Assembly (NCBI RefSeq): GCF_000447755.1
Contig: NZ_AUNE01000047.1
Coordinates: 1 to 54,408, forward strand
Reading direction: 5' to 3'
DNA length: 54,408 bases
Origin: Bacteriovorax sp. BSW11_IV
GTDB taxonomy: Bacteria; Bdellovibrionota; Bacteriovoracia; Bacteriovoracales; Bacteriovoracaceae
Below are positions 1-54,408 of this stretch, in pieces. The position numbers and the translations under genes are program-made. The notes beneath the pieces are model-generated. The model saw nothing but the letters and a program-made list of their open reading frames with translations. It was not told the origin of the DNA and searched no databases. How positions within the stretch are numbered: position 1 is the stretch's first letter; every line of letters begins with the position of its first letter.

Positions 1-2100
1 ATTCTTCTCTTTGTTATTATCTCGTTGATACTTTCTTCTGGCTCTCTTCTTTTCAAAAAAGTTATTCACGATTCAGAGGACAGACTTGCTCGCAGTATTA
101 CGAATGTTCTGTCTCTTTCAATTTCTAGAATAAGTTTCTCAGGTAAATACCACGCTCAAATTTTCACTGAACAGCTCCTTAGAAGAGAACAAGATCTTCT
201 TTACGTTATTATTGTCGATAATAATGGGGAGCCGATTGCAAAGAGTGTTGATGAGACAATTAATGAAAATATTAGCTTTGATGATCTTCAAAGTTTTCTC
301 TTAAAGAAGGTGAGTGATAGTGATTACTACACTCGCTATAGAAAGTGTTGTAATGATCTGTATATTAAAGAAATGATCATGCCCTACCGCGGAAGTTTTG
401 ACCGTTCAATCACTGGGGTCATTGCGGTAGGGATCTCAACCGGTGCCGTGGAGCGAGAGCTCTTCAAAAACAATCTTATTCTCTTGCTCTTAGGTGTCAG
501 CGTTTCATTTGTCGGTATGATCTTTATCTTTATCATATCGAATAAAATCTCATTTCCAGTAAGACAGCTTGCTCTTATTTTCCAAGGTATTCTAAGTCAC
601 GCGCCCATGTCGATTATTGTTCGCGACAAAAAAGGAAAGATTCTTGAGGCCAGTACAGATTTTAGAGATCGCTTCTTCCTTGATAGTGATTCTCGTAAGA
701 ACGACAATATTAAAAATCTTTTTGCCATTAAAGATTTAAGAAAAATTGAAAGCATCGATGAAGAAGTTCTCTTAGAAAAACAAATTGTTAAGCGTGAAAT
801 TTCAATTGATGGAAAAAGAGGAAAAGACTACTTCACTACTTTAACATTTAGTATTGAAGATGTTGAGGCCAAAAGTAGTGAAGAAATTCTTTGTACGATG
901 GCCTTGAACGTAAACGATGAAAGAGCGACTAAAGACGAGCTTGAAAGAAAAACTGCAGAAGCAAGAAAGGCCAGTGAGGCCAAGGGGAATTTCCTTGCGA
1001 CAATGTCTCACGAAATTAGAACTCCTCTAACTTCTATTATTGGTTTCCTTTCACTTCTTAGAGAATCTGAACTTTCAGATGATCAAAAAAATTATGCGGC
1101 CACAGCACTAAATTCAAGTGAGAGCTTGCTGGCCATTATTAATGATATCTTGGACTATTCAAAAATTGAGTCTCAAGAACTTAGTCTTGAAATGATAAGC
1201 TTTTCATTAAAAGACGTTATTTCAGAAATTAGTGATGCATTTACTTTTCAAGCGAAAGAGAAAAACCTTTCAATTGAAACAGTCATTGATGAAGGTCTGC
1301 ATTTTAGAGTTAAAGGTGACCAGGTTCGTTTTAGACAAATTCTTGTCAATCTTGTTGGTAATGCCATTAAATTCACTGAACATGGTGGGATTAAAATTGT
1401 TATCACAAAAGTTGATGACCATAACAATCTACAATGGGTGAGATTTGAAGTTAGAGATACGGGTATTGGATTAAAACCATCTCATTTAGAAGTTATCTTC
1501 GATCGTTTTAGCCAAGCTGACAGCTCTATTGGTAGAAAATTTGGGGGAACAGGTCTAGGTCTTTCAATCTGTAAGCAGCTCGTTCATCTAATGGATGGGA
1601 AAATATGGGCAGAATCTGTTTATGGCGAAGGCGCGAATTTTATTTTCACTCTGCCGTTTGAGAAAGTAGAAGAAGATCTTAATGCAGATAATGTCGCTCA
1701 AGTGTCAGAAGAGCCAGAATCATATATTGGAAAAAAAGTGTTAATTGCTGATGATGAGGAGAGTAACAGAAAGCTTATGGAGCTTTTCTTATCTAAGTTA
1801 AATCTCAATATTGATTTCGCAGAAAACGGACAAGATGCACTGAATATGGTTAATGAAAATAGTTACGATATGGTCTTTATGGATGTTCAGATGCCAGAAA
1901 TGGATGGGATTCAGGCCCTTAAACATATCCGTAAAAATGAGCTAGATAATAATCTGCCAAGACTGCCGATCTACGCATTTACGGCCAACGTCTTCAAAGA
2001 ACAGTTGGATCGCTACTCAGATGAAGGTTTTGATGGACACTTCACTAAGCCTTTTAAGAAAAAAGAATTGATTGAGTTTGTAAAAGAAAAGTTGAAATAA
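1..2100 (+). CDS. Hybrid sensor histidine kinase (5' end outside window)
   Basis: The reading frame is open from the first base, so the true start lies upstream; TTG at 25 is only the first possible start seen. The visible order is: a hydrophobic N-terminal segment, an extracytoplasmic sensor region, a second membrane helix (about nt 470-540), a PAS-like region, HisKA with the phospho-acceptor His in MSHEIRTPL (codon at 1009), and HATPase_c with the N box, DTGIGL and GGTGLGLSIC. It ends in a receiver domain with the phospho-Asp in FMDVQMPEMDG (codon at 1882) and the conserved Lys in TKPF. Such proteins autophosphorylate at the inner membrane and relay to their own receiver, then usually to an Hpt protein. 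The Hpt-REC gene at 10,082-10,930 is a possible partner, but nothing in the sequence proves it. Its ligand cannot be told. Confidence 0.93.
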   Translation: MLLFVIISLILSSGSLLFKKVIHDSEDRLARSITNVLSLSISRISFSGKYHAQIFTEQLLRREQDLLYVIIVDNNGEPIAKSVDETINENISFDDLQSFLLKKVSDSDYYTRYRKCCNDLYIKEMIMPYRGSFDRSITGVIAVGISTGAVERELFKNNLILLLLGVSVSFVGMIFIFIISNKISFPVRQLALIFQGILSHAPMSIIVRDKKGKILEASTDFRDRFFLDSDSRKNDNIKNLFAIKDLRKIESIDEEVLLEKQIVKREISIDGKRGKDYFTTLTFSIEDVEAKSSEEILCTMALNVNDERATKDELERKTAEARKASEAKGNFLATMSHEIRTPLTSIIGFLSLLRESELSDDQKNYAATALNSSESLLAIINDILDYSKIESQELSLEMISFSLKDVISEISDAFTFQAKEKNLSIETVIDEGLHFRVKGDQVRFRQILVNLVGNAIKFTEHGGIKIVITKVDDHNNLQWVRFEVRDTGIGLKPSHLEVIFDRFSQADSSIGRKFGGTGLGLSICKQLVHLMDGKIWAESVYGEGANFIFTLPFEKVEEDLNADNVAQVSEEPESYIGKKVLIADDEESNRKLMELFLSKLNLNIDFAENGQDALNMVNENSYDMVFMDVQMPEMDGIQALKHIRKNELDNNLPRLPIYAFTANVFKEQLDRYSDEGFDGHFTKPFKKKELIEFVKEKLK

Positions 2101-2131
2101 AAAAGGTACCTTCAAGGTACCTTTTTTTTAT
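2100..2131. terminator. Bidirectional intrinsic terminator
   Basis: The arms AAAGGTACC (2102-2110) and GGTACCTTT (2116-2124) flank a 5-nt loop. An A-run lies on the left and a T-run on the right, so the hairpin can stop transcription in both directions. It sits exactly between the converging kinase gene and the metallophosphatase-cytochrome gene and overlaps the latter's stop codon. Confidence 0.9.
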
Positions 2132-3753
2132 TCTGAATATGTTGGACAAGAAACTTTTTTGTAATGAACTTGAAATCTATCTTCGTTAAGCTTTCTTGCA
2201 AGGCCCTTCTCATCTTTATCATACCATTCAGGGGACTGATCAGGATCGTGACAATTTAAACAACTTGATTTAATTTTCTCAGCTCTTTGCTTATCTGTGA
2301 GCTTCACAGGATTACTACTAAATGGGTGTTCACTGTGGACATCGTGGCAATTCATACACTGCACATTTGCAAAATTATGGGCGACCCCATACTTCTTATC
2401 AGTTTCTTGCCAAGTCACAGAGAGCTTTTTCAATTCGTCTTTTTTCATTTCGCGAATCGAACCTGTATTTTTAAAGGCCTTATTAACTTCTGCCCAATAG
2501 GCCTTGCGATGGGCCTCGACTTGATCTGCACTTACATCGTTGAAATCTACGATTTCAGAGGCCTTACTGTAACCTCTAGGATCGAATAATCCCACGCTAT
2601 GGCATTTGATACAATCCGTATTAAAGTGCTCATTGGCCTTTATAAGAGTGGCAAAAGCTACAGAGTGGGGAGTTTCCTGCCAAAACTTATGTTGATCGCT
2701 ATGGCAATCAAGACATGAACTGGCCGGCTCAAATTTTCTAACCGTTGTAGCTCCTGCGAATTGTTCGTTTTGCTCTTCAATTTGTAAGCTTTGGAGCTTT
2801 TCTTTGTGGGAATCAATAAATCCATAGTAAGGATTGTCCGCTAAAAGTTTTGCTACTTCATCTCTCATTTCATGAATTTCGTAGCCATCTTTCTTTGGAT
2901 CGGCCTCAAGACGGATTTCTCCAAGATAGTGGTTTCTTGAGAGGACTTGACCCATTTTTGTTTTTCCAACGACATTAGGCTCTCTTAAAAAGCTTTGAGA
3001 GTGGGCACCAATCACCCAATCGATTTGAGGAAATTGTTTGGCCATGGCCTCATCATATTCAATCCCCGCATGACTTACGACAATAAGTCTTGTGGTGGGA
3101 TCATTTTCTTTTAGGCCATCTTTTTTCATTTCACTAAAAACTGCTGTAAGAGCAGTTGAAGCGGGAAGAAAGTGACTCATAATTTCATTTTCAAGAATTT
3201 TTGGTTCTACAAAACCTGTTAAATAAACAGTCAGGGCCCCATTTTTAATTTTGACCCATTTTTTATGAGGAAATGATTCATCTCTAAGATTGGCCACAAG
3301 GAATTCAAACTTATTCTCTTTTGCCATCTCTTTTAGAAAATCAAACCCCAGAGCAAAGTCCTGATCACCCGGAGTAACATATTTAAGTCCAATTTGTGAT
3401 AGTCCTTTCGCTAAATTTCTAGCGGCGAAAGTTTTAGATTTAATAATTGATTTTGGCAGGACAGAAGAAGGGAAGAATAAATCCCCACTATCCACATAGA
3501 TCACATTAGATGATTCTTGTAATTTTGCAATCTGACCAGCAACTTGAGGTAGTCCACCAAGAGGATGGTGACGGCAGCCACAAGGATGGGTTTCTCCATT
3601 TATATTGTGTGAGAAAACAATGGATAGGGGTTTTCCTTCTTTTTCGACGATGACAGTTGGGCCATCGTCGATTTTTTCAATAAAAGAATTACAACCACCA
3701 AGGGTAAACAGAGCAGCTAAACCAAAAAGAATCCTTCTTTTTTGCTTATTCAT
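2128..3753 (-). CDS. Lipoprotein: metallophosphatase-like domain fused to tetrahaem cytochrome c
   Basis: A signal peptide ends in the lipobox LGGC, so a lipid-anchored periplasmic protein is expected. The N-terminal half follows the 5'-nucleotidase/calcineurin fold: VDSGDLF, VANLRDE, VVSHAG and GAHS correspond to the metal-binding blocks. The first block, normally D-x-H, reads SHNINGE followed by HPCGC, so the usual first Asp is replaced by Asn and metal site 1 may be altered. The C-terminal half carries four CxxCH haem sites (CLDCH, CIKCH, CMNCH, CLNCH), resembling the cytochrome c554 group. It is the last gene of the pal operon, 8 bp after the cpoB-like gene. A role in periplasmic electron transfer is an inference; the substrate of the phosphatase-like domain is unknown. 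Confidence 0.85.
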   Translation of the reverse strand: MNKQKRRILFGLAALFTLGGCNSFIEKIDDGPTVIVEKEGKPLSIVFSHNINGETHPCGCRHHPLGGLPQVAGQIAKLQESSNVIYVDSGDLFFPSSVLPKSIIKSKTFAARNLAKGLSQIGLKYVTPGDQDFALGFDFLKEMAKENKFEFLVANLRDESFPHKKWVKIKNGALTVYLTGFVEPKILENEIMSHFLPASTALTAVFSEMKKDGLKENDPTTRLIVVSHAGIEYDEAMAKQFPQIDWVIGAHSQSFLREPNVVGKTKMGQVLSRNHYLGEIRLEADPKKDGYEIHEMRDEVAKLLADNPYYGFIDSHKEKLQSLQIEEQNEQFAGATTVRKFEPASSCLDCHSDQHKFWQETPHSVAFATLIKANEHFNTDCIKCHSVGLFDPRGYSKASEIVDFNDVSADQVEAHRKAYWAEVNKAFKNTGSIREMKKDELKKLSVTWQETDKKYGVAHNFANVQCMNCHDVHSEHPFSSNPVKLTDKQRAEKIKSSCLNCHDPDQSPEWYDKDEKGLARKLNEDRFQVHYKKVSCPTYSE

Positions 3754-3761
3754 TTTTCACC

Positions 3762-4541
3762 TTATTTTTTGAGAAGGGCCTGTGCCTCCTTGGCCTTTCT
3801 ATGTTTTGGATACTTGGCCACTAGCTCTTCAAGAGTTTGTTTCGCTTCAGCAGATTTTCCTGCTCTTTCGAAAACTTTTGCCAAGAAAAATAATCCGTTC
3901 CCATTATAACCCGACTCAGGGTGTTCTGTGAAAAGACGGCCAAAATAGACCATCGCATCTTTATCGTTCTTTTCAAAATAAGCGATCATCCCCAAATTAT
4001 GGATTAGAGAAGCGCGCTCTGATCCTTTGAATTTTTTAGAATCGAGAAGTGCGATTAATTGGGGTTTGGCCTGGGCATATTTACCATCGCGGTAGTTGGC
4101 GATGGCAATATCGTATGGACTTTTACTTACTTTTTTTTTTGAAGGTGTGGTTCCTGAAATTTTAGAAAGAGAGGCGAGGACTTCTTTGATGTATTTGTCC
4201 TGATCTCCAAGCTTTGATTGGATACTTGTTAAAAGCTCTTTATATGTTTTATTTGATTCCTCTAGAACTAAAATTCTTTCTTGAAGATTTTTTACAACAT
4301 CATTGATGTGCTGGCGCGATGTTTGCCCAGTCTCTTCAATTTGACCAGTGACAAGTCCTAGTCGCTCTTCAATTTGTTGCATTCTTACTGAGGTATCTGC
4401 TGTCAATTTTTGACTTTCTACCATTTGCATAGAGAGATTATCGACAAGCTGTTCTCTTTTAATTTGTTCTTGTGTTTTACAACCAGCACCTAATAGTGCA
4501 GTCATTGATAGAAGGAAAACAAGTGAGCTTTGTTTTCTCAT
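3762..4541 (-). CDS. cpoB: CpoB/YbgF-like TPR lipoprotein
   Basis: The protein (259 aa) has a lipoprotein signal (LLGAGC), then a long coiled-coil region (about residues 25-125), then a C-terminal block of TPR repeats (DAMVYFGRLFTEHPESGYNG and similar). This order of coiled coil then TPR is that of CpoB/YbgF, the Tol-Pal partner that coordinates cell-wall synthesis with outer-membrane constriction. Unlike the usual soluble periplasmic CpoB it appears to be lipid-anchored. The operon context supports the call: pal and a small lipoprotein gene lie just upstream on the same strand. The identity by family is good; a direct orthology claim would need a profile search. Confidence 0.82.
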   Translation of the reverse strand: MRKQSSLVFLLSMTALLGAGCKTQEQIKREQLVDNLSMQMVESQKLTADTSVRMQQIEERLGLVTGQIEETGQTSRQHINDVVKNLQERILVLEESNKTYKELLTSIQSKLGDQDKYIKEVLASLSKISGTTPSKKKVSKSPYDIAIANYRDGKYAQAKPQLIALLDSKKFKGSERASLIHNLGMIAYFEKNDKDAMVYFGRLFTEHPESGYNGNGLFFLAKVFERAGKSAEAKQTLEELVAKYPKHRKAKEAQALLKK

Positions 4542-4565
4542 TGGATGATCTCCCAGAATAGATAA

Positions 4566-4865
4566 TTATAAATTTTCTAAGGCCTTCTTGCGAATGGCCG
4601 TGCTTTCTGCTTTTTCAGAAAACTTCTTAGATAGGATAGCGTATTGTTTCGCCTTATTGAAATATTTTCTGCGATAACTAGACATCGCCTTGATGTAATA
4701 ATACTCGGCCTTTCTATAGGGACCTGGAGCTAAAGTTTGAGCGTTAGATTCTTTTGCGGCCAAGAAAGCGGCCTGGGCAAGATTCATTTCAAGCTTAGGG
4801 CGTGTGGTCGCAAGACCACAGCCCATAAGTAATACGATAAATAGAAAACTAAAGTATTTAAGCAT
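4566..4865 (-). CDS. Small lipoprotein, DUF4398-like
   Basis: This 99-aa protein has a short signal with lipobox LLMGC followed by an alanine- and lysine-rich helical region (NLAQAAFLAAKESNAQ, then APGPYRKAEYYYIKA). The spacing of small and charged residues matches DUF4398, a periplasmic helical-hairpin family often found beside OmpA/Pal genes. It lies 2 bp after pal and 24 bp before the cpoB-like gene and is surely cotranscribed. A structural role in the Pal/cell-wall complex is an inference from position only. Confidence 0.75.
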   Translation of the reverse strand: MLKYFSFLFIVLLMGCGLATTRPKLEMNLAQAAFLAAKESNAQTLAPGPYRKAEYYYIKAMSSYRRKYFNKAKQYAILSKKFSEKAESTAIRKKALENL

Positions 4866-4867
4866 TA

Positions 4868-5386
4868 TTATTTAGCTGTAACTACGAAGTTTCCTCTTCT
4901 GTTTTGTGACCAAGCATCTTCAGCGTGACCGAAAGCAACTGGTCTCATTTTACCAAAAGAGATCGTTGTAATTCTTTTTCCTTCAACACCCATAGCTACT
5001 AGGTAATCCTTAACAGCAGAAGCTCTTTTTTCTCCAAGAGCAAGGTTGAACTGAACTCCACCTCTTTCATCACAGTGACCTTCAACTTGTACTTCTACAG
5101 TTGGGTTTGCTTTAAGAAAAGATGCGTTAGCTTCAAGGGCTTCTCTTGTATCAGATCTAAGAGTTGCAGAGTTGAAGTCGAAATATACAGTTCTTAGGCT
5201 TCCAGCTTTTCCAGAGTCGCTATCAGCGTTAAGTTCGATACTAAGACCGTCATTTACTGCACCCATATCTGTAGATTGACCAGCAGCAGCTGATTCATCG
5301 CCTTTTTTCTGAGTTGAGCTACATCCTGTTAGAGAAAGAGCAGCAGTTAACAAAATTGTTAGAGCAAATGGTTTCAAATTCTTCAT
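4868..5386 (-). CDS. pal: Peptidoglycan-associated lipoprotein Pal
   Basis: The protein (172 aa) has a lipoprotein signal (LSLTGCSS), a short disordered linker and a C-terminal OmpA domain starting at VYFDFNSATL. The peptidoglycan-binding signature is present: EGHCDERGG, then FNLALGEKRA, with the final NRRGNFVV. Pal anchors the outer membrane to diaminopimelate in the cell wall and works with TolB. It is first in a four-gene minus-strand operon with DUF4398, the cpoB-like gene and a metallophosphatase/cytochrome. A good ribosome-binding site (GAGGAGAAT on the coding strand) precedes the ATG. tolA, tolB, tolQ and tolR are not in the window. Confidence 0.95.
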   Translation of the reverse strand: MKNLKPFALTILLTAALSLTGCSSTQKKGDESAAAGQSTDMGAVNDGLSIELNADSDSGKAGSLRTVYFDFNSATLRSDTREALEANASFLKANPTVEVQVEGHCDERGGVQFNLALGEKRASAVKDYLVAMGVEGKRITTISFGKMRPVAFGHAEDAWSQNRRGNFVVTAK

Positions 5387-5488
5387 AGATTCTCCTCAAT
5401 GAGTTTGATTATTACCAAGATATCAAAAATTATGTATCATTAATATATGATTATACTAGAAAAATGCCCTCTGTGAAAAGGAATACAA

Positions 5489-8233
5489 ATGTTCTTATTC
5501 TTGCCCAAAAAGCTCAAGTACTGGGCCCTTGCTCTTCTTGTTTTTAATTCAATCCCTACCTCAGCAAAAAATATTCAAACATATAATCTTGAAGTGGAAA
5601 CAAACTATGGAACTCTTAGTTTCAAGGCCCATGCTGATAGTGATCAAAAAAATTATGTGGCCCGTGTTTTTGCAATTTTAAAAGAAGATGCGCCTAAAAT
5701 TGTCGACTATTTCCAATATGCACCTTCTGAGGCCACCCATATCGTACTTGATAGCGACGCAACAATCTCCAATGGCTCCGCAACAGTTTTTCCGGCCAAT
5801 GTGATGGAGCTCTTTGTAACAACACCTAGAGCAATGGAGCATTTATCTCGCAATAACGATCCCATTCGTGCCCTTGTTATCCACGAATTCACTCATATGG
5901 TTCACCTTGATCAAACTCGTGGGGTTCTGAAGTTTTTGAAAGATACTTTTGGATCAATTGGAAAGTTAGGAGGGGTCACTCCGCGTTGGTTTACTGAAGG
6001 TGTGGCAACATGGGCCGAAAGTTTCTTCACTCCCTATGGGCGCCTTAAAAATGATTTGATGAAATTGGAACTTGCTGCTCGTATGCTTGATAACAATTAC
6101 TGTCAAACAATAGATTGTTTGGATGCTCCTGGCGAGTATCCAAATGGGCAATACGCATATTGGACAGGAGGATTTTTCTTAGATTATTTAGAACAGAAAA
6201 AACCTGGAACAATTCAATGTTTGATTTTTGATAACTCATCTCAATTTGTTTTTATGCTCAATCACTCTTTCTTCAAGTGTACTGGGCAAAAGGCCTCTGA
6301 CAATTTTAAAGAATTTAGACAGCATTTTGTTGAACAATACGCTAAAAGTGAAAAAAATCCTTATAGTTCACTCACTCAAATAAATGTAAAAGAGAAATTT
6401 CCAGTTTGGCAGTCTGGATTTGAAGTGATTGAAGGCAATGTGCACTTCATTTCAAAAGACGATAAATACTATTACAAAAATATCTTAAGCGAGGCCCATC
6501 ACACAAAAGAGCTCGTGAAATATGATATTGAAAATATCGAAAGGGCCACAGATTATTCTAAAAAACAAAAGAGTGTGATTTATACCGCTCTTGAAGAAAT
6601 GAGAACTGATAGTAAGCGTCTTGTCCTTGGTCAAAATGAAAGAATAATTCTAGCAAAAGGAGAGTCCAAGGCGGTTTTTGAGATTGAAAATAATAGATTT
6701 ATTACTTTCAACTATAATGACAATGTTTGGACGATAAATGAAGGGGACAATGTTTTGTATAAAGACGAGCCCTTTGTTCATTATGAACAAATCATTCCTT
6801 TGCAATTTGATGACAAAACTTTCTTTTTATTTAAAGCGAATTTCTTAACTGGAGCACAAGAGGAAATTAGTGAGTGGAAAATCTATTCCATGGCATCAAA
6901 AACTCTGATTCCTCTGCATATTTCCGATTCACGCTTCCTTTTTAATTGCGACGCCACAATTGTTCTTGGTAAGAAAGATGGTGAAATCGAGGCCATTGAT
7001 TTAAGAAAAATGGATCTTTCAATTGGACACTTAGAATCGTGGATAAGTGAAATTGTTGAATCTCGTGTCGATGGTAACGATCTTTATATGCTTTTAAAAA
7101 GCGATCCTACGAAAATTTATAAAAAAGAAAACTTTTGTTTAGAAATTAAAAATCTTGTGCCAAGTGAAGATGGAAGAGAAATTTTAAATTTTTCGAAATC
7201 TGATTTCACTGAGGCCATTGATTCACAACAAAACTATGCTCCCTATAAGTATTTCTGGCCACATTACTGGATGTTCTATGGTAATGCCGGCACAGATACA
7301 CTCGATTCAATTTCTATCTTTACAACTTTTAATGATCCCCTCGATAGACATTTATTTGGAGCGAATCTTTCATACTACTATGATATAGAAAAATGGGCCC
7401 CAGGGCTCTCTTATACCTATATTCCGAATTCTTGGTGGACAAGTATTGATTATAGTAAAAAATTCTATGACAACTCACTATCTGCAAAAGAAAACTCAGA
7501 AGAAAGTACCAATGTAAAACTTGGGTATGATTTTGAGTTTGTTCACATTGACCTTACCCCTGGAGTTCAGCTTTCTTACAGCTCACGCAACGATAATTTT
7601 GACAATGGAAAAAGTCACGATGTGGGAGTTTTTGCAAGAGGTGTAGTTAGACCCTATCTTGCTCAAGACCTCGTTCAAGAGGGGAGCTTTTTGATTTCAG
7701 CTTTTCAAAGAAAACAAGATAATTATAAGTCTTATAGAGGCTATGAGCTTTACTCAAAATTCAATCTAGGGCCCTTGCCAAGTCTGAAAATCGATATCGA
7801 AGGAACTTACGGTCACCTTGATAAGAAAACAAATCGTCACGGTATCCTATATGGCGGGGGTTATAATCAGAATCTGTACTCATTCTACGGTCTTGATTAT
7901 TCAGATCTTTTTGGAAATGAATTATGGACAACAAGGGCCAAATTTTACTTCAATGTTCTCAAACCATATCGCGGGTATGATCTTTTTCCAGGTTTCATAA
8001 AAGAAGTGGATGTCATTGCAGGAACTGATTATGCGAGAGCAAATTATTTAGTCGTGAAAAATAAATTGAAAACTAATGATACGATTCAATCGTATTATTT
8101 AGGTGCTAGAATGAAGACTTTAGTAGGATATTTGGCACCAGTTGATGTGGAAGTCATTTTTTCAACAATTAACGATGAAGACTATGGAAGAGTGAACTCT
8201 GGATTTATTAAAATCAATAGTCCACTCTTTTAA
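5489..8233 (+). CDS. Secreted gluzincin-like metallopeptidase with C-terminal outer-membrane-type region
   Basis: The gene encodes 914 aa. The ATG at 5489 follows the ribosome-binding site AAAAGGA, and a signal peptide (KYWALALLVFNS, cleaved near SAKN) is present. Around residue 132 there is VIHEFTHMVHLD, an HExxH zinc site, followed by RWFTEGVATWAESFF, which supplies a plausible third-ligand Glu as in the peptidase MA/gluzincin group. The middle region has repeated beta-rich blocks like a TolB/WD40-type propeller. From about residue 590 the sequence is rich in aromatic, alternating beta strands (SYYYDIEKWAPG and similar) and ends in Phe, as outer-membrane barrels do. It is probably a surface or outer-membrane protease-like protein; its substrate is unknown. 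It is divergent from pal, with about 100 bp between them. Confidence 0.75.
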   Translation: MFLFLPKKLKYWALALLVFNSIPTSAKNIQTYNLEVETNYGTLSFKAHADSDQKNYVARVFAILKEDAPKIVDYFQYAPSEATHIVLDSDATISNGSATVFPANVMELFVTTPRAMEHLSRNNDPIRALVIHEFTHMVHLDQTRGVLKFLKDTFGSIGKLGGVTPRWFTEGVATWAESFFTPYGRLKNDLMKLELAARMLDNNYCQTIDCLDAPGEYPNGQYAYWTGGFFLDYLEQKKPGTIQCLIFDNSSQFVFMLNHSFFKCTGQKASDNFKEFRQHFVEQYAKSEKNPYSSLTQINVKEKFPVWQSGFEVIEGNVHFISKDDKYYYKNILSEAHHTKELVKYDIENIERATDYSKKQKSVIYTALEEMRTDSKRLVLGQNERIILAKGESKAVFEIENNRFITFNYNDNVWTINEGDNVLYKDEPFVHYEQIIPLQFDDKTFFLFKANFLTGAQEEISEWKIYSMASKTLIPLHISDSRFLFNCDATIVLGKKDGEIEAIDLRKMDLSIGHLESWISEIVESRVDGNDLYMLLKSDPTKIYKKENFCLEIKNLVPSEDGREILNFSKSDFTEAIDSQQNYAPYKYFWPHYWMFYGNAGTDTLDSISIFTTFNDPLDRHLFGANLSYYYDIEKWAPGLSYTYIPNSWWTSIDYSKKFYDNSLSAKENSEESTNVKLGYDFEFVHIDLTPGVQLSYSSRNDNFDNGKSHDVGVFARGVVRPYLAQDLVQEGSFLISAFQRKQDNYKSYRGYELYSKFNLGPLPSLKIDIEGTYGHLDKKTNRHGILYGGGYNQNLYSFYGLDYSDLFGNELWTTRAKFYFNVLKPYRGYDLFPGFIKEVDVIAGTDYARANYLVVKNKLKTNDTIQSYYLGARMKTLVGYLAPVDVEVIFSTINDEDYGRVNSGFIKINSPLF

Positions 8234-8245
8234 GAAGAATTAAAT

Positions 8246-10033
8246 CTAGGTTGAGGCCCTAAGACGAATCACAAAAGTCGTATTTGGGGCCTTGGTGTCG
8301 AGAATAATTGAGCCACCAGCCTTCTCAATAAGCTTGCGACAAATTCCCATTCCTAGCCCTGTTCCTCGCTTATCACCCTTTGTTGTAAAAAGAGTATCAA
8401 AGATTCTTGCCGCAATATCATCAGGAATCCCTGGACCAGAGTCAGAGAAGGTAATCACAATATCATTATCTTCTTTTTTAGAATCAATATGAATCCAACG
8501 ATCTTGAAACTCACTGACAGCATCACTTGAGTTATTGAGCATATTTAAAAATATCTGTGACATGTCAGAATCATTACTATAGGCCAAGTGCGTCTCATCA
8601 AGGGCAGAGTAGTCGAGTTTGATTTTTTTACTTTTCAGTTTTGTATGAATGAGAGTTAGTGTTCTCTCTAAGACTTTTTTCAAATTCGTTGGGGCTATTT
8701 TATCAACGGCATTATTGGCCAGAACTGATCTCATATTGTCAAAGATCTCTTCGATTCTGCCGTAGTTGACATTAATATTTTCAAGAAGGGATTCAATTCT
8801 CACAAATTGTTGTGAACCATCATTGACGTCTTCAACTTGTAATTGAAGTTCATCTAAGCTTAAAGAAATAATCGAAAGGGGATTCATCACTTCGTGGATA
8901 ATCTGGGCCGAAACTTCTCCGATAGAACTAAGCTTTTGTGAAACGAGGATCTCTTCGTTTAGTTTTTTTGTCTCAGTGATATCATAGCGAATTGAGACGA
9001 ATTGATAGATGCGACCTACGGCGTTTTTAAAAGGAACGATTGTCGTGTGAAGCCAAAAGTAAGAACCATCTTTGGCCCTATTTTTAATTTCACCTGTCCA
9101 GATCTCGCCATTGTTAATTTTGTACCACATATTGTGCCAAAAACTATTTGAGTGGTACTTCGATGAAAGAACCTTATGATCTTGGCCAACAAGTTCTTCA
9201 TATGTATAGCCAGAGAGTTCGCAGAACTTTTGATTTACGTGAGTGATTGTCCCTTGGCGATCGGCAATAGAGACAATAGAGGACTTATCAATGGCCTCTT
9301 GGTAGTCACTGGCCTTTCTTTCAATTTGTCTAAAGTCAGTAATATCGTGAATCGTTCCAAAAATGCGATAGACCTTACCGTCGTGAACTTCACAGTGACC
9401 AATCATGCGCATCTTAGCGGGTCTAAATTTTCCAGAAATAATATCGAATTCATAATCAAATGTAGCGGCCTTGCTTAAGGCCTCATCCATACATTGGTCA
9501 AAGAGATTGAGGGACTCTTCGCGAAAGAAGTTCCTCATACGTTTTAGGCTAATTTGACCTTTTGTTGAGAGCTCGTAGATATTGTATGTCTCTTCACTCC
9601 AAGTTAGCTCGTCGTGAACGACATCGTATTGCCAGCTACCGATCTTTCCAAGAGTTTGCGTTTGCTTATAAAGACTTTCTGATACTGAAGACTTTGTAAA
9701 ATCGCGACCAACTCCCACACAGATATTATCATCTTCGAAGTGAGATAAAACCCATGAAATATATTTGATCTGGCCTTTGGCCGAAATCACTCGATGGATG
9801 ACTCTTTCATTTTTAGATTTCTTCGCAAATAAAGTTGTGAAAATATTTTTTGAACTTTCGACATCATCTGGATGAAGAAAAGGGAAGGGACCATCTTTTT
9901 TTAATCTTTCTTGATCGCATTGAAGGAGATTACATAGGGCCTCATTAACTTCAATGATATTTCCCATCTGGTCACAAACAACGTAGAAGATGTCTGCTTG
10001 ATCAAAAAATGCGTCGAGATGCTTATAACTCAT
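8246..10033 (-). CDS. Multi-PAS sensor histidine kinase
   Basis: The protein (595 aa) has no membrane segment, so it is likely cytoplasmic. Three to four PAS/PAC modules run from residue 5 to about 350 (for example YVVCDQMGNIIEVNEALCNL and DRQGTITHVNQKFCELSGYT). Next come a HisKA-like helix with His in IIHEVMNPLS and an HATPase_c domain with NMLNNSSDAV, DSGPGIPDDI and GTGLGMGICRKL. It has no receiver of its own. The Hpt-REC gene lies immediately upstream on the same strand, with a gap of about 50 bp, so the two probably form one phosphorelay unit. The PAS domains suggest sensing of redox state, light or small ligands, but no cofactor residues could be assigned. Confidence 0.9.
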   Translation of the reverse strand: MSYKHLDAFFDQADIFYVVCDQMGNIIEVNEALCNLLQCDQERLKKDGPFPFLHPDDVESSKNIFTTLFAKKSKNERVIHRVISAKGQIKYISWVLSHFEDDNICVGVGRDFTKSSVSESLYKQTQTLGKIGSWQYDVVHDELTWSEETYNIYELSTKGQISLKRMRNFFREESLNLFDQCMDEALSKAATFDYEFDIISGKFRPAKMRMIGHCEVHDGKVYRIFGTIHDITDFRQIERKASDYQEAIDKSSIVSIADRQGTITHVNQKFCELSGYTYEELVGQDHKVLSSKYHSNSFWHNMWYKINNGEIWTGEIKNRAKDGSYFWLHTTIVPFKNAVGRIYQFVSIRYDITETKKLNEEILVSQKLSSIGEVSAQIIHEVMNPLSIISLSLDELQLQVEDVNDGSQQFVRIESLLENINVNYGRIEEIFDNMRSVLANNAVDKIAPTNLKKVLERTLTLIHTKLKSKKIKLDYSALDETHLAYSNDSDMSQIFLNMLNNSSDAVSEFQDRWIHIDSKKEDNDIVITFSDSGPGIPDDIAARIFDTLFTTKGDKRGTGLGMGICRKLIEKAGGSIILDTKAPNTTFVIRLRAST

Positions 10034-10081
10034 GAAAACTCTTTTTCAAAAAATGACTACAGAGTATTGTATCAGTTTTTT

Positions 10082-10930
10082 TCAAACAGCTTCAGAAAAA
10101 AGTTTTGCCTCTTTTAATTCCAACCCACATCTAGCGTAGTAGAGAATTTTAGATTCACTAAACGGCTTCTCTAAAAAGAAGACATCTTCCCAAGTAATTT
10201 GCTCGGGCGAAAGCTGTGGTTTATATCCACTTATGAATAAAACTGGAGTTTTTTTGTTCGTATTACTCTTGTGTCGAAGATGATAGATAAATTCACCACC
10301 GTTCATAATAGGCATTTTAAAATCACAAAGAATGATGTGAAATTCTGTTTGCGCACACATGATTAGGGCATCTTCACCATTGGCCGCGACAGTGATATTA
10401 GCTTTGAAGCCTCGCTTTAAAATGACTTCTAAAATCTCTGCCACATCGGGATCATCATCAACTACAAGAACGTTTATTTCAGCAAGCCCTCGGCTCAATT
10501 CATGGGGCCTATGATGAGAAGCAGAAGGTTTATGAGTTTCTTCTGGGTGGAAGTGGTATTTTTCAATCATATTTTCAATAGAAGAAAAGTTGAGTGGATG
10601 CGATAAATCTTTTTCTAAGAACTCCACGGCCTCTTGAGTACGATCACAATATTCTAGAGTGATTTCATGAAAATGTTTTGTATAAGGAGTTTCCCCGTCA
10701 CGGGCCTGAATAAGAAGATTTTCAAAGGTATGAGAAATGTCGGCAATTTCATTGAGTTCACAGGCCTTGCTATTTCCTTTTACACTATGAACGATACGAA
10801 AAACATTATCGATATCTTCATTGGTGAAATCTTCCCAAGCTCTACGTCTAATGATGTCGTTTAGCTCGATAAATAAGTCAGAAAGTTCGGCAAGGGTATT
10901 GAGCTTAAATTCTTTTTCAAAATCTTCCAT
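10082..10930 (-). CDS. Hpt-receiver phosphorelay protein
   Basis: The protein (282 aa) has an N-terminal histidine phosphotransfer domain with the His in VFRIVHSVKGNSKACEL. Then comes a linker rich in His and Pro, and a C-terminal receiver with VLVVDDDPDVAE, the phospho-Asp in ILCDFKMPIMNGG, and the Lys in LEKPFSESKI. There is no DNA-binding or enzymatic output domain, so it probably passes phosphate onward. It is transcribed just ahead of the PAS histidine kinase at 8,246-10,033, the obvious donor. Confidence 0.9.
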   Translation of the reverse strand: MEDFEKEFKLNTLAELSDLFIELNDIIRRRAWEDFTNEDIDNVFRIVHSVKGNSKACELNEIADISHTFENLLIQARDGETPYTKHFHEITLEYCDRTQEAVEFLEKDLSHPLNFSSIENMIEKYHFHPEETHKPSASHHRPHELSRGLAEINVLVVDDDPDVAEILEVILKRGFKANITVAANGEDALIMCAQTEFHIILCDFKMPIMNGGEFIYHLRHKSNTNKKTPVLFISGYKPQLSPEQITWEDVFFLEKPFSESKILYYARCGLELKEAKLFSEAV

Positions 10931-11106
10931 CGCTTCTTCTCATGGTTAAGGTCATAGTCAAAAATTGTATTTTTCTCATTAAATAATTGTAATGAGAATT
11001 TGTTTAAAGACCAAATCGGAGAAACTTTAGAAAATGTTAGTCATCAACTAGTTGAAAGTTTAAGTGAAATATTAAGCTTATCTAGAGAAACTTAAGGAGG
11101 AGCCAA

Positions 11107-12048
11107 TTATATGTGGTCACCTTGAGAAACGAGCTCCTGAATTCTTTCAATTAGCTCGCTATTATCAACATCTAGATCTTCCATAAAGTAAGTGTAGTAA
11201 AATGCGTTTTGAGTTTCCAGTGAAAATAAGCGTAAAAGAATATTTAATTTTTCCTTACGATCCATAAGATTTTTTGGCCAAAATGAATTTCCAATATATT
11301 GCCTTACTTTATAGAAGTGACCATGAGAATTGATCATAGGGCCTATTAAATCTACTTCAACTTGATTGAAATCACGTGTGCGATAGATTTGTGTAATCAT
11401 CTCGTTATCATCACTTGTTTCAATGGCATGAGTAATAGCACTTTTATCATTCATAATAAATGTACTTAAAACATCAGCAAAGAGTTCTTGAAAGGGAGTG
11501 ATCGCTTTTGTGAAAGTCCTCATTGCACGAGGTCCCATTAAATCTTTTTCAGCACGTTTGATTTGTTCTTGTAAATACTTCGAGTCTTTAACAAAGGCCT
11601 GTTGTTTTAAATCAGAAATCTTATGACCTAAGCGATTATAGAAATTAAAATTTTCCCAAGTCTTTGCTAGCTCATTGGCCAAAATGGCATGTCCATATTC
11701 ATGCAAGATAATAGCATCAAGATCTTTTTGCTCTTTATATTCTATAAGATTGTTTTGAGTAAGAGAGTAAAAACGCACAGGTACTTTAATCAATGATCCA
11801 TTATCGTAACTGGCATTATCAAATTCATTAATAAGATGCACAGAAACTTCAGGAGCATCTTGAAAACTATCTGCGGCAGCTTGAAGAAGTTTTGCAATAG
11901 CACTTCCTTTTGCACAGGCCACTTCTTTAGAGATGTCGTCTTTATTATAAAAGACGTTGCGAACAACACCCTCATTAATAGGACAGATTTCCTCTGCAAA
12001 AGTCATGGTTGAAATTAAAATCGTTAGAAGTGCGATGGTTTTAGTCAT
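11107..12048 (-). CDS. Secreted putative zinc metalloprotease
   Basis: The protein (313 aa) starts with a signal peptide (TIALLTILISTMTFAEE). An HExxH site lies in AIILHEYGHAIL, and FQELFADVLSTF about 90 residues later could give the third zinc ligand, as in M48-like enzymes. The rest is mostly helical and I do not recognise a named family. A periplasmic or exported protease is the best reading. It is a single gene, divergent from the GH3 operon across a 250-bp gap that holds two palindromes. Confidence 0.65.
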   Translation of the reverse strand: MTKTIALLTILISTMTFAEEICPINEGVVRNVFYNKDDISKEVACAKGSAIAKLLQAAADSFQDAPEVSVHLINEFDNASYDNGSLIKVPVRFYSLTQNNLIEYKEQKDLDAIILHEYGHAILANELAKTWENFNFYNRLGHKISDLKQQAFVKDSKYLQEQIKRAEKDLMGPRAMRTFTKAITPFQELFADVLSTFIMNDKSAITHAIETSDDNEMITQIYRTRDFNQVEVDLIGPMINSHGHFYKVRQYIGNSFWPKNLMDRKEKLNILLRLFSLETQNAFYYTYFMEDLDVDNSELIERIQELVSQGDHI

Positions 12049-12186
12049 AGGTCATTGTAGTCATTTAAGGGGGCAAACAGGGGGGAGTCAGTAAAAATTA
12101 TAGAGACTTTCATAATTGTGACGGCCTTTAAGTCTTTGAAATAATAAAACACTTCTGGCTTTTATTGACAGAAAAAATGGATCTTC

Positions 12187-12208
12187 GTCAAAAAGGGGCC
12201 CTTTTGAC
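12187..12208. promoter_or_regulatory. Inverted repeat upstream of GH3 operon
   Basis: The 7-bp arms GTCAAAA (12187-12193) and TTTTGAC (12202-12208) enclose AGGGGCCC. It lies in the 250-bp space between divergent genes. It is not followed by a T-run on the plus strand, so it could be an operator rather than a terminator. Confidence 0.4.
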
Positions 12209-12241
12209 AAAAGCTCCCAATTTCTGTCGAGCACTTGTGAT

Positions 12242-12253
12242 GCGAATATTCGC
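12242..12253. promoter_or_regulatory. Perfect 12-bp palindrome, possible operator
   Basis: GCGAATATTCGC is an uninterrupted palindrome 48 bp upstream of the GH3-like start codon, in the position where a promoter or operator is expected. No regulator can be assigned. Confidence 0.4.
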
Positions 12254-12300
12254 TTAGGTTGCTAGAACCTCCTCATTGATAAATTTTGTGGAGGAATTTT

Positions 12301-13821
12301 ATGAAAGCGATTAAGAGAATAGTTTCTAAGAGGATTTTGAAAAATAAATACAAGAAAGTAGCTTTGTCTCAGTCTGAATTAGTTGCTGTTCAAAGAAAGA
12401 ATTTTGAAGTTCTAAAATCATCTTTGGTGGGAACTGAAATCTTCGAAGACCTAGGCCTTAACAATATTGAATCATATGAAGACTTCGTTACAAAAATTGC
12501 AGTTCGTGGTTACGATGAATTTAAACCTTATGTAGACTCACTTATTAATGGCCAAAAAAAGGTGATGTTCAATAACAATCCACTTTACTTCGGTCTAACT
12601 TCTGGAACGAGTGGAAAAGATTCAAAGAAGATTCCTTATAATCGTCAAATGATTGCAACATTCAAAGAGTCACAACAACTTCTCGCTTCAGTTGTTAATG
12701 AACTTGTAGAAGGTATTGATCTTGTGAATTCCCCAAGATTAACTTACGGCTCTAATCCTGAGACGTATGAACTTAATGGTGTTAGCTACGGTTATATTTC
12801 TGGAATCTTAAGTTCACAAACGCCTTATGCTCTAAAAAAAGTAACATTCCCTACAAATGATATTCTTGCCATTGAAAATTGGGATAAGAAACTTGAAAAG
12901 CTTACTGAGCAAGTTATTCCACAAGATATTCGTGTGGCCTCAGGGATTCCTTCATACCTTATTTCAATCTTTGAGTACGTTCTTGCTAAAACGGGAAAGA
13001 ATGAAATCAAAGAAGTATGGCCAAATCTTGATACCGTGATCTATGGAGCAACTCCCATCGATCAATACCGTGACAAGCTCAATGCTCTTGTTGGGAAAAA
13101 ACTAAACTATTTTGGAATTTACGCTTCAACTGAAGCACCCCTTGGTGTTGGAATAAATAACGCTCGTGACGAAAAGCAAGTTTATGCATTTCACCCAGAT
13201 ATGATTTTCTCTTTCACAGATATAGATGATCTTTCATCAACAATGGGGATCGGCGAAATAGCAGAAGGAAAATCGTACTATGTTAATACAAGTGGTCCTA
13301 ACGGACTTATCAATTACACGATGAAAGATATCATAAGAATTAAATCAGTTTCACCAATCATGACTTTCGAAGTACTTGGACGCATGGGCAGTGGGATTAA
13401 TCTTGCTGCAGAAAAAACAAGTGATGAACAAGTTCTGGATTCAATTTTAGAGCTTAATAAAAAGCTTGTTGTAAACGTTGACCACTATTTTCTGTGTCCA
13501 TCAAATGTTGCGGGAACTCCTGTTTATCAGTGGACAATTTTTTCAGATGAGTTAACAGACAAAGACGAAAAGAGCGTGGCCCAGGCCCTTGATGAAATTC
13601 TCGCTATCAAAAATCCTGACTACGCTGATTGCAGAGAAGACGATATTATTGCAATGCCAGTGGTAAAAATTGTGTCATCTCTTTATTTGAAAGATTATTT
13701 CAACGCCAATAAAGATCGTGGTCAATTTAAGATGAAAACCGTATTTCCATGTCCTGAAACTTTTAACGGTTTTATCTCACAAACTTTTCCTGAACTTCTG
13801 CCAAGCCTTGGGGGTCTATAA
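12301..13821 (+). CDS. GH3-family acyl-adenylating enzyme
   Basis: The start is ATG at 12301, with the Shine-Dalgarno GGAGG at 12290-12294; an upstream in-frame TTG would place the ribosome-binding site inside the gene. The 506-aa protein matches the GH3/auxin-conjugating branch of the ANL superfamily: YFGLTSGTSGKDSKKIPYN is the ATP-binding P-loop, NYFGIYASTEAPLG the second motif and NYTMKDIIRIK the hinge. Plant relatives adenylate a carboxylic acid and join it to an amino acid; bacterial ones are largely uncharacterised. It overlaps the LysE gene by one base (TAATG) and heads an operon with a C45 hydrolase. Together these suggest making, exporting or trimming an acyl-amino-acid conjugate, which is inference. 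Confidence 0.85.
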   Translation: MKAIKRIVSKRILKNKYKKVALSQSELVAVQRKNFEVLKSSLVGTEIFEDLGLNNIESYEDFVTKIAVRGYDEFKPYVDSLINGQKKVMFNNNPLYFGLTSGTSGKDSKKIPYNRQMIATFKESQQLLASVVNELVEGIDLVNSPRLTYGSNPETYELNGVSYGYISGILSSQTPYALKKVTFPTNDILAIENWDKKLEKLTEQVIPQDIRVASGIPSYLISIFEYVLAKTGKNEIKEVWPNLDTVIYGATPIDQYRDKLNALVGKKLNYFGIYASTEAPLGVGINNARDEKQVYAFHPDMIFSFTDIDDLSSTMGIGEIAEGKSYYVNTSGPNGLINYTMKDIIRIKSVSPIMTFEVLGRMGSGINLAAEKTSDEQVLDSILELNKKLVVNVDHYFLCPSNVAGTPVYQWTIFSDELTDKDEKSVAQALDEILAIKNPDYADCREDDIIAMPVVKIVSSLYLKDYFNANKDRGQFKMKTVFPCPETFNGFISQTFPELLPSLGGL

Positions 13822-14423
13822 TGTTGACTCCAATGGCCTATATCCTAGCAGTTGTCCTTGGGGTTGCCTCAACGCTTCCCCTTGGACCAAGTGGAATGAG
13901 CATTGTTAGTGCATTCGCCCTTAAAGGAGAAAAAAGAGGGTACAAGGCCCTTATGGGACTTCTTTTAGCTGAAGTGATTTATATGGCCATCGCCTTGGCC
14001 TTAAGAGCGATTGGTGTTCTTTCACTATCTCATCAATTGGAAGTCGTGCTGACTCTCATCTTCTCGGCCTTTCTAATTATTTTTGGCTACAAAACTTATA
14101 AGAGCTCGAAGCAAAGTTCGACGAGATTTCCGATTCGATTCTTTAATGTTTTTGCCATTTCTGTCATGAATCCTACGCTTCTTATTTTCTATATGGGACT
14201 AATCATCTCTGTGGAAAAAGGCTATGGGCCAAACTTGAGTGTAGGAAGTTTACTTCTTTTGGCCTTTTTCTTTTTAAGTGGAGTAATGGGAACTTTGATT
14301 CTTCTGGGAAAAATGGCCCAGAAAAAAAGTGAATTTATTAATAATAATTTAGCAAAAATAAAAGCTGTGCTTGGACCCATTTTTATATTGTTGGGATTAA
14401 GTTCAGCTTTGAGTTCATTTTAA
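13821..14423 (+). CDS. LysE/RhtB-family exporter
   Basis: The protein (200 aa) has about six membrane helices. The LysE signature lies near the N-terminus (TLPLGPSGMSIVSAFALKGEKRG), and a central MNPTLLIFYMG block is also typical of the family. Members export amino acids or derivatives across the inner membrane. The start codon overlaps the GH3 stop codon by one base, so it is translationally coupled. Its place between an amide-forming enzyme and an amide-cleaving enzyme suggests that it moves an amino acid or its conjugate. Confidence 0.85.
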   Translation: MLTPMAYILAVVLGVASTLPLGPSGMSIVSAFALKGEKRGYKALMGLLLAEVIYMAIALALRAIGVLSLSHQLEVVLTLIFSAFLIIFGYKTYKSSKQSSTRFPIRFFNVFAISVMNPTLLIFYMGLIISVEKGYGPNLSVGSLLLLAFFFLSGVMGTLILLGKMAQKKSEFINNNLAKIKAVLGPIFILLGLSSALSSF

Positions 14424-14441
14424 TTTGTGGAGAGGTTAAAT

Positions 14442-16457
14442 ATGTTACGCTATATCATCATCGCCCTAATGGTTGCCGCAATCATTCCGGTAGCAGAATC
14501 ATCAGAGTGTCGTGTGGCCAATCAGGAAGGGAAACAGACGCACTCTATTTGTACAATTGAAGGTAAAGAATTTCACCTTCTTGATATTCACGGTCCAATG
14601 GAGTCATTGGCCTATTATCATGGAAAATTCTTGGCCCCGCTAGTGAGAAAGGGTGTTTTACAATCAGTTCTTGATCGCAGAGATTCTTCATTAGAGAAGA
14701 TGCCAAAAAAAGAGCGTGCTCAATTTGAAAGCGTTTATTCATGTATTATGAGTCGCTATAAAAGAAGTGTGACAGATGATCTCATAAGCGAATTTAGAGC
14801 TCTTGCTAAAGGTGTTCGCGCCAGTGGGGTTAAAGTAAGTGATGATGAAATCATCGAGGCCTCACTCATGGTCGAGCTCTCTGGATTTGTTGATGCTCTG
14901 ATGCTTGAAATGGAACAAAATAAAACACAAGCGACTCTAAATCTATTTTCTAAATGTGGACTTCATTTGAGCGCTGGTGCGGCCAAGGGCCTTCTTAAAA
15001 AATTGGCGAGTCCACTTAAAAATATGAAAAGAGGGTGTACGGGATTTGTGGCCAGCAAGGACTACACAAATAATGAGCGCCACCTCCATGGGAGAAATTT
15101 TGATACAGGCTTTTTAGGTGTATTCGAAAAGTATCCGGTTATCTTACGTCATACACCAAGCTATGGTGTGACTTATATGGGAATGTCTACGGCCGGCCTT
15201 CATTATTCTGGAGGAATCTCGGGCATGAATGAGGCCGGCATTAGTATTTCTACTCATGAGCTAAGAACGACTAATTACCGTACTCTTTATCCACTACAAT
15301 TGGATCTAAAACCATTTAACGGCAAGCTCTTCAAAAGAAAACAGGCCCTCACTGCGCCTTATCTCGCTAACAAAGTTTTAAAAGAAGCCAAATCTATTGA
15401 CGAGGCACTATGGCTTGTTAAAAAGTATGGAAGTTTTGGAGCGTGGTCATTTCTGGTAAGTGATGCTAAGACAGGAGAGGCCGCTTCAATTGAAATCTCT
15501 GGTGACGTTGTTCGTGTTGCAAAAAGAGTGAAAGGCCACATGGGCCAATCGAATCATTTCATCCACCCAGATACGAAAAAAGATAACTTTGAATATTCAA
15601 TCAACAAATCACTTGAATCGCGCGCTAGGTTGTCTTTAGTTGAGTCGACTCTTGAAAAAGATAAAGGTGCTATTGATGTGAATTGGGGAGTGGAGCTTCT
15701 CTCTGGACACACGGATTATTACCAAGGGCTACGCTCTTTTGGCCGTACTGTATCCAAAGTTTATACATCCATGTCTCACGTTATGGATGTTAAAAATAAA
15801 GAGTTTTGGTTTTCTGTAGGAAATAGCTATCCAACAAATTTAACAAACTTTGTAGGCCTTAAAGTTGACTTCAATCCAAAGCACAAAGATTTCTACTCTT
15901 TTATTGATACTGTCGAGGCGCAAAGTGATCTCAAAGCACAACACCCAAATTTCGTGCAATCACTTCACGATTACACCATGGCCTATTTCGCTTACACAGA
16001 CAAAGGCGACAGTGTTGAGGGCCTAAAGGAATCTCTATCTCATCTTGAAAAGGCCAAGTCATCGGCGGGCCTTGATGATGTGAGTGACTTTCCCACATCA
16101 ATTATGATTTCAAAATTAGCGATTCATCTTTATGCAAAAACAAATGATCTTCGCTACATTGAAAGAGCGAAAGAAGAACTCGAAGAAATTTACTACGGCA
16201 CCTATGCAGGACTTCACACTTTTGAGCAGTCTCAAGTAATGGAAGCTCTCGGCGTTTCTCAGTACTTCTTAGGGGATAAAGAAATGGCCAAAAAATCATT
16301 TCTTCATGCCAAAAACCTTTTGGTTCCACTTCAAAAGCAATTTCCAGGGCATTTCTACTTAGGAAAGCTCGTTAAAGATGTTGAGGAGCTGGCCAAGAGT
16401 GGTCCAAGTATTTCAAGTATTTCGGCGCACGAACTCCACTTCGCGACAGCTGAATGA
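14442..16457 (+). CDS. Secreted C45-type Ntn-hydrolase with C-terminal helical repeats
   Basis: The start is taken at ATG 14442, preceded by GGAGAGG; it opens a signal peptide (YIIIALMVAAIIPVAES). The protein has 671 aa. At residue 199 there is KRGCTGFVASKD: a Gly-Cys-Thr junction as in penicillin acyltransferases and the C45/acid-ceramidase-like family, where self-cleavage exposes Cys as nucleophile. HGRNFDTGF and GISGMNEAGISIS are further family blocks. After about residue 500 the protein continues as TPR-like helices (ERAKEELEEIYYGTYAG and so on), an addition to the usual family length. It probably hydrolyses or transfers acyl groups on amides in the periplasm. It is the third gene of the GH3-LysE operon, with a terminator just after it. 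Confidence 0.82.
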   Translation: MLRYIIIALMVAAIIPVAESSECRVANQEGKQTHSICTIEGKEFHLLDIHGPMESLAYYHGKFLAPLVRKGVLQSVLDRRDSSLEKMPKKERAQFESVYSCIMSRYKRSVTDDLISEFRALAKGVRASGVKVSDDEIIEASLMVELSGFVDALMLEMEQNKTQATLNLFSKCGLHLSAGAAKGLLKKLASPLKNMKRGCTGFVASKDYTNNERHLHGRNFDTGFLGVFEKYPVILRHTPSYGVTYMGMSTAGLHYSGGISGMNEAGISISTHELRTTNYRTLYPLQLDLKPFNGKLFKRKQALTAPYLANKVLKEAKSIDEALWLVKKYGSFGAWSFLVSDAKTGEAASIEISGDVVRVAKRVKGHMGQSNHFIHPDTKKDNFEYSINKSLESRARLSLVESTLEKDKGAIDVNWGVELLSGHTDYYQGLRSFGRTVSKVYTSMSHVMDVKNKEFWFSVGNSYPTNLTNFVGLKVDFNPKHKDFYSFIDTVEAQSDLKAQHPNFVQSLHDYTMAYFAYTDKGDSVEGLKESLSHLEKAKSSAGLDDVSDFPTSIMISKLAIHLYAKTNDLRYIERAKEELEEIYYGTYAGLHTFEQSQVMEALGVSQYFLGDKEMAKKSFLHAKNLLVPLQKQFPGHFYLGKLVKDVEELAKSGPSISSISAHELHFATAE

Positions 16458-16468
16458 TCTCCTATGGG

Positions 16469-16500
16469 GGGGAAGGCGAGGCGTGCCTTCCTCTCTTTTT
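16469..16500 (+). terminator. Intrinsic terminator of the GH3 operon
   Basis: The arms GGAAGGC (16471-16477) and GCCTTCC (16485-16491) are followed by TCTCTTTTT. It lies 12 bp after the C45 stop codon. Confidence 0.85.
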
Positions 16501-16532
16501 CCCCAAATCGAATGAACTTTTTTCATTGATTC

Positions 16533-16560
16533 TTGTTTAAAGCTCAATTTTTACTATACT
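16533..16560 (+). promoter_or_regulatory. Promoter of the TetR-like gene
   Basis: TTGTTT (16533-16538) and TATACT (16555-16560) are separated by 16 bp. The ATG begins only 10 bp after the -10 box and no ribosome-binding site is visible, so the transcript may be leaderless or nearly so. Confidence 0.5.
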
Positions 16561-16570
16561 CCCTAGTCAT

Positions 16571-17065
16571 ATGATTGAACTTTCAAAAAAAGAGCAGGTC
16601 TATTTTAAGATTTGCGATAGCGTACTTTATTACGAATTGATTAAAGGCCATATGAAATGGTCTCTTTCAGATATTTCAAAACACTCCGGTGTGACTCGCT
16701 CACTTATTTATTACTACATGGGAAAAGAAAAAGAACAGATCCTCCAAGAGGCGGTTCTTTTTATGTTGGAATTGTTCTTCAATTCCAATCATGATCGCAA
16801 AATGGGTGTAGAAGAGCGCATGCATATGATTCTTACGAAAGTTAAAGAGATGCCTCACGTTTTTCTTTTCTATGTCAGTGAGAGAATCAAAGACTCTGAA
16901 TATGGTGAGATTATTCGCAAGGCCGAACAAGAGCTTTTCCTTTATCTTGAGCGCGAATTAAAACTCGATAAGACAGAAGTCATGAAATTATTTCTAATGG
17001 AATTGGGAGCGTGTGCATTCCAATTAAATCCAGATGATGCGTACACATTCTTTAGACTTAGATAG
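16571..17065 (+). CDS. TetR-like transcriptional regulator
   Basis: The protein (164 aa) is short for a TetR regulator. Its N-terminal helix-turn-helix reads SLSDISKHSGVTRSLIYYYM followed by GKEKEQILQEAV, which fits TetR DNA-binding heads. The C-terminal ligand domain is helical and without recognisable motif. It is monocistronic, between two terminator or promoter regions. An inverted repeat just downstream (17,074-17,090) could be its operator for the next genes, but this is a guess. Confidence 0.7.
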   Translation: MIELSKKEQVYFKICDSVLYYELIKGHMKWSLSDISKHSGVTRSLIYYYMGKEKEQILQEAVLFMLELFFNSNHDRKMGVEERMHMILTKVKEMPHVFLFYVSERIKDSEYGEIIRKAEQELFLYLERELKLDKTEVMKLFLMELGACAFQLNPDDAYTFFRLR

Positions 17066-17073
17066 TCAAAAAG

Positions 17074-17090
17074 TGTGAAATTAGTTCACA
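17074..17090. promoter_or_regulatory. Inverted repeat, possible operator
   Basis: TGTGAA and TTCACA are separated by ATTAG, located between the TetR-like gene and the two small secreted proteins. The size and symmetry suit a dimeric repressor site; which protein binds is unknown. Confidence 0.35.
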
Positions 17091-17153
17091 AGTTCTATCT
17101 TTGAATTTCACATCAATGTAAATTTGTCGAAATTCATTTTCGGGATTATGTGA

Positions 17154-17573
17154 ATGACATTTAGAGTAATAGCACTTTTCGTTCTATTGAGTTTTAAAGT
17201 TAATGCTGATCAGAATACATCTGAGTGCGTTGATATGTTGAAGATTGCAAATACTCACTATTTTCTTGCAGTGAACGCCTCAAGAAATATGAATTATAAA
17301 TATGAAGAGATCAAAGACGAAGAATGTAGTGAAATTTTACGCAATCAACTTGCTTCTCTTGCAGAAGCGCTTGAGCGATACGAATTTTATAGTATGAGTT
17401 CAAAAGTGACGGCCATAAACATACAATCGGCCTATTTAAGTAAAATATGCTCTCTTGATTTGGCCACGAAAGCAGGGCATTTAATACTGAGATTGAACAG
17501 ATTAAGATTAAAAAACGCCATCGTTGCAAAAAATGCAAAAGTGGCCATAAGTTGTAGTGAGTTGTTCGAATGA
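17154..17573 (+). CDS. Small secreted protein of unknown function
   Basis: The protein (139 aa) has a signal peptide (VIALFVLLSFKVNADQ). The mature part is helical and carries four Cys (SECVDM, DEECSE, SKICSL, ISCSEL), consistent with two disulphides in the periplasm. The next gene overlaps it by 4 bp and encodes a protein of the same size class and Cys pattern, so the pair may be diverged paralogues. I do not recognise a family. Confidence 0.7.
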   Translation: MTFRVIALFVLLSFKVNADQNTSECVDMLKIANTHYFLAVNASRNMNYKYEEIKDEECSEILRNQLASLAEALERYEFYSMSSKVTAINIQSAYLSKICSLDLATKAGHLILRLNRLRLKNAIVAKNAKVAISCSELFE

Positions 17574-18028
17574 AAAATTGTATTTTATTTTTAGTATTGG
17601 TTCTAGGATTAAACGTAGTTGCTAAAGCAAACACATGTCTTGAAATGGCAAGTGCTTCTGCCCAAGCAAAACAAAAAGCTGAATCTGGCTTTCAACTTCT
17701 TGTTGATGAGATCAATAAGAAATTAGAAGCACAGGGGAGTGATAATATCTATACGCTTTATCATGATGCTTTTTATGGAAAATGTGAATTTAGCTCACTT
17801 GGGAAAATTTCTAAGGCCATGTCTCTTCAAGCTGACTTCCAAGCACAACTAACGGCCCTTGCCGAAAATAGTGCTCGTGCTTATGAAGCTTATAGTGCTG
17901 AGCTTTGTTCAAATGAGCAGTACGCTCCATCTGCATTTTATATGCAAGTTTACTTCGCTTACCAAGAGCAAGCTCAACCTTGGACGAAATTTGTAGATAC
18001 AATTCTTAATTGTCTTGAAAATAAATAA
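17570..18028 (+). CDS. Small secreted protein of unknown function, possible paralogue of upstream gene
   Basis: The protein (152 aa) has a signal peptide (CILFLVLVLGLNVVAKA). The mature part is helical, with four Cys at TCLEMA, GKCEFS, ELCSNE and LNCLEN. The ATG overlaps the preceding stop (ATGA), so translation is coupled. Shared size, export signal, helical nature and Cys count suggest common descent with the preceding gene, though identity by eye is low. Confidence 0.7.
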   Translation: MKNCILFLVLVLGLNVVAKANTCLEMASASAQAKQKAESGFQLLVDEINKKLEAQGSDNIYTLYHDAFYGKCEFSSLGKISKAMSLQADFQAQLTALAENSARAYEAYSAELCSNEQYAPSAFYMQVYFAYQEQAQPWTKFVDTILNCLENK

Positions 18029-18060
18029 AAAAAAGCTCCCGATTGGGAGCTTTTTTATTT
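18027..18060. terminator. Bidirectional intrinsic terminator
   Basis: The 10-bp arms AAAAGCTCCC (18031-18040) and GGGAGCTTTT (18045-18054) enclose GATT, with A- and T-runs outside. It separates convergent genes. Confidence 0.93.
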
Positions 18061-18075
18061 TAAACGATGTTTTTC

Positions 18076-18807
18076 TTAGAATGGATAAACAACCTGAGCA
18101 CCTTCTTTATCGAACTCAGTGATTGCAAGATTCATGATATTTCCAGTTCCACCACATTGAGGGTAGTGCATAACTGAAGCTGAATCGTACTTCGTTAGTG
18201 GCTTGAAGTTTTCATCTTCATCACAAACACGCTCAGAATCTTTAGAGATGTGCTCGTGTCTGAAACCTAGAACGTGACCAAGTTCGTGACGGATAAAACC
18301 AGCAAGTGCTTTTGCATTGTACTCGTATGAATCGTCGTTAACTAGAACGTCTCTATATTCTCTTGGGTAGTTCGGGAAGAAAGCTCTTGCAAGGTATCTT
18401 TCACCGAAAGCTGGAGCAACGTTGAACATTACGTTGTTGTTTGAAGTTGTACAGTTGTCATCTTCAGAAGCAACATATTCAAAACGTACGTTAGCAGCTT
18501 CCATCCAATCTTTAGTAGCTTGTTTGAATGCAGCTACTGTAGCAGCTTTATTTTTTCCGAATTCATCAGAAACACAGTATGTAAGGTTCATTCTGTCAAA
18601 CTTGTTCCAAATATCGTAAACACCATCAACAGTATCAACGATTAGTTTGTCTTCGTTTGATTGAATGAAATCAAATTTTTGAGAAGGGTGAAGTAGAGGG
18701 ATGTCTCCATCAATAATGTAAACACCTGTGGCCGCATTTTCTTGGTGCACTTCATAGGCCATTGCATTCGTTGCAAGTAGGGCAATTGCTAAAATCCATT
18801 TTTTCAT
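18076..18807 (-). CDS. Secreted astacin-like metzincin protease
   Basis: The protein (243 aa) has a clear signal peptide (WILAIALLATNAMA). The zinc site HELGHVLGFRHEH fits HExxHxxGFxHE, the astacin form, and SVMHYPQC supplies the Met-turn with the Tyr typical of astacins. The N-terminal part is long enough for a short propeptide. It is likely an exported endopeptidase; in a predatory bacterium it could act on prey proteins, which is inference. Upstream on the coding strand is a strong ribosome-binding site (GGAAGGAGAAA). It is monocistronic. Confidence 0.88.
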   Translation of the reverse strand: MKKWILAIALLATNAMAYEVHQENAATGVYIIDGDIPLLHPSQKFDFIQSNEDKLIVDTVDGVYDIWNKFDRMNLTYCVSDEFGKNKAATVAAFKQATKDWMEAANVRFEYVASEDDNCTTSNNNVMFNVAPAFGERYLARAFFPNYPREYRDVLVNDDSYEYNAKALAGFIRHELGHVLGFRHEHISKDSERVCDEDENFKPLTKYDSASVMHYPQCGGTGNIMNLAITEFDKEGAQVVYPF

Positions 18808-18918
18808 CGTGTTTCTCCTTCCAATTCCGAGGAAACGATAATTCCATGGTAAATATTACCCGTCTACTAATGTCAGACTTTGTAATTATTTCATGGCAAA
18901 TTTGCCCTGAGCATGGCG

Positions 18919-20250
18919 TTAAGAGTTGAATATTCTATAGATCATGACAATGAGCACAAGTGTCGGGGCCACGATTTTAAGTAAGAAATTCCAACTTTTG
19001 AACAGCATACTGTCTTTTGAAACGTTAAGTTCACGGGCCTTCTCGTCATTTGAAATGACATAAGCGCAAAAAATGGCCAATAAAATCCCGCCAAGAGGAA
19101 GCGTCCAATTTGATGTGATGTAATCAAGATGATCCATAATTTTAAGTTTAGAAATAAACTCACTACCACCATTAGAAAGCGCACAAAAAACTCCAAGAAA
19201 CCAAATAGATCCCCCTGAAACAAGTGTTGCCTTAGCGCGCGACATATTTCTGTTTTCAATGAAAAAGGCCGTCACTGGCTCTAGTAGTGAGATTGTCGAA
19301 CTAAGAGCAGCAAAGGCGATTAGAAGATAAAAAACAGCACAAATATAATTTCCAAACGGAAGATGCTGAAGCTCTACCGAGAGAGTTGTAAACAAAATAG
19401 AGGCCGACTCGCGCACTTCCATTTTCGTACCAAATATAATGGGATAAATCATAAGGCACGCCATCAGTGCAAAAATAGTATCAAGAACACCAATCCATAA
19501 TGTGGCCTTTAACAGAGAGTTCTTTTTTGGAAAGTAAGAACCGTATACGATCATCGTTCCCATACCGACAGAGAGAGTGAAAAACGCGTGACCCATGGCC
19601 TCTAGGATTGCATGGGCCGTGATTTTTGAAAGATCAATATCAAAGAGAAAATTCAGCGTATCACCCGCGCCGTATTTAGAAACTGTCACACTCATGACAA
19701 CAACGATGAGAACTCCGAGAACTGGCATAAGAACTTCGATGGCCTTTTCAATTCCTTTAGTTCCTCGCCAAACAATGAGTGAAGTCATTGCCATAAAAAT
19801 TGTATGATAAAGAATTTGTTTTCCAGGATTAGAAACGAAGCTGCCAAAGTGTTGACCTGTTGTGGTGAAATCAAGATGAGAAAGATTTCCTAGAAGAGCG
19901 TTGATAAAATAATCCACTGTCCAGCCCGCAACGACGGAGTAGAAAGAGAGAATCCCAAAACCCGTAAATAAGCAAAGGGCACCAACAAGTTTCCACCAAC
20001 GATTGTGATTTGATAATTTTACGATGGCATCGTAGGCGTTGCGCTCAGAGTTTCTTCCTATTAGCATCTCGGCCAAAAGGATGGGCATACCAATAATAAG
20101 GACGGCCAAAAGGTAGACCAGAACAAAGGTTCCACCGCCGTTTTCATAAGTGATATAGGGAAATTTCCATATATTTCCAAGTCCAACCGCTGAACCAACA
20201 CAGGCCATAATGAATAATATACTAGAACTCCATTTCTTTCTCTCTACCAC
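18919..20250 (-). CDS. Neurotransmitter:sodium symporter (NSS) family transporter
   Basis: The frame is open up to 20313, but GTG at 20250 follows AAGGA at good spacing and gives VVERKKWSSS, the usual short cytoplasmic head of the family. This start leaves about 443 aa. The first helix carries SAVGLGNIWKFPYITYENGG, the NSS sodium/substrate signature. About eleven helices are visible, the size of the MhsT-like bacterial branch rather than LeuT (twelve). It is expected to import an amino acid with Na+. No partner gene is adjacent. Confidence 0.9.
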   Translation of the reverse strand: MVERKKWSSSILFIMACVGSAVGLGNIWKFPYITYENGGGTFVLVYLLAVLIIGMPILLAEMLIGRNSERNAYDAIVKLSNHNRWWKLVGALCLFTGFGILSFYSVVAGWTVDYFINALLGNLSHLDFTTTGQHFGSFVSNPGKQILYHTIFMAMTSLIVWRGTKGIEKAIEVLMPVLGVLIVVVMSVTVSKYGAGDTLNFLFDIDLSKITAHAILEAMGHAFFTLSVGMGTMIVYGSYFPKKNSLLKATLWIGVLDTIFALMACLMIYPIIFGTKMEVRESASILFTTLSVELQHLPFGNYICAVFYLLIAFAALSSTISLLEPVTAFFIENRNMSRAKATLVSGGSIWFLGVFCALSNGGSEFISKLKIMDHLDYITSNWTLPLGGILLAIFCAYVISNDEKARELNVSKDSMLFKSWNFLLKIVAPTLVLIVMIYRIFNS

Positions 20251-20386
20251 TTGCAATCCTTGAATAGTGTTTTCCCTAATTATTATTGTGGCAAGAAATC
20301 CCATTTTTAACAAGATTTCTTGAACTTAGCCCCTTGCGCTTGACATTGATGAATTAGGGGCTATGGTTATTGTAGAGGTGATTAGG

Positions 20387-20743
20387 ATGATTAACGCTTA
20401 CAACGACCTTTTTAAACTTAAAGAAAAAGTAAAGTTCTATGGCATTAGGCCAACAGAAAATGAAGTAGCTGTCTTTGAAAACCTTTTTTTTACGAAGCTT
20501 AAAATACACCAATCGAAAAATTCGATTTCGATTAATATTTTCAAAGAAAGAGATGAATTCTTCGCTGAGGCCCTTATCGAGCGCCCTAGTGGAGTAGAAG
20601 TGTTTAGACACTTCGAAAATTCGCTTCTCGGTGTGGCCCAGAAAGTTTATGATGACCTAAAGTTCTCAGGCCAATTGCAATTCCATACAGGTCTCATGAA
20701 TCCTGGCCTTATGGCCAATGCAAAGGTACTTAGAACCAAATAG
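20387..20743 (+). CDS. Conserved-looking hypothetical protein
   Basis: ATG at 20387 is chosen because GAGGTGA lies 7 bp upstream; an earlier ATG at 20363 has its only purine run too close. The product (118 aa) is soluble, with a run NSISINIFKERDEFFAEA and a C-terminal LQFHTGLMNPGLMANAKVL. I see no known motif. It ends 18 bp before the large hybrid kinase and may be cotranscribed with it. Confidence 0.6.
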   Translation: MINAYNDLFKLKEKVKFYGIRPTENEVAVFENLFFTKLKIHQSKNSISINIFKERDEFFAEALIERPSGVEVFRHFENSLLGVAQKVYDDLKFSGQLQFHTGLMNPGLMANAKVLRTK

Positions 20744-20761
20744 AACTTTTGGTTAAGTAGT

Positions 20762-23377
20762 ATGATTAAAAAAACACAAGTCTATGTTGTGTATTTTCTG
20801 CTCGCAGGATTTAATACACTGTTGGTTTTGTACGTTCTGTATGAAGCGAGCAGTACTATCTGGCTTGGCAAATCAAAATACGTCGATCAAGAAGTACGCA
20901 TGTCCCGCTTCCAGCGCGTCGATCATATTGTGCGCCAAATTTCTAGCTTGCGCTTAATGAGCAATCACGCGATCATTTCAAAAAATGTCGGCAATATTAG
21001 AAAAGACTTTGCCGTCGAACTGCAACAAGTTAAAAATGACCTTGATACCACGGCCGATCTTTTTCAAGATGGTTACAGAAAAAATGAGGCGGAAAAATAT
21101 TTCACCGAAATCAAAAAGACTATCGGTGAAATTGAAATGTATACCCATGAAGTTTTTGATCTCATCGACAAAGGTGAAATTGAAAAGGCCGCCATTACCC
21201 ACGTTAAGGCCGGCATCATTGCCAATAATATTGCCGTTCAACATTTAACTTTCAGAGATGTTCACAGAGCTGGTCGTCGTTTAGAGCTAGCAAAAGAAGA
21301 CGGTTTTTTAGAGCAAAAATTTAATACATTATTTTTTGTCGGCATCGTTATTCTCATCAGTATCTTATTTGCCATCATCTTTGGGCTACGCCTGCGTCGT
21401 ACGACATTTCAAAGCGCAGAGGAAATCAAAAATAAGAATGATGAAATCATCAAACAAAGAGATTTCTTTGAGACAATTTTAAATCACATGATCGATGGCC
21501 TTGTCGTTCAAGACAGTAAGGGCACAATGGTTAAGTGCAATAAGTCTGCCGAGATACTTTTAAGTAAGGCGCCTGATAGATTATTGGGTGCAAATGCTTT
21601 CGATGGCTCATGGCGGGTGAAAAATATTTCTGGTGAATGGCTTGAACCCAATGAATTTCCCTCTATGAAAGCTCTTCTATCTCGCACGCCTACTCGCAAT
21701 GCCATCGTTAGTGTAAACGATGAGAGGCGCTGGCTCATGGTGAACTCGGCCCCATACTTTGAAGGAAATAGTGAGGACCCAAGTCTTGTCATTAGTACCA
21801 TTCGCGATATCACACCTCAAAGAGAACTTGAGCAAAAGGTGCGCGATGAAAAAGAGCGCCTTGATCTTGCGATCACAAGCTCGGGCATCGGAGTGTGGGA
21901 TTGGGATATCGATGTCAATGAAGTGAGTTGGACCGATCACATGTATGAAATTTATGATGTGCAAAAGGGTGTACAAGATCTTCGCTATCTTGATTGGGAA
22001 AATCGTCTACATCCAGAAGATTTGCCTCGAATAAAATCTTTACTCGATGATGTTCTCGTCGGTCTTCGCCCATACGACTGCCGCTTCAGAGTCGTGAGAG
22101 CGAATGGCGAGATTAGACATGTTAGAGGTGTGGCGAAAGTTTACTTTGATGAAGCGGGCAAGGCCAAGCGAATGAATGGTGTAAACTGGGATATTACTTC
22201 ACAAATAGAACACGAACTTGTTTTAAAAGAGGCCCGCGATCGCGCGGAGATGGCCTCAAAGGCCAAGTCAGAGTTCTTGGCCAATATGAGCCACGAGATC
22301 AGAACGCCTATGCACGGCATTCTTGGAATGGTCGGCCTTTTGATGGACACAAAACTTTCTGAGGATCAGCTCGATATGATTAAGACAATCAAATCCAGCG
22401 GTGATGGGCTAATGGCGATTTTAAATGATGTCCTCGATTTTAGTAAAATCGAATCGGGCAAACTCGAGCTTTTAAAAGAAGAGTTTAAATTGCGCGAGAC
22501 TATTAATGAGATCGCTTCTCTTTTTAGCTTCGAGGCCCAAAGAAAAAAGATTTCTCTCTCGGTAAATTTCGACGAGCACTGTCCTAACGTTGTGGTGGGT
22601 GATGCCGTTCGCATTCGCCAAATCATTTTAAATCTTGTCAGTAATGGAGTGAAGTTTACAAAGGTGGGCGGCGTATCGGTTCAAGTATCGCCAATTTTAA
22701 TTGAAGGTGCAGGCGCTGGAGTTCGCATTGATGTGAAAGATACGGGAATTGGTATTAGCGAAGAGGGCGCAGAGAAAATTTTCAAAACATTCTCTCAAGG
22801 CGACTCATCAATCACGCGCGAATTTGGCGGTACGGGGCTGGGCCTTGCGATTTCTTCGAAGCTTGCGGCCTTAATGGGTGGAAAAGTTTATTTTAAAAGT
22901 AAGGTGGGCGAGGGCTCAACGTTTACGTTTGAGGTGCCTCTTGAATATATCGATTCAGCGATCGAGGATGCGCAGGATCTCATCTTTCCTGTCGAAGAGT
23001 TTGCAAGTAAGAGCTACAAAATCCTCGTGGCCGAGGACAATGAGATCAACCAAAAAATTGCAAAGATGATGCTCGAAAAATTAGGCCACGTCGCCGTCTT
23101 TGCCTTTGACGGCCTTGACGCTCTCAATATTTTAGAGCGCGAGTCTTTTGACTTTATTTTGATGGACATTCAAATGCCGCAAATGGACGGCATCAGCGCC
23201 ACCAAGGCCATCTTAGAAAAATACGGCAACGCCGCTCCTCCAATCATCGCCATGACCGCCAACGTTTTCTCCGAGGATCGCGAGCGCTGCTTCAGTGCCG
23301 GCATGCAGGACTTCATCCCAAAACCCGTCACCCACATCGAGCTCGAAAAGGTGATTGCGCGCCTAAACCTTGGCTAG
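20762..23377 (+). CDS. Membrane hybrid histidine kinase with PAS domains and receiver
   Basis: The protein (871 aa) has an N-terminal helix, a four-helix-bundle type periplasmic region (residues 35-185), and a second helix ([17 protein letters not shown]). Two PAS domains follow ([38 protein letters not shown]). Then come HisKA with the His in [12 protein letters not shown], HATPase_c ([16 protein letters not shown]) and a receiver ([10 protein letters not shown], phospho-Asp in [11 protein letters not shown], Lys in PKPVTH). The architecture resembles BarA/TorS-type sensors, but the signal is unknown. The last third is visibly more GC-rich in codon choice than the rest of the window. No Hpt domain is attached. 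Confidence 0.93.
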
Positions 23378-23446
23378 CCCCGCAGGAATCATTGCGTTAA
23401 CCCATTAAAACCTCAGATTTCACAAGTCTTTTGGCAAACATTATGT

Positions 23447-23452
23447 TATAAT
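23447..23452 (+). promoter_or_regulatory. -10 box of ssrA promoter
   Basis: TATAAT lies 42 bp before the mature 5' end of the tmRNA. No good -35 hexamer is seen at 16-18 bp. Confidence 0.55.
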
Positions 23453-23458
23453 GTGGCT

Positions 23459-23479
23459 GCCTATTTCGCCAAAATAGGC
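23459..23479 (+). promoter_or_regulatory. Hairpin in the 5' leader of pre-tmRNA
   Basis: The arms GCCTATTT (23459-23466) and AAATAGGC (23472-23479) lie between the promoter and the mature 5' end. RNase P would remove this leader. Confidence 0.5.
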
Positions 23480-23493
23480 TCCAAAATCCATAT

Positions 23494-23877
23494 GGGGGTG
23501 CCCTGGTTTCGACGGGCCAACTGACGGATTGTCGGGCGTGTCCAGGTTGATCTCCAAGGTCCTGGTTAAAAGGAGATCAAACAATAATTGCAGAATCTAA
23601 TTTTGCTCCAGCTATGGCCGCTTAATTTTTTAAACCGCCGTTTAAATAGCTTGAGGGGTTAGCACCCGATAAACAGAAGCTAACACAGCAGTGGTGACAA
23701 CTGCCTAACTTGTCGCGAAGGAGTGGCCGTTAATACCTTCTGAAAAAATATGCGGGGGTTGTCGCGTACGCATCATGCGAATAGTCCCGTTCCTGGACAA
23801 GAACTCAGGAACTACGCACGTAGGCCGCTTTTTTGATGTTGGTTCGGACGCGGGTTCGATTCCCGCCACCTCCACCA
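23494..23877 (+). ncRNA. ssrA: tmRNA (SsrA), one-piece
   Basis: The 5' end (GGGGGTG, then the GGTTTCGACGGG typical of tmRNA) pairs with CACCTCC before the 3' ACCA to form the acceptor stem, which fixes both ends. The T-arm GGTTCGATTCC is present near the 3' end. The tag-coding frame ends in codons for AESNFAPAMAA followed by TAA at 23623-23625; the exact resume codon just upstream is not certain. tmRNA with SmpB rescues stalled ribosomes and tags the product for proteolysis. It is unpermuted and followed by its own terminator. The gene is the insertion target for the island downstream: its last 14 nt recur at 38,750. Confidence 0.97.
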
Positions 23878-23881
23878 AAAT

Positions 23882-23917
23882 AAAAAAACCAACCATTGAG
23901 TTGGTTTTTTTATTTTT
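23882..23917 (+). terminator. Terminator of ssrA
   Basis: AACCAAC and GTTGGTT flank a CATTGA loop and are followed by TTTTTTATTTTT, a few bases past the tmRNA 3' end. Confidence 0.9.
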
Positions 23918-23965
23918 ATGGGTCACGAAATTTTCGAAGGTGGCCCTTCGGGTTGTTGAGGCGGC

Positions 23966-23984
23966 AAATGCCACGATGGCATTT
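23966..23984. repeat. Hairpin in the ssrA 3' flank
   Basis: The perfect 8-bp arms AAATGCCA and TGGCATTT enclose CGA within an unusually GC-rich stretch (23,930-24,040). It resembles a REP-type hairpin; only one copy is seen here. Confidence 0.4.
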
Positions 23985-24060
23985 GATGCCGAGAACCCCT
24001 GACGAGCGAGCAAGATGCGAGTGAGAGAGGGCGATGGGTTTTGTTAAGAAAACACCTTTA

Positions 24061-24383
24061 AGTGGGAACAACCGAAAATTTTTGTAGTTGCAAGCGAAAT
24101 GGATGGATTATAGGAAACATTCTTTAGTCCCCAGGAAGCAAGAGTTATTCTTTTTCAAATCGCTAGAGTTGCATTGGGAGTCATTGGCCAGCTTTGAAAT
24201 TTTTTGGGAAGCCAATCTCGCCCATTTTTGATATTCCAATGAGACTTATAAAAATATTATAAAATACAGACAATCTAAATGATGTGGCATATTGTTTTAT
24301 ATCTGCTCTTTAAAACAGAGAATTAAAATATAAATGGGTTATAAAAACTATTACTTAACGGAAGTTGCGTAGGAAGTTCAAAA
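24061..24383. other. Intergenic stretch between ssrA flank and DUF3995 gene
   Basis: No gene is visible. The stretch starts after the segment (24,014-24,055) that recurs at 28,440-28,483. It contains one copy of a 55-bp repeat (24,151-24,205, second copy at 45,970) and otherwise AT-rich sequence ahead of the DUF3995 start. Confidence 0.6.
24151..24205. repeat. 55-bp dispersed repeat, copy 1
   Basis: It matches 45,970-46,024 at 48 of 55 positions by eye, and most of the differences are transitions. Copy 2 lies just after an IS3-family orfA remnant, so the unit may derive from the end of that element. Confidence 0.6.
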
Positions 24384-24818
24384 ATGAACATTATATTGGG
24401 TACATTGCTATCAATCATATTTTTCACCTTATCGTTAATACACGTCTACTGGTTATTCGGTGGAGAGAAGGGATTAGAAGAAGCTCTTCCATTTCCTTCT
24501 ATCAATGCAAAGAGTCCTGTTTTTAGACCTGGAAAACTCGGTATTTTGCTCGTTTCTGCCATTTTAGGTTGTTTGGGAATTTTTGTTATTATAAAGACAT
24601 ATGGCCCAAATCTCAGATTGAACATCTTACCTGATTATTTAGAATATTATTTTTTTAACGTAGTTGCTTTTTTATTTTTTATTAGGGCAATAGGTGATTT
24701 TAAATATGTTGGAATAACGAAGAAGGTAAAAGGGACAAAATTCTCAAAATGGGACTCTTTCTTGTACATTCCTTTATGTCTTGTGATCTCAGTTTTAACT
24801 TTGATCATAAATCACTAG
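24384..24818 (+). CDS. DUF3995 membrane protein
   Basis: The protein (144 aa) has four predicted membrane helices. The family pattern is clear: SLIHVYWLFGGEKG in the first helix, then FFIRAIGDFKYVGITKKVKG, then SFLYIPLCLVIS. The function of DUF3995 is unknown. It lies alone, 117 bp before the antiporter gene, and is the first complete gene downstream of ssrA. Confidence 0.85.
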   Translation: MNIILGTLLSIIFFTLSLIHVYWLFGGEKGLEEALPFPSINAKSPVFRPGKLGILLVSAILGCLGIFVIIKTYGPNLRLNILPDYLEYYFFNVVAFLFFIRAIGDFKYVGITKKVKGTKFSKWDSFLYIPLCLVISVLTLIINH

Positions 24819-24935
24819 ATTACTGAGCCTGATCTCCTTTTGTTTCAATAACTATGATCTGGACTTCTTCTTTCATTTTTAATTTTAAATTTACTGTCAA
24901 ATCAATCTCAAATATTATTGAACAAAGAGGTTTTT

Positions 24936-25904
24936 ATGACAGTATTTGCTATTTCAGTTGTGCTTGGATTAATTTTACTCGTTTGGAGTGCCGACAAATT
25001 TGTTGATGGGGCCTCAAATGTAGCTCGACATTATGGGATGTCTCCTCTTCTTATAGGGATGGTGATCATTGGCTTTGGAACATCTGCTCCCGAAATGGTC
25101 GTCTCTGCATTGGCATCCATTCAAGGAAATCCGGGAATTGCTATTGGTAATGCCTACGGTTCAAATATTACGAACATTGCTCTTATCTTAGGTATCACTT
25201 CTTTGATCGTACCAATTTCTGTTCATTCCCAGGTGTTAAAAAAAGAGCTTCCCATTCTTTTTATAATTACAGTGGTGAGTATTGGCGTCTTGATCGATTT
25301 AAATTTGTCGCGCACTGATGCAGTCATCTTACTGCTGATTTTTGCAGGGCTAATGGTCTGGACTATTCGCGAAGGGCTTAGAAGTAGCAAAGATACTTTC
25401 GCTAAAGAAATGGATAGTGAGCTTAAGGAGCGTAAGGTCTCTATTAAAAAATCCTATATCATGCTCTCAGGTGGTCTCGTTTTACTTATTCTAAGTTCAA
25501 GACTTCTTGTGTATGGGGCAGTAGGAATTGCGCAGGCCCTTGGTGTATCAGATATCATTGTTGGACTAACGGTGGTTGCCGTGGGGACTTCTTTACCTGA
25601 GTTAGCGTCATCAGTAATAGCGGCAAGAAAAGGGGAGCCTGATATTGCTCTTGGAAATGTTTTGGGTTCAAACCTTTTTAATACTCTTGCCGTTGTGGGG
25701 ATTTCTGGAGTTATTCATCCTATCGCCATCGAAAAAGAAGTCTTCTACCGCGACATTGGAGTTATGACGGCCCTGACACTTTCATTGTTCATTCTTGGAT
25801 ATGGTTTTAAAAAGCAGGGAAAAATCAATCGAGTCGAAGGTGGAATTTTACTTTGCTCTTACGTGGCCTATACGATTTATCTAATAACAACAGTGACGAA
25901 GTGA
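24936..25904 (+). CDS. CaCA-family Na+/Ca2+ (cation) exchanger
   Basis: ATG at 24936 is preferred, with AAAGAGG just upstream. The 322-aa protein has two alpha-repeats of the YrbG/CaCA type, IIGFGTSAPEMVVSALAS and VVAVGTSLPELASSVIAA, each with its acidic residue, and ten or so membrane helices. It should exchange Na+ or K+ for Ca2+ at the inner membrane. chrA starts 2 bp after its stop codon, so both are in one transcript. Confidence 0.92.
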   Translation: MTVFAISVVLGLILLVWSADKFVDGASNVARHYGMSPLLIGMVIIGFGTSAPEMVVSALASIQGNPGIAIGNAYGSNITNIALILGITSLIVPISVHSQVLKKELPILFIITVVSIGVLIDLNLSRTDAVILLLIFAGLMVWTIREGLRSSKDTFAKEMDSELKERKVSIKKSYIMLSGGLVLLILSSRLLVYGAVGIAQALGVSDIIVGLTVVAVGTSLPELASSVIAARKGEPDIALGNVLGSNLFNTLAVVGISGVIHPIAIEKEVFYRDIGVMTALTLSLFILGYGFKKQGKINRVEGGILLCSYVAYTIYLITTVTK

Positions 25905-25906
25905 TT

Positions 25907-27073
25907 ATGCTTGAAGTTTTCCTAACGGCCCTACGACTAGGCCTCACTTCATTCGGTGGCCCAGTTGCTCATTTAAGTTATTTCCATGATGAATATGTTA
26001 AAAAGAAGAAGTGGATAAGCGAGCACGCCTTCGCCGATCTCGTGGCCCTTTGCCAATTTTTGCCAGGGCCTGCGAGCAGTCAAGTGGGAATGGCCATCGG
26101 TCTATCAAGGGCCGGAATCTTTGGCGCGATTCTCTCTTGGATTGGCTTCACGCTGCCTTCTGCAATTATTCTAATTTTATTCGGACTTGGAATTACCCGT
26201 CTCAATCTCGATGCGCATACGTCTTGGTTGCATGCCCTAAAGGTGGTGGCAGTGGCCGTTGTTGCTCAGGCCGTAATAGGAATGGGAAAAAAACTTTGCC
26301 CCGATATAAAAAGGGCATCGATTGCAATTATATCGAGTGCAATCGTTCTTTTTGTTCATTCACCCTTTATTCAGATTTTCGTACTTGTTGCAGCAGGAAT
26401 TTTTGGTGCATTTTTTTTGAAAACAACAACCGATCTTCCGCACGAACCACTCCATAAAGGAAGCCGTCGCATTGGCGCAATTTTTATTTCCCTATTTTTT
26501 GCGTTGCTCTTTTTACTACCAATTCTAAGATCAATTTATCCTGAGCAAGGACTGAAAATGTTCGACAGCTTTTACCGAGCAGGCGCACTTGTATTCGGCG
26601 GTGGTCACGTGGTCCTGCCTCTTTTGCAAGCAGAGGTCGTACCAACAGGTCAGCTCACAAATGATCTTTTCATGGCAGGCTACGGACTCTCTAACGCTAT
26701 CCCTGGTCCACTGTTTGCGTTTAGCGCCTACTTGGGTGCAGTCTCTTCACTATCACCCACAGGAGTCCTTGGCGCAGTAATAACTTTGATTGCCATCTTC
26801 CTGCCATCCTTTCTTTTAGTTGTTGGAGTTTTACCATTTTGGGAAAAGCTCAGATCCATCTCACGAGTGCGACAATCAATGCTAGGCCTTAATGCTGCAG
26901 TTGTGGGAATTTTGCTTGCGGCCCTATACAATCCCGTTTGGACGAGCGCCATATTTTCTCTGAAAGATTTTGCCTTGGCCTTTTTTGGATTTCTTTTACT
27001 TCAGGTTTGGAAGATGCCTTCTTGGGGGGTGGTGGTTGTCACGGTGTTAGTTGCTAATTTCTTTACTTACTGA
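25907..27073 (+). CDS. chrA: ChrA chromate transporter family protein
   Basis: The start is ATG at 25907, 2 bp after the antiporter stop. The 388-aa protein has two CHR domains: the first carries GLTSFGGPVAHLSYFHDE and QFLPGPASSQ, the second GALVFGGGHVVLPLLQ and SNAIPGPLF. Full-length ChrA proteins export chromate, or move other anions, across the inner membrane. No ChrB regulator is seen. A terminator follows at once. Confidence 0.92.
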   Translation: MLEVFLTALRLGLTSFGGPVAHLSYFHDEYVKKKKWISEHAFADLVALCQFLPGPASSQVGMAIGLSRAGIFGAILSWIGFTLPSAIILILFGLGITRLNLDAHTSWLHALKVVAVAVVAQAVIGMGKKLCPDIKRASIAIISSAIVLFVHSPFIQIFVLVAAGIFGAFFLKTTTDLPHEPLHKGSRRIGAIFISLFFALLFLLPILRSIYPEQGLKMFDSFYRAGALVFGGGHVVLPLLQAEVVPTGQLTNDLFMAGYGLSNAIPGPLFAFSAYLGAVSSLSPTGVLGAVITLIAIFLPSFLLVVGVLPFWEKLRSISRVRQSMLGLNAAVVGILLAALYNPVWTSAIFSLKDFALAFFGFLLLQVWKMPSWGVVVVTVLVANFFTY

Positions 27074-27093
27074 AAGTATCTCCTTTTTTATCT

Positions 27094-27123
27094 ATGCCCA
27101 GGAGCTTGGGCATCAAGTTTTTT
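27094..27123 (+). terminator. Intrinsic terminator of chrA operon
   Basis: The arms ATGCCCA (27094-27100) and TGGGCAT (27107-27113) are followed by a run of six T. It overlaps the stop codon of the convergent WYL gene. Confidence 0.8.
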
Positions 27124-27778
27124 GAGTTTTTAACCACTGATCAAATAAACTGTCCTGAGATTTTAAGAGCATCTGCTCTAAAGTTTTTACGAGAATAACT
27201 TTTTTCGTATCAAAGTGATGGAAGACTTCTTTATCGTTATCCCACCCAACGAGAATTCGCTTGTCACTGAAGTATCCAATCGTTATTGGAAAAATGTGAA
27301 ATACTTTTGAGCGGTATTTTATTTCAAGCTTTTTTCTCATGCGAATAGCATTTCGCAATTGATCCAAGTCTTCTTCTTGATGCTCTTTCGTGGCCGGTGC
27401 GCCGACTCTTAGAGTTAGGCGATTCATTTCTTTGATCGTATTTTTTGGAAGTCCTTCAGAAATTTTCGAGAAGACATTTTGCGATGCTTTTGAAAGGGGA
27501 GCATCGCCGTATTGTTGTACCCATTGTAATCCTAAAACAATAGCATCGAGCTCATCTTGATTAAACATAAGCGGAGGTATGAAAAAGCCCGGCCTTAAAA
27601 TATAACCAACACCTGGCTCACCAATGATTTCGGCACCCTTGTTTTGTAAAAGCGCAATGTCTCGATACAAAGTTCTAAGACTTATATTTAATTTTTGCGC
27701 AAGCTTTTCACCGCTTATGGGATAGCGGTTTGTGCGCAAAATCTGTAAAAGCTCCAAAAGACGATCACTTCGTATCAT
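27113..27778 (-). CDS. WYL-domain transcriptional regulator (YafY/DeoR-like)
   Basis: The protein (221 aa) has an N-terminal winged HTH (ISGEKLAQKLNISLRTLYRD) and a WYL-type sensor region (LEIKYRSKVFHIFPITIGYF). It is shorter than usual at the C-terminal end. Its start lies 76 bp from the divergent VOC gene, with a 7-bp-arm palindrome between them, so it most likely controls the VOC gene and itself. The inducing ligand is unknown. Confidence 0.88.
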   Translation of the reverse strand: MIRSDRLLELLQILRTNRYPISGEKLAQKLNISLRTLYRDIALLQNKGAEIIGEPGVGYILRPGFFIPPLMFNQDELDAIVLGLQWVQQYGDAPLSKASQNVFSKISEGLPKNTIKEMNRLTLRVGAPATKEHQEEDLDQLRNAIRMRKKLEIKYRSKVFHIFPITIGYFSDKRILVGWDNDKEVFHHFDTKKVILVKTLEQMLLKSQDSLFDQWLKTQKT

Positions 27779-27789
27779 ATTTTATTTAT

Positions 27790-27808
27790 ACTGACATTTT
27801 TTGTCAGT
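27790..27808. promoter_or_regulatory. Palindromic operator between WYL regulator and VOC gene
   Basis: ACTGACA and TGTCAGT are perfect inverted arms separated by TTTTT, 12 bp ahead of the regulator's start codon. The position and symmetry indicate the regulator's own binding site. Confidence 0.7.
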
Positions 27809-27854
27809 GTCATCTGTTATTCTGATTTCAGAAAAACTTAACTAGGAGAGTCCC

Positions 27855-28220
27855 ATGAATGTATTAAACTTGATCACGATTTATGTCAGTGACGTAAAAA
27901 AAAGCACCGAGTTCTACAAGAAAATTTTTGAAATTGAGCCAAGCTTTTGCGTCCCCACATACGTTTCATTTGCAATGAATAATGGCCTTAGCTTTTCTTT
28001 GTGGTCAAACAAAGCAAAAGATTTTCTTTCAGAAGGAGAGGGAAGCCGCTTTGAGCTCTCTATCATGGTTTCTGACGAAAGCAGCGTCTTGGATTTATAT
28101 GAGAAGTGGCAGGGGCTTGGTGTTGTCATTGAGCAGGAATTTCACAAGGCGGTTTTTGGGCCGACGTTTGTGGCGTTGGATCTTGATGGGCATAGGGTTA
28201 GGGTTTGTGTGCCGGATTAG
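27855..28220 (+). CDS. VOC-superfamily (glyoxalase-like) protein
   Basis: The protein (121 aa) has the paired beta-alpha-beta-beta-beta pattern, starting LITIYVSDVKKSTEFYKKIF and ending VALDLDGHRVRVCVPD. Members bind a metal and act as lyases, dioxygenases or antibiotic-binding proteins; metal ligands could not be fixed here. It has a good ribosome-binding site (TAGGAGAG) and is divergent from its probable WYL regulator. Confidence 0.88.
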   Translation: MNVLNLITIYVSDVKKSTEFYKKIFEIEPSFCVPTYVSFAMNNGLSFSLWSNKAKDFLSEGEGSRFELSIMVSDESSVLDLYEKWQGLGVVIEQEFHKAVFGPTFVALDLDGHRVRVCVPD

Positions 28221-28361
28221 AGGCATTGATGTTGTATCAAGGTTCTTGTAACGGGGTGTGTTGGGGGAGTAATTAAATCAGAGGATCATGTGGGAATCTT
28301 TGGTCTTAGTTTTTAATTTTCTATGTTATTCTGTTTCGAGATAAAATTGTATGTCGTTTAC

Positions 28362-28483
28362 GTTAAAAGGAGTTCAAAAAATAATTGCAGAGTTTAATTA
28401 TTCTCCAGTTATGGCCGCTTTCTTGATGTTGGTTCGGACGCGAGCGAGAGAGGGCATGGGCTTTGTTAAGAAAACTTGATTTG
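28362..28483 (+). pseudogene. Collapsed copy of ssrA 3' half and flank
   Basis: Bases 28,362-28,421 match ssrA from 23,565: GTTAAAAGGAG, then the tag frame reading IIAEFNYSPVMAA. The copy then jumps through the shared octamer GGCCGCTT to ssrA position 23,830 (GATGTTGGTTCGGACGCG). It jumps again to the downstream flank at 24,014 (GAGAGAGGGC, TTTGTTAAGAAAAC). The tag stop codon, the T-arm and the 3' end are lost, so no functional RNA can form. It marks an older junction at the ssrA hot spot. Confidence 0.85.
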
Positions 28484-28565
28484 AAGAATTTCAAAATTTA
28501 CTTAGAATTATAATTTCTAAGTTTCTCCTAAGACAATTCTGATTGAAAACTTTTATTGTATTTCA

Positions 28566-28590
28566 TTGTCATTGGTTGTCATCTGTTGTC
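28566..28590. repeat. Three TTGTC iterons, 10-bp period
   Basis: TTGTCAT, TTGTCAT and TTGTCTA start at 28,566, 28,576 and 28,586, one helical turn apart, 40 bp before the HTH gene. They are likely binding sites for that protein or another operon regulator. Confidence 0.6.
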
Positions 28591-28630
28591 TAATTTATAG
28601 GTGCAATTATAACTGATTAGGAGTCACTTT

Positions 28631-28807
28631 ATGAGTGAACGGTGGTTGTCTGTCGTTGAAATAGCAGAACATCTTGGGGTTTCTAAGGAAACTATTTATC
28701 GATGGCTTGAGAAAGGAAAGATTCCTGCTCATCGAGTTGGAAAGCTATGGAAGTTTAAGGCCACTGAAGTTGATGAATGGATTACAGCAGGTGGGGCAAA
28801 TGAGTAA
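28631..28807 (+). CDS. Small excisionase/MerR-type HTH protein
   Basis: The protein (58 aa) begins MSERWLSVVEIAEHLGVSKE and continues TIYRWLEKGKIPAHRVGKLW, the compact winged HTH of the excise/Xis family. Such proteins bend DNA during excision or act as small regulators. It is the first gene of the SIR2/type I restriction operon, overlapping the SIR2 gene by 8 bp. With three phased repeats just upstream, autoregulation of the operon is likely. No integrase is present in the window, so a purely regulatory role is favoured over excision. Confidence 0.85.
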   Translation: MSERWLSVVEIAEHLGVSKETIYRWLEKGKIPAHRVGKLWKFKATEVDEWITAGGANE

Positions 28808-29915
28808 CCAAGAAGCATTTAATGAGGAATCAGCACTTGAGAGTTTTATAGAGATAAACTCTAAGCTAAACTCTCACTTGTATGAATTAAATGAAGAATT
28901 TAACGAAGAGTATGACGAGTTTCATAAAGAAGAGAAGGGTGAAATTGAGATCGAGGAATACAAATTTTCTCCAAGCGAAATATTATTCTATTTGAAAAGA
29001 GAAGCATACGACGATGCGCTCAGTACTTGGGAGTCAAATAGATCTACTATGTTGGATGAGGAGTTTGCAGAACTATTAAATTTAAATTCTAATTTTGGGC
29101 GCATAGATGATTTAATTAAGTTGATCAAGAACAAGAGAGTTATTCCATTTGTCGGAGCTGGAATGACTGTCGATTGCGATATGCCTACCTGGACAAACTT
29201 CTTAATTGATTTAGCGACTGAACAGCAACTAGATGTTGATATAATAAAGGCAATGCTTTCAGGCGGTAAATATGATGAGTGTGCAGATATTCTTATTAAA
29301 AAAATGCAAGATATTCAATTCAATGAAAAATATCGTCACAAATTTACCCTTAGAGGACCAGTAAAAGGCTCAATTAAATACTTTCCGAACTTGTTTAATA
29401 ATGGTGTCATTACTACTAATTTCGATAAGGTACTTGAGTCTGCCTACGGTACAGTGGTTCCTGTTAAGGAAGGTGTAAATTCAGACTGGGTTTCTGACGT
29501 TAAATGTGGAAAGCATCAAATATATAAAATTCATGGAACGATGGAAGGTGTTGCAAATAGAGTCTTAACCAAAGCGGAATATGATAAACGATATGGAAGT
29601 GATGATATTAATTTTGAATTAGAATTAACAAAGTTTATTAAAACTGCCGCAGAGGTTTCTAGCTTCTTTTTTATTGGATGTAGTCTAACTGTAGATAGAG
29701 TTATTCAAGTTCTTGAAAAGTTAAAAACTGAATACAGTTCAAACACACTTCATTATGCATTTTTACAAAAACCAAGTGATGAGGGTTTATTAGTTGAAAG
29801 GCAAAACAAATTAGCCAAAGTGAATATCCTACCGATTTGGTATCCAGAAAAGGATTACGAGAAAGTGGAACTTTTACTTAAATATATGAAATATAGATTA
29901 GAGGGAAAAATATGA
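28800..29915 (+). CDS. SIR2-domain protein, probable NAD+ hydrolase
   Basis: ATG at 28800 is chosen: it overlaps the HTH gene by 8 bp, and the earlier open frame lies entirely inside that gene. The 371-aa protein has an acidic helical head and a SIR2 domain from about residue 105: PFVGAGMTVDCDMPTWTNFL (NAD loop), GVITTNFDKVLES, the catalytic His in IYKIHGTM (about residue 242), and FFFIGCSLTVD. In phage defence such domains deplete NAD+. The ATGA overlap with hsdM ties its production to the methylase. I infer an abortive back-up to restriction. A deacylase role is less likely given the context. Confidence 0.87.
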   Translation: MSNQEAFNEESALESFIEINSKLNSHLYELNEEFNEEYDEFHKEEKGEIEIEEYKFSPSEILFYLKREAYDDALSTWESNRSTMLDEEFAELLNLNSNFGRIDDLIKLIKNKRVIPFVGAGMTVDCDMPTWTNFLIDLATEQQLDVDIIKAMLSGGKYDECADILIKKMQDIQFNEKYRHKFTLRGPVKGSIKYFPNLFNNGVITTNFDKVLESAYGTVVPVKEGVNSDWVSDVKCGKHQIYKIHGTMEGVANRVLTKAEYDKRYGSDDINFELELTKFIKTAAEVSSFFFIGCSLTVDRVIQVLEKLKTEYSSNTLHYAFLQKPSDEGLLVERQNKLAKVNILPIWYPEKDYEKVELLLKYMKYRLEGKI

Positions 29916-31651
29916 GCAAAGTAACACAAGAAGAAATTAATAAAATCCTTTGGGATGCCTGTGACACCTTTAGAGGTGTAGTTGATGCCGGAGAGTATAA
30001 AAACTACATCCTAACGATGTTATTCATAAAATACTTATCAGATAGCTACGAAGAGAAGTATGAGGCTTATAGCAAGCAATTTGATGGTAATGAGACTCGT
30101 ATTAAAAGGGCCCTAGAAAAAGAAAGTTTTGTTCTACCTGATGGATGCCATTTCAATGATATTTATAAGCAAAAAGAAGAGAAGAACATTGGCGAAATTA
30201 TCGATATTGCTCTTTCAAAAATTGAAAATGCTAATAAAGAAAAACTAGAGAACGTCTTTAGAAACGTAAGTTTTAACTCTGAAGCAAACCTCGGTAAAAC
30301 TCAAAGCCGAAACGCAAGGCTAAAGCATCTTCTTGATGATTTCAATAATCCAAAACTTAATATGAGAAAATCCAATATTGGGGACATGGATGTTATTGGT
30401 AATGCTTATGAGTTTTTGATTGCGAATTTCGCTGCTGGAGCTGGTAAAAAGGCAGGGGAGTTTTATACTCCCTCTGAAGTGTCTCAACTCCTAGCGATGC
30501 TTGTTAAGCCTGAGAAAGGGGCAAGAATCTATGACCCCACTTGTGGTTCAGGCTCACTTTTAATTCGCTGTGCTGAACAGTTAACAAAAAATGGTATTAA
30601 TGACTTTCAAATTTATGGCCAGGAAATTACAGGGGCCACTTGGGCACTAGCGAAGATGAATATGTTTCTTCATGGCTTTGATCGATCAGTCATTGAAAAT
30701 GGTGACACCATTAGAAATCCAATTCATCTTGAAAATGATGAACTTATGAAATTTGATGTGGTGGTAGCTAATCCCCCTTTTAGTTTAGATAAGTGGGGTC
30801 TTGAAGAAGCACAAAATGATTCTTATGGTCGTTTTAATTATGGTATTCCTCCAAAAAGTTATGGAGAACTTGCTTTTGTTCAGCACATGGTAGCCTCTCT
30901 TAATAAAAATGGAAGGTGCGCTGTCGTTCTTCCTCACGGTGTTCTTTTTAGAGGATCAAGTGAGCAAAAAATTCGAGAGGGTTTAATAAAAGATGATTTA
31001 CTTGAGGCAGTGATTGGGCTTCCAACGAATCTATTCTTTGGAACAGGTATCCCAGCATCTGTGATGGTTTTTAATAAGAAAAAGCCAGCGAATAGAAAAA
31101 ATAAGGTTTTATTTATTAATGCAGATTTAGAGTTTCAAGAAGGGAAGAATCAAAATAAACTTCGTGAACAAGACCTGAATCATATTGTTCAAAATTTTAG
31201 TGAATTTAAAACAGAGAATCTCTATCGTCATGAAGATAAGCATTATTCAAGAGTCATTGATATTAAAGAAATTGAAGAGAATGACTTTAATCTAAATATT
31301 CGTCGTTACGCCGATACTTCAGCTCCTCCTGAGATATTTGATGTAAAAGCCATTCTTCATGGTGGGATTCCTAAATATGAAGTGATGGATGGTTATATTC
31401 AAGACATCATTGATGGCTTTGATGTTTCAGTTGTCTTTGATGAAAGAGACAAGGACTATTACGTCTTTAAAAACAAAATAGATTCAAAAGAAAAGATTCG
31501 AGAAGTCATGGGTGAAGTTGATCAAGCAATTATTTCTCAGGTAGAGAAATGGTGGGATAAATACTCTACACCGCTAAGGGGGATTGAGGCTCAGTGCGCT
31601 GAGGCTGAGAAAGAGATGAACGCATTTCTTAAGGAATTGGGTTATGAGTAA
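29912..31651 (+). CDS. hsdM: Type I restriction-modification methyltransferase HsdM
   Basis: The protein (579 aa) has an HsdM N-terminal helical domain (residues 5-150), then the N6-adenine methylase core with AdoMet motif I YDPTCGSGSLLIR (about residue 207) and catalytic motif IV VVANPPFSLD. It starts within the SIR2 stop (ATGA) and overlaps hsdS by 8 bp. Two HsdM with one HsdS form the modification enzyme; adding HsdR gives the restriction complex. The length and motifs are complete, so it should be active. Confidence 0.96.
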   Translation: MSKVTQEEINKILWDACDTFRGVVDAGEYKNYILTMLFIKYLSDSYEEKYEAYSKQFDGNETRIKRALEKESFVLPDGCHFNDIYKQKEEKNIGEIIDIALSKIENANKEKLENVFRNVSFNSEANLGKTQSRNARLKHLLDDFNNPKLNMRKSNIGDMDVIGNAYEFLIANFAAGAGKKAGEFYTPSEVSQLLAMLVKPEKGARIYDPTCGSGSLLIRCAEQLTKNGINDFQIYGQEITGATWALAKMNMFLHGFDRSVIENGDTIRNPIHLENDELMKFDVVVANPPFSLDKWGLEEAQNDSYGRFNYGIPPKSYGELAFVQHMVASLNKNGRCAVVLPHGVLFRGSSEQKIREGLIKDDLLEAVIGLPTNLFFGTGIPASVMVFNKKKPANRKNKVLFINADLEFQEGKNQNKLREQDLNHIVQNFSEFKTENLYRHEDKHYSRVIDIKEIEENDFNLNIRRYADTSAPPEIFDVKAILHGGIPKYEVMDGYIQDIIDGFDVSVVFDERDKDYYVFKNKIDSKEKIREVMGEVDQAIISQVEKWWDKYSTPLRGIEAQCAEAEKEMNAFLKELGYE

Positions 31652-32873
31652 GATTCCAGAGGGCTGGTCTAGAGAGTCAATTGGCTCCGTCGGTGACAAG
31701 TTTGTGGGGGGGGGAACTCCATCTCGTGAAGTTAAAGATTATTACAATGGAGATATTCCTTGGTTAACGGTTAAAGACTTAAGCGAAAAAGACTTTTATA
31801 AAGGTAATGCGGAAGAGAAAATTACTTTGAAAGCAATTGAAGAAAGTTCGTCTAACTTAATAGAAGAGAGAAATATAATTGTATCTACTCGTATGGGGCT
31901 AGGAAGAGGGATCATTAACACCTGTCCGATGGCAATTAATCAAGATATGAGAGCAATTTATTTAAAAAAATCAAAAGTAACGAATGAATATTTCTTGCAG
32001 TGGTATAAGGGCAACTCAGAAAAAGTTGAAGCACTTGGGTCTGGATCAACTGTAAAGGGTATTACTCTTGATTTGTTAAAAGGTATTGAAATACCGCTGC
32101 CTTCAATGCCTGAACAAAAGAAAATCGCAGAAATTCTCACATCAGTAGATAAGGTCATTGAGTTAACTGAAATTGAAATTGAAAAACTTAAAAACCTTAA
32201 AAAAGGGATGATGCAAGACCTTTTAACTAAAGGGATTGGGCATACTAAGTTTAAGGATAGTCCGATTGGGAAGATTCCGGAGAGTTGGGAAAAAGAGACA
32301 ATTGGCAGTGTTGGTGAGAAATTTATCGGAGGAGGAACACCATCTAGGGCAGTTAGCGAATATTATAACGGTGATATTCCATGGCTAACGGTTAAGGATT
32401 TATCAGACAATGACTTTTATAAATCAACAGCAGAGGAAAAAGTTACATTGAAGGCAATTAGGGAGAGTTCTTCTAATTTAGTTGAAGAAAATAATATTAT
32501 TTTATCAACGAGAATGGGGTTAGGAAGAGGAGTGATAAATACGTGTGCAATGGCAATCAATCAAGATATGAGAGCAATTTATTTGAAGAAAGAAAAAATT
32601 ACTAATGAGTTTTTCTTGCAATGGTATAAGGCAAATTCAGAAAAGGTAATAGGTCTAGGCTCTGGATCAACTGTTAAAGGAATTACTTTAGACCTACTTA
32701 AAGCCATCGAATTGTATCTTCCGCCAATACCTGAGCAAAAGAAGATTGTCTCAATTTTGGAATCAATAGATAAAAGAACTGATTCGCTAATATTGAAATT
32801 AGTGAAGTCAAAGAATATGAAAAAAGGACTAATGCAAGACCTCCTTACTGGAAAAGTAAGAGTGAAAGTCTAA
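31644..32873 (+). CDS. hsdS: Type I specificity subunit HsdS with two near-identical halves
   Basis: The protein (409 aa) has two target-recognition domains, each followed by a conserved helix (LKNLKKGMMQDLL; SKNMKKGLMQDLL). The two TRDs (from IPEGW and from IPESW) are about 78% identical by my count by eye, sharing DIPWLTVKDLS, STRMGLGRG and GSGSTVKGITLDLLK. HsdS halves each read one part of a bipartite site, so equal halves predict a palindromic site. A run of nine G (31,706-31,714) encodes part of VGGG in the first TRD, while the second TRD uses GGA codons there. The gene overlaps hsdM by 8 bp and is 12 bp from hsdR. Confidence 0.96.
   Translation: MSKIPEGWSRESIGSVGDKFVGGGTPSREVKDYYNGDIPWLTVKDLSEKDFYKGNAEEKITLKAIEESSSNLIEERNIIVSTRMGLGRGIINTCPMAINQDMRAIYLKKSKVTNEYFLQWYKGNSEKVEALGSGSTVKGITLDLLKGIEIPLPSMPEQKKIAEILTSVDKVIELTEIEIEKLKNLKKGMMQDLLTKGIGHTKFKDSPIGKIPESWEKETIGSVGEKFIGGGTPSRAVSEYYNGDIPWLTVKDLSDNDFYKSTAEEKVTLKAIRESSSNLVEENNIILSTRMGLGRGVINTCAMAINQDMRAIYLKKEKITNEFFLQWYKANSEKVIGLGSGSTVKGITLDLLKAIELYLPPIPEQKKIVSILESIDKRTDSLILKLVKSKNMKKGLMQDLLTGKVRVKV
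31706..31714 (+). repeat. G9 homopolymer inside hsdS
   Basis: Nine consecutive G lie about 60 bp into hsdS in an AT-rich genome. Slipped-strand mispairing here would shift the frame at about residue 23 and switch HsdS off. Confidence 0.8.
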
Positions 32874-32885
32874 ACGGAGATAAAT

Positions 32886-35800
32886 ATGTACTCGAATCTA
32901 TTCATGGAAAGAATAGCCTCGCAAATACCAGCAGTGAAGCTACTCGTTAATAGTGGATATGACTATCTATCTCCAAATGACTGCATTGTTGAACGAGGGG
33001 ACACAAATACTGTAATCTTAAAAGATACACTTAAAAAGTCACTTCTAAAGATCAATTCGTTTATTCATAAAGATCAGCAGCTACCACTTCCTGAAAGTCT
33101 TATTGATGATGCCATCAAAGAGATCACTGATTGGAGTAATAATAATTTAAGACAAGATAACAAAGACCTGTATTATCACCTTATCAATGGAAAAGGGCTG
33201 ACCTTTCTTCACGAAGGGGAGAGAAAAAGTGCTCATCTTCACTTTTTTGATTTCAAAGATATTTCAAATAATACATTTCAAGTAACGGAAGAATTTAAGG
33301 TCCAAAGAAATGGACGTAAGCAACATTATATTCCAGATGTGGTCATTCTCGTTAATGGTATGCCTCTTGCTTCCATTGAATGCAAAAAGCCTGGACTTCC
33401 TGATGCGATCTCTAAAGGAATTGAACAGCATATAAGAAACCAAAACAGAGAAGGAATAACTAAATTTTATCTCTTTCAACAAATCTTAGGATCAATGGCC
33501 GGAAGCACAGGTGCTAGATATGGATCAGTGGGAACACCAGAAGAGTTTTGGGCAACGTGGAAGGAAGATCGATTTGAATCAATTGAGGAAAATCTTAAGG
33601 GCTTAGTTAATAAAGCGATCGATACAAAAATCAAGGATAAGATATTTGAATTTCGCCATCCTGCTGATCGAGCCATCATGGAGCAAAAATGGAATGAGGG
33701 AGCAAGAGAAGTTACAGCACAAGATCAGCTTCTTTATTTTGTCTTTAGACCTGAAAGGCTGATGGACATAATTCATAACTATATTATTTATGAAAATGAA
33801 GTAAAGATTGCTCCTCGTCATCAACAGTACTTTGCTGTCAGAGAAGCGATAAAAAGGGTTAAAGGGATTAAAGACGATGGGGCCAGAGAAGGTGGTGTTA
33901 TTTGGCATACCACAGGATCAGGTAAGTCTTACACCATGGTTATGCTTGCAAAGGCCATAAGGGCCAATACGCAATTACATGATTCAAAGATCGTGGTTGT
34001 TACAGATAGGGTTGATCTAGATAAACAGATTTGTGACACGTTTAGAGATTGTGGAGAAGAGCCACATAAAGCAAAGTCAGGTGATGATCTTAAAGATAGA
34101 ATAGCAAATAGAGATTATACCGTTCTAACAACAATAATAGATAAGTTTGAATCAGTGGCCAAAACTCATAAAGTAACTGATCAGTCTCAAAATATCTTCG
34201 TTTTAGTTGATGAAGGGCATCGTTCACAATTTGGTGAAACTCATGCTCTTATGAAAAATACTTTCAAAAATGCAGCTTTTATTGCTTTTACAGGAACTCC
34301 AATTAGACGAGTTAAGAAAAATGAAGATGTGGCCCAGGCTACAGAAACTCAATTTGGAGAGTTTATTCATAAGTATACAATGGAAAATGCTCTAGAAGAT
34401 GGAGCTGTTTGTCCAATTGTGTATGAAGGACGAATGGGGGAACTTAAAGGGGATCGTGAGAAGCTAGATCGATGGTTTGATAGGGTCACAAAAGACCTTA
34501 ACGATGATCAGAAAGCTGCCCTTAAAAAACGCTTTTCAATGGAGCAAGAGATACTTAAGGCAGAGGATAGAATTAGAGCGATTTCTTTAGATATTAAAAA
34601 TCACTACCGTGAAAATTTTAGAGCGGAAGGTGAGCCAACAAAAGATTTCATGAAAGGGCAGCTTGCCACAAATTCCAAAGATGAGGCACTTGATTATAAA
34701 AAGTTCCTTGAAGAATTTGGAATGAAAGTTGAGCTAGTTATTTCCTCTCCCGATATGCGTGAGGGGGCAAAATCCATAGATGAAGATGATCGCTCAGAAA
34801 TTGTGAAGTTCTGGGATGATGCTATGGCAAGATACGGAGGAGAGAAGAAGTATCAGGAAACAATCGTTAATAATTTTAAAAAGGAAGATGAACCTGAAAT
34901 TTTAATTGTTGTCGATAAACTCCTCACAGGCTTTGATGCTCCAAGAAATGCTGTTTTATATGTTGATAAGAGACTTAAGGAGCATAATGTCCTACAAGCT
35001 ATAGCGAGAGTTAATAGGCTTTGTCCTAAAAAATCTGAAGGTCTGGTTATTGATTATAGGGGAATTTTTGATGATATGAATGATGCGATCGATTTCTATC
35101 GTCAAATGGAAGGGGCAGACTTTGATCCTGAAGACATCAAAGGTTCTCTATTTGATAAGGCCAAAGAAGTTGCAAAATTAAACGATACTCTTAATATTCT
35201 TAAAGATCACTTCGCTTCAATTAATAATATGACTGATGATGAAGAGATTGGCCGCTACCTTGCCGATGAGAATCTAAGGAAAGAGTTTTATCAGAAGTTT
35301 AGAAATTTTCACAATATCTATAAATTGGCCCTTGGTTTTGCTCAATGGACCTATGACACAAGTGAGACTGATAAAAACAAATATAAAAATGAGTACAAAT
35401 ATTTTACTGAACTTAGAACCGTTATCAAAGAGCGTTATCCTGATGGAATCAATTATCAGGACTATGTTGATGATATTAAGCGCCTTGTTGACGTCAATCT
35501 AAAGTCAGATCCTCCCAAAGTAATTGTGGAGCAATTCAACATCTTTGATAAGGAGAAGTTTGAAGAAGAGACTAAGAAGAAGTCTGAGGGAGCAAGGGCA
35601 GATATTATGAGAAGCCTAGCTTCATCCCATATTTCAGAGCATTTTGATGAGGACCCAATCTTTTATAAAAAGCTGTCAGAAGTCATAGAAGAGGCCTATG
35701 AGAAGTATCGTGAACGCCGAATTTCAGAGGCTGAGTATTTAGAGATGATGCAAGATGTGCGTGATCGTATTGAAATTGATCTTGAAAATGATGTTCCATC

Positions 35801-36107
35801 AAAGGTTGCTCAAAAACAAACGACTAAGGCTTATTACAGAGTCGTTGAAACATTAAAAAAGAAAATAGAGAATATTACAAATGAACAGCTGTCAGATTTT
35901 GCCTTGAAGATAGATGAGGTCGTTAAAAAACATGCAGTTAAAGATTGGCAATTTGGTACTGATATTGAAAAGAAGATAATAAGTTCAATTGAAGTTGAGG
36001 TTTTTTATCCTCTTGAAGATCAATATGGCATTACATTTTCTGATAAAGAAATGAATGAAATTGTTGAAAACTTTATGTTGATCGCTAAAAGGCTGGATTA
36101 TAGATAA
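32886..36107 (+). CDS. hsdR: Type I restriction endonuclease/translocase HsdR
   Basis: The protein (1073 aa) has an N-terminal PD-(D/E)XK nuclease (IPDVVILVNG then ASIECKKPG, about residues 150-167). A superfamily 2 helicase follows: Walker A in HTTGSGKSYTMVML (about residue 342), VLVDEGHRSQFG, IAFTGTPIRR and the motif VI region QAIARVNRLCP. A helical C-terminal part for docking on HsdM comes last. All catalytic motifs are present. The last base of its stop overlaps the start of the YgjP-like gene. Confidence 0.96.
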   Translation: MYSNLFMERIASQIPAVKLLVNSGYDYLSPNDCIVERGDTNTVILKDTLKKSLLKINSFIHKDQQLPLPESLIDDAIKEITDWSNNNLRQDNKDLYYHLINGKGLTFLHEGERKSAHLHFFDFKDISNNTFQVTEEFKVQRNGRKQHYIPDVVILVNGMPLASIECKKPGLPDAISKGIEQHIRNQNREGITKFYLFQQILGSMAGSTGARYGSVGTPEEFWATWKEDRFESIEENLKGLVNKAIDTKIKDKIFEFRHPADRAIMEQKWNEGAREVTAQDQLLYFVFRPERLMDIIHNYIIYENEVKIAPRHQQYFAVREAIKRVKGIKDDGAREGGVIWHTTGSGKSYTMVMLAKAIRANTQLHDSKIVVVTDRVDLDKQICDTFRDCGEEPHKAKSGDDLKDRIANRDYTVLTTIIDKFESVAKTHKVTDQSQNIFVLVDEGHRSQFGETHALMKNTFKNAAFIAFTGTPIRRVKKNEDVAQATETQFGEFIHKYTMENALEDGAVCPIVYEGRMGELKGDREKLDRWFDRVTKDLNDDQKAALKKRFSMEQEILKAEDRIRAISLDIKNHYRENFRAEGEPTKDFMKGQLATNSKDEALDYKKFLEEFGMKVELVISSPDMREGAKSIDEDDRSEIVKFWDDAMARYGGEKKYQETIVNNFKKEDEPEILIVVDKLLTGFDAPRNAVLYVDKRLKEHNVLQAIARVNRLCPKKSEGLVIDYRGIFDDMNDAIDFYRQMEGADFDPEDIKGSLFDKAKEVAKLNDTLNILKDHFASINNMTDDEEIGRYLADENLRKEFYQKFRNFHNIYKLALGFAQWTYDTSETDKNKYKNEYKYFTELRTVIKERYPDGINYQDYVDDIKRLVDVNLKSDPPKVIVEQFNIFDKEKFEEETKKKSEGARADIMRSLASSHISEHFDEDPIFYKKLSEVIEEAYEKYRERRISEAEYLEMMQDVRDRIEIDLENDVPSKVAQKQTTKAYYRVVETLKKKIENITNEQLSDFALKIDEVVKKHAVKDWQFGTDIEKKIISSIEVEVFYPLEDQYGITFSDKEMNEIVENFMLIAKRLDYR

Positions 36108-36802
36108 TGGAAAATTTTGAATTAAATTATTCTTTGAAAAGATCAAAGAGAAAAACATTAGGAATTGAAGTAAATCATAAAGGAGAAGTCATTGTGACTG
36201 CTCCAGATTATATTCCTATGGATAAAATTGAAGAAGTGATCCAGAAAAGAAGAAGTTGGATTTTGGAAAAAGTTAAAGAGAAAGAAAAAAATCTTCAAAT
36301 ACAACCGAAACGAAAATATTTATCAGGTGAGTCTGTTTATCTATTTGGTAGGCAGTATTATTTAAAGGTCATCAAATCAAATGATTACTATGTTGAGATG
36401 GCTCACAATCGTATTAACTTTTATGTTAGAGACCTCGATGAAGCTGAAGCTAAGGTTACTGAATACCTAGATAATGAGTTCAGATCACTTATTGCTTACA
36501 AAACGGCTGAATGTCTTGAAACTTTCCAAGATAGATATTCTATTCCGTTAGTTCCAGAATTCAAGATCAGGAAAATGGCTAAGAGATGGGGAAGTTGTAC
36601 CAAGGATGGAGTTATCAACCTTAATCCTACGTTGGTCGCAGCTTCAGTTGAGTGTATAGAATATGTGATTTTTCATGAACTGACACATTTATTGCATCAT
36701 GATCATGATGAAGAGTTCTTTAGGACTCTGAAGAGCGTTTGTCCGAAGTATAAAGAGTTGAAAGAAAAACTAGAAAAAGAAACAGTATTATTTGAGGATT
36801 AG
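36107..36802 (+). CDS. YgjP/DUF45-type metallopeptidase-like protein
   Basis: The protein (231 aa) carries the family signatures MAKRWGSCTKDGVINLNP and an HExxH site in VIFHELTHLLHHDHDEEFF. The gene overlaps hsdR by one base (TAATG). Proteins of this family are frequent neighbours of hsdR genes, where their role is not settled; protease and nucleotide-hydrolysing roles have both been suggested for relatives. It is clearly part of the restriction operon. Confidence 0.9.
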   Translation: MENFELNYSLKRSKRKTLGIEVNHKGEVIVTAPDYIPMDKIEEVIQKRRSWILEKVKEKEKNLQIQPKRKYLSGESVYLFGRQYYLKVIKSNDYYVEMAHNRINFYVRDLDEAEAKVTEYLDNEFRSLIAYKTAECLETFQDRYSIPLVPEFKIRKMAKRWGSCTKDGVINLNPTLVAASVECIEYVIFHELTHLLHHDHDEEFFRTLKSVCPKYKELKEKLEKETVLFED

Positions 36803-36815
36803 GTAAAGGTGCATT

Positions 36816-38672
36816 ATGAGTGTAAGAAGTATTGTATCAGACGAGCCAATTATATCAGAAGAAAAAGATTTATTTAAAAGATCAGGCTTCTGTGAACATG
36901 TAGCCAATTTAATCAACAACTACAATGACAATGAATCAATTGCGATTGCATTGTGTGGGGCATGGGGAACAGGGAAAACTTCTATTTTAAATATGGTTTC
37001 TGATAAAATTAACCATGACAAAATTATAATTATGAAATTTAGCCCATGGGATTATGAGAAGGGTGATTCTCTCTATTTTGAGTTTCTAAGAGAGTTAAGA
37101 ATGTCACTAAAAAATAACAAGAAAATTTTATCTGATAAAATTCTAAAAAAACTTACAGAGGCACTTACAATTCTTGATCCGAAGAGGGGAAAGGCTGTTG
37201 AGAATCAATTGTCTACTTCATTTTCTGACCTAAGAAAAAATATTGATGATGCTCTTGCTGACAGTGGAAAGAAGCTATTAGTACTTATAGATGACTTAGA
37301 TCGCTTAGAGGCGGATGAAGTGTTAAATGTATTTAAAATAGTCAAATCTTCGCTGAATTTTAGCAATTCAATTTACATGTTATCTTACGATCGTTCTAAT
37401 ATTAGTAAAGCAGTTGAAAGATTGACTCATGAAAGTGGTGAATCTTTTTTAAACAAGATTATTCAATTGGAAATTAATATACCTATACTTACAGAAAGAA
37501 ATTTAAGAAGAGTTTTTAATCTTCTGATGGATGATGACAGTTATGCTTATCACTTCGATTATGATCAGTATGCTTTTGCTTTTACAACAGTACGAGATGT
37601 TAAAAGAGCGGTAAATTCGTTCAAGTTCAAAAGTTCTTTTTTAGGTGCTTTATTAAATCAGGCGGATTTAATGGCAATGACTATAATTGAGCTTAATTGG
37701 CCTAACGTATTCAAAGATATATATCGAAGCAAGAAGATACTATTGGGAGGACAAGTCAATAATGCTGATAAAGTGATTGACGAAATTTTATCAAGTGTTG
37801 AAAAAGACGATACTAAAGCAGGTTTAAAAAAGATTATTAAAAGGTTGTTCCCAGACCTAGGTCAAAAAGAGCGATATCGTTTGGGCTCTAATCATAGAGT
37901 AGGAAGAATTTGTACAAATGACTTTTTTGATCTTTTCTTTATGGAGGTAGTAAAACAATCTTTAATCGCAGAAAGATTTAGGCAGTTAGAGGAGTCTCTT
38001 TTTTCTGAAAATAAGTATGAACTTGATTTGAAAGATACAAATGTTTCAGATGAGGTAAGCACAGTAGGAGCATTATTAAGAACTAAAGATGGTAAAGAAA
38101 AGTATTTGGCGCAATTAAAATTATCAAAATGGGTACTCTCTATACATTGGAGCGACGATCTTTTTGGAAAGTTACGTGAAGTAGATAGTTTTTTTAGTTA
38201 TGGAGATCGTATCTTTAGATACCTTATTGAGAACGATAAAACTGGAATTAAGTCATTATTTGAAGAACTAAAAACGGCATCAATTGATTTTAATTATTTA
38301 TATTTTCTAATGAATATGACTTCAAATATAAGTCGAATACAAGTCTCTCGTCAATTCGCTTTAGTTGTTCCTTCAATTTGCTCTGGTCTTGATAAAAGAG
38401 AAGAGACTGGCTTAAGCCGTTTCGAGATTATGGTACTGAGGCAGTTATTCCGAGAAAGAAGTGAAGAGTGTATCGATGAAATGATTATTTCAATTTGTAG
38501 GAACCGTATTATTCTAGTTAGTGCAGTTTCTAGTACTCTTTCCGAGCATAGTAAAATAGACTTCATTGAAAAATTTATACTAGAAAGTAAAGAGTTCCAT
38601 GATGATTACATAGGTGATGATGAGATAACGATTTCAGAGAAACTAAATCAATTAATGGAGCATCTAAGTTAA
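36816..38672 (+). CDS. KAP-family P-loop NTPase
   Basis: The protein (618 aa) has Walker A GAWGTGKTSILNMV (about residue 48), the block KFSPWDYEKGDSL typical of KAP NTPases, and Walker B LLVLIDDLDRLEADEV. The long C-terminal half is helical without recognised domain. There are no clear membrane helices, unlike many KAP proteins. It is last in the restriction operon, 13 bp after the YgjP-like gene. KAP ATPases occur in several defence loci. Here it could be a second effector or a regulator of the complex; that is inference. Confidence 0.88.
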   Translation: MSVRSIVSDEPIISEEKDLFKRSGFCEHVANLINNYNDNESIAIALCGAWGTGKTSILNMVSDKINHDKIIIMKFSPWDYEKGDSLYFEFLRELRMSLKNNKKILSDKILKKLTEALTILDPKRGKAVENQLSTSFSDLRKNIDDALADSGKKLLVLIDDLDRLEADEVLNVFKIVKSSLNFSNSIYMLSYDRSNISKAVERLTHESGESFLNKIIQLEINIPILTERNLRRVFNLLMDDDSYAYHFDYDQYAFAFTTVRDVKRAVNSFKFKSSFLGALLNQADLMAMTIIELNWPNVFKDIYRSKKILLGGQVNNADKVIDEILSSVEKDDTKAGLKKIIKRLFPDLGQKERYRLGSNHRVGRICTNDFFDLFFMEVVKQSLIAERFRQLEESLFSENKYELDLKDTNVSDEVSTVGALLRTKDGKEKYLAQLKLSKWVLSIHWSDDLFGKLREVDSFFSYGDRIFRYLIENDKTGIKSLFEELKTASIDFNYLYFLMNMTSNISRIQVSRQFALVVPSICSGLDKREETGLSRFEIMVLRQLFRERSEECIDEMIISICRNRIILVSAVSSTLSEHSKIDFIEKFILESKEFHDDYIGDDEITISEKLNQLMEHLS

Positions 38673-38749
38673 ATTGTAAGAATTGTAGTGCTTTGTAGCG
38701 TACTGCATTTTTGAATATGAATTAAATCAAATAGATAAGATACCCTTCA

Positions 38750-38763
38750 CCACCTCCACCAAA
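38750..38763 (+). repeat. attR-like 14-bp direct repeat of ssrA 3' end
   Basis: CCACCTCCACCAAA is identical to ssrA 23,866-23,879. It follows the KAP gene by 77 bp and is the expected distal att site of an element that integrated at the 3' end of ssrA. Confidence 0.8.
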
Positions 38764-38775
38764 TTCAAAACAATT

Positions 38776-38806
38776 CTAAGCTCCATTTTGGAGCTTTTTT
38801 ATTTTT
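38776..38806 (+). terminator. Intrinsic terminator after attR
   Basis: AAGCTCCA and TGGAGCTT flank TTT and are followed by TTTTATTTTT. It is placed relative to the att repeat as the native terminator is to ssrA, so it may be a terminator originally belonging to an ssrA copy; its stem differs from the native one. Confidence 0.8.
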
Positions 38807-39159
38807 AATAATATCGATAACACAGACGAGGGAAGTCTTTGAGTTCATTTTCTAAAATCATTTTAAATTACCCATAATTATTGGATCTGCAGTATCTCGC
38901 AGAACTTGGCGTAGTTGATAGAGTGTTTGTAGAACCTGAGGAGCTGCATGAATGAACGTTGAGAAATCTTAATTTAAGATATATCTGCATTTATTCGATT
39001 AGATGAATATGTTCTTTTGAATCGCGATATAAATGTTCAAGTGCTTATAATTCAAAGTTCGCGAAGAATGTTGAAGGATCAACTGAGCTTTATCAAAAGG
39101 AAGATTTTATATTTTTGAACTGATCAGGGGAACTATCTTTGATTGAGAAGGAATGGTTT

Positions 39160-39363
39160 ATGAATAGGGTTATATCTGATGAAGAGATAAGAAGAATACG
39201 TAAAAAAGATAGAGATAAGCGTGATCTTATTTTTGGTTTTTCTATAGTTTTATATTGGTTATCGGCGCTCTTTACATGCCCAAGGCAAGACTTACATTAC
39301 TATGTTCTACTATGTGGGCCAATTTTTATTTTTCTAGTTTATATATTCTATGTTAGAGAATGA
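39160..39363 (+). CDS. Small two-helix membrane protein
   Basis: ATG at 39160 has AAGGA 7 bp upstream. The 67-aa product has a charged head (VISDEEIRRIRKKDRDKRD) and two membrane helices (FGFSIVLYWLSALF; YVLLCGPIFIFLVYIFYV). The function is unknown. It stands alone among gene fragments in the scrap zone after the restriction island, so it could be a real small gene or a survivor of deletion. Confidence 0.5.
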   Translation: MNRVISDEEIRRIRKKDRDKRDLIFGFSIVLYWLSALFTCPRQDLHYYVLLCGPIFIFLVYIFYVRE

Positions 39364-39425
39364 GATTTTTTCGAAAATGTTCTGCCACCTTTTTACGTAA
39401 GCTCTGCATAGTTTTGTTTTGAAAT

Positions 39426-39515
39426 ATGTCAGTGGGCAAATACCATGGCACTATTGATTTGATAGTTGAAGATGAAGGGAGAATTAGAGTTATTGATTTT
39501 AAATCTGACTATTGA
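39426..39515 (+). pseudogene. Fragment of a RecB-type PD-(D/E)XK nuclease
   Basis: Thirty codons read HGTIDLIVEDEGRIRVIDFK and end SDY. G-x-I-D-L then V-I-D-F-K-S-D is the catalytic core of the RecB/AddA-type nuclease found at the end of UvrD-like helicases. The rest of the protein is missing on both sides, so this is a relic of a deleted helicase-nuclease gene. Confidence 0.65.
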
Positions 39516-39580
39516 AAACTAAGAAAGTAGAGAGAAGAATAGTAGGTGAGTGCTTGTAACTATTTGAAAAGGATTAGTAA

Positions 39581-40546
39581 ATGAGAGTTGAAACAATTAT
39601 GGACGAGTATAAATCAAAGATAATGGAATCAAAATGTGTTTTTTTTATTCGTCACTCGAACTTTAAAAATTACTCATCTCTTATTAATGAGAATGTCATA
39701 GGGATTCACTACAATGGTGATAAAGAAGTAAGGTTTATTGACTTAGACAGTAGATGGAATAAGCCCTATGTTCGAACCTCTATTAATTATTTTAAGCACT
39801 TGTCGGAACATGGAGGAATTGTCTTTGCTAAGTACAAAGTCCTATCTGCAAACGGTGAATCAATACAAAAAGTCGTGATCGGCTTGGTTGAGAAAAATAC
39901 ACCTATCGAGGAGCAGTACTTTAATTTTGATGAAGATGGTAAAGTAGAAAGGGATTATGTAAAATATTTGAAGTACATTCCTTTAATAGATAATTTTTCC
40001 TATGCCGAGGCACCCGTCCTTGCAATCTTTGGTGGTCGTTCAACCTTGGCGAAATATAGTACTAAAGATATATTCTATCAAATTGTTAAAGAGACTATTC
40101 TCCTTGGTAACAGAGTACAAGGGACAAAAGATTTAATACATCCTAAATGCTTAGAGCAGTTATGTGTTGAGTGGTTAAGACGTTTTGGAACAGCAAGATT
40201 GGGTTCAGATTTAGACTATTGTTACATAGGAGTCGGAAGCTCTTATCCTGATATCGATATCGCAGGACGAATGATCGACAATAGAAAGTTGTTTGCACAA
40301 GTAACATTTTCCTCAGTAACTGATATTTCATGGAAAGTAGATACTTTACTAACATACAAATCAAGTTCATCGAATAATCTATTAGTTATGTTCTGCTGTA
40401 TAAATAATGATGAAAATATACCTAATTCCGATGTCATTTATCTAAATATTGTGGATGTGATTAATGATTTTATTTTAAATGATAGGGAAAATATCTTAAA
40501 TGATTTCGTTGGAATTCAAAATGTAAAGTGGAATTTAATAAAATAG
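39581..40546 (+). CDS. Unknown protein, possible restriction-endonuclease-like fold at C-terminus
   Basis: The protein (321 aa) has a ribosome-binding site AAAAGGA before the ATG. The N-terminal half (FIRHSNFKNYSSLINENVIG and on) is not recognised. The C-terminal half has CLEQLCVEWLRRFG, then SSYPDIDIAGRMIDNRKLFA and QVTFSS; the D-x-D then Q-V-T pattern recalls Mrr-like nucleases, where Gln can replace the usual acidic residue. This is suggestive only. It is soluble, low in GC, and flanked by relics of other defence-type genes. Confidence 0.6.
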   Translation: MRVETIMDEYKSKIMESKCVFFIRHSNFKNYSSLINENVIGIHYNGDKEVRFIDLDSRWNKPYVRTSINYFKHLSEHGGIVFAKYKVLSANGESIQKVVIGLVEKNTPIEEQYFNFDEDGKVERDYVKYLKYIPLIDNFSYAEAPVLAIFGGRSTLAKYSTKDIFYQIVKETILLGNRVQGTKDLIHPKCLEQLCVEWLRRFGTARLGSDLDYCYIGVGSSYPDIDIAGRMIDNRKLFAQVTFSSVTDISWKVDTLLTYKSSSSNNLLVMFCCINNDENIPNSDVIYLNIVDVINDFILNDRENILNDFVGIQNVKWNLIK

Positions 40547-40580
40547 GTACGGATGAATAATATGAATAATCTTTTTATTG

Positions 40581-40601
40581 AAAAGGTTTCAGCACCTTTT
40601 T
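40581..40601 (+). terminator. Possible terminator downstream of 39,581 gene
   Basis: AAAAGGT and ACCTTTT flank TTCAGC and are followed by one more T. The T-run is short, so the call is tentative. Confidence 0.4.
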
Positions 40602-40761
40602 ACGGTGACCTTTTTCGCTTATGCATATTTTGTAGCATTTGGCTTGTTGAGAACGTTTATAGTCGATTTTATCTTTTGAATTACATTTCTTTTCTTGTTA
40701 AAGGTTTCAACCCCTTTTCATGTAAATGATATGTTACTCGGATTTAGATCAAAGCTTTCCT

Positions 40762-41721
40762 TTATTCAACAATCTTTTTAAATTTATCAAATCTAATAGG
40801 TGAATCATCAGATCCATGACCAAACTCTAAATCAATCATACTTCTAAATTTTAAAACGTGGTATGAACTCAATCCATCAGGAAAGTTGAAAAGGATTTTA
40901 TCTTCTTCAATATCGTAACTTCCCTTTAGCATTTCATCAGAATTTTTTTTCTTTAAGAAAAAGGTTTTGTTTTTCAAAAATTGAATAGTTTCATATCTAA
41001 AAGAATCTGTGATAGTCCATTTCCCAATTATTACTCTTGGGATTAGATCAATATATGAATCAATTCCTAGCATTTTTGTGTTACAAACGCTTGTCGATTC
41101 GTAGTAATCTTGAGAGCCATCTGATGCATTTTTGGACTTCTTTGTAGTGATTGTAGTGTAGCTCGTATAAAAAGGGTCATCAGCAATTATTTTAATGTCT
41201 GATATGGCCACTTGCTCTTCTTCGTTGTTGTAAATTTTCGTTGAAATAAGCGTGCTTGATCCATTGGTCATTTCATGTATTGTTTCAGTTTTGTAGTTTT
41301 CGGCCATAATGGCCCTTTCATATTCATTATAGTAGTAAGTTGTTTCATTTTCTGTTGTGTATAATCTATTTTTATCTATTCTATGTTCTGTGATTTTGGT
41401 TACTGAACTGAAATCTTTTCCGGATGTCGTAGAGCGCGGCACTAAAGAGGTTTTCACTGTATCTTGGGTAATAATAAGTCTACCATTGTCGCGAACTTCT
41501 TCTTTTATTATGAAAGCTTCATGGAAATTTGTTGTATAGCGCATACCTGTTTTTTGGATATAGGCATCAGTGTGGCCATTGCATTCTAGGTCATACACAT
41601 ATCTTCCATTAAGGTATTTAGAGGCTAAATATTCATTCCAATTCTTTGGTGCTTTAATTTCAAAGGCAGATGCATTTAAATTGAGAAGTGTCGTCATGAC
41701 TATAAGTAATAATGTTTTCAT
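40762..41721 (-). CDS. Secreted protein of unknown function with lipocalin-like tail
   Basis: The protein (319 aa) has a signal peptide (LLLIVMTTLLNLNASAFE). The long middle part is rich in Thr, Tyr and Glu and looks all-beta. The C-terminal 80 residues start GKWTITDSFRYETIQFLKNK and continue LKGSYDIEEDKILF, the strand pattern of small lipocalin-like domains. It is probably exported to the periplasm or beyond. It may be cotranscribed with the ankyrin gene upstream, with a gap of 67 bp. No catalytic motif is seen. Confidence 0.65.
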   Translation of the reverse strand: MKTLLLIVMTTLLNLNASAFEIKAPKNWNEYLASKYLNGRYVYDLECNGHTDAYIQKTGMRYTTNFHEAFIIKEEVRDNGRLIITQDTVKTSLVPRSTTSGKDFSSVTKITEHRIDKNRLYTTENETTYYYNEYERAIMAENYKTETIHEMTNGSSTLISTKIYNNEEEQVAISDIKIIADDPFYTSYTTITTKKSKNASDGSQDYYESTSVCNTKMLGIDSYIDLIPRVIIGKWTITDSFRYETIQFLKNKTFFLKKKNSDEMLKGSYDIEEDKILFNFPDGLSSYHVLKFRSMIDLEFGHGSDDSPIRFDKFKKIVE

Positions 41722-41788
41722 AGTTTCTCTCGCATATTTTGTGAAGTATTGTTAGAGAAGGGGGTGTAATATGACCCAATTTGATATT

Positions 41789-42358
41789 TTACTCAGTCTT
41801 CTCAGCTTCTCTTTCTTTTAGGGCTTTATCTGTTGCTTCTCTGATCATTGTGACAATTTCCCAATTTGGACTACTAGATCCTGTTGCTGCATATTCTAAG
41901 AATGAAAATCCACCATTTGTATTCAAAATATCGGGGTTCGCATCGAGTATGATTTTTACTAGTGCAGGTATTTGTGAAAAAATTGCTAAATGAAGTGGAA
42001 AAAAACCATTTCCAGAATTGTTAACATTTGCACCATGATCAAATAACAATTGAATTATTTCAAGGTTTCTGTATTTAATGGCATATTTTAGTGGAGATTC
42101 ATATTTTCCATTATTTTCAACATTGGCACCTGCAGTAAGAAGAATTTTTGCAATTTCTACTTTGTTGTACTCGATAGTTAATCGAAGTGGCGTATCATCA
42201 AAAAGCTTACTTTCTTCAATATCCACGTTTGTGGTTGAAACTAGAGTTCGTACAGTCTCAATATCTCCGCTAATAATTGCTTTTTTGAGGTCATGTTCAA
42301 GTGACTGAGCGAATGTCGCTTGGAGAATGAATAAGAAAAGTGCAACGAATCTAAACAT
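41789..42358 (-). CDS. Secreted ankyrin-repeat protein
   Basis: The protein (189 aa) has a signal peptide (ALFLFILQATFAQS). Four ankyrin repeats follow, for example DDTPLRLTIEYNKVEIAKIL, LTAGANVENNG and ESPLKYAIKYRNLEIIQLLF. Ankyrin repeats bind other proteins; periplasmic ones are often paired with catalases or secreted factors. Here the neighbour is the secreted unknown protein at 40,762-41,721, transcribed in the same direction. A 9-bp inverted repeat lies about 50 bp upstream of the start. Confidence 0.82.
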   Translation of the reverse strand: MFRFVALFLFILQATFAQSLEHDLKKAIISGDIETVRTLVSTTNVDIEESKLFDDTPLRLTIEYNKVEIAKILLTAGANVENNGKYESPLKYAIKYRNLEIIQLLFDHGANVNNSGNGFFPLHLAIFSQIPALVKIILDANPDILNTNGGFSFLEYAATGSSSPNWEIVTMIREATDKALKEREAEKTE

Positions 42359-42690
42359 TAATGAGCCTTGAAATTGTGATTTCTTCTTTAACCCTATTTT
42401 GAAATATTAATCAATCCAAAAGGAATCATTGATTAAGTCTGTGAAATATATTTAGGATCTTATGAGGATTAAGAAATCTTAATCTAGCCCCTTTGAGGAT
42501 AAGAAAATAATATACTTACGGATCAAGAATATTCCCTTATATCTCCCAGTTAGTTAGTGTCCGAAAAAACTATTACTTCGGTTTTATTTGGAGGGTGCTA
42601 TTATGAAATTAAAATTGATGTTAATTACTATTTAAATTTAATTATAAGATTAATCAAAAATTTGTAACCCATATTTCTAAAAGTAAAAAA
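42359..42690. other. Intergenic stretch with inverted repeat and a dead start
   Basis: It holds the inverted repeat at 42,407-42,436. It also holds a good ribosome-binding site (GGAGG) before an ATG at about 42,603 that opens MKLKLMLITI and then stops. The latter may be a relic of a secreted protein gene. Nothing else is recognised. Confidence 0.5.
42407..42436. promoter_or_regulatory. 9-bp inverted repeat upstream of ankyrin gene
   Basis: TTAATCAAT and ATTGATTAA are separated by 12 bp. The position in the promoter region of the minus-strand ankyrin gene suits an operator; no T-run follows. Confidence 0.45.
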
Positions 42691-43242
42691 ATGAAAACCA
42701 ACGAAAAAATCGAATTCGAAATACTAAAAGGCCTCCCCCCATACGGCACTCCACCAATAACGTTCAGTGCAAGCGGGAGTCAGGCCTTTAGAGAAGGCCT
42801 TGTCGTAAAGTTCAAAAATGGAGAAACCCAATGGGTAGGAAACTTTATCGGACTTTATAATGGCCCAACTCGCGTGATGCTCCATCCAAATAGAAAAAAC
42901 GTCATCGTCGTGGCCGATGGTGAAGGATATATTGTTGATGTTGATGAAAAAAAAGTTATAGAGAACTTGTCCATGGAAATATATAAGATATTTGATTGCG
43001 AAGAGGAAAATCTTGTCTTTATATCAGACGATTCTAATCTTTTGTGCCTAGGGGAAAAAGGGGCATTGTGGACCTCTGAATATCTGTCTCCTGCAGGAAT
43101 CGAGGAAGTGAGAATTGAGCTTAATGAATCTGGAAAAAAAGTGGTGAAAGGATCGTGCTATTGTCCCACAGTGGATAGTGATGATTGGGGTGATTTCGAG
43201 TTGGATTTGTCGTCTGGTAAAATTTTAAAGGGCGGTTATTGA
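42691..43242 (+). CDS. Hypothetical cytoplasmic protein, beta-rich
   Basis: The protein (183 aa) has no signal and no ribosome-binding site beyond an A-rich run. Repeated strand-turn units (RVMLHPNRKNVIVVADGEGY; KIFDCEEENLVFISDD) suggest a small propeller-like or WD40-like fold. I recognise no family. It is followed by the NUDIX gene 12 bp later, so the two may be cotranscribed. Confidence 0.6.
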   Translation: MKTNEKIEFEILKGLPPYGTPPITFSASGSQAFREGLVVKFKNGETQWVGNFIGLYNGPTRVMLHPNRKNVIVVADGEGYIVDVDEKKVIENLSMEIYKIFDCEEENLVFISDDSNLLCLGEKGALWTSEYLSPAGIEEVRIELNESGKKVVKGSCYCPTVDSDDWGDFELDLSSGKILKGGY

Positions 43243-43254
43243 TTTGGGGCTGAA

Positions 43255-43674
43255 ATGATTACAAAAAATAAAGTACTCGCATATATATTTAGAAATAACA
43301 ACGGAGTCAAAGAGCTTCTTGTTTTTGATCATAGAGACTTTAAAGATGTTAGCCCCCAAGTTCCAGCTGGAACTGTTGACGATGGAGAACCATTTGAGGT
43401 CGCGGCAGTAAGAGAAGTTTACGAAGAGTCCGGCTTGAAATTCGAAAGACCTACATCATTTCTGGGTTCTTTTTATTATCGACGAGAGGACATTAATCAA
43501 ATTCATAAAAGACATGTCTATTTATTCGAGACCGACGAAGTCATGGATCATTGGCAGCATGTTGTTTCTGATGGAGATGAAGATAAGGGTCTTGTTTTCA
43601 ATTATTATTGGTTGCCAGCTGAAGTCGCACGCGAAAAGCTAGTTGGAAGTATGGGAGAATATTTACCAAAATAA
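43255..43674 (+). CDS. NUDIX hydrolase
   Basis: The protein (139 aa) has a complete Nudix box: GTVDDGEPFE followed by VAAVREVYEESGL fits Gx5Ex7REUxEExGU. It is expected to hydrolyse a nucleoside diphosphate linked to another group; the substrate is not predictable. The last 30 bp overlap the start of a headless acetyltransferase frame, a sign that a deletion joined two genes here. Confidence 0.9.
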   Translation: MITKNKVLAYIFRNNNGVKELLVFDHRDFKDVSPQVPAGTVDDGEPFEVAAVREVYEESGLKFERPTSFLGSFYYRREDINQIHKRHVYLFETDEVMDHWQHVVSDGDEDKGLVFNYYWLPAEVAREKLVGSMGEYLPK

Positions 43675-43987
43675 ACCTATTGGTTATATCCAGTTTTACT
43701 TTGCAAGCAAGGTTGGAGATGGTTGGTGGGAGAATTATCCGGATGACGTTGTTGGAATTGATCAATATATAGGTGATCTTGGTAGCATCGGCTTAGGGCA
43801 TGGAAGTAAAATGATTGGAGAGTTTATCAAATTCTTGAAGGCCAACCACAGTATATCTAAAGTGATCACTGACCCGAGTCCAGATAATCCAAGGGCCATA
43901 AGATGTTATGAAAAAGTTGGTTTCAATAGGGTCGGAGAAATTAAAACTCCTAACGGAAAAGCTATTTTAATGGAATACGAGGTTTAA
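43643..43987 (+). pseudogene. GNAT acetyltransferase lacking its N-terminus
   Basis: The frame reads NKPIGYIQFYF, GIDQYIGDLGSIGLGHGSKM and PDNPRAIRCYEKVGFNRVGE, the C-terminal two-thirds of an AAC(6')-type GNAT enzyme including the acetyl-CoA loop. The first strand and helices (about 60-70 residues) are missing. The only start, a TTG at 43643, lies inside the NUDIX gene with no ribosome-binding site. It is most likely inactive. Confidence 0.8.
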
Positions 43988-43989
43988 AT

Positions 43990-44166
43990 ATGGAAAAATC
44001 AATAAAAGGTTCATGCATGTGCGGTGGGGTAAAGTTTGAATACTTTGTTTCAGCTGGTGTATTTGATGATGAAATAAATATTGTGCCAACAAAGCACATT
44101 TTCGTGAAGAACAAGTGTCATTGGTATAATATCACCGACGATATTACTCAAATTGAAAGATATTAA
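43990..44166 (+). pseudogene. GFA-family protein with internal deletion
   Basis: The 58 codons begin with the zinc-site head SIKGSCMCGGVKFEYFVS and pass directly to the family's tail AGVFDDEINIVPTKHIFV, then HWYNITDDITQIERY. The middle of the fold, with its other zinc Cys residues, is absent. Full-length members (glutathione-dependent formaldehyde-activating-like) are about 120-140 aa. The reading frame survived the deletion, but a working enzyme is unlikely. Confidence 0.75.
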
Positions 44167-44330
44167 CGACATTGATTTTGATAAGTTTGAAAAAAATGAT
44201 AAATCTTAAACCTCGTAAAGTGTTGATCTACTCAACACCTTATGAGATCTTTAATAAAAAGAAAGTTGCATTGGGAATTTGAATTTAGCTTGGAACCTTT
44301 TACGAGTATAATCAATACAAAGGGATGTGT

Positions 44331-45500
44331 ATGAGGAAAAGCTTTTTTTCTAGGTTTAAAAATAAACTGAGTGAAGATTTTGGTGGTAGATATTTTGAGG
44401 TCATTCTTCATGAAGTAATTATAGAGGAGCCTAAAATTGTTACTCTTTTATTTCCTTTTCTAAAGATAAAGTCTTCAGATGTTATTGAGTCGCAAATTGA
44501 ATACCCATTTGCATCAAGAATCGCAGATGTTTGTATTAAGATAAATGGGAAAGAAGTCGGATTGATTGAAATTAAGTTTAATGATAAATCATTGGATGGT
44601 CAGATTGAAGAATATTTGAAATTTACTCGTGAAAAAGATATTTTCTTCACATATTTGACTTTACAAACACCTGAACAGAAAGATTTGTCTCTCATAAAAA
44701 ATGAGGAAAAATATGCAAATAATCATCATCTTGCACACCACATGTTATATCGTAAGCTTTATGAAAAAATTGTAGATAAAAAGTATGATAGGAACCCTGT
44801 TGTAGCTCTATTTTGTAAATATATAAAGGAAAATTTTATGGTTTTTGATAGTGAATATATTAATAGCAATGATGATATTCTACAGTTCATAATGCTTAAA
44901 GGTCTTTTTGTGAAACATAATCATGGCTTTGGAAGAAAGATTTCTGATAAAAATATAATGACAGTTCCTGATTATTGGAGTGTTCTAATTTCTAATATAA
45001 AAGTTATTGCCGATAAGTTTTACGATGAGCATTGCTCATACTTTAATGTTCGTCCTTCTATAGATTATAATTTTCAACCAAAATTCAATATTGATAAAGT
45101 TGTGAGAAAAAAAGAGGAATTTGATGAGAATGATGTAATTCCTCGAGAGTATCGGGTTGGGGGGTGGTTTTGTATTTGGTTTAGTGCCAAGGTTCAACAG
45201 GATAATCCTGATAATTGGCTATCGATCAGTTCTGGATTGTCTTTCTATCTGGATTTAACGAAAAAAGAAGTTAGGAAGTATGTGTTTGCTGAAATTTATG
45301 GACGTGGATTATCGACAGATAATTATGAATCTAAACTTATTAAAAAAATTCCAACTGAAGAATTATTCTATAACGATATTTTGGGCTCAATTAAAGCGTC
45401 AATTGATAAATGCTTGAAAGATCCTGAGAATTCTGCGAGGTTTAAAAAAACACCAAGCTTCAAAAAACAATTATCTAATATTCAGTCTCATAAGAATTAA
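44331..45500 (+). CDS. Putative PD-(D/E)XK nuclease-like protein
   Basis: ATG at 44331 has AAAGGG 8 bp upstream and is preferred over ATG 44325, which sits on top of it. The 389-aa protein has near its N-terminus SRIADVCIKINGKEVGLIEI followed by KF: an Asp, then E-I-K after a strand, which fits the PD-(D/E)XK core. The C-terminal part has GGWFCIWFSAKVQQDNPDNW and is not recognised. It has low GC and no partner gene, so it could be a solitary defence nuclease. I call the fold with moderate confidence and the function not at all. Confidence 0.6.
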   Translation: MRKSFFSRFKNKLSEDFGGRYFEVILHEVIIEEPKIVTLLFPFLKIKSSDVIESQIEYPFASRIADVCIKINGKEVGLIEIKFNDKSLDGQIEEYLKFTREKDIFFTYLTLQTPEQKDLSLIKNEEKYANNHHLAHHMLYRKLYEKIVDKKYDRNPVVALFCKYIKENFMVFDSEYINSNDDILQFIMLKGLFVKHNHGFGRKISDKNIMTVPDYWSVLISNIKVIADKFYDEHCSYFNVRPSIDYNFQPKFNIDKVVRKKEEFDENDVIPREYRVGGWFCIWFSAKVQQDNPDNWLSISSGLSFYLDLTKKEVRKYVFAEIYGRGLSTDNYESKLIKKIPTEELFYNDILGSIKASIDKCLKDPENSARFKKTPSFKKQLSNIQSHKN

Positions 45501-45640
45501 GGCATGTATTTAGCTAAATAAATATTCCTATGTTTATTGTGTCACTATCATTCCTGTATTGCTTTATTAATTAGCTGCCCTTTCTGGACTGCTCATCAAA
45601 ATCAGTGCCACTTGATATGATACAATTCTCCTAAGCTTAA

Positions 45641-45928
45641 GGACGTTTTGCGCCAAGAGTCAAACACTCAACTGAACAGATCATTGCCAAACTTCGCAGG
45701 GCTGAATTGCTTCAGCATGAAGGTAAAACTATTGATGAAGTGGTGAAGGCCTTAGAAGTCAATCGACTAACCTATTATCGTTGGAAAAAAGAGTTTGGTG
45801 GTCTTCTGCTTGAGCAAGCAAGAAGACTCAAAGAACTTGAGAAAGAGAATGCTCGTCTTAAAAAGCTAGTCGCAAATCAAGCTCTTAATATCGATGTATT
45901 GAAGGAACTCTCTAAGGGAAACTTCTAG
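45641..45928 (+). pseudogene. IS3-family transposase OrfA remnant
   Basis: The frame reads KHSTEQIIAKLRRAELLQHE, then the HTH KTIDEVVKALEVNRLTYYRW, then the leucine-zipper part LKELEKENARLKKLVANQAL, ending ELSKGNF, the natural OrfA end. There is no start codon; an in-frame stop lies at 45,638. OrfB with the DDE domain is absent. TGGACTGCTCATC at 45,588 could be the left end of the element. The element cannot move by itself. Confidence 0.85.
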
Positions 45929-45969
45929 TTATAAGTTTGGCGATTTAATACATAGGACAAGGGTGTCCA

Positions 45970-46024
45970 TTTTTCAAATCGCTGGAGTTGTATTGGGAGT
46001 CATCGGCCAGCCTGGAACCTTTTT
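45970..46024. repeat. 55-bp dispersed repeat, copy 2
   Basis: It matches 24,151-24,205 at 48 of 55 positions by eye. It begins 41 bp after the OrfA remnant, where orfB should be, and so may be part of the old element's right side. Confidence 0.6.
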
Positions 46025-46120
46025 AAAAACCACATACATCATACATTTAAATTTACTTTTATTTTCATGGTATTCCAATGACTTGGAGCCCCTCTATATG
46101 CCATGTTTTGTCACTTCTCT

Positions 46121-46145
46121 CTGCTAGAATCAAAAAATCTAGCAG
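46121..46145 (+). promoter_or_regulatory. Inverted repeat abutting the AAA+ ribosome-binding site
   Basis: CTGCTAGA and TCTAGCAG are perfect 8-bp arms around ATCAAAAAA, ending 1 bp before GAGGA (46,147-46,151) and 9 bp before the ATG. It could be an operator or an mRNA hairpin that controls translation. Confidence 0.6.
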
Positions 46146-46154
46146 CGAGGAATA

Positions 46155-48401
46155 ATGAATAAAGACAAGTACATTACTCTTAAATTGAACGAATATGCTT
46201 TAAATCTCATCAAGTTAAATAGGAGAAGTATTAGTTCTGATTTGTGGGAATATATCCATGGGCTATTAACAAAAAAACAAGTTTTGAGATTAAACAATTC
46301 CATCTTGAGTGAAATGCAGAAGTTTTCGAAGCAGACATCAACTTACCGAGAAGGACGTGTAGGATTTCCTAAGCGAGGAATAAGAGAAGTCATTTTAGAT
46401 GATAAATTTTTAGATGAGTATAGACGAGACCTTGGCGGTGGAGTTTTTGACTCGACAGAATGGGCCTTGTGCATTGAGAAGTTATATTTAAATGACAAAG
46501 AAGGTTATCAAAAGCTGGTAGATCAAACGAGTCTTTTATTAATTAATAATACTAAAAAAGCACAGAAAGAATCACCATTTTATAGAAATCTGAAACAAAT
46601 AAGTAAAGCTTTTGAGCTTGATGAATTTGAAGTAGAGATTGTGGCCTTTTTTTATCTTTTAGATATTGATGATTCCTTATCTACGTTAACAAGGTCGAAA
46701 TATTTTCAATTGGATAAGATTGTTAAATCTACAACGATTTTAGGGAAAATCTTTGGAGTGAATCAATATGAGATGAAAAGATACCTTTCGAGAAAATCAA
46801 GATTGATAAGCGCTGGACTTTTTGAAGTAGGATATGATGATATAAATCTTTCAAATTTTGTTAAATTTTATCTTTCAGGAATTGTTGTGAATTCAATTGC
46901 GGACAATTTTTTCACAAAAATTGAGAGCGATACAATTCTTGAATTAAACGCTCATTTTATAGCTCCAAAAAATATTGAAACTATTTGTAATTTGATAAGA
47001 ATGGAAAAAGGTGCACATATTTTACTTTATGGAAGTCCTGGAACAGGGAAGACAGAGTTTTCAAAATCAATAGCTAAATTTCTTAATAAAGATATCTATT
47101 TTATTAATCAAGCTGATGAAGATGATAAAGAAGATTTCTCTCATCGCAAAAGTGCAATTGTTGCGGCCCGAAATATCTTAAGTAAAGATTCAATTATAGT
47201 GGTTGATGAATGTGATTCAATTTTAAATATTAAAAAACAATTTTCTCTATTTTTTGATATTGATGATTCTAAGGATACTAAATCATGGTTAAATAATCTT
47301 CTTGATAATTCTTCTCATACTATTATTTGGATTACAAATACCGTCGAAAATATTGACTCTTCAACGCGAAGGAGATTTTCTTACAGTCAAGAATTTAAGG
47401 ATTTATCAAAAAAGCAGAGAGAAAAGGTTTGGCGAACGGTAATAGATCAAAATGATATTGATTTTATTAATGATGAGGATGTCGCTTATTTTTCTACCAA
47501 GTATCACATTAATTCGGGAGGAATATCATTAGCAGTAAGAGATTTGCTTAAAATGAAGGGCGTTACCTTGAGAGATGATCGATTATCAATTCTTGAAAAT
47601 ATTTTAAATCAACATGAAGGCTTTGTTTTTCAAAATAAGGCAAGAATGATTGACATAGATCCAGCATATAATATTAATGTTCTTAATACGAGTTCTTCAA
47701 TAGGATTGCTTCTTGAAAAAATGAAAAAATTTACTAACTATTCAAGAGGTGGTGACAATAGATTAATTCAAAATTTTAATATCTTGCTTTACGGTCCATC
47801 AGGAACAGGGAAGACAGAGAGTGTTAAGTATCTCGCAGAAGAGCTTGGACTTGATCTTGTTGTAAAAAGGTTAAGCGATATAAAATCAAAATGGTATGGT
47901 GAAACGTTGAAGAATATTTCTTCAATTTTTCATGACGCTTCAAATTCGTCAAAAATCTTGTTTTTGGATGAAGCAGATAGCTTTTTTGTCGATCGCATGC
48001 GCTCTACAAATAATTCTCATATTGAAGAGACGAATGAGATTTTAAATCAAATGGAAAATTACCGAGGAATTCTGATTTGTTCTACCAATTTATTCGAGAA
48101 TATGGATCAAGCAGTACTTAGACGATTTACTTATAAAATTTCATTTGATTATTTAAGTAATGAAGGCAAGAAAGTGCTTTTTAGTAAATATTTTAAAGAA
48201 TATATGAAAAATAATGATTTAAATTTTCTAACCGATAAATTTGATGAAATAAAGTACTTGACCCCAGGTGATTTTAAAGTTGTTAAGCAGAAATTTTTCT
48301 TTAATGATAACGTGAATGTCGGAGAGATACTGAGTGAGCTAGCGTATGAGTCATCTCTTAAAAAAATTAATACTAGAAAAGTTGGTTTAAAAAAGGTGTG
48401 A
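46155..48401 (+). CDS. Double AAA+ ATPase
   Basis: The protein (748 aa) has an N-terminal helical region (1-270) not recognised, then two AAA+ modules. Module 1 has Walker A GSPGTGKTEFSKSIAKF (about residue 292), Walker B SIIVVDECDSIL and a polar sensor TNTVENIDSSTRRRF. Module 2 has Walker A GPSGTGKTESVKYLAEE (about residue 546), Walker B ILFLDEADSFF and the arginine-finger region DQAVLRRFTYK. The layout recalls hexameric unfoldases, but no protease-docking motif is visible. The next gene starts 3 bp later. The context of defence genes suggests a role in sensing or remodelling; this is inference. Confidence 0.85.
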   Translation: MNKDKYITLKLNEYALNLIKLNRRSISSDLWEYIHGLLTKKQVLRLNNSILSEMQKFSKQTSTYREGRVGFPKRGIREVILDDKFLDEYRRDLGGGVFDSTEWALCIEKLYLNDKEGYQKLVDQTSLLLINNTKKAQKESPFYRNLKQISKAFELDEFEVEIVAFFYLLDIDDSLSTLTRSKYFQLDKIVKSTTILGKIFGVNQYEMKRYLSRKSRLISAGLFEVGYDDINLSNFVKFYLSGIVVNSIADNFFTKIESDTILELNAHFIAPKNIETICNLIRMEKGAHILLYGSPGTGKTEFSKSIAKFLNKDIYFINQADEDDKEDFSHRKSAIVAARNILSKDSIIVVDECDSILNIKKQFSLFFDIDDSKDTKSWLNNLLDNSSHTIIWITNTVENIDSSTRRRFSYSQEFKDLSKKQREKVWRTVIDQNDIDFINDEDVAYFSTKYHINSGGISLAVRDLLKMKGVTLRDDRLSILENILNQHEGFVFQNKARMIDIDPAYNINVLNTSSSIGLLLEKMKKFTNYSRGGDNRLIQNFNILLYGPSGTGKTESVKYLAEELGLDLVVKRLSDIKSKWYGETLKNISSIFHDASNSSKILFLDEADSFFVDRMRSTNNSHIEETNEILNQMENYRGILICSTNLFENMDQAVLRRFTYKISFDYLSNEGKKVLFSKYFKEYMKNNDLNFLTDKFDEIKYLTPGDFKVVKQKFFFNDNVNVGEILSELAYESSLKKINTRKVGLKKV

Positions 48402-48404
48402 ATT

Positions 48405-48728
48405 ATGAAAAGCTTAAAGAGTATTCAAGACGTAGAAGTTTTACTGTATACGGATGGAGAAAAAGAGGAGTTTTATCCTATTGATGAAATTTTCTTTGCA
48501 AATGATAAAACTGCTCGCTTGGAGATGAAGTCAGATAAGCGAGAAGAGAAGCAACAAATAATTATTCGCCTAAATGAGGATAACTCGTTCTCCTATAAGT
48601 CAGATTTGATGATAGATGCAAGTAATTTCTTTGATCTTAAGATTATTTCAAAAAACAAAGATGAAATTCATCTTACTGAAGTTTGTGAGGCAGGGGATGA
48701 CTATGTTGAAATCATACTGTCACTTTGA
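48405..48728 (+). CDS. Small protein of unknown function in AAA+ operon
   Basis: The protein (107 aa) is beta-rich and acidic, without signal or membrane segment (DVEVLLYTDGEKEEFYPIDE; FSYKSDLMIDASNFFDLKII). It starts 3 bp after the AAA+ stop, so translation is probably coupled. It could be an adaptor for the AAA+ ring; there is no direct evidence. I do not recognise a family. Confidence 0.65.
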   Translation: MKSLKSIQDVEVLLYTDGEKEEFYPIDEIFFANDKTARLEMKSDKREEKQQIIIRLNEDNSFSYKSDLMIDASNFFDLKIISKNKDEIHLTEVCEAGDDYVEIILSL

Positions 48729-48776
48729 CTAAGTTTATACTAAATGGAAGTCACATAAAGATTATTCGAGGGGTTT

Positions 48777-49436
48777 ATGGAACTTAATACTATTATAGAA
48801 ACGCTTAAGCTGAATAAGAAAGAGAAAAATATAATAGTATTAGCTTCAAGACCTGCCATGGGGAAGTCTTCCTTGGCCATGAAAATTGCGGTTTCGTTTA
48901 TTCAAAGTGAAAAAAAGGCAGTGGGCTATTTTTCTTTAGAGATGTCAGAAGAAAATTTTAATAAAAGACTAACTACAATTAGCGACAAAGGTGTAATGGA
49001 ATCACTGCATGATAAGCTTTATGTGATAGATGATTCTGACTCAGATCAACTGGAATTGATAACTTCTATCAAAGAGATTAATGGCAAAGATCAACTAGGC
49101 TTGGTGGTCATAGACTATATTCAGCTAATGAGATGTTATTTTTGCGATAAAAAACTAGAAGTAATAATGAGTGAATTGGTACTGATATCCCATGAATTGA
49201 ATTTACCAATATTAATTTTATCTCAATTGAATAGAGGGGTAGAGGGCAGAGATGAAAAGAGGCCCCAAATATCGGATTTAGATGAGTCTAGAGAATTAGT
49301 TGATTTCTCAGATACAGTAATGTTTCTTTATCGTGACAATTATTACGGCCATGAAAATAGCCAATATAGTCAAGCTGAACTAATCATCGCAAAGAGCGAA
49401 GGCTACTCTCATACCATTAAATTTGAGCTGTTCTAA
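48777..49436 (+). CDS. Stand-alone DnaB-type RecA-core ATPase
   Basis: The protein (219 aa) matches only the C-terminal helicase domain of DnaB: Walker A VLASRPAMGKSSLAMKIA, GYFSLEMSEE, Walker B LGLVVIDYIQLM, ILSQLNRGVEGRDEKRPQIS and DTVMFLYRDNYY. The N-terminal primase-binding domain and linker of replicative helicases are absent, so it is about half normal size. The motifs are intact, so ATP binding is likely. It lies 48 bp after the small gene on the same strand. It might be an independent RecA-like ATPase of the defence cluster or a decoy of the replicative helicase; both are guesses. Confidence 0.82.
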   Translation: MELNTIIETLKLNKKEKNIIVLASRPAMGKSSLAMKIAVSFIQSEKKAVGYFSLEMSEENFNKRLTTISDKGVMESLHDKLYVIDDSDSDQLELITSIKEINGKDQLGLVVIDYIQLMRCYFCDKKLEVIMSELVLISHELNLPILILSQLNRGVEGRDEKRPQISDLDESRELVDFSDTVMFLYRDNYYGHENSQYSQAELIIAKSEGYSHTIKFELF

Positions 49437-49532
49437 TTTTGATTTGAATCACCTTGCGAATAACTACGTTAAGAAATCTTGACTAACTTGTATTAAGTTG
49501 TGACCGATAATCCAATGTTCACTTATTAATTT

Positions 49533-51500
49533 ATGAGGCTTATGGCAAATCCAAGATACTTAACAAAGTCCAGGTTTAAGCTCGGTCGCGAATGCCCGAC
49601 AAAGCTCTTTTATACAAAAAAGAAAGAATATCTTGACTCTAAAATGGATGATGCTTTTCTCGCTGCACTTGCCGAAGGTGGTTTTCAAGTAGGTGAGCTT
49701 GCAAAATGTTATCATCCAAATGGTCATGATATTGCAACATTGGACTATGAAGAGGCCGAGAAGCAAACAAAGAAGCTTTTAAAGGAAGATAAAGTAATTA
49801 TTTTCGAACCTGCCATAAGATACAAAAATCTTTTTATTCGAATTGATATACTTATTAAAGACGGTGATAATTTCGAGTTAATTGAAGTCAAGGCGAAATC
49901 TTTTAATAAAAAAGAAGATGAATTTGTTGGCAAGAGAGGTTCAATCTTATCTGGCTGGAGACCTTATCTCGAGGATGTTGCATTTCAAAAGTATGTCCTC
50001 TCATCGAAATTTCCTGATGCAAATATCGAAAGTTTTCTTATGATGGCCGATAAGAATGCTCTTTGCTCAACAGATGGCCTCAATCAAAAGTTTAGAATAG
50101 TTCGCGATGAAGACAGTCGAAAGGGATGTGATGTCTCTAATTCTTTAACAAAGCAAGATCTAAAAAAGAAAATTCTAATTAAGGTTCCAGTCGATGATGA
50201 GATTGATCTAATCATGGAAGATGGAACGTTTGTGAAAGAGATTAAAAGGCTGTCGTTAGCATATGAGAAAGATGAAAAGATAATTAGTGATATTGGAGCG
50301 CATTGTTCTGGCTGTGAATTTGACTGTTCAATCGAAGAAGAAAAACAGGGATATAAAAGTGGGTTTCGTGAGTGTTGGAAGGATTCTCTTGGTTGGAAGG
50401 ACAGAGACTTTGAAGATCCGAATGTATTAGAGATATGGTCATTTACGGGTAAAGATAAGCTGATAAATGATGGAAGAATTAAACTATCTGATTTAAAAAT
50501 TGAAGACTTTGAACCAATTACAGATGGTAAACCTGGGGTTTCAGCATCGATGCGTAAGTGGCTTCAAGTTGAGAAAGTTAAGAATAATGATGAGACTCCT
50601 TTTTTTGATGCTCATGGTTTTAAGCTGGAGATGGATTCTTGGACATATCCTCTACACTTTATTGATTTTGAAACAAGCATGGTGGCCATTCCTTTCAATA
50701 AAGGACGTCGCCCTTATGAAGCAATAGCTTTTCAGTTTTCCCATCATATTGTCTATAAAGATGGGACTGTTGAGCATGCTGGAGAGTATTTAAATACTGA
50801 GCCTGGGGCTTTCCCAAATTATGAATTTCTAAGAGAGTTCAAACGTCAGCTTGAAGGTGATAATGGAACGATCTTTAGATATTCCCCCCATGAGAATACA
50901 TTTTTAAATCACATCTATCGTCAATTAAGAGAAGATGACTCTGTTGCTGATCGTGAAGAGCTTTGTGAATTCATAAAGATCATTACAACGTCTTCAAGTT
51001 CTATGGCAGAGAAATGGGAGGGCGAGAGAAATATGGTGGATCTATGGCATCTTGTGAAGAGGTACTACTATGATCCAGCGACTCGTGGTTCAAATTCCAT
51101 CAAAGCAGTGCTTCCTGTGATTTTAAACTCTAGTGACTTTCTCAAGGAGAAGTATGGGAAACCAATCTACGGGACTTCGAGCGGCATTAAAAGTTTAAAC
51201 TTCAAAAACTGGCAGTGGCTTGAGATAAAGGATGGCAAAGTTGTTGATCCATACAAGAGGCTTCCAAAAATGTTTACTGATGTTAGTGATAAGAATTTAG
51301 ATCTTCTGACTAAAGATGATGAGCTTGCAAACGGTGGAGCAGCTTTGACTGCTTATGGACGTATGCAATTTTCTGAAATGAGTGAATGCGAGCGAAAAGA
51401 ACTTTCAAGTGCTCTTCTTCGTTATTGTGAGCTTGATACAATGGCCATGGTGATGATTTTTGAGGCTTGGAGGGAGTGGCAAGGAGAAGTAGATGTATGA
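49533..51500 (+). CDS. DUF2779 protein: Cas4-like nuclease plus DEDD exonuclease
   Basis: The protein (655 aa; ATG 49542 is an equally possible start). The head LTKSRFKLGRECPTKLFY is typical of DUF2779. Residues to about 290 look like a Cas4/RecB-type PD-(D/E)XK nuclease: FIRIDILIKDGDNFELIEVK, with a Cys cluster CSGCEFDC and a later FRECW that could hold an Fe-S cluster with the first Cys. From about residue 370 an RNase H-like exonuclease follows: HFIDFETSM, RYSPHENTFLNH, MVDLWHLVKRYYYD and RYCELDTMAMV give the DEDD acids. It overlaps the first reverse transcriptase gene by 8 bp, so the two are coupled. It may trim or destroy nucleic acid made or sensed by the RTs (inference). Confidence 0.85.
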   Translation: MRLMANPRYLTKSRFKLGRECPTKLFYTKKKEYLDSKMDDAFLAALAEGGFQVGELAKCYHPNGHDIATLDYEEAEKQTKKLLKEDKVIIFEPAIRYKNLFIRIDILIKDGDNFELIEVKAKSFNKKEDEFVGKRGSILSGWRPYLEDVAFQKYVLSSKFPDANIESFLMMADKNALCSTDGLNQKFRIVRDEDSRKGCDVSNSLTKQDLKKKILIKVPVDDEIDLIMEDGTFVKEIKRLSLAYEKDEKIISDIGAHCSGCEFDCSIEEEKQGYKSGFRECWKDSLGWKDRDFEDPNVLEIWSFTGKDKLINDGRIKLSDLKIEDFEPITDGKPGVSASMRKWLQVEKVKNNDETPFFDAHGFKLEMDSWTYPLHFIDFETSMVAIPFNKGRRPYEAIAFQFSHHIVYKDGTVEHAGEYLNTEPGAFPNYEFLREFKRQLEGDNGTIFRYSPHENTFLNHIYRQLREDDSVADREELCEFIKIITTSSSSMAEKWEGERNMVDLWHLVKRYYYDPATRGSNSIKAVLPVILNSSDFLKEKYGKPIYGTSSGIKSLNFKNWQWLEIKDGKVVDPYKRLPKMFTDVSDKNLDLLTKDDELANGGAALTAYGRMQFSEMSECERKELSSALLRYCELDTMAMVMIFEAWREWQGEVDV

Positions 51501-52755
51501 TCAAAGTATAGGGAAGTCTATATTAAATAGATTTTTATACAATAGCGACTTTGATAAGGGTTCTGACTATCATGATCAAAAGGTGAAGTTAATTAACTTG
51601 GCTTTGAAATATTTACATAAAGGAACTCCGCCTACAGTTTGCGTTACAAAATTTAAAGGTAAAAACCTCTATAAAATTAAGGAAGTTCCAATTGAATTAT
51701 TGCAAAGAAGGGTATCTCATACTCTTAAAACAATTTTGGGAGTTAAGGTTGATGATCGTAATAAGATAATTAGAAAACTTAAACTTCTTCTTGAAGATGA
51801 TGCTCCCTTTGTGGTTTATCGATTAGATATTAAAAATTTTTATGAGTCGGTAAATGTTGAACCATTTTTTGAAGAGATCGAAAGAAATCCTGTTTTTACT
51901 AAGGAAACAGTTTCAGTCGTAAGAAATATGTTTAAATTCTATGAGTATAATGCGGGGTTACCTAGAGGTTTTGCATTAAGCTCTGTCATATCGGAAATAT
52001 TACTTAGTGATTTTGATAAGAATGTGAAAAATTTAAGTGAAACATTTTTTTATTCTAGATTCGTGGATGATATTTTTATAATTACCGGAAAGCAAGATCA
52101 GATATCAATGGATCATTTTATTGAAAAGATTGAAGATAAGTTACCTACCCCCTTAAAGTTAAATGCAAAGAAGGAAGAAATACATATTTTTAAGAACGTT
52201 AAGGAAGACTTTCCAAGTTGTAAAAAAATAAACTATTTAGGATATTTATTAAAAGTAAGTACTTTAGAGAATAAAGGACCACGAAGTGTTCAAGTCGATA
52301 TATCCTACAAGAAAGTAAATAAAATTAAATCGCGAATTAATTATTCCATTCTAGACTTTTTAGATTATGTTGAAAGAAATGGACAAGATTCATATGGGAA
52401 TGCTCTTACTATCCTCAAAGATAGGATTAAGTTTTTAACAGGAAATTTCAGCTTTGTTGACTATAAGAAAGGTCAGAAAAGAAATTCAGGAATTTATTTT
52501 AACTATCACTTAATTGATTATAAAGAAAGTGAAAGTCTGAAGGAATTAGATAAGTATTTGATAAGAACTTTGTCTGGGAAAACTGGAGAGGTTTCTGAAA
52601 AACTAAATGCACTTTCTATTAAATATCAGTATATATGTGATGAATTAAATACAATGAAAACTTATTCGTTTGTTCATGGATTTAAGAAAAGAACCTTTCA
52701 TCATTTTAACTCATATCGGTTAAATGTTATTCAAAAGTGTTGGAAATATGTATAA
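51493..52755 (+). CDS. drt3a: Reverse transcriptase, Drt3a-like
   Basis: The protein (420 aa) has AAGGAG just ahead of its ATG, inside the DUF2779 gene. RT motif A is VYRLDIKNFYESV (Asp 112), motif B GLPRGFALSSVISEILLSDF, motif C YSRFVDDIFII (Asp 192 and 193), and motif E INYLGYLL. All three catalytic Asp are present. There is no maturase, endonuclease or CRISPR-Cas1 part, so it is not a group II intron or CRISPR RT. It overlaps a second RT gene by 8 bp. Two adjacent RTs are the hallmark of DRT3; in that scheme this is the shorter first subunit (UG3 group). A profile search is needed to confirm the subfamily. Confidence 0.82.
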   Translation: MYDQSIGKSILNRFLYNSDFDKGSDYHDQKVKLINLALKYLHKGTPPTVCVTKFKGKNLYKIKEVPIELLQRRVSHTLKTILGVKVDDRNKIIRKLKLLLEDDAPFVVYRLDIKNFYESVNVEPFFEEIERNPVFTKETVSVVRNMFKFYEYNAGLPRGFALSSVISEILLSDFDKNVKNLSETFFYSRFVDDIFIITGKQDQISMDHFIEKIEDKLPTPLKLNAKKEEIHIFKNVKEDFPSCKKINYLGYLLKVSTLENKGPRSVQVDISYKKVNKIKSRINYSILDFLDYVERNGQDSYGNALTILKDRIKFLTGNFSFVDYKKGQKRNSGIYFNYHLIDYKESESLKELDKYLIRTLSGKTGEVSEKLNALSIKYQYICDELNTMKTYSFVHGFKKRTFHHFNSYRLNVIQKCWKYV

Positions 52756-54408
52756 AAAGAAAGAGAAAAGATTTATCGATAAAAGAGATAAATATCGAGT
52801 TCTTCTTACCGAAACTTTACCTTATGAAGTGCCAATAATTTTTAGTAATGAAGAATTTTATAAACTTCTTAAAGACAATAGAGAAATAGATGAGTCAATT
52901 AAAAAAATTTTGAATAGGATAATATATACTTTTTTTAATTATACGATTCCATATAAGTACAATATACTTAAAGATGCAGACTCTTTTCGTCGTCTTGCAC
53001 TGTTGCATCCATCTTCTCAGTACCAATTTGTTTCTTTTTATGAAAAATACTCTGAACTGATTTGCGAATATTGTAACAAAACAAGAATCTCTTTAAGAGC
53101 TCCTGAAAAAGTGGCATCTGCATTTTATGTCGAAAATGAAGATGAAGATAAGAATAAATTTGTAGAAAATAATATTGAAGAAGTTGAGAGCGAGCTAATG
53201 TATAAACATTTAAGCTCATATTTTAGCTACAGAGGGTATAATAAAATCTATAAATTTTATAACTCTAAGGAGTTTATTGAACTTGAAAGGAAGTTTCAAC
53301 ATTTATGGAATGTAGATGTCGCAAGCTGTTTTGACAGTATTTATACTCATACAATTGCTTGGGCTGTAAAAAACAAGGAATATGTTAAAGATAATGTTAA
53401 TTTCTTAAATGGCTTTGGGCCAATATTTGATTCATTAATTCAAAAATCAAACTATAATGAGACAAATGGTATCCCTATTGGACCTGAGGTGAGTCGTATT
53501 TTTGCCGAAATAATTTTTCAAGATATTGATTCTACTGTTATCTCTGAACTGTCAGGAAAAGATTATAAATATGGACAACATTATTCTCTTAAGAGATATG
53601 TCGATGACTACTTTCTATTTGCGAATAACGCTAAAACCGCTTCTGTTGTTTTAAGAACATTGAAAGTGAAGTTAAAAGAGTACAATTTTCATACTAATGA
53701 ACGTAAGCTAATTAAGACAGAAAGACCTTTTTTAAGTTCAAAATCAAAACTTATTAAGGAAGTTCAACATGTTGTCGCAGACTTTTTTAATGAGTTGTTT
53801 GACTACGGATTTGATAATGAAATTGAACTTTGTAAACCTAAGAGCATTAAAAAAAATAAAAAGCTTATTAAGTTTATCGACTTAATCAAGATGAGTTGTA
53901 TTTCAAATGAAATGACATATACCGATGTTTCAAGTTTCTTGCAGGGATGCTTCTATAGTAGAGTTAAGAAGAATATCCAAATTTTAGAAAAAATGGATTT
54001 TGAGTATTTAATTGAAAACCGTTCTGATTTCGTTAAAAATTTTAGCCTTATCATTGAACTAATGTTCTTTTTCTATTCAACATCCCCAAGTGTTTCATCA
54101 TCATATAGCTTTGCCAAAAGTTTAATAATAATAAAAAGATTTTTTTCATCAGATAAGTTTGAGCATGAGCACAGTGTTGAACAATTAATATATGATTATA
54201 CTATATCATTTTTTGAGAATAGCATGTTGGAAAGTGTCGAGGACAGACCTTTTAAAGAGATTCAGCTCGAGTCGCTTAATTTATTGATTGTTCTCGCTGA
54301 ATTAGATAATAAACTATTAGTTCCCGAAAGCTTTCTGTCTAAAATGTTTGATGGAAGACAGAATGATTACTTCGAAATAATTGTTCTACTATTTTATATG
54401 AAAGATCA
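52748..54408 (+). CDS. drt3b: Reverse transcriptase, Drt3b-like (3' end outside window)
   Basis: ATG at 52748 overlaps the first RT's stop region by 8 bp; the frame stays open to the last base (553 codons). After a 180-residue helical head come motif A WNVDVASCFDSIYTHTIAW (Asp 190), motif B GIPIGPEVSRIFAEIIFQ, and motif C LKRYVDDYFLFAN (Asp 286 and 287). The remaining 250 residues are helical, as in the abortive-infection type RTs. The catalytic Asp are intact. The size so far and the partner RT fit the second, larger DRT3 subunit (UG8 group). The missing end prevents a full length check. Confidence 0.82.
   Translation, partial: MYKKKEKRFIDKRDKYRVLLTETLPYEVPIIFSNEEFYKLLKDNREIDESIKKILNRIIYTFFNYTIPYKYNILKDADSFRRLALLHPSSQYQFVSFYEKYSELICEYCNKTRISLRAPEKVASAFYVENEDEDKNKFVENNIEEVESELMYKHLSSYFSYRGYNKIYKFYNSKEFIELERKFQHLWNVDVASCFDSIYTHTIAWAVKNKEYVKDNVNFLNGFGPIFDSLIQKSNYNETNGIPIGPEVSRIFAEIIFQDIDSTVISELSGKDYKYGQHYSLKRYVDDYFLFANNAKTASVVLRTLKVKLKEYNFHTNERKLIKTERPFLSSKSKLIKEVQHVVADFFNELFDYGFDNEIELCKPKSIKKNKKLIKFIDLIKMSCISNEMTYTDVSSFLQGCFYSRVKKNIQILEKMDFEYLIENRSDFVKNFSLIIELMFFFYSTSPSVSSSYSFAKSLIIIKRFFSSDKFEHEHSVEQLIYDYTISFFENSMLESVEDRPFKEIQLESLNLLIVLAELDNKLLVPESFLSKMFDGRQNDYFEIIVLLFYMKD

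Follow-up and report, generated by a model that had tools for sequence, protein, structure and literature searches.

The question raised by this locus is whether a predicted double nuclease, encoded just ahead of a pair of reverse transcriptases (RTs), is a component of the defence system DRT3 or an accessory that also accompanies other systems. The DNA analysed (hereafter, the window) is the entire 54,408-nt contig C47 of the 3.65-Mb genome of Bacteriovorax sp. BSW11_IV, and it ends within the last of three forward-strand genes: a DUF2779 nuclease gene (49533..51500; 655 aa), drt3a (51493..52755; 420 aa), encoding the RNA-templated RT of DRT3, and drt3b (52748..54408; first 553 aa, open at the contig end), encoding the protein-templated RT. 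The nuclease gene and drt3a overlap by 8 bp (ATGTATGA, 51493–51500), as do drt3a and drt3b (ATGTATAA, 52748–52755). These ORFs and coordinates agree with the initial annotation, made from the sequence alone, and the gene order and overlaps bear out its view of a co-directional nuclease, drt3a and drt3b in one unit. That annotation had put the second RT at 553 aa or more; the window indeed stops inside drt3b, and the remainder was found from base 3 of another contig of the same genome (C25:3-305), where it matches positions 552–651 of the PDLC02176 profile. The 8-bp overlap between drt3a and drt3b is common in DRT3, being the same in E. coli, Novosphingobium, Acetobacter and Phaeobacter. Upstream of the unit, the stretch at 46155–49436 encodes a 748-aa double-AAA ATPase with matches to IetA (PADLOC, E = 4e-39), a 107-aa protein that matches nothing in Pfam and a free-standing DnaB C-terminal domain of 219 aa; these genes possibly constitute another defence module.

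The two RTs were assigned to the DRT3 families by profile searches. The first matches Drt3a (UG3; PADLOC PDLC02175) over residues 1–419 with an E-value of 5.8e-108, against 2.5e-21 for the next non-Drt3a family, and the second matches Drt3b (UG8; PDLC02176) with an E-value of 2.7e-180, against 7e-44 for the next non-Drt3b family; the Pfam matches to RVT_1 have E-values of 3e-14 and 1e-11, respectively. The proposal that the pair represents DRT3, for which a comparison with the UG3 and UG8 profiles had been called for, was therefore upheld. In an alignment that took in the window, the closest relative (L004) and seven plasmid DRT3 loci, D112, D192 and D193 of Drt3a, together with other columns, are invariant among nine Drt3a proteins, and the catalytic aspartates of Drt3b (D190/D286/D287) are present. 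E23 and R250 of Drt3b align with E22 and R241 of E. coli Drt3b, which gate the alternating addition of dA and dC (PMC13174585); the gate glutamate is replaced by aspartate in several of the aligned Drt3b loci, matching the account given in the same paper. The Drt3b C-terminus, which lies outside the window, reads NPYE in both C25 and L004, placing a tyrosine at the penultimate position, as with the priming tyrosine of E. coli Drt3b (Y666 of 667; PMC13174585). After the drt3b stop codon, approximately 150 nt are conserved between C25 and L004 before the similarity drops abruptly, and the candidate ncRNA of both contains TGTACACACTA, which includes the ACACAC template. ACACAC is also found downstream of drt3b in the seven plasmid loci and in G265, and both predicted ncRNA regions fold better than shuffled sequences (z = -2.8 and -3.0). 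Because the RT profiles, the gate and catalytic residues, the penultimate tyrosine and the ACACAC-containing ncRNA were all found, the locus is, as judged from its sequence, a complete, canonical DRT3 consisting of Drt3a, Drt3b and a downstream predicted ncRNA. It resembles the E. coli system (PMC13174585) in both RT families, the E/R gate, the penultimate tyrosine, the 8-bp overlap and the ACACAC-containing ncRNA, but differs in that a DUF2779 nuclease gene overlaps drt3a, a gene found in none of the E. coli and plasmid loci examined. DRT3 itself is already known; the locus is a DRT3 with an unreported accessory, and this accessory is its interesting part.

The nuclease matches DUF2779 (PF11074) with 81 bits, against a Pfam cut-off of 23.3 (E = 1e-22). 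DUF2779 is the only Pfam domain found in it, no model in PADLOC or NCBIfam matches, and the nuclease profile found no matches among PDB sequences. In the AlphaFold2 model (pLDDT 88, pTM 0.86), residues 4–294 match the Cas4 fold (7mi4, Z 11.3) and residues 371–655 match the exonuclease domain of family B DNA polymerases (Z 11–12). In the Cas4-like PD-(D/E)XK domain (approximately residues 4–294), D105, E118, K120 and Q152 are invariant in 35 of 35 homologues, whatever the partner, and so are four cysteines forming an Fe-S-type set (C21/C258/C261/C281). D378, E380, D503, Y631 and D635 of the exonuclease domain (approximately residues 371–655) are likewise invariant in all 35, and the Y631-x3-D635 spacing places this domain in the DEDDy class. 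The protein is thus predicted, with the model as a guide, to be a Cas4-type domain joined to a polymerase-B-type DEDDy 3′–5′ exonuclease. Its earlier description as a Cas4-like/DEDD double nuclease is consistent with the invariant residues and fold matches, and the alignments confirm the catalytic residues as intact in this protein and in both RTs.

In a 2014 classification, DUF2779 (family F.17 of the RNase H-like superfamily) was placed among presumed 3′–5′ exonucleases with a DUF83 (PD-(D/E)XK-like) domain (PMC3985635); the domain, its Cas4-like fusion and the predicted activity are the same here, but no link to defence was given there. UvrD-Cas4 and solo-Cas4 proteins are also Cas4-family nucleases outside CRISPR, and UvrD-Cas4 has been proposed to act as an ancillary factor in various defence pathways (PMC5704561). 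The present protein differs from UvrD-Cas4 in that its Cas4 domain is joined to a DEDDy exonuclease and not to a helicase, and from both groups in its linkage to DRT3, McrBC, SIR2-HerA, Gabija and other systems.

If the nuclease were a DRT3-specific component defining a variant of the system, as the initial annotation considered, it should be judged by its distribution among DRT3 loci. Both true Drt3a loci in the class of the window carry it, the window itself and its 75%-identical relative L004, a metagenome-assembled genome (MAG) of Halobacteriovoraceae that shares a family-level genome group with the host of the window (G028) and was the sole find when the genome contigs were searched with the Drt3a profile. 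L004 keeps the three-gene order with 72–78% protein identity to the window and different flanks. The nuclease tree is compatible both with one common origin of the two DRT3-linked copies (p-AU 0.53 for a single origin) and with their separate recruitment. However, the nuclease is present in only these two of the 14 DRT3 loci examined, being absent from eight plasmid loci, three E. coli loci and G265, which belongs to the same phylum and has DRT3. An overlap of a DUF2779 gene with the first RT did not prove to be a shared trait either, since only two of the 14 loci have the nuclease and the junction in L004 is a 0-bp gap instead of an overlap. Furthermore, nucleases 76–77% identical to that of the window, its nearest relatives, lie in McrBC and SIR2-HerA loci and head these operons. 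The census and the other partners rule out a DRT3-specific nuclease as the main reading, which we regard as very improbable. Because it is absent from most DRT3 loci and the same subfamily heads unrelated defence operons, the nuclease is a promiscuous accessory rather than a marker of a DRT3 subtype.

A homologue search covering 129 genomes from the class and 369 from the phylum revealed two DUF2779 subfamilies differing in length and neighbourhood, namely a long form (~650 aa, 41–85% identical), to which the nuclease of the window belongs, and the common short form (~500 aa, <30%). A PADLOC-type gene lies directly downstream of the long form in 19 of 43 loci, representing approximately 12 system types (L079 and L092 were assigned through homology to scanned neighbours, and L081 was counted via its second and third downstream genes), versus none of 18 for the short form, of whose 12 same-strand neighbours 10 were scanned and which showed one weak ZacA match 239 bp away. 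This difference is significant by the Fisher test (p = 5e-4), a value that serves as a guide only, related genomes being non-independent. The gene following the long form is co-directional in 36 of 43 loci, 22 of these within 30 bp, and several junctions consist of ATGA, TAATG or 8-bp overlaps. The genes found behind the nuclease include McrB/McrC (L076) and a McrB-like gene (L105), SIR2 and HerA (L077; in L081 after a 362-aa gene), GajA and GajB of Gabija (L080), OLD or AriA-like genes (L078 and L091), GmrSD (L094), a DNA methyltransferase gene (L083, with HsdM/HsdS in front), the PADLOC candidates PDC-S02, S06, S13, S14 and S36, and a Schlafen AlbA_2 gene on a Prosthecochloris plasmid. Within the class, two of the three HerA loci of this type have the nuclease, and one of 12 McrC loci lies in a McrBC pair directly after it. 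In roughly half of the long-form loci, the gene immediately behind the nuclease is not a recognised defence gene. In L083, L084, L103, L105 and L107, defence genes also lie in front of the nuclease, and clustering in islands therefore contributes to the association. These neighbourhoods nevertheless show the ~650-aa subfamily to be paired, exchangeably, with many defence operons of Bdellovibrionota and of some other phyla.

Several other features of these loci were noted. Genes immediately downstream of the nuclease without a PADLOC match (L103, 10991–11890; L111, 10700–12471; L112, 10674–11846; L121, 6904–7755; and a 312-aa gene in L114) are candidates for undescribed defence genes. In L130 (4229–8597), a SIR2-like/HerA-like gene pair, the likeness being judged by eye, overlaps at its 3′ end with a short-form DUF2779 gene, and the short form may thus occasionally join defence operons too. 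Nine long-form nucleases (L079, L080, L084, L085, L103, L105, L108, L109 and L120) carry a terminal alanine pair behind a run of charged residues (such as GKAAA or EEDAA) and others end soon after EAWREWIK; by analogy, the AA ends recall ssrA-type degradation signals. A phage-borne origin of the gene was rejected, as no match was found among 50,697 phage records. Six IMG/VR contigs carry the nuclease, some near BREX or SbcCD/Mrr-type genes and some near nothing recognised; in L143, L144 and L147, filed as viral, the homologues lie near BREX genes (PglZ, BrxL), a WYL regulator and SbcCD/Mrr-type genes.

On the nuclease tree, partner type changes 14 times, compared with a mean of 14.5 in shuffles, i.e. 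as if partners were distributed at random. A fixed insertion hotspot was also rejected, the loci having no common upstream DNA save in two closely related pairs. Synonymous sites are saturated between nuclease pairs with dN of just 0.1–0.2, so that dN/dS is not computable; low dN at saturated synonymous sites points to purifying selection on the nuclease. Single genes fronting many unrelated defence operons are known from BrxR/CapW (PMC9122601, PMC9122588) and CapK/CapS (PMC13373217), but those are transcription regulators, whereas the present protein is a predicted two-site DNA nuclease, in which neither a WYL/HTH nor a kinase/STAS domain was found with Pfam, PADLOC, NCBIfam or the structural model.

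Most Bdellovibrionota are predators. A putative sigma28/FliA-like promoter is predicted ahead of the unit on the forward strand (49483..49510), with a weak -35 element (CTAAC, 49483–49487), a 16-nt spacer and the -10 element CCGATAA (49504–49510). Ten of 41 long-form loci (the window, L076, L077, L078, L079, L105, L106, L108, L110 and L111) have CCGATAA no more than 100 nt ahead of the nuclease start, versus nine of 655 other ORFs (p = 1e-8, a somewhat flattering value because the motif was spotted in the upstream alignment before counting), and it is present whatever defence system follows the nuclease. CCGATAAG occurs 106 times in the genome of the host, versus 41 times for the reversed control. 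Attack-phase promoters of Bdellovibrio have the form TTAAG-N16-CCGATA (PMC3627812), and the box suggests that predatory bacteria express immune operons in the attack phase.

From the observed anatomy, active-site conservation, recurrent close placement ahead of unrelated defence systems and exchange of partners, we infer an ancillary action on DNA ends made by the partner. The nuclease would then be an exchangeable ancillary exonuclease, with DRT3 itself complete and canonical, an explanation to which we give about an even chance. The fate of DNA ends is most simply the step shared by such different partners. DEDDy domains act from the 3′ end. Cas4 proteins are reported to degrade single-stranded DNA chiefly from the 5′ end (PMC5704561), so that one protein could trim both ends. 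With restriction-type partners (McrBC, GmrSD, Gabija and OLD), it may finish the degradation of cut invader DNA, and with DRT3 it would probably attack the poly(dCdA)/poly(dTdG), or (CA/TG)n, product. E. coli DRT3 becomes toxic when RecBCD is missing and is triggered by a phage RecBCD inhibitor (PMC13174585); since RecBCD restrains the system there, a nuclease co-produced with DRT3 could do likewise, setting a threshold for the build-up of the toxic product. Under the sigma28-like promoter, the unit would be turned on while the predator swims freely in its attack phase. Against the ancillary explanation stand the loci with no recognised defence gene behind the nuclease and the island clustering; DRT3 and the other partners also work elsewhere without the nuclease, and the host has adjacent AddAB-like ORFs that could themselves restrain DRT3. 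A role as a plain substitute for RecBCD was rejected: none of the four genomes checked has RecC, yet the genome of the host has these AddAB-like ORFs.

The same distribution could arise if the nuclease were an independent defence or repair gene, and the operons behind it gained an attack-phase promoter and translational coupling with no common biochemistry. The sigma28-like box present irrespective of partner, the random placement of partner types on the tree, the stand-alone copies (L085, L087, L106 and L110) and the lack of a common insertion hotspot in the upstream flanks would all fit; however, coding regions overlap tightly at many junctions, the three-gene order is kept in two genera and the short subfamily has no such link, and we consider this explanation rather unlikely. 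A nuclease serving as the killing or clearing arm, activated by a signal or product of the partner to degrade phage or host DNA, appears more doubtful still. Both of its sites are invariant, and the step after DRT3 repeat DNA is still open (PMC13174585), but McrBC, Gabija and SIR2-HerA already have their own nucleases or NADases, and E. coli DRT3 defends without the nuclease.

In a partial literature search, no description of DUF2779 in defence was found. Regulators common to unrelated immune operons are known, but for this enzyme no such sharing was found described. We tentatively propose, as a possibility that falls somewhat short of an even chance, that the ~650-aa subfamily is a general-purpose immune-operon nuclease for a dozen-odd mechanistically different anti-phage systems, which would process or limit their DNA products under the attack-phase sigma28 programme in predators. 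An exonuclease from the same unit gives direct access to two questions about DRT3, how cells tolerate its toxic repeat DNA and what acts downstream of it. Should the link prove functional, the nuclease gene could mark undiscovered defence systems, several of its downstream partners having no PADLOC match, and the fate of DNA ends would be a common step across systems that have been studied in isolation.
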